Notes under the pieces: model-generated | What the model was told of the DNA's origin: nothing | What the model saw: only the letters and a program-made list of their open reading frames with translations | Databases searched by the model: none | Virus record (IMG/VR): IMGVR_UViG_3300023284_001594 | Coordinates: 1 to 28,731 of that record | Reading direction: 5' to 3' (one strand) | Length of the DNA: 28,731 nucleotides | Source: a virus | Shown here: positions 1 through 28,731 of the stretch, piece after piece | Position numbering within the stretch: position 1 is the first letter of the stretch | Layout: every line of letters begins with the position of its first letter | Translations under genes and position numbers: made by a program

Positions 1-585
1 ACCGCATCCAATGCCGCAGGTGGGATAGATGTGGATTCTGGAACCGGGGGGATAGCCATAGATTCCACGGGTGCTGTTTCTATTGACGCAGCAGCAGCCT
101 CTAACTTCACTGCGACTGGTGCCTTTGATGTCACCCTTTCCTCTACTCTGGGATCAATGATCGTAGATGGTGGAGAAGCCGTCGGAGATGCGGTTCAAAT
201 AACAGCTTCTGATGCAGCCGGTGGTATAGATCTGGTAGCTGGAACAGGCGGAATTGATTTTGCCGCCGCTGGTGCAATGAGTATGACTCCAGCTACAGGA
301 ACTTTCGCTGGTGCCGCCGTAACTATTAATGCCAATCTCGGGGTAGCTACCTTCACGGGTCAAACAACCGGTGCAGGGGCTCAAGCAACCTTCACGATTA
401 CTAATAGCACGGTAGCTGCAACTTCAGCAATCTTCGTATCGGTGAGTAATGTTGGGGGGAATGATGCTCGTATGACTATCGAACGGGTCCTTCCAGCAGC
501 TGGTAGCTTTCAAGTCATGACCCAAAACAATGGTGCTGCCGCTCTCAACGGGGACGTCCTTATTTCATTCTGGAGATTCGCTTAA
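1..585 (+). CDS. Tail-fibre-like repeat protein, 5' truncated by window edge
   Basis: The frame is open from base 1, so the start lies outside the window; about 194 residues are visible. The protein is rich in Gly, Ala, Thr and Ser, with short beta-type repeats of the kind GGID-x-x-x-GTGGI and ASDAAGGID, as seen in phage fibre shafts. The last ~85 residues (GQTTGAGAQATFTITNS to the end) are less repetitive and end in ISFWRFA, plausibly a C-terminal tip or trimerisation domain. It heads a run of fibre-like genes. Role as a virion fibre is inferred from composition and context; no receptor specificity can be read. Confidence 0.7.
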   Translation, partial: TASNAAGGIDVDSGTGGIAIDSTGAVSIDAAAASNFTATGAFDVTLSSTLGSMIVDGGEAVGDAVQITASDAAGGIDLVAGTGGIDFAAAGAMSMTPATGTFAGAAVTINANLGVATFTGQTTGAGAQATFTITNSTVAATSAIFVSVSNVGGNDARMTIERVLPAAGSFQVMTQNNGAAALNGDVLISFWRFA

Positions 586-598
586 CAATTAATTTAAC

Positions 599-630
599 TA
601 GCCCTTCTCATTAAAAATTGAGGAGGGCTA
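599..630 (+). terminator. Strong hairpin after the first fibre gene
   Basis: A 12-bp inverted repeat (599-610 with 619-630, one G.U pair) with an 8-nt A/T loop lies just after the stop at 585. There is no U-run behind it, so it may be a processing or stability element rather than a true intrinsic terminator. Confidence 0.4.
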
Positions 631-685
631 TAGTGTGGGTGAATTTATTAATCATATACCCCCGAATGGGGTGAGGAGTAGATAT

Positions 686-910
686 ATGGAATTAAAGAGT
701 GCTGTTCAGTTTAGTAAGGAAGTAGAAGGCCGTTTATATACGTTTACTATGGCAGCAAATGCTCCAGTTGGTGAAGCATATGATGTGCTGTTTGATTGCC
801 TGAAAAAAGTGATTGAAATATCCAATAAGAATGTTGAGAAGATGGCGCGCGATGAAGAAGAAAAAGCTGAAGAAGCCGCCGTACAGGATGCCGTTCAAGC
901 AGCTAATTAA
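686..910 (+). CDS. Small phage protein, unknown function
   Basis: 74 residues starting MELKSAVQF. The ATG at 686 is preferred over an upstream in-frame GTG at 635 because GAGGAG (673-678) lies 7 nt before it. The centre (YTFTMAANAPVGEAYDVLF) looks like a compact domain; the last 30 residues are a charged Glu/Lys/Ala helix, probably coiled. It sits alone between fibre genes, so a virion or fibre-accessory role is an inference. Family not identified. Confidence 0.6.
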   Translation: MELKSAVQFSKEVEGRLYTFTMAANAPVGEAYDVLFDCLKKVIEISNKNVEKMARDEEEKAEEAAVQDAVQAAN

Positions 911-968
911 TTAATGGGTCCGCGTGGGCCCACTTCAAGCATGCTAAGCCAGCGAAGCTGTCTGTTTT

Positions 969-981
969 CAGGTTAAACCTG
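969..981. promoter_or_regulatory. Perfect 13-bp palindrome with GGTTAA core
   Basis: CAGGTTAAACCTG lies 27 nt upstream of the start at 1008, inside the 97-nt gap after 910. It shares the GGTTAA half-site seen near the two divergent promoters at 8416-8441 and 12749-12761. A second hairpin (TGGGTCC/GGGCCCA, from 914) lies in the same gap. Function unknown. Confidence 0.3.
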
Positions 982-1007
982 TTTAAATTTATGCCCGGAA
1001 GGTAACA

Positions 1008-1361
1008 ATGAGTACATATTCGTTAGCTATACGATGGCGTCCCGAAACACTCAGGTCGCTTGCTTTTGGTGGGATCAGTGGGACGTTCGCAGCTGTAGGA
1101 GCTGTTCTAGCTAATCCCATTAGTTCTTACAAGATTTCCAATGATACCGACGCCAATTTGATCATCTCCTACGACGGAGTAAATGATCATGAGTTTGTAG
1201 CCTCAAATAGCTTCGTGTTGTTTGATGCTGGTGCCAATAAAAGTAATAGAGGCCAAGGACTCTTTTTGTCACAAGGTGATCGGCTATTTGTTAGGCAAGA
1301 AGTAGGTGCTCCGACAAGTGGAAATGTCTATTTCAGTGTCTATTTTGCTTCAACGAACTGA
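1008..1361 (+). CDS. Small virion-type protein
   Basis: 117 residues, start supported by GGAAGG about 8 nt upstream. The N-terminus (YSLAIRWRPETLRSLAFG) is followed by an all-beta stretch with NDTDANLIISYDGVNDH and a C-terminal VYFSVYFAS strand. It resembles, from memory, small beta-sandwich proteins found beside fibre genes in metagenomic tailed phages; this cannot be confirmed here. Its position between fibre genes suggests a tail or fibre-attachment component. Confidence 0.6.
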   Translation: MSTYSLAIRWRPETLRSLAFGGISGTFAAVGAVLANPISSYKISNDTDANLIISYDGVNDHEFVASNSFVLFDAGANKSNRGQGLFLSQGDRLFVRQEVGAPTSGNVYFSVYFASTN

Positions 1362-1369
1362 GGTAGATC

Positions 1370-1885
1370 ATGAGCCAATCAGGAATTTTAAATGTAGCTG
1401 GAGGCACAGCGGTTGTTCTTTTCTTAACAGGAGATACCGGTGGTGCTGTTGGTCCTACCGCCAATAATATAAACATTGTAGGAGGCTCGGGCATAACCGT
1501 TGCAGGTACTCCAGGCACTTCAACTCTCACTATTAATTCATTAGGAACAGAAGCTACTGTTACTACTACCGATGCCACGCCCACAGTTATTTTCACACAA
1601 ACATTAGCAGCTTCAGAAGCCGCATATATGGAAGTAAGGATTATTGCAGCCGAGGCTGACTATAGTTCAGCTATTGGAGGAGGATTCTCATCTACTATCC
1701 GAAGAGCAGCTGCTGGTGGTGCTGCTTGTGCAGGTGGTCCACATGGAAACATCCTCGAAGATACGGCTGGAATGCCAGATGTAGATTTCAATGCAACGGG
1801 AAATGATATCCAGGTATTGGTAACTGGTGTAGCAGCTACCACCTATAATTGGCGTGCATTTGTACGTGTAACTTTTGATAACTAG
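1370..1885 (+). CDS. Short tail-fibre / receptor-tip protein
   Basis: 171 residues. Residues ~20-55 carry the module LTGDTGGAVGPTANNINI-x-GG, nearly identical to LTGDVGGAVPPTANNINI in the large fibre at 4491-6506, so the two share a shaft segment. The C-terminal ~110 residues form a different beta-rich domain (TQTLAASEAAYMEVRI to WRAFVRVTFDN) that looks like an alternative tip. Start is the ATG at 1370 after GAGGTAGATC; the gap to the previous gene is 8 nt, so they are probably one operon. Confidence 0.7.
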   Translation: MSQSGILNVAGGTAVVLFLTGDTGGAVGPTANNINIVGGSGITVAGTPGTSTLTINSLGTEATVTTTDATPTVIFTQTLAASEAAYMEVRIIAAEADYSSAIGGGFSSTIRRAAAGGAACAGGPHGNILEDTAGMPDVDFNATGNDIQVLVTGVAATTYNWRAFVRVTFDN

Positions 1886-1894
1886 GGGTAGGCA

Positions 1895-4111
1895 ATGGCA
1901 GAAAAATTAAGATTAAGGTCGAATGGTAACGGAGATGTCTATCTCTATGTAGAAGATTCCACAGATGCTTCATTTGCAGCAGGAGGAGACAACGCCACTA
2001 ACGTATTTGCTATGAACACGTCGGTATCTGCTGATGTGATGCCTGCTGGCGCTACAGCAAATCTTACGTTTGCACCGGGAGCTAATGGGGATGTTACCCT
2101 ACGGCCCCACGGAACAGGCGACACGTTATTTGATACGGGGGACGCTCAAGTAGTTGCGGGAAATTTAGTTATACCCACTCCCAATGTAGGTCTTACACAG
2201 GGAGCGTTATTTGTTAGTACTAATCGATTCTTGCACAATTTTGGTGTCAATAATGTGTTTTTAGGAATTGGTGCGGGTAACACCTCTCACAACATAGTTA
2301 CTTCAGCAAACAATGTTGCTTTGGGATTTAATGCGCTGCCCGCATTAACGACTAATGCACGTGGTAATATAGCAATTGGACATGTAGCCATGTTCAGTTC
2401 AACTACCTGTCAAGCTACTACAGCGGTAGGACCCAACGCATTGGATTCTCTCATTACTGGAGATAATAATTGTGCGATTGGAGCTTCTTCGGGAACTAAT
2501 TTAATTACCGGAGCTGACAACACTTTTTTAGGTACCGGTTCAGGCAGCCTTTTAACTCTTGCTGACTCGAGCAATGTATGCATTTCTAATGACGGAACAG
2601 TCGGAGATAATAATACGATGCGTCTTGGCACACAAGGAGCGGGCGCAGGTCAACAAGATACTACCTTTATCGCTGGGATACACAGTGTTACTCCAGTTAA
2701 TCCAGGCCAACAACTTGTTATTATTGATAACACGGGCCAAATGGGCTCCACTGCTGGTGGTGCATTCACGACCGATACCTTTAGTACAGATGCAGGAAGT
2801 GCAGTACCTGCTGCGGGTATAATCACCATGGCTGGAGGTAGCAACCTCGGGTCTACGGGAGCTGGATCAACAGTTACCTTTAATTTAGATAATACCGTAA
2901 GCATCTCAGGATCTATGACTGCCGGAACCGGTTTAACTGCTACAACGGGAGATATAACCGCAGATGCGGGCGATGTAGTAGCTACGGCTGGTGATTTAGA
3001 AGCCACCTCTGGTCTTCTTGTAATGCCTGTAACAAATACGGCCATTGATGAAGGAGCTATCACCCTAGGTGGTACTCGTTTTATGCACGCTCGTGGTACT
3101 GACAATGTATTTTTGGGATCTGGAGCTGGTAATGCGACGTTTACGGTAGCAGGATGTGAATTCAATGTTGTAGCAGGTCAGGATGCGCTCACTGCTATGG
3201 CTACTAACTGTAGAAATAATGTGGTACTTGGCAGAAATGCTATGACAGCTGCTACTGATTCTAGAGGGAATGTAGCGATAGGATTTAATTCGTGTATTGC
3301 CCAATTAACACAATTAGCAAATACCGCTGTAGGTCAAAATACTCTTACGGTTGCAACTACTGGAGCAGGGCTAAATACTGCTATAGGTCAAGGTACTTTA
3401 GCTTTGGTTGTTACCGGAGATTCTAATACAGCTCTCGGAACTGGAGCTGGAGGTGCTTTAACCACTTCTGATTCAGACAACATATGTATCGGGCATGCAG
3501 GGGTTGTAGGCGACAATAATATTCTTCGTATTGGTACTCAGGGTACAGGAGCTGCACAGCAAGATACTACATTTATAGCAGGCATTGTTGATGTTGCAGT
3601 TACCAATGATGGCATGGTCATCATCGATTCAGCCGGTCAGTTGGGTTCTCAAGTAGAACTTGTTATGCCGGAGAACCCAGCCTTCCTAGCCTATAACTCT
3701 GTTACTGATGCCAACGTTACCGGTGATGCAACCACCTTTACCGTGGATTTCGATACTGAAGTTTTTGACCAAGGAGGTGATTTTGCTGCTGATACTTTTA
3801 CAGCTCCTGTTACAGGAAGATATCAGCTGAACGCTACCGTTAATGTGAATGGGATAACAACCGCGATGACGACTGGTAACATTATCATAGCTACCTCTAA
3901 TGATAGTTACAGAACTGGCCAATTGGATGTAGGAAATGTGTTAGATGGTACGTCAGCTGCATATCAATTTAGTTTAAGCGTATTAGCTGATATGGACGCG
4001 GCCGATACATCAACCGTAACTGTTGCGTTAGTAGGTGGTGCGTTGGTGGCAGATGTAGTGGGAGGAGCAACTACACTATTCACAAATTTTTCAGGATATT
4101 TAGCAAGTTAG
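1895..4111 (+). CDS. Large adhesin-like fibre: two YadA-head-like modules plus C1q-like tip
   Basis: 738 residues. Two homologous modules (residues ~109-290 and ~393-580) each begin RF-x-H-x-x-G-x-x-NVFLG-x-GAGN and contain many N-x-A-x-G repeats (NVALG, NIAIG, NTAVG, NTALG) typical of YadA-like trimeric beta-roll heads. Each ends GTQG-x-G-x-x-QQDTTFIAGI. Between them lies the STDAGSAVPAAG module shared with the 4491 gene. Residues ~594-738 resemble a C1q/TNF-type jelly roll (FDTEVFDQGG, FTAPVTGRYQL, FSGYLAS). Expected to be a homotrimeric fibre or adhesin on the virion; receptor unknown. SD GGGTAGG precedes the ATG. Confidence 0.8.
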   Translation: MAEKLRLRSNGNGDVYLYVEDSTDASFAAGGDNATNVFAMNTSVSADVMPAGATANLTFAPGANGDVTLRPHGTGDTLFDTGDAQVVAGNLVIPTPNVGLTQGALFVSTNRFLHNFGVNNVFLGIGAGNTSHNIVTSANNVALGFNALPALTTNARGNIAIGHVAMFSSTTCQATTAVGPNALDSLITGDNNCAIGASSGTNLITGADNTFLGTGSGSLLTLADSSNVCISNDGTVGDNNTMRLGTQGAGAGQQDTTFIAGIHSVTPVNPGQQLVIIDNTGQMGSTAGGAFTTDTFSTDAGSAVPAAGIITMAGGSNLGSTGAGSTVTFNLDNTVSISGSMTAGTGLTATTGDITADAGDVVATAGDLEATSGLLVMPVTNTAIDEGAITLGGTRFMHARGTDNVFLGSGAGNATFTVAGCEFNVVAGQDALTAMATNCRNNVVLGRNAMTAATDSRGNVAIGFNSCIAQLTQLANTAVGQNTLTVATTGAGLNTAIGQGTLALVVTGDSNTALGTGAGGALTTSDSDNICIGHAGVVGDNNILRIGTQGTGAAQQDTTFIAGIVDVAVTNDGMVIIDSAGQLGSQVELVMPENPAFLAYNSVTDANVTGDATTFTVDFDTEVFDQGGDFAADTFTAPVTGRYQLNATVNVNGITTAMTTGNIIIATSNDSYRTGQLDVGNVLDGTSAAYQFSLSVLADMDAADTSTVTVALVGGALVADVVGGATTLFTNFSGYLAS

Positions 4112-4119
4112 GAAAAAGA

Positions 4120-4431
4120 ATGAAAATTTCAGTAAATGATCAAGAACTATACACATTGAGTGACGTTAAAAAACAAGTTATTTGTAATGACATATCGTTG
4201 GATGTGTTGGATCAAGATTTAAAGAGGCGCCTTGAGTGGGTTCTCATGCACAAGTATGAACAATGCATGAAGAAATTGCGCAATCAGTGGATGCCCAAGC
4301 TCAAAGGACGCGTTGAATCAATTCCATTAGATGATGATGCATTTGCTCAGCTGATATTCAGCCAATCAGATTATAAAGATCGTAAAGCTCGTGATCTAGA
4401 AAATGTACCAGCTGAAATTGTAGTCCCTTAA
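4120..4431 (+). CDS. Small phage protein after fibre gene, unknown
   Basis: 103 residues, mostly alpha-helical and charged (LKRRLEWVLMHKYEQCMKKLRNQW), unlike the beta-rich neighbours, with ALAQ-like segment AFAQLIFSQSDYKDRKARD near the end. The ATG is 8 nt after the fibre stop. A fibre chaperone or regulatory role would fit the position, but that is a guess; family not identified with certainty. Confidence 0.65.
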   Translation: MKISVNDQELYTLSDVKKQVICNDISLDVLDQDLKRRLEWVLMHKYEQCMKKLRNQWMPKLKGRVESIPLDDDAFAQLIFSQSDYKDRKARDLENVPAEIVVP

Positions 4432-4455
4432 AAACTTCGTTTGTTAGGAGAGTCA

Positions 4456-4497
4456 ATGGCAAAGCCTGAAGAAGTCCGGAGGACGAAGACATGGTAA
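4456..4497 (+). CDS. Possible 13-residue leader peptide MAKPEEVRRTKTW
   Basis: An ATG with its own ribosome site (TAGGAG, then 5 nt) opens a 13-codon frame whose TAA overlaps the start of the next gene (ATGGTAA at 4491-4497). The peptide therefore covers the strong GGAGGA site of the large fibre gene, an arrangement suited to translational coupling. It may also be a chance ORF. Confidence 0.3.
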   Translation: MAKPEEVRRTKTW

Positions 4498-6506
4498 AGA
4501 GGCGTACAGGACTAGATCCTTTAGCTTATATGGGTGTAGAGCCTTCTATGCCTGCACAGTTTGTGCGTGAATCTCGCGTTCCTACAACCACCGATTACGA
4601 CGGTTTTAACATTGGCACCGTGTGGCTGGTAATGGTAACAAATCAAGTTTTTATGTTGGTAGATAAATCCAACCTTATCGGTACTTGGCGCGAATTTACC
4701 GCCGGCGTTGGTGCAATTAATACACTTACTGGAGATGTAGGTGGCGCTGTTCCGCCCACAGCTAATAACATAAATATTCAAGGCGGAGACCATTTTGTCT
4801 TTACTGGTAACCCGGGAGCGTCAAGTTTGACATTGACCTCTGATGGTACCGTAGCTACGCAATTCGATACAGATGCAGGAAGTGCAATCCCTGCTGCTGA
4901 CATTCTACAAGTATTGGGTGGTGCAGGAGTGGCTACCGCAGGAGCCGGAAATACAGTTACTATTAGCGCGGCCGGAAGTGTAGCAGTTCAAATTGATACT
5001 GATGTAGGTGGTCCCGTAGTCCCGGTAGCAGGGGTTCTCGAAGTTTTTGGTGGCAATAATATAACCACCACAGGTGTAGGTAACAGAGTTACGGCTGATC
5101 TTACGGGCACAACAGATTTTGCAGTTCAAAGAGGTAATGCTGGAGGAAGTTTAACCTCTGTACCTGTGGGTCTAGATGGCCAGGTCATCATTGGTGCCAC
5201 AGCGGCCGCACCACTTTTTGCGACTATGACCTCTACAGGCGGCACAATTATATTTACTCCTGGAGCTAACACGTTAAATCTAGAAAATGCAGCAACTGCA
5301 GTAGACGTAGTGACGGATGCCGGTACGGCAACTATAGCTGCGGGTATCCTGAACGTGGTTGGGGGTGCAAATATTAGCACGTCTGGTGCAGGGAATACCG
5401 TTACAGTAGTTGTCTCAGGAACAGCAAACTTTAATCCTCAAATGGGTAATGCGACGGGTTCTCTTTCTGATATCGGTACTATGACTGACGGTGATCTCAT
5501 CATTGGATCGACCGGTGTTGCGCCAGCCGTTGCACAATTAACTGCGGGAGTGGGTATCGGGATAGCAAATGCAGCCGGTTCGATTACGATTACGGCTACA
5601 GGAGCTGCTACGGGTGATACTGTTGTTACCACCTTTAATGCTTCTGGGACATGGACACAGAATGCTAATGCCAGATTTGTCATCTTTTATATTTTCAGTA
5701 GTGGTGCTGGTGGTGGTTCAGGCGGACGCGGCGCCACTCGTGGCAATGGAGGTGCAGGAGGAGGAAGTGGTGGTCCTACTGTCTATTCCATTCCAGCTTC
5801 TCTGATTGGCGCTACCGAAACGGTTACTATTGCTGCACTCGCAGCAGGAGGAGCTGCACAAGCTAGTGATAATAGCAGTGGAAATGCCGGCACTAATTTT
5901 AATATAAGTACGTTTGGAACTACCTTTCCTATTCCGGGAGGTATTAACACTACTTCTGGTTTATCTGGAGGAGGGCAAGGAGGAGGAATAAGCACGTCGG
6001 CTCCATCAGGAGGTATATCAGGATTGTCTCAATATCACAATACGCAAGGCTTTGTGAATGGCGGAACGACTCAATCGGGAGGAAGAGGTGGTGTCACGAC
6101 CGGAAGTCGCCCTCAAGTAGGCAACACATTTGTATTTTGTGGGCCCGGTGGTGGTGGCGGTGGCATGTTTGATGGAACTGGATTTTCAGGTGCTGATTCA
6201 CGAGAAGGATCCCTCATAAATCCACCCGGGATTTATACCTTTGGAACAGCCGGTACCGGAGGGGCTACAGGAGTAGCTGGGGGTGACGGAAATGATGCTG
6301 GTACCGAAACAATGCCTTATCATTTAGCTGGTATCGGAGGTGGCGGTGGAGGAGGCCATGCTACCAATCCGGGAGCTGGTGGAGACGGCGGTATTCCCGC
6401 CGGCGCTGGCGGCGGTGGAGGTGGTGTGGTGAATGGTAATCTATCCGGCGCTGGTGGTGATGGGGCTCGCGGCCAAGTTATTGTAATAGAATTTTTAGGA
6501 GCGTAA
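4491..6506 (+). CDS. Tail fibre with glycine-rich receptor tip
   Basis: 671 residues. The N-terminal ~75 residues (PLAYMGVEP, GTVWLVMVTNQVFMLVDK) look like an anchoring domain. Residues ~85-320 contain at least three copies of a ~40-residue beta module, D-T-D-x-G-x-x-(I/V)P-x-A-x-(I/V)L-x-V-x-GG-x-N-x-x-T-x-G-x-GN-x-V-T. From residue ~380 (FNASGTWTQNANARFVIFYIFSSGAGGGSGG) to the end it matches the glycine-rich fibre-tip type, with many GGGGGG runs likely to form polyglycine helices, and a final RGQVIVIEF strand. Probably the main receptor-binding fibre. GGAGGA lies 7 nt before the ATG. Hypervariability of glycine-rich loops is known for T-even adhesins; here it is only suggested. Confidence 0.8.
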   Translation: MVKRRTGLDPLAYMGVEPSMPAQFVRESRVPTTTDYDGFNIGTVWLVMVTNQVFMLVDKSNLIGTWREFTAGVGAINTLTGDVGGAVPPTANNINIQGGDHFVFTGNPGASSLTLTSDGTVATQFDTDAGSAIPAADILQVLGGAGVATAGAGNTVTISAAGSVAVQIDTDVGGPVVPVAGVLEVFGGNNITTTGVGNRVTADLTGTTDFAVQRGNAGGSLTSVPVGLDGQVIIGATAAAPLFATMTSTGGTIIFTPGANTLNLENAATAVDVVTDAGTATIAAGILNVVGGANISTSGAGNTVTVVVSGTANFNPQMGNATGSLSDIGTMTDGDLIIGSTGVAPAVAQLTAGVGIGIANAAGSITITATGAATGDTVVTTFNASGTWTQNANARFVIFYIFSSGAGGGSGGRGATRGNGGAGGGSGGPTVYSIPASLIGATETVTIAALAAGGAAQASDNSSGNAGTNFNISTFGTTFPIPGGINTTSGLSGGGQGGGISTSAPSGGISGLSQYHNTQGFVNGGTTQSGGRGGVTTGSRPQVGNTFVFCGPGGGGGGMFDGTGFSGADSREGSLINPPGIYTFGTAGTGGATGVAGGDGNDAGTETMPYHLAGIGGGGGGGHATNPGAGGDGGIPAGAGGGGGGVVNGNLSGAGGDGARGQVIVIEFLGA

Positions 6507-6507
6507 T

Positions 6508-6867
6508 ATGAAAAATAATCATGCCATAATAGATCCTAAGACAGGTTTAGTACGCAACGTTATTGTCTGGGAAGGAGCCGCATGGTTACCTCCTCACGAC
6601 CACTATGTAGTCCATGACTGTGAAGGAGTGATTGGGGACTACTGGGACCAGGAGAATAACTGCTTTTATACTCCAAACATGAAGCGTCGATTCCGTGATG
6701 AACGCGGCAAGTGTGGAGAGAAGGATCTTGATGGTGCTGAAAAGGAGCGCAAGGTGGAGGATCGATTGCAGAAGATTTATGCTCATGCGGAAAGAAAGTA
6801 TCAATGCAAATATCTTCCTGATCTTACGCAAGTAGACAACCTGGTACCAGAAATCTCTACGGAATAG
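6508..6867 (+). CDS. Fibre-accessory protein, paralogue 1
   Basis: 119 residues, one nucleotide after the fibre stop. The pattern AIIDPKTGLVRNVIVW, then WLPPHDHYVVHD, then GDYWDQENNCFYTPNMKRR recalls small proteins encoded after phage tail fibres (fibre-assembly or tip-associated). It is clearly homologous to its downstream neighbour at 6870-7160: both have VxNVIVW-like and IGDWW/IGDYW segments and FYT-x-N-x-KRR. The C-terminus (residues ~70-110) is a charged helix absent or diverged in the neighbour. Fibre assembly or capping is inferred from position only. Confidence 0.65.
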   Translation: MKNNHAIIDPKTGLVRNVIVWEGAAWLPPHDHYVVHDCEGVIGDYWDQENNCFYTPNMKRRFRDERGKCGEKDLDGAEKERKVEDRLQKIYAHAERKYQCKYLPDLTQVDNLVPEISTE

Positions 6868-6869
6868 TA

Positions 6870-7160
6870 GTGCGTCATATTGTGGTAGATAATGACACAC
6901 GGTTGGTAACCCATATCTTGATATGGAACAACGACATGATCTTACCACCCCCTAACACTTTAATGTTTATGGATGCCAAAGCAGCCATTGGAGATTGGTG
7001 GTGTGAAGATAATGACAGGTTCTACACACACAACCGAAAACGACGCATATGGCTCGGAGATAGACTGGCTGAACAAGAACTATCCGAAGATGAAAAACGT
7101 TTCGTAGGACCCAAATTAGAAGCTGTTTTTAAGAAGGAAGAAGAACATGAACAGATATGA
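6870..7160 (+). CDS. Fibre-accessory protein, paralogue 2
   Basis: 96 residues, GTG start two nucleotides after the previous stop; no convincing SD, so translation may depend on coupling. HIVVDNDTRLVTHILIW, LPPPNTLMFMD, IGDWWCEDNDRFYTHNRKRR align along the whole N-terminal two thirds of the 6508-6867 product. Most likely a tandem duplication that has diverged. The end overlaps the next gene by 14 nt. Confidence 0.65.
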   Translation: MRHIVVDNDTRLVTHILIWNNDMILPPPNTLMFMDAKAAIGDWWCEDNDRFYTHNRKRRIWLGDRLAEQELSEDEKRFVGPKLEAVFKKEEEHEQI

Positions 7161-7380
7161 TTTGTCTATGATGTTAGCGACATTCGCTTTAATCCTAGTT
7201 GCAATATTGATGGGATGTAGACCGTGGAACTTGCTCAAAAAGCAGGGTCGTGAAAAAATAGATATAGATATTTCCGTTGACTATTGCCAAAGAGGAACAG
7301 ACGAGTCTGGAACGGATGGGGAGAAGTATTGTGTTCCCATTCTGGAATTAGATAACGTTGAAGAAATAGTGCTGGTTTGA
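7147..7380 (+). CDS. Small lipoprotein-like membrane protein
   Basis: 77 residues. A hydrophobic helix (residues ~7-22, MMLATFALILVAILMGC) ends in LMGC, close to a lipobox, followed by a soluble Asp/Glu-rich tail with two further cysteines. It could be an outer-membrane lipoprotein such as an o-spanin or a superinfection-exclusion protein, or simply a single-pass membrane protein; nothing separates these. AAGGA-type SD lies in the end of the preceding gene. Confidence 0.55.
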   Translation: MNRYDLSMMLATFALILVAILMGCRPWNLLKKQGREKIDIDISVDYCQRGTDESGTDGEKYCVPILELDNVEEIVLV

Positions 7381-7405
7381 TTATTCATCACTACTCTCCT
7401 TTTTT

Positions 7406-7437
7406 CCACCTCCGGAGCCATGAGGCTCCCGGGGTGG
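7406..7437. terminator. Hairpin between convergent transcription units
   Basis: A 14-bp stem with one G.U and one mismatch and an ATGA loop lies between the plus-strand fibre operon and the minus-strand ERF operon. A T6 tract precedes rather than follows it on the plus strand, so it is not a textbook terminator on either strand; position argues for a bidirectional stop. Confidence 0.45.
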
Positions 7438-7457
7438 ATTTACGCATTCAGGCTTAG

Positions 7458-8045
7458 TTATTTTTTGAGCTTTAATATTTTTTCAAGATACTGGATTGCG
7501 TATTGGCATTTCTGGTCAGCCAGGTCGTTGAGATCGGTTACATCATTATGTTCGTACACTTGTTGTAATATCCGGCTTGGATTGCTGGTCTGCTTGATGA
7601 GCTCTTGAAGACGTTCAATGCTATACATTGAAGCAGGTTTTCCGCTCTGTTCCTTAATATGATCCTGCTCCCCTTGACCGTCATCGTCCTTTGAAGGAAG
7701 AGCCAGCAGGCAACGGATAGCATCTTTCTTCATATAGGTAGTGGCTATACCGAGTCCTTGGTTACCAGGCTTCTCGCTCACCACAAAACATTCATCTACT
7801 ATAGAGTCCCCACTTTCAAGATGTTCAATTGTAGTTCGCATACATTGCATGCCATCCTGAACGAATCGTTCATGACTCACCATACATCCCTGCTTGTCTA
7901 AAGGATCTATAACTCCATTATAGATATCATTAATGGTAGCGTACTCATACTTTTGGTGAGTGTTCTTTCCCGAGCTTTTAATTTCCATCTCTTTGCGAGC
8001 TTTGTGCATCGCTATCTTTACGGGCCTTCTTTTATCTTTACTCAC
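7458..8045 (-). CDS. erf: ERF-family single-strand DNA annealing protein
   Basis: 195 residues. The ERF (essential recombination function) signature is visible: KYEYATINDIYNGVIDPL at residues ~33-50, a central beta region, then QGLGIATTYMKKDAIRCLLAL ending in SKDDDG (residues ~96-123). ERF proteins anneal complementary single strands for phage recombination, repair and circularisation. The C-terminal ~70 residues are helical and probably bind partners. The ATG overlaps the stop of the upstream gene (ATGA), so the two are translationally coupled. The RusA gene at 12865 would supply the matching junction nuclease. Confidence 0.85.
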   Translation of the reverse strand: MSKDKRRPVKIAMHKARKEMEIKSSGKNTHQKYEYATINDIYNGVIDPLDKQGCMVSHERFVQDGMQCMRTTIEHLESGDSIVDECFVVSEKPGNQGLGIATTYMKKDAIRCLLALPSKDDDGQGEQDHIKEQSGKPASMYSIERLQELIKQTSNPSRILQQVYEHNDVTDLNDLADQKCQYAIQYLEKILKLKK

Positions 8046-8398
8046 ATGTTTCCTTTTAAGTTACAAACTTGTTTGTTAGTAGAGGGGGCTTCTAAGACCC
8101 CCTCTACCGAAGCAGTGTGTCCATTACCACTGGAATCACCACCATGCTTAAGACACTTTTCGTGTTTACGCTTTAAATCTTCTATCTCTTTTTTGAGTTG
8201 ATATATATCTGCATCCAATGAGCTTATTACAACGCTACGTATCCCATATATGGAGTCCTCGTTGGCTAAAACACGCTCCCTTAAGAGGTCGAATCTAGCG
8301 TTTAATACATTGAGTCTCTCGTGCCAGGTCCAAAGATATATAGTCATGGAGACTATGCAGAGGCTGAGGCTAAGCAGTAAGATGGGTTGGATATTCAT
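8042..8398 (-). CDS. Membrane-anchored coiled-coil protein
   Basis: 118 residues: one N-terminal transmembrane segment (residues ~5-23, LLLSLSLCIVSMTIYLW), then a long charged heptad-like helix (~25-85, including LKKEIEDLKRKHEKCLKH) and a polar tail. Shape resembles an i-spanin-like protein, but it sits with a recombination gene and no lysis genes are adjacent, so function is left open. First gene of the minus operon behind the promoter at 8437-8464. Confidence 0.6.
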   Translation of the reverse strand: MNIQPILLLSLSLCIVSMTIYLWTWHERLNVLNARFDLLRERVLANEDSIYGIRSVVISSLDADIYQLKKEIEDLKRKHEKCLKHGGDSSGNGHTASVEGVLEAPSTNKQVCNLKGNM

Positions 8399-8415
8399 AG
8401 TATTCCCTTGTGGTA

Positions 8416-8441
8416 ATGGTTTAACTTATACTATTAACCAT
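8416..8441. promoter_or_regulatory. Inverted repeat in divergent promoter region (operator candidate)
   Basis: ATGGTTTAA (8416-8424) and TTAACCAT (8434-8441) form a near-perfect inverted repeat overlapping the -10 of the minus-strand promoter. The TTAACC half-site recurs at the second divergent promoter (12749-12761). The HTH protein encoded at 8535 is a natural but untested candidate ligand. Confidence 0.4.
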
Positions 8442-8464
8442 AACATATACAATATATATGTCAA
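8437..8464 (-). promoter_or_regulatory. Sigma70-like promoter for the ERF operon
   Basis: On the minus strand TTGACA (8464-8459) is followed after 16 nt by TATGGT (8442-8437). The -35 is a perfect match, the -10 matches 4 of 6. It lies about 40 nt upstream of the start at 8398. GTCAA-GGG-TTGAC at 8460-8472 also places a TTGACG on the plus strand facing the HTH gene. Confidence 0.5.
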
Positions 8465-8534
8465 GGGTTGACGAAGGTAAGAATATAATGTAGATTTGTA
8501 ATCCTTAATAACAGTGTAATTACGAGGGTATGGT

Positions 8535-8774
8535 GTGGATACTAATGACTTAAATTTTGAGGCGCTGCTCAAACAGAAAGTAGATGCACAGCGTAATGCT
8601 TTAGTGAAGATAAGGCTAGACAGGTGTTTAACTAATACGGAGATGGCACGAGAAGTTGGGGTAGATTGGGTTACCTTACATCGCTTTGTAGTTAAGGGAA
8701 TTGATATAAAGCCCAAAACAATGAAGAAGATCCAGGAGTATTTAAAAAAAGAGAACGGGGTTGTAGCTCAGTGA
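8535..8774 (+). CDS. Small helix-turn-helix protein overlapping a tRNA gene
   Basis: 79 residues from GTG; GAGGG lies 6 nt upstream. Residues ~28-65 (LDRCLTNTEMAREVGVDWVTLHRFVVKG) read as a Cro/XRE-like HTH with a following charged helix. It is divergently placed from the ERF operon, the classic location for a phage regulator. The last six codons and the TGA stop (8757-8774) are the acceptor and D-arm of a tRNA gene, so the C-terminus NGVVAQ is dictated by the tRNA. Target unknown. Confidence 0.65.
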   Translation: MDTNDLNFEALLKQKVDAQRNALVKIRLDRCLTNTEMAREVGVDWVTLHRFVVKGIDIKPKTMKKIQEYLKKENGVVAQ

Positions 8775-8830
8775 GGAAGAGTGCTTGCTTATCACGCAAG
8801 AGGGCGCGGATTCGAATTCCGCCAACCCCC
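8757..8830 (+). tRNA. tRNA-Asp, anticodon ATC (unusual A34)
   Basis: A full 74-nt cloverleaf can be drawn: acceptor GGGGTTG/CAACCCC (7 bp), D-stem GCTC/GAGT, anticodon stem CTTGC/GCAAG with loop TTATCAC, variable AGGGC, T-stem GCGGA/TCCGC with loop TTCGAAT, discriminator C. No CCA is encoded. The loop differs by one base at position 34 from the usual Asp anticodon GTC, giving ATC at 8791-8793, which reads GAU. Unmodified A34 is rare in bacteria outside tRNA-Arg(ACG). Its first 18 nt are the end of the HTH gene. Confidence 0.85.
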
Positions 8831-8870
8831 CTTAAAAGCAGCGTTAAGGCTGCCACTATAAAGGAAACTA

Positions 8871-9083
8871 ATGGATAATCACGAATGTTGCTGTACAAAG
8901 GACCAGGGTCTAGACGGGACGGGCGATGGAGCTAGGCAGGTCTGTCTTCATAAAACATTAGAGCGCATTGCCGAGGCTCTGGAATCTACAAATGAGGACC
9001 AAAAGTATCTTCTACAGAGTCTCTCTGCGATTGAAAAAGCTCTCTATACCATAGATAATACTCTTAGCATGGTTGGATCGTAA
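8871..9083 (+). CDS. Small cysteine-containing helical protein, unknown
   Basis: 70 residues with a Cys cluster near the N-terminus (HECCCTKD) and a C-terminal amphipathic helix (ERIAEALESTNEDQKYLLQSL). SD AAAGGAA before the ATG at 8871. Its TAA overlaps the ATG of the next micro-ORF (TAATG). Not recognised. Confidence 0.5.
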   Translation: MDNHECCCTKDQGLDGTGDGARQVCLHKTLERIAEALESTNEDQKYLLQSLSAIEKALYTIDNTLSMVGS

Positions 9084-9166
9084 TGAATATCCGACAATAT
9101 ATAAGTGCTCTTATCCTGCATTTGCGTAAGTTATGGTCGAAATTCAGGGACGATAGAGGCATTTAA
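9083..9166 (+). CDS. Micro-ORF, 27 residues
   Basis: Begins on the last base of the previous stop (TAATG) and reads MNIRQYISALILHLRKLW followed by a basic tail; a short amphipathic helix is likely. It is followed by a 12-codon frame (9166-9204) again joined by TAATG. Whether it is a real product or only keeps ribosomes moving to 9204 cannot be told. Confidence 0.3.
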   Translation: MNIRQYISALILHLRKLWSKFRDDRGI

Positions 9167-9203
9167 TGGTTGAAAATCCAGGGTATATACAAGTGTGGTA
9201 CTG

Positions 9204-9347
9204 ATGAGCGAAAGTAATTTTTGGTATTATCTCAAGCAGGGGGTATGCATTATCTTGCTGGCTTATGCATTGATTGGATTGTCGCTCGCTATGGCGGTTG
9301 TCCCCACATTAATAATATCGGCATGTGCCTATCTGTTTTGGGGATGA
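9204..9347 (+). CDS. Small membrane protein, 47 residues
   Basis: Starts at a TGATG overlap and reads MSESNFWYYLKQG followed by about 34 mostly hydrophobic residues (IILLAYALIGLSLAMAVV, then TLIISACAYLFWG), enough for two short membrane helices or one long one. Last member of a chain of one-base stop/start overlaps from 8871. Function unknown. Confidence 0.45.
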   Translation: MSESNFWYYLKQGVCIILLAYALIGLSLAMAVVPTLIISACAYLFWG

Positions 9348-9382
9348 GCTTCCGTTTCTGAAAAGTTTTGATAGAATAAATG

Positions 9383-9410
9383 ACGTCCGGGAAGGTCCTG
9401 GATGTTTTTT
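9383..9410 (+). terminator. Intrinsic terminator of the HTH/tRNA operon
   Basis: ACGTCC-GGG pairs with TCC-T-GGATGT (one bulged T, loop AAGG) and runs straight into T6 (9405-9410). It closes the 8535-9347 unit. The remaining gap to 9548 holds no gene that I can support; a TATAAC before 9540 could be the -10 of the next unit but lacks a good -35. Confidence 0.6.
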
Positions 9411-9548
9411 GAATAGCTAAAAAAGAGGCCCCCATGTTTCAGAGAGCCCTAAAAATTTTATGCCTACCACAGCAAGAATATTTTTTCCTACTTACCCCAA
9501 GGTTCGCACCGGAAGTTACATTGAGAAACAATATAACAGGGGGTTCGT

Positions 9549-10838
9549 ATGGTTAAAGATAAACTAAAAGTTCAACAAAATCAACATAGTAATGCAAATT
9601 CGTCTTACAACAGATTGATGCGTAGATCAAGAGCTTTTTGGAGATTAGCTCAAGCTGGAGTGGATCCTCAATGGCTCTATAACTACATCGATTCTAAGGT
9701 AGGTGTAGGAAAGGAGTTAACCCCTCAGTTGATGGAGCACATTTTGTTCATGGCTTCACGTGGACTCTTCTGTTTCGCTAGCACTAAGTGGCTGGCTAGC
9801 CTTATGGACTGTCATAAAAAATCAGTATGTCGCATTAGCAAAGAGTTAGCAGATCTAGGTATTATACGTAAGTGGTATAGGGGTGTAGGGCGTTCTGTAG
9901 CGTTGCTACTTAATCCCATCTTTAATAACCCTATAATACAGTTCACCCTAGCCGGGTTATTTCCCTTCTTGAAAGTAGGAGCCATTTCTTTCATAATATC
10001 AGCTGACGGGGCTGCACTGAAAAGTTTGCCAAGCTTCTGTAGATCTGATTTAGCAACGCATGTTACCTATAATAAAAACTTAACACCTCTTAGAAATTCC
10101 AAGTCTTGTAATGTATTGAAAGCGCAACAATCCGGGGGCGAAACCCCGGTGAAGTGTAGCGTTGTAGGTCGAGGCGTTCCCGAGACCCCCTTAATTGGAA
10201 GTTGGGGTGAGAAATTGCGCTGGAAAACACCAAATGTCCCTATTGATCCGAGAGACAAATACACACACTACGCTACCGCAGGTGTAGCCAAGGTCCTCAA
10301 CGTCTACCCTCGCAAGCTCCGTACGGCTACGGCCGCTAATATAAGTTCCATAAAGAGGTCGGGTGAATACGAGTTCGTTCCTGAGCCAGCACCTATTAAG
10401 GCCACCAATGAGAGTTTCGATAACAATCCATCGGTTTATTTAGGAGAGAGAGAGATGCCAGAGGATGAGGTACCGTTTTTGGAAGAGTCAGTCTACGCTG
10501 AAGCTTCGTCGGACCAGGTTGTTGATTGGGAAGAAGTGTATGAAGATGTTCAAGTAGGAAGTGAATCCATTGATTCACAAGCACTACCAGAGGTGATTCT
10601 ATTACATGCACAACCAGAGAGATTACCAGAGCCACCAAGTAAAGCAGAACGACCTGAAGCATTCGTATCTGCACCAATAAAGCCATGGAACGCACCACCT
10701 TGGCGGAAGGTCACTTGCCAAGAAGATGTAGAGGGTGAAAATGAATATGTGTTGCGATTGCTAAATCAACACTTAAAAAAGAGAGAAGATGATGCAAAAA
10801 GAGCCACATGGAGCCAACGTACCCGAAGATTACCCTAA
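9549..10838 (+). CDS. Replication-initiation-like protein with winged helix
   Basis: 429 residues. Residues ~60-123 (LMEHILFMASRGLFCFASTKWLASLMDCHKKSVCRISKELADLGIIRKW) have the layout of the winged-helix domain found at the N-terminus of lambda-O-like and related phage replication proteins. The middle is basic; the last third is long, acidic and proline-rich, probably disordered, as in initiators that contact a loader through their tails. AGGGGG lies upstream of the ATG. The following gene overlaps its end by 50 nt. Origin repeats inside the gene are not obvious. Function is inferred from fold and position between recombination genes. Confidence 0.55.
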   Translation: MVKDKLKVQQNQHSNANSSYNRLMRRSRAFWRLAQAGVDPQWLYNYIDSKVGVGKELTPQLMEHILFMASRGLFCFASTKWLASLMDCHKKSVCRISKELADLGIIRKWYRGVGRSVALLLNPIFNNPIIQFTLAGLFPFLKVGAISFIISADGAALKSLPSFCRSDLATHVTYNKNLTPLRNSKSCNVLKAQQSGGETPVKCSVVGRGVPETPLIGSWGEKLRWKTPNVPIDPRDKYTHYATAGVAKVLNVYPRKLRTATAANISSIKRSGEYEFVPEPAPIKATNESFDNNPSVYLGEREMPEDEVPFLEESVYAEASSDQVVDWEEVYEDVQVGSESIDSQALPEVILLHAQPERLPEPPSKAERPEAFVSAPIKPWNAPPWRKVTCQEDVEGENEYVLRLLNQHLKKREDDAKRATWSQRTRRLP

Positions 10839-11532
10839 ACCCGGAGCCTTACGAGAGCGCTTTATTACAAATGGTAAGTATAGCTACTTCGCACGCCTAG
10901 ATGATTACAAAGAGCTGAACATGACTCCCTTTGGCAAGATGAAACTATCTGTCATTCCAGAAGGTGTAATCTACTCAACGTATAACTACTTTAAAACACA
11001 GACCATATTTCCATCGTATGATAAGTTCTTTGATTCTTGCTTGATGCATACCAGAGAAGCAGATATAGATATGAAGCCCCGTTGGCGTCGTTTCTATGAT
11101 GTATGCAAACTGAAGGCCATAGACTCAAACTCACCCCCTTCATTACCTTCAGCCTTCACTGATGGGCCACGCGTATTTAGTAGTGAAAAAATAGAGGAAG
11201 AATTCTGGAGAGTAGAGAAGTATAAATTGACCCCCAAAGGAATAAAGGTCATGGAAAAAATCGGGGATCCCCAAAATCCGTATAGAACACAGATGATGGA
11301 GATCTGCGATCGTGAGATCCCCGATCTTACCAACAAAGAACTCTTTGACTTATATCTGTTTGCCTACCCCAAGACTAACCCAAATGTTAACCCGATGGAG
11401 CCGAGCTTTAAGAATCTGATTGCTTACGAAGCATACATTGAACAGCTTCTTCATCGTCAGGATTCCACTGATTGTAAAGATCCATCTCATCCTGATCAAG
11501 AGGTTCAAAGTCAGCACGAGCCTCCTGCATAG
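10789..11532 (+). CDS. Possible partner of the replication protein, unknown family
   Basis: 247 residues, starting inside the end of the preceding gene (ATGATG at 10789-10794, either codon possible). Helical, charged, with short aromatic motifs (YSYFARLDDYKELNMTPFGKM; FYDVCKLKAI; NKELFDLYLFAYPKTNP) and a polar C-terminus. The arrangement imitates phage initiator/helicase-loader pairs, but no Walker motif is present, so a loader ATPase is excluded. Its last 125 nt overlap a minus-strand ORF. Confidence 0.5.
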   Translation: MMQKEPHGANVPEDYPKPGALRERFITNGKYSYFARLDDYKELNMTPFGKMKLSVIPEGVIYSTYNYFKTQTIFPSYDKFFDSCLMHTREADIDMKPRWRRFYDVCKLKAIDSNSPPSLPSAFTDGPRVFSSEKIEEEFWRVEKYKLTPKGIKVMEKIGDPQNPYRTQMMEICDREIPDLTNKELFDLYLFAYPKTNPNVNPMEPSFKNLIAYEAYIEQLLHRQDSTDCKDPSHPDQEVQSQHEPPA

Positions 11533-11590
11533 CACCGCAGTAACATTCTTTATGCTGGCGCGTCCAACAGCCAAATCTATCGTCAATCAT
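11408..11590 (-). CDS. Small Cys-containing protein, convergent overlap
   Basis: 60 residues starting at an ATG that overlaps the upstream gene's stop (ATGATTGA). Sequence includes RFGCWTRQHKECYCGAMQEA and an acidic C-terminal half. It shares 125 nt with the end of the plus-strand gene ending at 11532, so one of the two frames may not be used there. It is preferred to the other minus frame (11350-11586) because of the tight coupling to the upstream gene. Confidence 0.4.
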   Translation of the reverse strand: MIDDRFGCWTRQHKECYCGAMQEARADFEPLDQDEMDLYNQWNPDDEEAVQCMLRKQSDS

Positions 11591-11927
11591 GGGTCACCTC
11601 TACCGCATCCAGCATGAGTAGATGATATTTACGCAGAACGTGTCTCGTTTCCTCTATTACATCTTCACCGTTAACGGTGGTATCATCCCCGCTTATTGCC
11701 AGTAATATTAGCTGTTGATGAATGTAGACCTTATGCCAATGAAGGAGTTTATACGCTTCCATAGCTTTATCATGAAACTTTTCATCTTTATAAGAGTCCA
11801 AAGATCTTAACATGGTTACCATAAAACCTAATGCCTTTTGCTGTTTAACGTTATAGTTCAATCCTGGCTCTAAACCTTGGAGCACCTTCTTCGCGTTCGC
11901 ATATTTTTGGGTGATACTAATTGCCAT
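11583..11927 (-). CDS. Small helical protein, unknown
   Basis: 114 residues, almost wholly alpha-helical (ANAKKVLQGLEPGLNYNVKQQKALGFM; HKVYIHQQLILLAI). GGGAG precedes the ATG inside the end of the upstream gene (11 nt overlap). Third gene of the minus operon. Length and helical character resemble the upstream product at 11917-12225; distant paralogy is possible but not shown. Confidence 0.6.
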   Translation of the reverse strand: MAISITQKYANAKKVLQGLEPGLNYNVKQQKALGFMVTMLRSLDSYKDEKFHDKAMEAYKLLHWHKVYIHQQLILLAISGDDTTVNGEDVIEETRHVLRKYHLLMLDAVEVTHD

Positions 11928-12225
11928 CTCTCAGCTCCCATTCAACGCGTGCAAAGTTATCATCTGCTACCTTCATGTTGTGTTCCCATTGCTTATGGGC
12001 ATATTCTCTATGCTTGGGAAACACATCCTTAAATGGCCTTAACACCTCTTTCACCTTCTCAACCAACTCTGCATGCTTCTCATCATTCAGATCTAATAGA
12101 AGGGCCAAGACAGAGACCATCTTCATGAGTTCATCATGATGAGTAGATTTAATAGGGCCGTTGGGGTCTATTCTCGTGAACTTCAATAGGTTCTTCTTGA
12201 TTTGTCCTATTGTAATTGATGACAT
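11917..12225 (-). CDS. Small helical protein, unknown
   Basis: 102 residues: MSSITIGQIKKNLLKFTRIDPNG then a charged helical region with LNDEKHAELVEKVKEVLRPF. A strong AGGAGG overlaps the end of the upstream gene three nucleotides away. Operon member; no family recognised. Confidence 0.6.
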   Translation of the reverse strand: MSSITIGQIKKNLLKFTRIDPNGPIKSTHHDELMKMVSVLALLLDLNDEKHAELVEKVKEVLRPFKDVFPKHREYAHKQWEHNMKVADDNFARVEWELRDGN

Positions 12226-12228
12226 CGC

Positions 12229-12699
12229 CTATCCTCCTACTTCTATTTTAGTCACTCTTGTGATCAGCGGGTCTGTAGGGCCTATAGTCCCTGGTCTAAG
12301 TAACCCTGATAACTTAGTTGTCATCTGCATCAGAATATTATAATAATGAGCTAAGGTAGTAGCTGTTGCTTTGTTAAGAGGGGTTACACGTACTTCTCCT
12401 GTAGTACTACCTATACCAAATGTCATTTCACGAGTCTTATCAACCAGCTTTACGTAGTAAGATATTTCATCCTCCGTAACCGTTGCCGTAACATCCCCCT
12501 CTACTTCTATGTTCTCTATCATCGCTACCAAAATCCCTCTCACTAAATCAGCTGGCTTGCTCCTGCCCCATTCCTTCTGTGGCAATGTGCATAGAAAATG
12601 CATATCGTCCCCTATCCAGTGACGTGGATTTTCAGGAAGATAAAAACCCCGCTTCAAGTCGCTTCTTATCTTGGCGAGCCTCTTCTTATTGTTGGTCAT
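12229..12699 (-). CDS. First gene of minus operon, unknown 156-residue protein
   Basis: Basic N-terminus (MTNNKKRLAKIRSDLKRGF), then a mixed alpha/beta body including IENIEVEGDVTATVTEDEISYY and MTFGIGSTTGEVRVTPLN. AAAGGA precedes the ATG; the strong promoter at 12740-12768 lies about 40 nt upstream. The position, divergent from the RusA operon, suggests an early or regulatory gene; no motif settles this. Confidence 0.6.
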   Translation of the reverse strand: MTNNKKRLAKIRSDLKRGFYLPENPRHWIGDDMHFLCTLPQKEWGRSKPADLVRGILVAMIENIEVEGDVTATVTEDEISYYVKLVDKTREMTFGIGSTTGEVRVTPLNKATATTLAHYYNILMQMTTKLSGLLRPGTIGPTDPLITRVTKIEVGG

Positions 12700-12739
12700 C
12701 TTTGTTCCTTTGTAGGTATTGTATTAAACTTCATTAACT

Positions 12740-12768
12740 ATAATATAGGTTATATTAACCAATGTCAA
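12740..12768 (-). promoter_or_regulatory. Consensus sigma70 promoter for minus operon
   Basis: On the minus strand TTGACA (12768-12763) and TATTAT (12745-12740) are separated by exactly 17 nt. The spacer holds a perfect palindrome (12749-12761), an ideal repressor position. Confidence 0.75.
12749..12761. promoter_or_regulatory. Palindromic operator candidate GGTTATATTAACC
   Basis: GGTTA-TAT-TAACC lies between the -35 and -10 of the minus-strand promoter. The same GGTTA/TAACC half-sites occur at 8416-8441. Binding would shut off the minus operon. The facing plus-strand promoter for 12865 is less clear (TATGAT at about 12815 with no good -35). Confidence 0.45.
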
Positions 12769-12864
12769 GAGTTTATTATAAGTTAATATATATTTCTTTT
12801 GTTGACCAATATGGTATGATCCAGTAGGTAGCAAAGTAGGAAGCAAAGTAAGAGGGAAGTAAGT

Positions 12865-13329
12865 ATGTTTTATAAAATAGAGGGTCAGCCAATACCCCTT
12901 TCTAGAGCCAGAATTGGCTACGGCGCCCGCCATATGTTCGACTCACAAAAAAATACAAAAAGAATTACTTCTATCCATATTCAAAATCAACATGGCGATG
13001 ACCCAATACTAACTAAAGCTGTTCATCTTGATATAACTTTTTTTATGAAAATGCCTAAGCTTTCACCCAAAGCCAGGGCTAATAAACGTTTCCAGTATCA
13101 CTATTATAAGGCCGATCTTAGCAATTTAATAAAATTTGTGGAGGATATTGCGATAAAAGTCATCTATAATGATGATTGTCAAATAGCAATTATTACTGCT
13201 CGAAAGGTATACCATGATCACCCCCGGACAGAGTTCTATATTCATGAAGTCAGCGACAAGTACAGGGACCCAAACGAACATCCAGGCTCCGCCCAAGGCT
13301 ACGTCGAGACAAGAGCCGCAACCACCTAG
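12865..13329 (+). CDS. rusA: RusA-type Holliday-junction resolvase
   Basis: 154 residues, the usual length for RusA (crossover junction endodeoxyribonuclease). Features: PIPLSRARIG near residue 10, the hydrophobic ITFFMKMPK strand, KADLSNLIKFVED at residues 82-94 and IYNDDCQI at 100-107. Family catalytic acids are Asp in a D-x-D-N motif plus a later Asp; here the motif reads D84-L-S86-N87, so the second acidic residue is Ser, while D94 and D103/D104 are kept. It may be a natural subfamily or a weakened enzyme. GGAAG precedes the ATG. Pairs functionally with the ERF protein. Confidence 0.8.
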   Translation: MFYKIEGQPIPLSRARIGYGARHMFDSQKNTKRITSIHIQNQHGDDPILTKAVHLDITFFMKMPKLSPKARANKRFQYHYYKADLSNLIKFVEDIAIKVIYNDDCQIAIITARKVYHDHPRTEFYIHEVSDKYRDPNEHPGSAQGYVETRAATT

Positions 13330-13888
13330 ATTCAAGCCACCCAAACACCAACGGGTGAAAACCCCTCAACATAGCACAGCACCTAAAAGAGTTACCAAAA
13401 AGCAGGCTAGAAAGGAATTAGATTCACAACTGTCGATGTACTGCGTGGATAGAGCAGACTGGCCCATTACTGAAGACATGTTAGTAACCTATGGACGTGA
13501 CCTACTGATGATGATTGATGAAGATAAGCACATGGTGGATTTTCAAGCATGGAAGAGGAAGCATAGGCTCACTAAGGGGCAGATAGATCATTACTTGCCC
13601 AAGTATCCTAAATTCAAAGCTTATTGGGACGAGGCTAAAGATCAGCTTGGATGGCGCATATTTAAGCGTGGCTGGCTAAAACAAGCAGACGCTAGCTTAA
13701 CTAGATTCGTATTGCCTTATTACAGTGACGATTTTAAAAGCTTAGAGGAGTATCGCACCCATTTGAAGACGGTGGTAGCAGAAGCCCAAAAGCCCACCCT
13801 TACCGTTGTGGAGATGCCACGCTTTCAGTCTAGTGGATTGGTTCCGGACAAGATAGAAATAGAGAAGGAGAAGAATGAAGGGAGGTGA
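13214..13888 (+). CDS. Possible small terminase subunit
   Basis: 224 residues. The first ~70 (Pro/Gln/Lys-rich, overlapping the RusA end by 116 nt) look disordered and the true start could be further in. The core (DFQAWKRKHRLTKGQIDHYLPKYPKFKAYWDEAKDQL, then FVLPYYSDDFKSLEEYRTHLK) fits the HTH-plus-helical layout of phage DNA-packaging small subunits, which bind packaging sites and control the large subunit. The large subunit is 3 kb downstream on the same strand. Alternative: another DNA-binding phage protein. Confidence 0.45.
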   Translation: MITPGQSSIFMKSATSTGTQTNIQAPPKATSRQEPQPPRFKPPKHQRVKTPQHSTAPKRVTKKQARKELDSQLSMYCVDRADWPITEDMLVTYGRDLLMMIDEDKHMVDFQAWKRKHRLTKGQIDHYLPKYPKFKAYWDEAKDQLGWRIFKRGWLKQADASLTRFVLPYYSDDFKSLEEYRTHLKTVVAEAQKPTLTVVEMPRFQSSGLVPDKIEIEKEKNEGR

Positions 13889-13889
13889 G

Positions 13890-14060
13890 ATGCATGACTG
13901 TAACAAATTTTCAGAAACACCACCCTGGAGTGAATGGTGTTGTTATAGTGACGACACTTCAACTTTACAGCTTGCTGTTAATGGTGAATACGGAGTACAA
14001 GTTGAATTCTGTCCATTTTGTGGATATCAGGTAGATAAGAAGGAGAGAGATGATCAATAA
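13890..14060 (+). CDS. Small zinc-ribbon-like protein
   Basis: 56 residues from the ATG at 13890, preferred over 13875 because GGGAGGT lies just before it. Pattern HDC near the start, WCCY and CPFCGY (residues ~43-48) suggest one zinc ribbon, as in short phage proteins with a CPxCG knuckle. It overlaps the next gene by 11 nt. Role unknown. Confidence 0.5.
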   Translation: MHDCNKFSETPPWSEWCCYSDDTSTLQLAVNGEYGVQVEFCPFCGYQVDKKERDDQ

Positions 14061-14646
14061 TATTATATGGCCTCTGGCCCTGTGCTGTCACATAGCTAGC
14101 ATATTCACGTTGAGACGAATCATTAAGGAGATCTGGCGTAATCTATCCACAATAGAAAAGGATGTAAGGCGTGGCAAGATTGACACTCACAATGTAGTTA
14201 ATGAGTCAGCAGACAATAGACTTAACATCTTGGCTGATAAAGCGGAGTGTAAAGCTAGCTGGAAGAATATAGATACTATCAAGGCTCGTCTTGAAGATGA
14301 CTGCAAGTCGCGCCAGACAGAAGGTATTGAGATGTACAATGGGCAACTTAACTATGCTAAACGTGAGTGGAACAAGAAGTTTGAAGAGATTAACGCACAC
14401 CTTAAGGAGCACGATAGCCGGATAGGTGACCGTGATGATGCTGTTGCACAGCGCTTCTCTGATGTGTATGAGTATATTGAGCACTGCAAGAAAGACCGTT
14501 CGTTCATTAAAGAGGCTATGCAGACCCTAAAGAAGCCTAAAGGGTCTAAGAAGAAGTCAGCACATAAAGAGTTGGATGAGGCTTACGATTATATGAGGGA
14601 TATAAAAAATCCCGTTATTACTGTAGTGAAGAAGAAGGATAGGTAA
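14050..14646 (+). CDS. Membrane-anchored long coiled-coil protein
   Basis: 198 residues. A hydrophobic N-terminus (residues ~4-20, IIWPLALCCHIASIF) is followed by ~150 residues of charged helix with heptads (KKFEEINAHLKEHDSRIGDRDDAVAQRFSDVYEYIEH) and a basic tail. Architecture parallels the 8042-8398 product. No family recognised. Confidence 0.55.
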   Translation: MINNIIWPLALCCHIASIFTLRRIIKEIWRNLSTIEKDVRRGKIDTHNVVNESADNRLNILADKAECKASWKNIDTIKARLEDDCKSRQTEGIEMYNGQLNYAKREWNKKFEEINAHLKEHDSRIGDRDDAVAQRFSDVYEYIEHCKKDRSFIKEAMQTLKKPKGSKKKSAHKELDEAYDYMRDIKNPVITVVKKKDR

Positions 14647-14649
14647 GGG

Positions 14650-14934
14650 ATGCATAAAACAAAATCAGGGCGCCTAATTAGTTTTTGGAAGCGCATCATT
14701 ACCAAGTCAGAGCAGATTGATCTAGAGATTGAGTTCTTTGTTACCAGTCTTGAAGAGAACTTGATAATAGATAATCTACGGGACAAGTGGATTGCTAAGA
14801 CAAAGGATGATTGGGAAGAGTTTGATGAAACTATACTAGAGATAGCCCCATGGATGGAGAACGATGAAAGATTAAGATTGGCTATTCGGGTTAATAAATA
14901 CCTTATCAGGGTATTAGGAGAAGGAGGCGCATGA
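14650..14934 (+). CDS. Small acidic helical protein, unknown
   Basis: 94 residues, alpha-helical, with WEEFDETILEIAPWMENDERLRL. It starts 3 nt after the previous stop and overlaps the next gene by 4 nt (ATGA). Nothing more can be read. Confidence 0.55.
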   Translation: MHKTKSGRLISFWKRIITKSEQIDLEIEFFVTSLEENLIIDNLRDKWIAKTKDDWEEFDETILEIAPWMENDERLRLAIRVNKYLIRVLGEGGA

Positions 14935-15305
14935 GCATAGAAGAGTTTGAAGACTACACACGGGATAAGATGGAAGAGGATAGAGGTAAGGAGATCTGGC
15001 CCAAGCTGGATATATATAAGGTGCTGATGGCTTTCTATGGAGATAAGACGCAGCATTGGGTGTTCACAGTAGAAGATGACTTAACTATCAGTTCATGCCC
15101 TTTATGTGGAGCACGTAAGGCTTCTAAGTTCAAGAACAGAAAGGCTACACTCTGGCCCTTTGTGATGAATACCGAAAAAGGTATCTTCCTATGTCATTGC
15201 TGTGAACGTGGCGGAGATGGATATACTCTCATTGCAGAAGCAGAGAACTGTTCACAGTTGGAAGCGGCACAGCATGGATTGCCATATATAAAAGAGGAAG
15301 AGTAA
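14931..15305 (+). CDS. Stand-alone primase-type (CHC2) zinc-binding domain
   Basis: 124 residues. C56-P-L-C59, then WPFVMNTEKGIFLCHCC with C88 and C91, then RGGDGYTLIAEAENCSQLEAA. This is the order found in the DnaG zinc-binding domain (CPxH...KGxxxCFxCGxxGDxxxF), which recognises the priming trinucleotide. No TOPRIM or helicase domain follows; the protein ends about 30 residues later. It could act in trans with a separate catalytic primase elsewhere in the genome or with the host enzyme, or be a repurposed DNA-binding domain. ATGA coupling to the preceding gene. Confidence 0.65.
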   Translation: MSIEEFEDYTRDKMEEDRGKEIWPKLDIYKVLMAFYGDKTQHWVFTVEDDLTISSCPLCGARKASKFKNRKATLWPFVMNTEKGIFLCHCCERGGDGYTLIAEAENCSQLEAAQHGLPYIKEEE

Positions 15306-15345
15306 AACGAGAAAAAGAATAGTTAGATAGTAGGAAGGATAAAGG

Positions 15346-15825
15346 ATGAATACGCTTCAAATATTAAAGCAGGTATGTTCTCTCATAGATAGAGAGATAG
15401 AGAGCTCAATACATAAAGAGGTTGTACCTTATAAAGAGGAGATGAGTGCAGAGTTTAATACCCTTAGAGACAAGATTAAGTATATAGAAGCACATATGCG
15501 TGAGGTAAATATAAAGGCCGGTAACGAAGTAGGCCCTCGTCATACTGATATAATAACTACAAGTGGGAGGGTAGATCAGCTCACTATCAGTAAAGAAGAA
15601 GTTCCCGTAGGTGTATTAGACACACCCTTATGCAATCTTACCTATTACCAGGGAGCTTTACGGCCTCTGCGTAATGCCGGTATAACCCATGTAAAAGACG
15701 TAATATATAAATCTGATAAAGAGCTATTAAGAATAAAGAACTTTGGTTTAGGAAAGCTCCACGTAGTGCGTAAGAGTATTGAAGACTTCATCAAGCAGTA
15801 CGAATCTTTAGAAAACATCCTATGA
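15346..15825 (+). CDS. Coiled coil plus RpoA C-terminal-domain-like HhH protein
   Basis: 159 residues. Residues ~1-60 are a charged helix; residues ~88-151 (VLDTPLCNLTYYQGALRPL, GITHVKDVIYKSDKELLRI, FGLGKLHVVRKSIEDF) follow the layout of the bacterial RNA polymerase alpha C-terminal domain, a helix-hairpin-helix fold that binds UP elements and activators. The NFG-x-GK loop is kept; the arginine that contacts DNA in E. coli alpha (R265) has no clear equivalent. It could modulate host transcription or simply be a DNA-binding HhH protein. ATGA overlap with the next gene. Confidence 0.55.
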   Translation: MNTLQILKQVCSLIDREIESSIHKEVVPYKEEMSAEFNTLRDKIKYIEAHMREVNIKAGNEVGPRHTDIITTSGRVDQLTISKEEVPVGVLDTPLCNLTYYQGALRPLRNAGITHVKDVIYKSDKELLRIKNFGLGKLHVVRKSIEDFIKQYESLENIL

Positions 15826-16316
15826 AGAAGTATTTAGTTGATACTATGATTGGGAGACGCTTTGGTAAATGGGAAGTGATACGAAGATCAGCGTACCCAT
15901 CACGTTTAAAACACTATATATGTCGGTGTGATTGTGAGCAAGAAGGAGCAATAGCCGGCAGCAAGCTACGTCAAGGCAAAAGTACCCAATGTAAGATCTG
16001 TACAGCCAAAAACCATAAGAGGGCGCTTAAGAGAGAGAAGAAGATACTACCATTAATGAGCATAGGAAAAGAGATACATAAATATTTTAAATGTGATGAT
16101 GGATGTAATGAACTCATGAATGCCATATTTGAAATTAACAAGGAGCTGCGTAAAGAGTTGGAACGGGCCATAGGTAATATGCCTGAAGATGCCCCGGGTG
16201 CTTATATGTCCGCTAATCACATTAACTTACTCAGACAATACCATATCAAGGTATCACCATTGGTGAGTAAGTTAGTCATGCATCTGCTGGAGTACGAAAG
16301 GGATATGGATGCCTGA
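15822..16316 (+). CDS. Zinc-binding, DNA-binding-like protein
   Basis: 164 residues. The N-terminal 60 residues carry GRRFGKWEVIRRS, then C-x-C-x-C (C34, C36, C38) and C57-x2-C60. This resembles the small zinc/AP2-associated domain (GxRFGxLxVI...C-x-C...C-x2-C) common in phage regulators and homing-endonuclease accessories. The C-terminal half is helical with no motif. Overlaps the preceding gene by 4 nt and the following by 8 nt. Confidence 0.55.
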   Translation: MKKYLVDTMIGRRFGKWEVIRRSAYPSRLKHYICRCDCEQEGAIAGSKLRQGKSTQCKICTAKNHKRALKREKKILPLMSIGKEIHKYFKCDDGCNELMNAIFEINKELRKELERAIGNMPEDAPGAYMSANHINLLRQYHIKVSPLVSKLVMHLLEYERDMDA

Positions 16317-16602
16317 ATCAGATAACACCGGTTGTCATCCCGGTTCAGCTTCAGGGCATTGTATGACGTGTGGGGCGTGTGATTGCTATAGGGATACCTG
16401 TCATAAAGAAGGATGCTATATAGTTCCAGAGAAAGAGCCTAAATATACCCCTAGGGAGCCTACTGGAATTGAAGATGATGTTTGGCTGTGGCCCCATGCA
16501 AGGAAAACTTTCACCACTGGTGTAGATACTGAAAAGACTAATTACCCCTGTCATAAGTGTAAGAAGAAGGAGGAGAAAAATGAAATGGATCAAGTTCAGT
16601 GA
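16309..16602 (+). CDS. Cys-rich small protein, probable zinc binder
   Basis: 97 residues with a dense Cys/His cluster (GCHPGSASGHCMTCGACDCY; CHKEGC) and a C-terminal CHKCKKKEE knuckle. Two zinc sites are likely. Embedded in an overlapping gene chain (8 nt before, 23 nt after). Function unknown. Confidence 0.5.
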   Translation: MPESDNTGCHPGSASGHCMTCGACDCYRDTCHKEGCYIVPEKEPKYTPREPTGIEDDVWLWPHARKTFTTGVDTEKTNYPCHKCKKKEEKNEMDQVQ

Positions 16603-17005
16603 ATTTCTACCCCCTGAAGGGATGTATATCTTTGTCATTTCGGGTATTGATATTGGAATAATACGATGGTCTCCACAACTGGAAGAAGGTGACGAGATGG
16701 TGATGGTATATGAAAGCTTCTACCAGAAATATACAGATGCCTCCTCCCTTTATGCTTGGTTACCGTTAGGAGTACCATTTAATTACTTTAGAGATAACTT
16801 TGAGGATGATTCTGTAAGTGCCTATAAGGACACAGAAGATTTTAAAGAGCTCAAAAGATTAATTAAAGAGTTGGATGGCTTCAGTAAGGAAGAATCTGAG
16901 AGCTGGGTAGAGTGGTGGGATGAAGAAGGGCAAGATAATGCATCGGGGATGAAAAGAATGTTTTATCGTTACCAAATATGCCTTTTACTTAAGAAATTAA
17001 CTTAA
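16580..17005 (+). CDS. DUF551-like phage protein
   Basis: 141 residues. The N-terminal half, KWIKFSEFLPPEGMYIFVI ... YAWLPLG, follows the W-I-x-x-x-x-x-LP-x-x-G ... W-x-PL pattern of DUF551, a small phage domain without known function. The C-terminal half is an acidic helix (EESESWVEWWDEEGQD). GGAGGAG precedes the ATG. It ends 1 nt before the terminase gene. Confidence 0.55.
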   Translation: MKWIKFSEFLPPEGMYIFVISGIDIGIIRWSPQLEEGDEMVMVYESFYQKYTDASSLYAWLPLGVPFNYFRDNFEDDSVSAYKDTEDFKELKRLIKELDGFSKEESESWVEWWDEEGQDNASGMKRMFYRYQICLLLKKLT

Positions 17006-17006
17006 A

Positions 17007-19190
17007 ATGACCACAGAGAGACGGATAACATTGAATAAGTTTGAGCCACGTGACTATCAGATCCCAATTATTGAGGCTATAGAGGACAAAGGCTATAAAC
17101 GTGTACTGGCTATCATGCCACGGCGTGCAGGTAAGGATATTACGGCCTTCAACCTATGTATACGTGCTCTTTTGAAGAAAATCTGCGTCATCTACTACAT
17201 ATTTCCTACCTACTCACAGGGTAAGAAAATACTTTGGGATTCGATTACTAATGAGGGTGAAAAGATACTCGATTATATTCCTGAAGAGCTTATTGAGTCT
17301 AAAAACAGTCAGGAAATGAAGATAAAGTTCATGAATGGTAGTCTCTTCCAGATTGTAGGGTCAGACAATTACGATAGCCTTATGGGTACCAATCCTCAAG
17401 GTGTAGTATTCAGTGAATATGCCCTTCAAGACCCTAGAGCTTATCAATATATACGCCCCATACTTACCGCAAATGAAGGATGGGCGCTCTTTATATCTAC
17501 ACCACGGGGCAAGAACCATCTTTGGGAATTGTATAACATAGCTCAACAGTCACCGGATTGGTTCTGTTACAAGCTCAGCCTTGATGAAACTAAGCATATT
17601 CCTCTTGCAGAGATAGAGAAAGAGCGTGCTGAAGGAATTATGAGTGAGGATTTAATACAACAAGAATATTATACTTCATTTACTCTTGGTGTAGAAGGCT
17701 CATACTACAGCAAATACTTAGCTAGGATGCGTCTTGAGGGTAAGATTGGCGTTGTTCCGTGGGAGAACGGTATACAAGTCCATTCTGCATGGGACATCGG
17801 ACACCGTGATTCTACTTGTATTTTAATGTACCAGATCTGTGGGCAAACCGTGCGCATAATAGATAGTTATGAAAACAATAAGCATGGTTTAGAGCACTAT
17901 GTTGACGTATTGAAGGCTAAACCTTACTCCTGGGGTAAGCATTTCGCTCCTCATGACATAGCAGTGACTGAGTGGGGCTCAGGTATATCCCGCTTAGAGA
18001 AAGCTAGACAGTTGGGTATCAAGTTTGAGTATAGGCTCGATAAGCAGAGCAGAGCTCGTTCAGTCTTGCCAGATCTATCTATTATGGATGGAATAGAGGG
18101 AGTACGCTCCTTATTTAGTAAGGTATGGATAGATGAAGAGAAGTGCTCTGATCTCATCAAGGCATTAGAGAATTACCGTCAAGAGTACGATGTTAAGTTA
18201 AAGGTCTATAACAATAGGCCACTTCACAATTGGGCTTCTCACTATTGTTTTACCGCTGATACCCAAATGTTGACGCGTACCGGAATTCGTCCTATCATAG
18301 AGGTTCAAGACAATGACGAAGTTAAAACCTTATATGGGTGGGAAAAATGTATCGGAGCCAAGAGTTTTCGAAAGAATGCGAACGTAGTTCAGGTGAAGTT
18401 TGCCGATGGTGTGAAAGTGAAGTGTACGCCGGATCATTTATTCTTGACGGAACAAGGATGGATATCTGCGGAGAACCTCAAGCACGGTATGACAATCCAG
18501 TCGTCCTTGATGGAGAAACCCAAACCTACCGAAATTGCACCTATCGCTTATGGGGGCAACGGTACTTACAGCAATGCTATAAGAAGCGGCTACATAAAGA
18601 TGTATGGTGTGATGCTTATGGAGAAATTCCTACAAACACTCACATCCACCATAGAGACACTGATCGCTTCAATAATGCACGTGAGAACCTTATTTGTTTG
18701 CCAGCTGCCGAACATTTTAAACTTAAAAAGTCATTCAATCCCGGCATATCAGATAAAGCCAGAGCAGCAGCTGCTAAGTGGCACGGGTCTGACGATGGAA
18801 GAGAATGGCACAAGAAACATGCGCAAACCTCTCGCCCATGGGAACATCACAAGAGAATTGAAGGAACCTGTGAGTTTTGTGGAAAAACAACACTCTTGCT
18901 TCAACGTAAAAACAACAATCAAAGATTCTGTCACCCCAACTGCAAAGCCTCTTATGGTAGAAGAAGTAGAAAGGCTAGAAGAGAAGCATGATGTATGGTG
19001 CATTAATGTCCCCAAAGCAGGACATTTTTCGCTAGCTAATGGAGCCATAGTTCACAATTCAGATGCGATGAGATATCTGGCATTGTCATTACCTAAGACA
19101 AGAGATGGAGTAAGTAGAGAGGAGCTAGATAATCAATATGCCCGCGCCGTGTATGGTACAGAGGGCAAGTTACCACCGTTCTTTAGGTAG
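17007..19190 (+). CDS. terL: Terminase large subunit containing an intein
   Basis: 727 residues; removing the intein (414-684) leaves 456, a normal TerL length. ATPase: Walker A PRRAGKD (38-44), Walker B GVVFSEY with catalytic E137 (Ser in place of the usual Asp), coupling motif FISTPRGKNHLWELY (162-176). RNase-H-like nuclease: AWDIGHRDS (D263), APHDIA (D317), and HNWASHY/SDAMRYL, where the intein interrupts the conserved SH-x-ADAxRY motif one residue before the likely third metal-binding Asp (D686). The enzyme drives DNA into the prohead through the portal encoded 1.4 kb downstream and cuts it. Active enzyme requires intein splicing. Confidence 0.9.
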   Translation: MTTERRITLNKFEPRDYQIPIIEAIEDKGYKRVLAIMPRRAGKDITAFNLCIRALLKKICVIYYIFPTYSQGKKILWDSITNEGEKILDYIPEELIESKNSQEMKIKFMNGSLFQIVGSDNYDSLMGTNPQGVVFSEYALQDPRAYQYIRPILTANEGWALFISTPRGKNHLWELYNIAQQSPDWFCYKLSLDETKHIPLAEIEKERAEGIMSEDLIQQEYYTSFTLGVEGSYYSKYLARMRLEGKIGVVPWENGIQVHSAWDIGHRDSTCILMYQICGQTVRIIDSYENNKHGLEHYVDVLKAKPYSWGKHFAPHDIAVTEWGSGISRLEKARQLGIKFEYRLDKQSRARSVLPDLSIMDGIEGVRSLFSKVWIDEEKCSDLIKALENYRQEYDVKLKVYNNRPLHNWASHYCFTADTQMLTRTGIRPIIEVQDNDEVKTLYGWEKCIGAKSFRKNANVVQVKFADGVKVKCTPDHLFLTEQGWISAENLKHGMTIQSSLMEKPKPTEIAPIAYGGNGTYSNAIRSGYIKMYGVMLMEKFLQTLTSTIETLIASIMHVRTLFVCQLPNILNLKSHSIPAYQIKPEQQLLSGTGLTMEENGTRNMRKPLAHGNITRELKEPVSFVEKQHSCFNVKTTIKDSVTPTAKPLMVEEVERLEEKHDVWCINVPKAGHFSLANGAIVHNSDAMRYLALSLPKTRDGVSREELDNQYARAVYGTEGKLPPFFR
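18246..19058 (+). mobile_element. Intein in TerL (271 residues)
   Basis: Splicing motifs are complete: block A begins C414-F-T-A-D-T-Q-M-L with ADTQMLTRTG and a following EVKTLYG strand; block B has VKCTPDHLFL (T474-x-x-H477); block F is HDVWCINVPKAGHFSL; block G is ANGAIVHN with terminal H683-N684 and S685 as the +1 nucleophile. Cys1, TxxH, penultimate His, terminal Asn and +1 Ser are all present, so it should splice. In the intein's own frame the middle (~500-655) has no LAGLIDADG or HNH motif; that DNA carries an HNH gene in another frame. Confidence 0.92.
18458..18991 (+). CDS. HNH homing endonuclease nested out of frame inside the intein
   Basis: 177 residues from the ATG at 18458 (the frame is open from GTG 18338, with another ATG at 18347), read one base back from the terminase frame. 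It contains THIHHRDTDRFNNARENLIC, a textbook HNH core (His-His, Asn-Asn, Asn, then EH at 125-126 of the longer frame), a KWHGSDDGREWHKKH helix common after phage HNH cores, and a C-terminal zinc finger CEFCG ... FCHPNC followed by RRSRKARR. The gene begins just after intein block B and its TGA (18989-18991) lies at the first residues of block F, exactly filling the gap where an in-frame nuclease would sit. Translation must come from internal initiation or frameshifting; the local SD is weak. Confidence 0.85.
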   Translation: MDICGEPQARYDNPVVLDGETQTYRNCTYRLWGQRYLQQCYKKRLHKDVWCDAYGEIPTNTHIHHRDTDRFNNARENLICLPAAEHFKLKKSFNPGISDKARAAAAKWHGSDDGREWHKKHAQTSRPWEHHKRIEGTCEFCGKTTLLLQRKNNNQRFCHPNCKASYGRRSRKARREA

Positions 19191-19199
19191 GAATACAAG

Positions 19200-19433
19200 A
19201 TGAAAGAACGTTTTGAGCGTATCAAAAAGATAATAGATAGGGCCGACGAGATTCCTCGCGAGCGTAGAAATGCCCTTCGTATGTTCTTGGAAATGGGAAT
19301 GCACTTTAACTTCATGATGAAGAAGCGTGATACGCCTTTTTGTAAACAATGTTTCTCTCATCTGGAGGATTCTATTGCGGGACAGATAATATCTATCCTT
19401 CAGAGGGAATGTAACCACACGCTTTTTAAATAA
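19200..19433 (+). CDS. Small phage protein after terL, unknown
   Basis: 77 residues, basic N-terminal helix (MKERFERIKKIIDRADEIP), FCKQC and a later Cys/His (CNH) that together could bind zinc. TAGGA precedes the ATG, 10 nt after terL. Not recognised. Confidence 0.55.
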   Translation: MKERFERIKKIIDRADEIPRERRNALRMFLEMGMHFNFMMKKRDTPFCKQCFSHLEDSIAGQIISILQRECNHTLFK

Positions 19434-19444
19434 GAGGTGTTAGT

Positions 19445-19612
19445 ATGAGAGTTAAAACGGTGCTTAAGAGATTGACGAAGAAGTATCATCGTCGAATAGG
19501 AGCGATCTACGTTAATACACGAGATCATCAAATGTATTGTTTAGTGAGTATTCCTACAAGTAAGGCGCGAATATGGAAAAAAATACCACCACTTTTTCCA
19601 CTAGGAGAATAG
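19445..19612 (+). CDS. Small basic protein, 55 residues
   Basis: MRVKTVLKRLTKKYHRR then a beta-type segment (IGAIYVNTRDHQMYCLVSI) and a WKKIPPLFPLGE tail. AGAGGT lies 6 nt before the ATG, and the next gene starts immediately after the stop. Small and Lys/Arg-rich, so nucleic-acid contact is possible; no family known. Confidence 0.5.
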   Translation: MRVKTVLKRLTKKYHRRIGAIYVNTRDHQMYCLVSIPTSKARIWKKIPPLFPLGE

Positions 19613-19990
19613 ATGAATCCAACACTAGTAGATTTAGAAAACAATCTAATTCAAATAGATGCGTGGAAGAGACATACGAAGAGAGAGTTAGAAGTTCTAG
19701 CGCCTCAATATCAATCTATGGGGGCGTGGGTGGAATACTGGATTGAACATAAAAAGCCAGCGCTGGAGGAGAAAGATAAAGTAATAATCGAGGCATTTAA
19801 ACATGAAATAGCGAACACCAAACTGAAACACTTTAGGACAGAGGCGACCGATCATGTGGGGTTTTTTTTGGATGAATTAAAGCATGCTGAAGTACCACGT
19901 GCGATGTTGGCACTTCTTCAGTTTATTAAATGGTTTGAAATGATGGTATGTGAAGATCCAGGCTACTATTCCGACAGACACCCCTTTTAG
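19613..19990 (+). CDS. Helical phage protein, unknown
   Basis: 125 residues, alpha-helical, with HTKRELEVLAPQYQSMGAW and LLQFIKWFEMMVCEDPGYY. Start codon abuts the preceding stop; GGAG is 6 nt upstream. Function not recognised. Confidence 0.55.
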   Translation: MNPTLVDLENNLIQIDAWKRHTKRELEVLAPQYQSMGAWVEYWIEHKKPALEEKDKVIIEAFKHEIANTKLKHFRTEATDHVGFFLDELKHAEVPRAMLALLQFIKWFEMMVCEDPGYYSDRHPF

Positions 19991-20002
19991 TTTAGAGAGA
20001 GT

Positions 20003-20098
20003 ATGGATAAAGACACTGAAAAGACGATGGACGCGGCAATAGAAGAAGAAGAGAAGAAGAAGCACGCAAAGGCCTATGACGATTTACCATGCATGTAA
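20003..20098 (+). CDS. Tiny charged ORF, 31 residues
   Basis: MDKDTEKTMDAAIEEEEKKK and a short tail. GAGAGAG lies before the ATG. A single charged helix; may be a real small protein of this operon or chance. Confidence 0.3.
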   Translation: MDKDTEKTMDAAIEEEEKKKHAKAYDDLPCM

Positions 20099-20110
20099 GA
20101 TAGGAAAGAG

Positions 20111-20272
20111 ATGAAATGTGAATCATGTAAAAAAGATATTCATTGGTTATGTGAGAACGGAGATTGTGGATCAAGAGATCCTTGTACATACTGTGCATTA
20201 AGGCAACTGGAAGGGAAACTTAATGCAGATGTAGTGGCATTATCTGCTCTACGGAGAAAATTGGAACGTTAA
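20111..20272 (+). CDS. Small zinc-finger protein, 53 residues
   Basis: MKCESCKKDIHWLCENGDCG with five more residues to CTYC: a Cys pattern C-x2-C ... C-x4-C ... C-x2-C fits one or two zinc knuckles, followed by a charged helix. AGGAAAGAG precedes the ATG. Last gene of the terminase operon. Confidence 0.45.
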   Translation: MKCESCKKDIHWLCENGDCGSRDPCTYCALRQLEGKLNADVVALSALRRKLER

Positions 20273-20350
20273 CTAGAGAAAAATCTATGAGTTCAAGGTT
20301 CGATTTTCTCTCACCTTTGGCTTTTCAAGCGATGCTTTTTATCTACGAGC

Positions 20351-20380
20351 TCGGCAAGCACAAAAAAATTATGCTATACT
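20351..20380 (+). promoter_or_regulatory. Extended -10 promoter for a small RNA or late unit
   Basis: TGCTATACT (20372-20380) is an extended -10 (TG-n-TATACT, 5 of 6). TCGGCA at 20351-20356 is a 4/6 -35 with 18-nt spacing. Expected start is near 20387, only about 45 nt before a terminator hairpin. Confidence 0.5.
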
Positions 20381-20386
20381 CGGTAG

Positions 20387-20467
20387 CACACATCTACGAT
20401 TCTTTTGTAGGGTGTTGTCTTAAGCTTCAGGGCGATTGGTTACCTTTCCAGTCGCCTCTTTTTTTTT
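20387..20467 (+). ncRNA. Candidate ~80-nt small RNA between terminase and portal
   Basis: Between the promoter and the terminator there is no credible gene. The predicted RNA has a first hairpin (CTAC/GTAG extended by ACAT/TGT with a bulge) and a terminator hairpin with U-tail. Independent promoter plus close terminator is the signature of an autonomous small RNA gene; target or partner unknown. Confidence 0.45.
20431..20467 (+). terminator. Strong intrinsic terminator
   Basis: GGCGATTGG (20431-20439) pairs with CCAGTCGCC (20448-20456), 9 bp with one G.U and an 8-nt loop, followed by C and T10 (20458-20467). Confidence 0.85.
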
Positions 20468-20502
20468 CATTACTTGTATTGATTTTTGAACCAACATAGT
20501 CT

Positions 20503-20533
20503 CACCCGCATATCACACGGGTGTGTATACACC
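20503..20533 (+). promoter_or_regulatory. Alternative hairpins in portal leader
   Basis: CACCCG (20503-20508) can pair with CGGGTG (20518-20523), while GGTGT (20520-20524) can instead pair with ACACC (20529-20533). The two stems share bases and are mutually exclusive. They lie 28 nt before the portal start. Confidence 0.3.
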
Positions 20534-20560
20534 TGATTTCTCTTACCCAAAGGAATGTGT

Positions 20561-22627
20561 ATGCCTCTCTTCCCCTCAATCGGCCCGGAGTATTATGACG
20601 AAAAGGATCGCCCTATCCTAAGTAAGATGCAGGCGTTCTACTCCCAATCTATTACGATTAATGAAAGTTTCTGGGCTGAAGCCGATACTGACACCAGATT
20701 TGAAGCAGGTGATCAAACTCTCTGGCAAGACATATATGGGAACCTTCCCCTTAATCGTCGTAGACAGTTCAATTTTAACCGCATTAGACGCGTTAAGAAT
20801 ATGATTGGTGGTCATCAGCGTAGAAACAGAAAATCTACCGTTGTGATACCCATCGAGAATGGTGATGACAATACAGCAGATCAATTGAGCAAGGTGCTTA
20901 TTTGGCAAAATACACAGGCGGGTGTACTGGACACGATCTCTTCTGCTTTTGATGGAGCTTTAGTCACGGGTATGAACCTATTACAAGTCTGGATGGACTA
21001 CCGTTCGGACCCTCTTTCAGGAGATATTAGGGTAGATAACTGTAGCTATAACAGCTTTCTCATAGATCCCTTCTTCCGTAAGCCAGATCTTTCAGATTGT
21101 AATGGTATATGGAAGCGAACGTTTGTAACGAAGCGTGAAGCACTCTCCCTACTGCCGCATTACACAGATCAGATCATGCAGTTAGTGGGGATAGATTCAC
21201 GTGACGGTAAGTTCCAGTTTATGCCCGAATCCTACAACTTCAGCGTCTATAATCTCTTGGCTTATGACGAATATTACTATCGTGACTATCGTATGGCCAA
21301 GATGGTGGTCGATACAGAAAGTAGTAAGTCGGTAGAATGGACCTCACAGAATGCAGAGGGGTTAAAAAGTTTACTTAAGCTGTATCCACAGCTCACGCTC
21401 ATTGAGCATGAAGTTCCAACGGTCAAACTGGCTATAGTCGTGCAGGGTAAAGTTATGTATGATGGGCCACAACCAAGCGGTATAGATGTGTATCCATTTG
21501 TTCCGGTGCTAGGATACTATAATCCACAGTTAGCCTACTTTCCCTTGCGTATTCAAGGAATTGTCCGCGGATTACGTGATGCACAGTTCCTCTATAACCG
21601 TAGACGGGTAATTGAGCTCGATATTCTAGAATCACAAATTAACTCAGGGTGGAAATTTAAAGAAAATGCCCTGGTTAACCCTGAGCATGTATATCTTGAA
21701 GGCCAGGGCCGTGGTTTAGCGCTCAAAGAAGAAGCCTCAATGGCTGATGTAGAAAAGATTCAACCTGCGGCAGTTCCACCATCAATGATTCAGCTTTCGG
21801 AACTGTTAGGTAAGGAAATACAAGAGATATCCGGCGTTAATGAAGAGTTATTGGGATCTGCGACAGACGAAAAGGCTGGCATTTTATCTATGCTTCGCCA
21901 AGGAGCAGGATTAACTACCTTACAGATTCTCTTTGATCAATTAGATAATGCACAGAAGTTGCTAGGCAATATCATGATAAAGATGATACAGAACAACTTC
22001 ACGCCAGGAAAAGTAGAACGTATTATTGCGGAGCCAGCTGCTGAAAACTTCTATGACAAAGCATTTGGTAAATATGATTCAGTAGTAGAGGAAGGTTTAA
22101 ACACCAGTACACAGAAGCAGATGCAGTTTGCCCAAATGTTACAATTGCGTGAAGCAGGAGTACCTATACCAGATGAAGCCCTACTCGAGGCTGCAACTAT
22201 ACAAGATAAGAAAAAGATCATCGAAATGGTCCAAGCTCAACAACAACAGCAACAACAACAACAAGAAAAAGAAGCTCAAGTGCAAATGGCCAATCTACAA
22301 GCGCAAACTAAGTTGGCTGAAGCGCGGGCAACAGCCGATACAGGCTTGGGCATTGAGCGTCTTAGCCGCATTGATGAAAATAAAGCACTGGCTGATGAAC
22401 GTAGAGCCGAAGCCGTAAAAGATAGAGAGCTCGGAATACTACATCTAGTCAAGGCATTGAAAGAGATAGAGACCGTAGATTTACAACAGCTTGAAAAGAT
22501 TATTGCATTGTCTATGATCGTTAAGAATGAAGAACAGAAGACTCAACAACAGCGTGACCAACAGGATACGAACATGCAAGTGATGCGAGGAGCTGGCCAG
22601 CAGCCTGAGCCGCGTAGCACACTGTAG
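20561..22627 (+). CDS. Portal protein, P22 type
   Basis: 688 residues from the ATG at 20561; an in-frame ATG at 20555 sits on top of the AAGGA site (20550-20554), so the second is preferred. FNRIRRVKNMIGGHQRRNRKS, SAFDGALVTGMNLLQVWMDY, NSFLIDPFFRKPDLSDCNG and GVNEELLGSATDEKAG are typical of P22-like portals, whose dodecamer forms the DNA channel at one capsid vertex and docks the terminase. The C-terminal ~140 residues are a Gln-rich coiled region with nine consecutive Gln (560-568), matching the helical barrel/tail part of the family. Suggests a podovirus-like packaging vertex. Confidence 0.9.
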   Translation: MPLFPSIGPEYYDEKDRPILSKMQAFYSQSITINESFWAEADTDTRFEAGDQTLWQDIYGNLPLNRRRQFNFNRIRRVKNMIGGHQRRNRKSTVVIPIENGDDNTADQLSKVLIWQNTQAGVLDTISSAFDGALVTGMNLLQVWMDYRSDPLSGDIRVDNCSYNSFLIDPFFRKPDLSDCNGIWKRTFVTKREALSLLPHYTDQIMQLVGIDSRDGKFQFMPESYNFSVYNLLAYDEYYYRDYRMAKMVVDTESSKSVEWTSQNAEGLKSLLKLYPQLTLIEHEVPTVKLAIVVQGKVMYDGPQPSGIDVYPFVPVLGYYNPQLAYFPLRIQGIVRGLRDAQFLYNRRRVIELDILESQINSGWKFKENALVNPEHVYLEGQGRGLALKEEASMADVEKIQPAAVPPSMIQLSELLGKEIQEISGVNEELLGSATDEKAGILSMLRQGAGLTTLQILFDQLDNAQKLLGNIMIKMIQNNFTPGKVERIIAEPAAENFYDKAFGKYDSVVEEGLNTSTQKQMQFAQMLQLREAGVPIPDEALLEAATIQDKKKIIEMVQAQQQQQQQQQEKEAQVQMANLQAQTKLAEARATADTGLGIERLSRIDENKALADERRAEAVKDRELGILHLVKALKEIETVDLQQLEKIIALSMIVKNEEQKTQQQRDQQDTNMQVMRGAGQQPEPRSTL
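22238..22264 (+). repeat. CAA/CAG microsatellite (9 codons)
   Basis: Eight CAA and one CAG codon in a row encode poly-Gln in the portal C-terminus. Being trinucleotide, slippage changes length but not frame. Confidence 0.9.
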
Positions 22628-22631
22628 TTAG

Positions 22632-22666
22632 AGGTTACTTATTATTAACCTGTCCTTTCGAGGACA
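22632..22666 (+). promoter_or_regulatory. Hairpins after portal gene, one with TTCG loop
   Basis: AGGTT/AACCT (22632-22636 with 22647-22651) and TGTCCT-TTCG-AGGACA (22651-22666) follow the portal stop; CCCAC-TT-GTGGG follows shortly after. No long U-run is present, so they may be processing or partial-termination signals. Confidence 0.35.
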
Positions 22667-22699
22667 TTTCTACAACCCCACTTGTGGGAAGGAGCCAAA

Positions 22700-23023
22700 A
22701 TGGCAAAGAAGTATCACCAATCCAAACGGGATCGCATGGACGAATCTCGCGGTATGAAGAAACGTATGGGCGATTACAGTCATAAAAAGAATGGCAATAG
22801 CAAGTACAAAAATAGTGATATGATGTATCACAAAGATTCAGGTATGATCAGTGAAGATCACTATTCTTTTGCTAATCTTCCTCAAAATGTCATGATGAAA
22901 GAGTATCCACGCTTTCAATATGGACTGGATCCCTACCTTAATGACACGTCTTCAGGTATAGATAATCAAATGTATGATGACATGCACCAAATGAAGCGTC
23001 ATGAAAGTAAATCTAAATACTAG
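22700..23023 (+). CDS. Small basic virion-associated protein, unknown
   Basis: 107 residues from the ATG at 22700 (AAGGAG 5 nt upstream; a longer GTG frame from 22682 is rejected). Rich in Lys, Met, Tyr, Asp and His: YHQSKRDRMDESRGMKKRMG and, in the middle, FANLPQNVMMKEYPRFQYG. It resembles, from memory, short proteins found between portal and capsid genes of metagenomic phages. A minor head role is inferred from position only. Confidence 0.6.
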   Translation: MAKKYHQSKRDRMDESRGMKKRMGDYSHKKNGNSKYKNSDMMYHKDSGMISEDHYSFANLPQNVMMKEYPRFQYGLDPYLNDTSSGIDNQMYDDMHQMKRHESKSKY

Positions 23024-23036
23024 GAACATATTGTAT

Positions 23037-23068
23037 AGCCGGTTTCTTCCCTCAGGTGGAGGCCGGCT
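23037..23068 (+). promoter_or_regulatory. Intergenic hairpin AGCCGG/CCGGCT
   Basis: A perfect 6-bp GC-rich stem (23037-23042 with 23063-23068) enclosing a pyrimidine/purine-rich loop that can pair further. No U-run; it lies 17 nt before the next start codon. Confidence 0.3.
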
Positions 23069-23085
23069 GCATTTAAGGGGGATCT

Positions 23086-23235
23086 ATGCCTGCAATGCCA
23101 CGTTGGAATAAGAAAGCTAACAAGATTGTAATTGAATTAATTGGTGAGCCTGAAAATAAGCTAGGCAAAGAGAATAAGAAGCAGCGTAAGATCTCTGAGC
23201 AACTTATCACAGAAGAGGGGCAGTGGAACAGATGA
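23086..23235 (+). CDS. Small protein, 49 residues, unknown
   Basis: MPAMPRWNKKANKIVIELIG then a Lys/Glu/Asn-rich helix ending EEGQWNR. AAGGGGGAT is upstream of the ATG. Its TGA overlaps the next ATG (ATGA), so the two are coupled. Confidence 0.5.
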   Translation: MPAMPRWNKKANKIVIELIGEPENKLGKENKKQRKISEQLITEEGQWNR

Positions 23236-23555
23236 GCAAAAAGCAAGCCGCAAAGAAAAAAGACCATAAGATGGTCAAAATTGGTAAAGGTATGAAGATC
23301 AAGCGCGGTGAAGAGAAGAAGCTTGAGAAGAAGCCGGGTGGCTCCAACGTCGGCAAATACAAGAACGTTAAGAAGTCTGACTTTGCTGGAACGTCTGGAG
23401 GATCACCTAAAGGTTCTTATCCTATTAATACGCTTGCTCGAGGAAAATCAGCCTTGAAGTTAGCCCATAATGCTCCTAACCCTGCTGGTATACGTAGTGC
23501 AGTTTTCAAAAAGTATCCGCAGCTCAAGAAGGGGAAGAAGAATGGCAAAAAGTAA
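23232..23555 (+). CDS. Basic head-region protein, unknown
   Basis: 107 residues from the coupled ATG at 23232. The first 45 are almost all Lys/Glu/Gly. The second half, SDFAGTSGGSPKGSYPINTLARGKSALKLA and APNPAGIRSAVFKKYPQL, is a compact motif seen in many phage head-operon or structural proteins (DFAGP ... YPI ... A-x-x-AL-x-x-A ... I-x-x-x-V-x-x-KYP). Likely virion-associated; function unknown. Confidence 0.6.
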   Translation: MSKKQAAKKKDHKMVKIGKGMKIKRGEEKKLEKKPGGSNVGKYKNVKKSDFAGTSGGSPKGSYPINTLARGKSALKLAHNAPNPAGIRSAVFKKYPQLKKGKKNGKK

Positions 23556-23706
23556 GAAAAAAGAAAAGAAAATCGACTTAGTAATGAACGAGTTTAAAGA
23601 GGGTAAGTTACGCAGTGGTTCTAAGAAAGGCCCCAAAGTTACTAACCCCAAACAAGCGATTGCAATAGCAATAAGTGAGGCTAAAAAACAAAAGCCTAAA
23701 AAATGA
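23542..23706 (+). CDS. DUF6496-like small protein
   Basis: 54 residues from the ATG at 23542 (GGGGAAGAAG upstream), overlapping the preceding gene by 14 nt. The motif VMNEFKEGKLRSGSKKG, then VTNPKQAIAIAISEA, matches the conserved core of DUF6496 as I recall it: EFK-x-G-x-L-x-SG followed by KQAIAIAxSEA. Found in phages and bacteria, without assigned function. The end overlaps the next gene by ATGA. Confidence 0.6.
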   Translation: MAKSKKKEKKIDLVMNEFKEGKLRSGSKKGPKVTNPKQAIAIAISEAKKQKPKK

Positions 23707-24488
23707 GCAATAGTGTAACGCCCCCTCTTCTGGATGATCTTCACATCCCCTATAAGCAGTCTGTATGTATGGGCATTATCTCCTATACCGACACTATATT
23801 AAAATTTGGAAAGAATGAATCTGTAGGTGCGGGAGCCTATGAAGATATCTGGTTTACGGGAGGTACCGAAGCTTTGTTAACTTCTGGTGAAACTATGGAT
23901 ATCGTAAGTAGCAGTGGTGACGATGATTCCGCTGGGACTGGCATACAGACGCTTACCATTCATGGCCTTGATGATAATTATTCTATTATCAAAGAAACTA
24001 TAACGATGGATGGCGTCACTCCGGTTACGACGACCACAGAGTTTTTACGTGTATATCGAGCTTTTGGAGAAACGGCAGGCACAGAAGGTGCGAATGTAGG
24101 AACCATAACTATTACGGCTTCAACAGCTGCCTCAGTACATGGTACTCTAGAAATTGGGAGAAATCAGACGCAGAAGACCCAGTTTACTATTCCGGCTAGC
24201 TTTTTTGGGCTTCTCCTTAATTTGCATGTGAGTGCTTTAAAGAATGATCAGTATGTAGTGGACATTCGTCTTAGGGAAGAAGGAGCGGTAGAAAACACCC
24301 TTTTTTCATTCCAAGGAATAGAAGTAGTACCTGATATAAACTTTACGATTCCTTTTCTGTTGCCTCCTAAATCTAATATGAGAGTGTGTGCTATAAGCAC
24401 GGGAGGAGGAGGCGCCTCTATTAATGCTTTTTATCAGCTCTTATTTGTAAATGAAAATAGAGTTAGGCCCAACACTTATAGATTTTAA
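23703..24488 (+). CDS. Putative virion structural protein
   Basis: 261 residues. Beta-rich body with FGKNESVGAGAYEDIWFTGG, AGTGIQTLTIHGLDDNYSII, ETITMDGVTPVTTTTEFLRVYRA and NQTQKTQFTIPASFFG. This order (GAGA-x-x-x-V-x-GLD-x-x-Y ... ET-x-x-x-NG-T-P-V ... FLRVYR) is familiar from structural proteins of environmental tailed phages, but I cannot name the protein. Its position between portal and capsid suggests a head or head-fibre component. Followed by tandem terminators. Confidence 0.6.
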   Translation: MSNSVTPPLLDDLHIPYKQSVCMGIISYTDTILKFGKNESVGAGAYEDIWFTGGTEALLTSGETMDIVSSSGDDDSAGTGIQTLTIHGLDDNYSIIKETITMDGVTPVTTTTEFLRVYRAFGETAGTEGANVGTITITASTAASVHGTLEIGRNQTQKTQFTIPASFFGLLLNLHVSALKNDQYVVDIRLREEGAVENTLFSFQGIEVVPDINFTIPFLLPPKSNMRVCAISTGGGGASINAFYQLLFVNENRVRPNTYRF

Positions 24489-24540
24489 AATAGATATTAT
24501 TTCCTTCGTTCATGACCATCAGTGGTGTGTGATTGCCTTC

Positions 24541-24561
24541 GCCTTCCCCGGGGGCTTTTTT
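24541..24561 (+). terminator. Terminator 1 of a tandem set
   Basis: GCC (24541-24543) pairs with GGC (24553-24555), possibly extended by two T.G pairs, followed by T6. Short stem but ideal position 50 nt after the stop at 24488. Confidence 0.5.
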
Positions 24562-24575
24562 ATTGAGATAAAAAG

Positions 24576-24639
24576 CGTACCTTGTGGTAAAAAGTTGAGA
24601 TATGTTAAGGTACGGGTGCCTTCATGAACGTACCTTTTT
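24576..24639 (+). promoter_or_regulatory. Competing-stem element with terminator 2
   Basis: CGTACCTT occurs at 24576-24583 and again at 24629-24636, with its exact complement AAGGTACG between them at 24607-24614. The middle strand can pair with only one copy at a time. Pairing with the downstream copy makes an 8-bp hairpin leading into T5 (terminator); pairing with the upstream copy would be an antiterminator. This is the logic of a transcription attenuator, though no ligand domain is recognised. Confidence 0.45.
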
Positions 24640-24675
24640 CCCCTTTACCTACAGTAGGTATGGGGGATTTTTTTT
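24640..24675 (+). terminator. Terminator 3, strong, of a tandem set
   Basis: CCCC-TT-TACCT (24640-24650) pairs with AGGTA-TG-GGGG (24656-24666), loop ACAGT, one T.T mismatch and one T.G, followed by A and T8 (24668-24675). Three terminators in 135 nt insulate the scaffold/capsid genes from upstream transcription. Confidence 0.75.
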
Positions 24676-24718
24676 GAACCATGCTACGGTCCTGCAAATA
24701 ACCTTAAGTAGGAGTCGT

Positions 24719-25192
24719 ATGGTAAAGAATGGCACGGTAGGAAAAGCCGCCTATGATCTATTAATCAACCCCCAGAAAGAGAATGAAAGTCCCATCGCTT
24801 ATGAACGAGAAATGCACAAAGAATATGAACAGGATGTACATCTCTGCGTTGACAATCATAAGCCTGTATTTGATGGGGATTTCTATGTGGTCGTTCTACG
24901 CAAGCGTGAACGGCTTATGCCAAACGTTTACAGAACATTTTTTCTAGGGCGTCTCTCATGCCCTACACCTACATTTGATCAAACAGTCTATAAATATCAT
25001 CGATCGAATGAGATTGTTGAGTTCCTCTGGGTTGTTCCAGACCAGGAAACCTGTGTGGTATTCAAGCGAGATATGCTCGAGATAGCCCCTGACGAGAAGG
25101 AGCTCTTGGGATTCGTGTTGGATTACTACGACGGTGAATTGGATAAGAAAGCTGCCTTATTGAATAAAGAACCTATAGTTAAGGAAGGATAA
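24719..25192 (+). CDS. Head-operon protein, unknown
   Basis: 157 residues from the ATG at 24719 with TAGGAG 5 nt upstream. The frame is open further upstream (from 24602), but that part crosses the terminators and is rejected. Mixed alpha/beta: AYEREMHKEYEQDVHLCVDN, DFYVVVLRKRERLMPNVYR, FLWVVPDQETCVVF. It precedes the scaffold-like gene by 2 nt. Not recognised. Confidence 0.6.
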   Translation: MVKNGTVGKAAYDLLINPQKENESPIAYEREMHKEYEQDVHLCVDNHKPVFDGDFYVVVLRKRERLMPNVYRTFFLGRLSCPTPTFDQTVYKYHRSNEIVEFLWVVPDQETCVVFKRDMLEIAPDEKELLGFVLDYYDGELDKKAALLNKEPIVKEG

Positions 25193-25194
25193 GT

Positions 25195-25875
25195 ATGGAT
25201 GACAATCAAGTAACGGAGAATACTAATGCCCAAGAAGTGCCAACGACCCCGGACGGAGCAATATCACAAGAGGCGACACAACCTATACCATCAGTTGCAG
25301 CACCAGGAGAAGATACACCGGGTATCCGTAATCTTAGAACTGCCAAAGAGAAACTCGAGTTCGAAAACAGAGATCTTCAAGCCCGACTTGCCAAAATAGA
25401 AGAAGAGAGAAAAAAGGAAAAATATGATCCTGATGAGTTAGTTGAACGGCGATATGTTGACCAGCAACTCAATGAAACAAAGCAAGAAATATATCGGATG
25501 TCGAGCGAATATAGACTCAAATCTAACTATCCGGACTTTGAGAAGGTCGTTAATGAGACTACTATAGCTAAGCTCAAAGAAAAGAATGCTACTATTGCAG
25601 CTGCTATTGGCCAGGTTCCTGATGTGTATAGCCAAGCAGCCGCAGCGTATGAAGCTATAAAATCCATGGGTATCTATCAAGAAGATACGTATGGTGAAGA
25701 ACGGGATAGAGCTCAAGAGAATGCTAATAAGCCACGTCCTTTACAAAGTCTATCACCACAAAAGGGAGATTCTGCTGTCTCTCAGGCTACCGCTTTTGGT
25801 GAAGGCTTGACTGACGAACGTAAGAAACAGGTCTGGAAAGAGATGCAACATTACATGAAGCAACCAAGAGACTAA
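25195..25875 (+). CDS. Putative capsid scaffolding protein
   Basis: 226 residues. A disordered acidic/Thr/Pro-rich N-terminus (~1-45) is followed by a charged coiled coil (KEKLEFENRDLQARLAKIEEER and on to ~110), a helical middle and a short C-terminal helix (RKKQVWKEMQHYMK). Size, composition and location directly upstream of the major capsid gene are those of phage scaffolds, which guide prohead assembly and then leave. Scaffolds diverge too fast for a sequence proof here. Confidence 0.6.
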   Translation: MDDNQVTENTNAQEVPTTPDGAISQEATQPIPSVAAPGEDTPGIRNLRTAKEKLEFENRDLQARLAKIEEERKKEKYDPDELVERRYVDQQLNETKQEIYRMSSEYRLKSNYPDFEKVVNETTIAKLKEKNATIAAAIGQVPDVYSQAAAAYEAIKSMGIYQEDTYGEERDRAQENANKPRPLQSLSPQKGDSAVSQATAFGEGLTDERKKQVWKEMQHYMKQPRD

Positions 25876-25922
25876 AAAAAACAGCTGCCCCGGTGAGAAG
25901 ACAGCTGCATACCTAAAAAAGG

Positions 25923-25928
25923 TATAAT
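25923..25928 (+). promoter_or_regulatory. Possible promoter -10 for the capsid gene
   Basis: A perfect TATAAT sits at 25923-25928 beside an ATACCT/AGGTAT hairpin. Upstream AAGACA (19-nt spacing) is a weak -35. It would give the capsid gene a ~200-nt leader. Confidence 0.35.
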
Positions 25929-25984
25929 GAAGCGCCCTTATCTTAACACTTGAATTTTTTTTTGAACAGGCTTGTACTGAGGAT

Positions 25985-26109
25985 GGCTGTACCGAGATAA
26001 CCACTCGGAGAGTGTCGCCAACTCACGGGCCGTACCGAGCAATCGCCCAGCTCAGGCCGTATTAAGCCTCGCCAGCCTATGGACCGTACTAAGTCTCGTC
26101 CAGCTTAAG
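25985..26109 (+). repeat. Four imperfect ~27-nt hairpin repeats in the capsid leader
   Basis: Units at 25985, 26028, 26055 and 26081 share (G)CCGTAC-y-r-AG ... TCG-y-CCAGC. Each can form a small hairpin whose stem varies in a compensated way: CCGAG/CTCGG, GAGC/GCTC and TAAG/CTTA in units 1, 2 and 4, with one mismatch in unit 3. Loops share TCGCCCAG, TCGCCAG or TCGTCCAG in units 2-4. They look like a cluster of RNA protein-binding sites. Confidence 0.5.
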
Positions 26110-26132
26110 TATGTAATCAATATACTTAAGGA
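26104..26132 (+). promoter_or_regulatory. Hairpin masking the capsid Shine-Dalgarno
   Basis: CTTAAGTAT (26104-26112) and ATACTTAAG (26122-26130) form a perfect 9-bp hairpin whose 3' arm covers the first bases of AAGGA (26128-26132), the ribosome site of the capsid gene. Its 5' arm is also the 3' arm of repeat unit 4, so the two hairpins exclude each other. Confidence 0.55.
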
Positions 26133-26138
26133 ATTTCT

Positions 26139-28017
26139 ATGCCTATAACAACAACAACGGTTCTGCCAGCTCCAGTACAGCAAAGCTTTAGTCATAAGCT
26201 GCTGTCTGTTCCTGTGCCGAACATGATTCACCAAATTCCGGCTATGAAAAAGAATATGCCGAGAAATGGTGGACGCTTTTTAAGAATGCGTAGATATAAT
26301 CCACTACCTACGGCGTTAGTGCCATTAGGTAATACTGGCGTAACGCCGCCAGCAGTGCAATTAACAGCAGTGGATATCGATGCGCAAATACAATTTTACG
26401 GTTTGGCTTAAATTGGCCGTAGTAAAACCGAGGGTGATTACGGGGACCCCTAAGTATGATATACTATCCACAATGGATAATACATTATATAAGGAAACCC
26501 GATGGAAGATGCGATTAAGAAAGCTATTAAGCTTGGCTATATAGCAGGGATTATAGATGGCGAAGGATCAATCATGTTAGTAGGAGCGCGACATAAATCG
26601 TTTATGGAGCAATATAATAGGAGGTATCCTTCCTACTACCCAACTTTAAGAGTGGGTATGATTGAACGTGAACCATTAGATTTGCTTGTTGAAATGACTG
26701 GTAAGGGAAGGGTGTCTCTAGAAAAATCATATCATCACAAAAGACCAATGCATCGATGGACGGTGTTTAGAAAAAAAGATGTATATGAAGTATTGAAAAT
26801 GATAGAGCCCCATTTAATAGTAAAATGTAAACAAGCGCAACTCTTAATAGAGTTTATGGATAATAACCCTGTGTGCCATATTTCTCGTCCTATCACGCAA
26901 GAAATTTCGGATATGAGGAAGAAATATTGGATAGAAATGAGAACCTTAAATGGTATCGCATCGCCAGCAACGACTGAGCCCCTTGGCAAGAGAGGCAGAT
27001 CTAAATCTGTCCGTCTTGAATCGACAGTCTAAACTCATAGGAAACTATGAGAGGGAGATCCGAAGCGGTTTCCCCGCCAGAAATGGTCAGTAGGGTGGTT
27101 AAGGCCCGAAAGTAATAGCAAGCAATATATACAACTTAACGAGCAAGTTACATTGCAAAATCAGGACCCTAAAAAGTATGGGGTCGGTAAACTATCTCTA
27201 ATTGACTTGGAAGCCTACGGCGAGAGCTATGGCGACAGGGCGCAAGCGTGAGCAGCGTGAACGACTTAACGAGATGGACCTCGCAAGAGGTGTGCGAAAG
27301 TCTGACCTCCTGAGGAAACCAGGAGAGGGAGACCCGAAGAGGTTTCCCCGCCTAGCGATAGGTCATCAAAGTAACAGAATGGTCTTGAATGAAGCGGCTG
27401 CTCGTTTGGGTGTATCGCTACGCCAGACAGAAGATGAACTTACACGTAACATGCTTGCATCTACGGCAGGATTCATCAACTGTGTAGCTGGTGTAAACGG
27501 CGATATGCCTACGGAATTATCTCGTGCCGATGTTGATGTAGTTGTGCGTACTTTGCTCGATGCAGATGCGTATACCATCCTTGATAACATCGAAGGTGAA
27601 GATAAGTTCGGTACGGCGCCCGTTCGTGACGCTTATTTTGCTCTCTGCTCAACGCAGTTGACTGGAGATCTAGATAACGTTGCTGGGTTTATCCACAAAA
27701 ACCAATATCCATCCCCGATGAATGCATTGCGTTCAGAGTGGGGCTCAATCGGTAACCTTCGTTTCCTCGTATCCTCAATTGGATCAGTTACTACCAATGG
27801 ATCAGCTAATAATGCTGATGTATTCGGTATTTTCTGCGTAGGAATGGAAGCGTACGCCATTATTGAGCAGGATGGTTATTCCGCTAGCTTCATCTATAGA
27901 CCACCTATTTATGATGGTCCATTAGCCCTGAATGCTTCTGTAGGTTGGAAGATGGCCCAAGTGCCTCGTATTACTAACGATCTTTGGATCATTAACCTGC
28001 GTTCTACGCTAGCATAA
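26139..28017 (+). CDS. Major capsid protein, N4-gp56 type, three exons split by two introns
   Basis: Exons 26139-26402, 27123-27170 and 27382-28017 join in frame to 315 residues. Exon 1: QQSFSHKLLSVPVPNMIHQI, AMKKNMPRNGG, RRYNPLPTALVPLGNTGVTP. Exon 2: QYIQLNEQVTLQNQDP. Exon 3: VLNEAAARLGVSLRQTEDEL, IEGEDKFGTAPVRDAYF, FIYRPPIYDGPLALNA, WIINLRSTL. These are hallmarks of the N4-gp56 major capsid family, which builds the icosahedral shell. Unspliced RNA would stop at TAA 26409, and exon 3 is in another frame than exon 2, so both introns must be removed. SD AAGGA at 26128. Confidence 0.9.
26403..27122 (+). mobile_element. Group I intron 1 in capsid gene (720 nt), encodes LAGLIDADG ORF
   Basis: P1: exon TACGGT (26397-26402) pairs with GCCGTA (26416-26421), giving the conserved U.G at the 5' splice site. 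P10: ATTG (26412-26415) pairs with exon-2 CAAT (27123-27126). P3: CCGAGGG (26428-26434) with CCCTTGG (26980-26986). P7: GACTG (26972-26976) with CAGTC (27025-27029). P8 lies between, and a CTCATAG-GAAA-CTATGAG stem follows. The intron ends with G27122. P3', P7 5' and P8 are inside the ORF's 3' coding end. Confidence 0.88.
26502..27032 (+). CDS. LAGLIDADG homing endonuclease in intron 1
   Basis: 176 residues with one LAGLIDADG motif, YIAGIIDGEGSIML (residues ~13-26), and the downstream RWTVFRKKDVYEVLKMIEPH ... KQAQLLIEFMD segment typical of single-motif phage intron enzymes, which act as homodimers. GEGS supplies the metal-binding acid. It would cut intronless capsid genes near the exon junction to spread the intron. 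AAGGA lies 7 nt before the ATG. The last ~20 codons double as ribozyme core, and the TAA sits on the far strand of P7. Confidence 0.88.
   Translation: MEDAIKKAIKLGYIAGIIDGEGSIMLVGARHKSFMEQYNRRYPSYYPTLRVGMIEREPLDLLVEMTGKGRVSLEKSYHHKRPMHRWTVFRKKDVYEVLKMIEPHLIVKCKQAQLLIEFMDNNPVCHISRPITQEISDMRKKYWIEMRTLNGIASPATTEPLGKRGRSKSVRLESTV
27171..27381 (+). mobile_element. Group I intron 2 in capsid gene (211 nt), no ORF
   Basis: P1: exon GACCCT (27165-27170) pairs with GGGGTC (27180-27185), U.G at the splice site. P3: ATCTC (27194-27198) with GAGAT (27271-27275). P7: GACTT (27263-27267) with AAGTC (27298-27302). P8: ACCTC-GCAA-GAGGT. The 3' end resembles intron 1 (AGTCT, GAAAC stem, GAGAGGGAGA-y-CCGAAG, GGTTTCCCCGCC, AAAGTAA-y-AG) and ends with G27381. 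P10 is weak. It depends on others for mobility. An ORF from 27202 through this intron into exon 3 is an artefact. Confidence 0.85.
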
Positions 28018-28027
28018 GGAGTAAATC

Positions 28028-28731
28028 ATGGCTTTTGATACCGTACTTTTACAAGGCAGATTTACTGCTGATGGAAACGCAAGAACAATAGCATTGCGTT
28101 CAGACTGGGATTGGATGCGAGTTTATAATGAAACGGTCCTTCAAGCAGCGGGTGCTGGTGATGGAGGTGAGTTTTATTTCCAACTCGGAATGACTGATGG
28201 TCGTGGCTTACTTTATACAAAAGAAGCTACTATCGGAGCATTAGTTCCAACTCAGCTTGCCGCTGGTGTAGGTTTTACACGTGTTGATTCTTCAGTAATC
28301 ACGCCAAGCGCTCGCTCGGCCTTAACCGCTATGACAGCAGCTAGCCCTCCAGTGGGTACCTCAGCTGGTCATGGCTTGAGTGTCGGCGACATTGTTCGCT
28401 TTGATAACCTTGATAACCAAGGACAAATCGGTGGTATGGACTTCAGCGTAAGCGCTGTCGGTGCTACCTTCACGATTGGTAACATTAACTTAACAAACTC
28501 AACAGCTTCAACTGCTGGATTCTGGAGACAGATCCCCTTTGATCCTATCTTTTATCCACGTCGTCGCTTTATTACGTTTGTTTCCAGTCAAGTTCAGTGC
28601 CATTTGTATATGTCAGTTCTACATGGCTATACGGTGGGCCAAGAAGTGCGTCTCCAGTTCCCGGGCGGAGCTACCGTATGGGGCGACTATGCTGCACTTG
28701 ATGGTCGTTCAGCAACTATTCAGGCCATTAA
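28028..28731 (+). CDS. Head protein downstream of capsid gene, 3' truncated by window edge
   Basis: At least 234 residues, open to the window end. It begins MAFDTVLLQGRFTADGNART after AAGGAG, 10 nt behind the capsid stop. Beta-rich body with DWDWMRVYNETVLQAAG, EFYFQLGMTDGRGLLYTKEA, GHGLSVGDIVRF, FDPIFYPRRRFITFVSS and LHGYTVGQEVRLQFPGG. The GHGLSVGDIVRFDN segment resembles small beta domains of fibre and decoration proteins. A capsid-decoration or head-fibre role is possible; family not identified. Confidence 0.65.
   Translation, partial: MAFDTVLLQGRFTADGNARTIALRSDWDWMRVYNETVLQAAGAGDGGEFYFQLGMTDGRGLLYTKEATIGALVPTQLAAGVGFTRVDSSVITPSARSALTAMTAASPPVGTSAGHGLSVGDIVRFDNLDNQGQIGGMDFSVSAVGATFTIGNINLTNSTASTAGFWRQIPFDPIFYPRRRFITFVSSQVQCHLYMSVLHGYTVGQEVRLQFPGGATVWGDYAALDGRSATIQAI

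What the first reader, a model, noticed from the sequence alone, without database searches (positions are those of the whole stretch)
18246..19058. HNH endonuclease encoded in an alternative frame inside a terminase intein
The terminase frame has a complete Hint-type splicing domain (C414, TPDH, HN, +1 S). The DNA between its two halves also encodes, one frame back, a complete HNH nuclease with HIHHRD...NN...N...EH and a C-terminal Cys4 zinc finger. The HNH frame starts (ATG 18458) just past block B and stops at 18991 within the first two codons of block F, exactly where inteins normally carry an in-frame endonuclease. The whole intein middle is therefore dual-coding: splicing linker in one frame, nuclease in the other. 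A likely origin is insertion of a free-standing HNH gene into a mini-intein in the wrong frame, with both frames then kept open. This decouples nuclease production from splicing. I cannot check whether similar nested cases have been reported.
Basis: partly seen in the sequence, partly recalled or inferred. Interest (0 to 1): 0.95.

Follow-up and report, generated by a model that had tools for sequence, protein, structure and literature searches.

The report
Nuclease gene hidden inside an intein
A self-splicing insert (intein) in this phage's DNA-packaging gene carries, overlapped in a second reading frame, a complete homing-type nuclease with its own translation start; the same arrangement turns up in over 220 distinct viral inteins, so it is a widespread and largely unannotated way for a mobile element to pack two proteins into one stretch of DNA.

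Summary
The terminase (TerL) ORF 17007-19190 holds a complete 271-aa intein (18246-19058). Nested in the -1 frame is an HNH nuclease (Pfam HNH_3 E 1e-9; phrog_15471 E 2e-25; likely start ATG 18347, stop 18991). Among 373 homologous HNH places, 225 distinct inteins have the HNH out of frame (223 in the window's frame, 2 in the other) and none in frame. The splice frame is kept stop-free (0 stops in 92 genes, about 335 expected). Substitutions in the overlap follow HNH codons, outside it intein codons: HNH is the selected protein, the splice-frame linker is stop-free filler. AlphaFold agrees: Hint halves pLDDT ~97, linker ~40-68, HNH 88. Shine-Dalgarno/start pairs indicate independent initiation. 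Relatives form a continuum: nested, 'fractured' TerL genes (IntN | HNH | IntC, 33 loci, including Lactobacillus phage CL2), free-standing HNH beside TerL, HNH-less mini-inteins. [quoted passage not shown] A 2025 preprint on 'non-canonical' actinophage inteins could not be read. Splicing, nuclease activity and homing are inferred, not shown.

The parts
17007..19190 (+). terminase large subunit (TerL) ORF, interrupted by an intein; N-extein 17007-18245, C-extein 19059-19187
   Evidence: phrog_2 terminase E 8e-25; intein-free relatives align straight across the joined exteins (L003 75% DNA identity over 1322 bases; L003-L007)
18246..19058 (+). intein, 271 aa: Cys1, block B TPDH, C-terminal His-Asn, +1 Ser
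   Evidence: Pfam Intein_splicing E 5e-11; profile match to gp41-1 intein E 9e-17; Foldseek gp41-1 intein E 4e-7
18246..18518 (+). Hint N-terminal half (intein residues 1-91)
   Evidence: AlphaFold2 pLDDT 91-98
18519..18941 (+). splice-frame linker (intein residues 92-232), predicted disordered; the HNH core lies here in the other frame
   Evidence: pLDDT mostly 40-68; substitutions follow HNH codon positions
18942..19058 (+). Hint C-terminal half (intein residues 233-271); its first 50 bases also encode the end of HNH
   Evidence: pLDDT 94-98 for residues 241-271
18347..18991 (+). nested HNH endonuclease gene, -1 frame, 214 aa (alternative starts GTG 18338, ATG 18458)
   Evidence: HNH_3 E 1.1e-9, phrog_15471 E 1.9e-25; AlphaFold2 mean pLDDT 87.7; best structural neighbour I-HmuI, VIA-align Z 6.4, rmsd 3.2, 80 aligned
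18336..18342 (+). Shine-Dalgarno-like GGGTGGG, 4 nt before ATG 18347
   Evidence: as strong a site seen in 0.3% of synonymous re-codings of the intein frame
18587..18715 (+). HNH catalytic core (LHKD...HIHHRD...NN...EH) in the HNH frame
   Evidence: HNH_3 match to residues 44-86 of the 18458 product; H83, H102, N114, H123 (numbered from 18347) invariant in 76 sequences
18869..18943 (+). C-terminal four-Cys zinc finger of HNH (C175, C178, C195, C199)
   Evidence: C175, C178, C199 invariant and C195 nearly so in 76 sequences; local similarity to FCS/YacG zinc fingers, low Z

Best explanation
This is a mobile intein whose homing endonuclease is not a domain of the intein but a separate gene overlapped in the -1 frame of the intein's middle. 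Ribosomes reading TerL make a TerL-intein precursor whose Hint domain (N and C halves joined by a non-conserved, probably disordered linker) excises itself and rejoins TerL. Other ribosomes start inside the intein at an internal Shine-Dalgarno/ATG and make the HNH nuclease, which is expected to cut intein-free terL genes at the conserved nuclease motif, so that repair copies intein and HNH together. The splice frame is kept free of stops while selection acts on the HNH protein. When stops do accumulate, the gene can persist only as a split intein with HNH between the halves (the 'fractured' form seen in relatives). Shown by sequence: both frames, selection pattern, start signals, architectures, divergence independent of TerL. 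Inferred: splicing, cleavage, homing, direction of change between forms.
For: Intact intein plus HNH in another frame. 225 distinct nested cases, 0 in frame. Block B TxxH, not used to locate the inteins, is present in 91 of 92 of the first sample. Splice frame 0 stops against 335 expected; HNH genes not nested in an intact intein 146 against 125. Substitution rates in the linker peak at HNH position 3 (0.36 against 0.18 and 0.23), outside the HNH gene at intein position 3 (0.31-0.45). Start signals: mean best SD energy -6.9 against -1.0 for re-coded intein; 46/90 loci with a strong site in the HNH frame against 5/90 and 19/90 in the other frames. Models: Hint ordered, linker disordered, HNH ordered. 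Empty sites in close relatives. Hint and HNH diverge together (partial Spearman 0.58) while HNH and TerL given Hint do not (0.00).
Against: No experiment shows splicing, translation of HNH, cleavage or homing. The SD null was not conditioned on an open HNH frame, and the third-frame control is only moderately weaker. Some AT-rich and Bacteroidota-linked cases have no SD. Substitution counts pool related pairs, so they are not independent. Loci came from an HNH-seeded sample, so the share of nested cases is not a census.
Confidence: 0.85

Rival explanations
1. The HNH acts mainly in packaging, like HNH proteins next to terminases (HK97 type), and merely sits in the intein.
For: Free-standing family members lie directly beside TerL in several phages.
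Against: Close TerL relatives lack it at this site (L003, 85% identical); its divergence tracks Hint, not TerL.
Confidence: 0.1
2. The nuclease is made by -1 ribosomal frameshifting from TerL/Hint-N rather than by internal initiation.
For: Most cases share the -1 frame.
Against: Two cases lie in the +1 frame; strong SD/start pairs in the HNH frame; no slippery heptamer was seen by eye upstream in the window (not tested systematically).
Confidence: 0.07
3. The HNH frame is a decaying relic with no product.
For: One intein (L092/L093) has an interrupted HNH frame and an intact splice frame.
Against: HNH-codon substitution pattern in close pairs at 79-98% DNA identity, invariant active-site residues.
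Confidence: 0.04
4. Sequencing or assembly frameshift of an ordinary in-frame HNH intein.
For: None found.
Against: 225 distinct sequences, including three named phage genomes, all out of frame with the splice frame continuous.
Confidence: 0.005

Closest known systems
ShiLan domain / Pacc40 insertion (Arsenault, Gosselin, Gogarten 2025, PMC11855218)
   Same: An HNH endonuclease hidden out of frame in an insertion in a phage gene, with the host frame open through it; patchy distribution; related free-standing HNH beside the host gene in the Pacc40 case.
   Different: ShiLan has no splicing domain and the authors could not class it as intein or intron, and they saw no ribosome-binding site; here a full Hint domain flanks the HNH and SD sites are found.
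Fractured genes with split inteins (Dassa et al. 2009, known to me from memory and from its citation in PMC3229294; the paper itself was not held)
   Same: Endonuclease gene between IntN and IntC halves; seen here in 33 loci of this HNH family in TerL.
   Different: In the window the intein is continuous and the endonuclease overlaps it instead of separating the halves.
Classical inteins with an in-frame endonuclease domain, including HNH inteins
   Same: Hint fold, endonuclease at the usual insertion region between blocks B and F (conserved HEN site, PMC6801210).
   Different: The endonuclease is a separate overlapping gene, not a domain of the spliced-out protein.
gp41-1 intein (PDB 6QAZ)
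   Same: Closest solved Hint structure by profile and fold.
   Different: That structure has no endonuclease.
I-HmuI HNH homing endonuclease (PDB 1U3E)
   Same: Best sequence-profile (E 0.008) and structural (Z 6.4) neighbour of the nested HNH.
   Different: Encoded in a group I intron (from my own knowledge); the match covers the HNH core only.

Membership tests
Intein | Cys/Ser1, block B TxxH, terminal (H)N, +1 C/S/T | tested here: met
   C1, TPDH, VHN, Ser+1
Intein | Hint (horseshoe) fold | tested here: met
   gp41-1 intein E 4e-7, TM (target) 0.84
Intein | In-frame insertion whose removal restores the host protein | tested here: met
   intein-free TerL relatives
Intein | Actual protein splicing | not testable with these tools
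   needs expression
Intein with in-frame endonuclease domain | Endonuclease read in the same frame as the Hint domain | tested here: not met
   HNH in -1 frame; 0 of 225 distinct in frame
HNH endonuclease (HNH_3 / phrog_15471) | Profile match and His-Asn-His residues | tested here: met
Homing endonuclease | Cleaves the intein-free target gene and drives its own copying | not testable with these tools
   only indirect: patchy distribution and Hint-HNH co-divergence
ShiLan-type hidden HNH insertion | Out-of-frame HNH in a host gene that stays open through the insertion | tested here: met
   PMC11855218
ShiLan-type hidden HNH insertion | No recognisable splicing domain in the host frame | tested here: not met
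   Intein_splicing E 5e-11
Fractured gene / split intein | Host gene and intein split into two ORFs around the endonuclease gene | tested here: not met
   one continuous ORF in the window (met in 33 other loci)
Group I/II intron | Rfam intron match | tested here: not met
   no Rfam match up to E 1 in 17000-19400

The most novel reading that the evidence does not exclude
Dual-coding inteins are a large, undescribed class in phage terminases: one HNH gene family repeatedly lives out of frame inside inteins, never in frame, and shuttles between nested, fractured (split-intein) and free-standing states, so that nested inteins and naturally split inteins are interconvertible forms of one element.
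Probability: 0.5. Interest if true: 0.9.

Novelty: new variant of a known kind. Interest (0 to 1): 0.82.

Why it matters
It shows that an intein and its endonuclease can be separate, overlapping genes maintained together over deep divergence. That gives a natural test bed for how dual coding evolves (one frame selected for protein, the other only for absence of stops). It links two puzzling arrangements, hidden out-of-frame HNH insertions and fractured split-intein genes, through one gene family. Practically, the nested nuclease was unannotated in the three named phage genomes checked, and in Lactobacillus phage CL2 the C-terminal piece of TerL was missed.

Tried and rejected
Group I/II intron or other known RNA in the insert: no Rfam match. 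DNA-level relatives in the phage collection: none. Sequencing frameshift: rejected by the many independent sequences. A second copy in the window's own record: none. Foldseek alone gave no significant PDB match for the HNH (best I-HmuI E 0.43); only the realignment and the sequence profile point to I-HmuI. Literature searches for out-of-frame endonucleases in true inteins found only the ShiLan work; the Gosselin 2025 preprint, Gorbalenya 1998 and Dassa 2009 were not held. Treating all HNH places without an intact intein as 'free-standing' was wrong: 33 of 84 turned out to be fractured genes. The inteins of the A2 scan without this HNH showed no further nested HNH of this family, but one antisense nuclease.

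Full report
Observation. The window is a 28,731-base virus record. TerL spans 17007-19190. Its 18246-19058 part is an intein by profile (Intein_splicing E 5e-11), by residues (C1, TPDH, VHN, Ser+1), by fold (closest solved structure gp41-1 intein, Foldseek E 4e-7; profile E 9e-17) and because relatives without it align straight across the joined exteins (L003, 85% protein identity, 75% DNA identity over 1322 bases). In the -1 frame the same DNA encodes an HNH nuclease (HNH_3 E 1.1e-9; phrog_15471 E 1.9e-25). No Rfam family matches the region.

How common. The window HNH found one virus relative at 47% identity in a TerL with three inteins, the third nested in the same way (L002). A phage tblastn led to three named phages whose TerL inteins hold the HNH in the same shifted frame and are annotated as TerL only: Highwayman, TJE1 and Rhodobacteraceae phage LS06-2018-MD07. 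Alignment-based scans of viral and genome contigs gave 373 HNH places: 284 (223 distinct) with Hint halves in frame HNH+1, 2 with Hint in frame HNH+2 (L316, L323), 3 truncated, 84 others, and none in frame. Most inserts lie at the TerL nuclease motif around DH|xDAxRY, in several codon registers; a few (L113-L115, L133) lie at DWGFA|xDPTAL and L137 at another site. In one search the intein borders were located by searching for a first Cys/Ser/Ala and for an N/Q followed by C/S/T, so those residues partly reflect the border rule; block B TxxH was not used for this and is present in 91 of 92.

Which frame is selected. Re-coding each HNH gene with synonymous codons predicts about 335 stops in the splice frame over 92 distinct nested genes; the observed number is 0. 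Nineteen HNH genes not nested in an intact intein show 146 against 125 expected (several of these 19 were later recognised as fractured genes, which have no need to keep that frame open either). In pairwise comparisons the linker has substitution rates of 0.18, 0.36 and 0.23 at intein positions 1, 2 and 3, which are HNH positions 2, 3 and 1: a protein-coding pattern in the HNH frame. Before and after the HNH gene the peak is at intein position 3 (0.31, 0.45). In the 5' part of HNH that lies over Hint-N the intein pattern dominates (0.12, 0.13, 0.24). So the two frames are not equally constrained: the nuclease is the selected protein in the middle, and the splice frame there is only kept open. 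AlphaFold2 agrees: Hint residues 1-91 and 241-271 have pLDDT 91-98, the linker mostly 40-68, the HNH product 87.7 on average with only residues 1-21 below 50.

Start of HNH. In the window's sub-clade an ATG or GTG stands at intein +101, with GGATGGG/GGGTGGG-type sequence just upstream; in a larger sub-clade an ATG at +86 follows GGGGAGG/GAGGT-type sequence. The best SD energy per locus averages -6.9 against -1.0 kcal/mol in intein-frame synonymous re-codings. Counting start codons in the real sequences, 46 of 90 loci have a strong SD in the HNH frame, against 5 in the intein frame and 19 in the third. The null was not conditioned on an open HNH frame, so one search is the fairer comparison; its HNH-against-third-frame difference is moderate (p 0.003). 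Several loci without an SD are AT-rich or Bacteroidota-linked (L156, L157).

Mobility. The closest TerL relative lacks the intein. The nearest HNH/Hint relatives of the window (L025, L026) are not in its nearest intein-bearing TerLs (L036, L045). Over 51 loci the Hint (outside the linker) and HNH identities correlate given TerL (partial Spearman 0.58), while HNH and TerL given Hint do not (-0.005). This fits an intein-HNH cassette that moves between terL genes.

Relatives in other architectures. Of the 84 remaining places, 33 (28 distinct in the tree set) are fractured: TerL-N plus IntN, then the HNH ORF, then IntC plus TerL-C. In Lactobacillus phage CL2 the TerL CDS 506-1954 ends in IntN, HNH follows, and an unannotated ORF to 2774 carries IntC and ...VHN|CMDATRYF. 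Fractured loci with IntN and IntC in the same frame have many stops between them (8-37). Others of the family are free-standing next to TerL (PAE1, SN1, EauM-23), and mini-inteins without HNH exist at the same site (L131). On a tree of 302 HNH sequences the four states need 35 changes, and starred branches alone force at least 7 for the fractured state (FastTree, so approximate). The direction of change is not resolved.

Prior art. The ShiLan domain (PMC11855218) is an out-of-frame HNH in a phage methylase without a splicing domain. That paper cites a preprint on actinobacteriophage inteins with 'non-canonical architecture' (10.1101/2025.01.02.630785), for overlapping reading frames among other things; it is not held here, so an earlier report of out-of-frame endonucleases in true inteins cannot be excluded. 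In the phage collection the window HNH matched 18 records, of which TJE1 (two records) is the only actinophage seen. The conserved endonuclease insertion site of inteins is described in PMC6801210.

Limits. Nothing here shows splicing, translation, cleavage or homing. The sample was seeded by the HNH family, so it says how this HNH lives, not how common nested nucleases are among all inteins.

Noticed in passing
L144:4136-4888 (minus strand) within ORF 3233-5320; also L145: An intein in a Mu-F-like minor head protein encodes, on the opposite strand of its middle, a 250-aa DUF559 (Vsr-like) endonuclease (Pfam E 2e-10): an antisense dual-coding intein, independent of the HNH case.
   Followed up: partly
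L316 1942-2400 and L323 2483-2950: Two TerL inteins carry the HNH in the other sense frame (+1), so the nested arrangement exists in both out-of-frame registers.
   Followed up: yes
L023 (Lactobacillus phage CL2) 506-2774 and 32 other loci: Fractured TerL genes: IntN and IntC halves on separate ORFs with HNH between them; the C-terminal TerL piece of CL2 is unannotated.
   Followed up: yes
L002:486-4754: One TerL with three inteins; a LAGLIDADG_3 match lies within the second, and the third nests the HNH.
   Followed up: no
L092 3015-3479, L093 3911-4375: Nested HNH frame interrupted while the intein frame stays intact: apparent decay of the nuclease first.
   Followed up: no
L131, L132 (TerL 2711-4516 in L131); L128: Short mini-inteins without any endonuclease at the same TerL site.
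   Followed up: no
L016:2501-2956 (Brevundimonas phage Poludnitsa): Unannotated free-standing HNH of this family between TerL and portal.
   Followed up: no
L134 (ORF with Hint at 4001): Intein whose in-frame middle looks Vsr-like (by eye), a possible in-frame counterpart of the L144 antisense nuclease.
   Followed up: no
window 20555-22627; window 1895-4111: Portal protein (phrog_156 E 1e-74) downstream of TerL; tail-spike-like protein (phrog_4636 E 5e-18). Most other large ORFs tested had no PHROG match.
   Followed up: no
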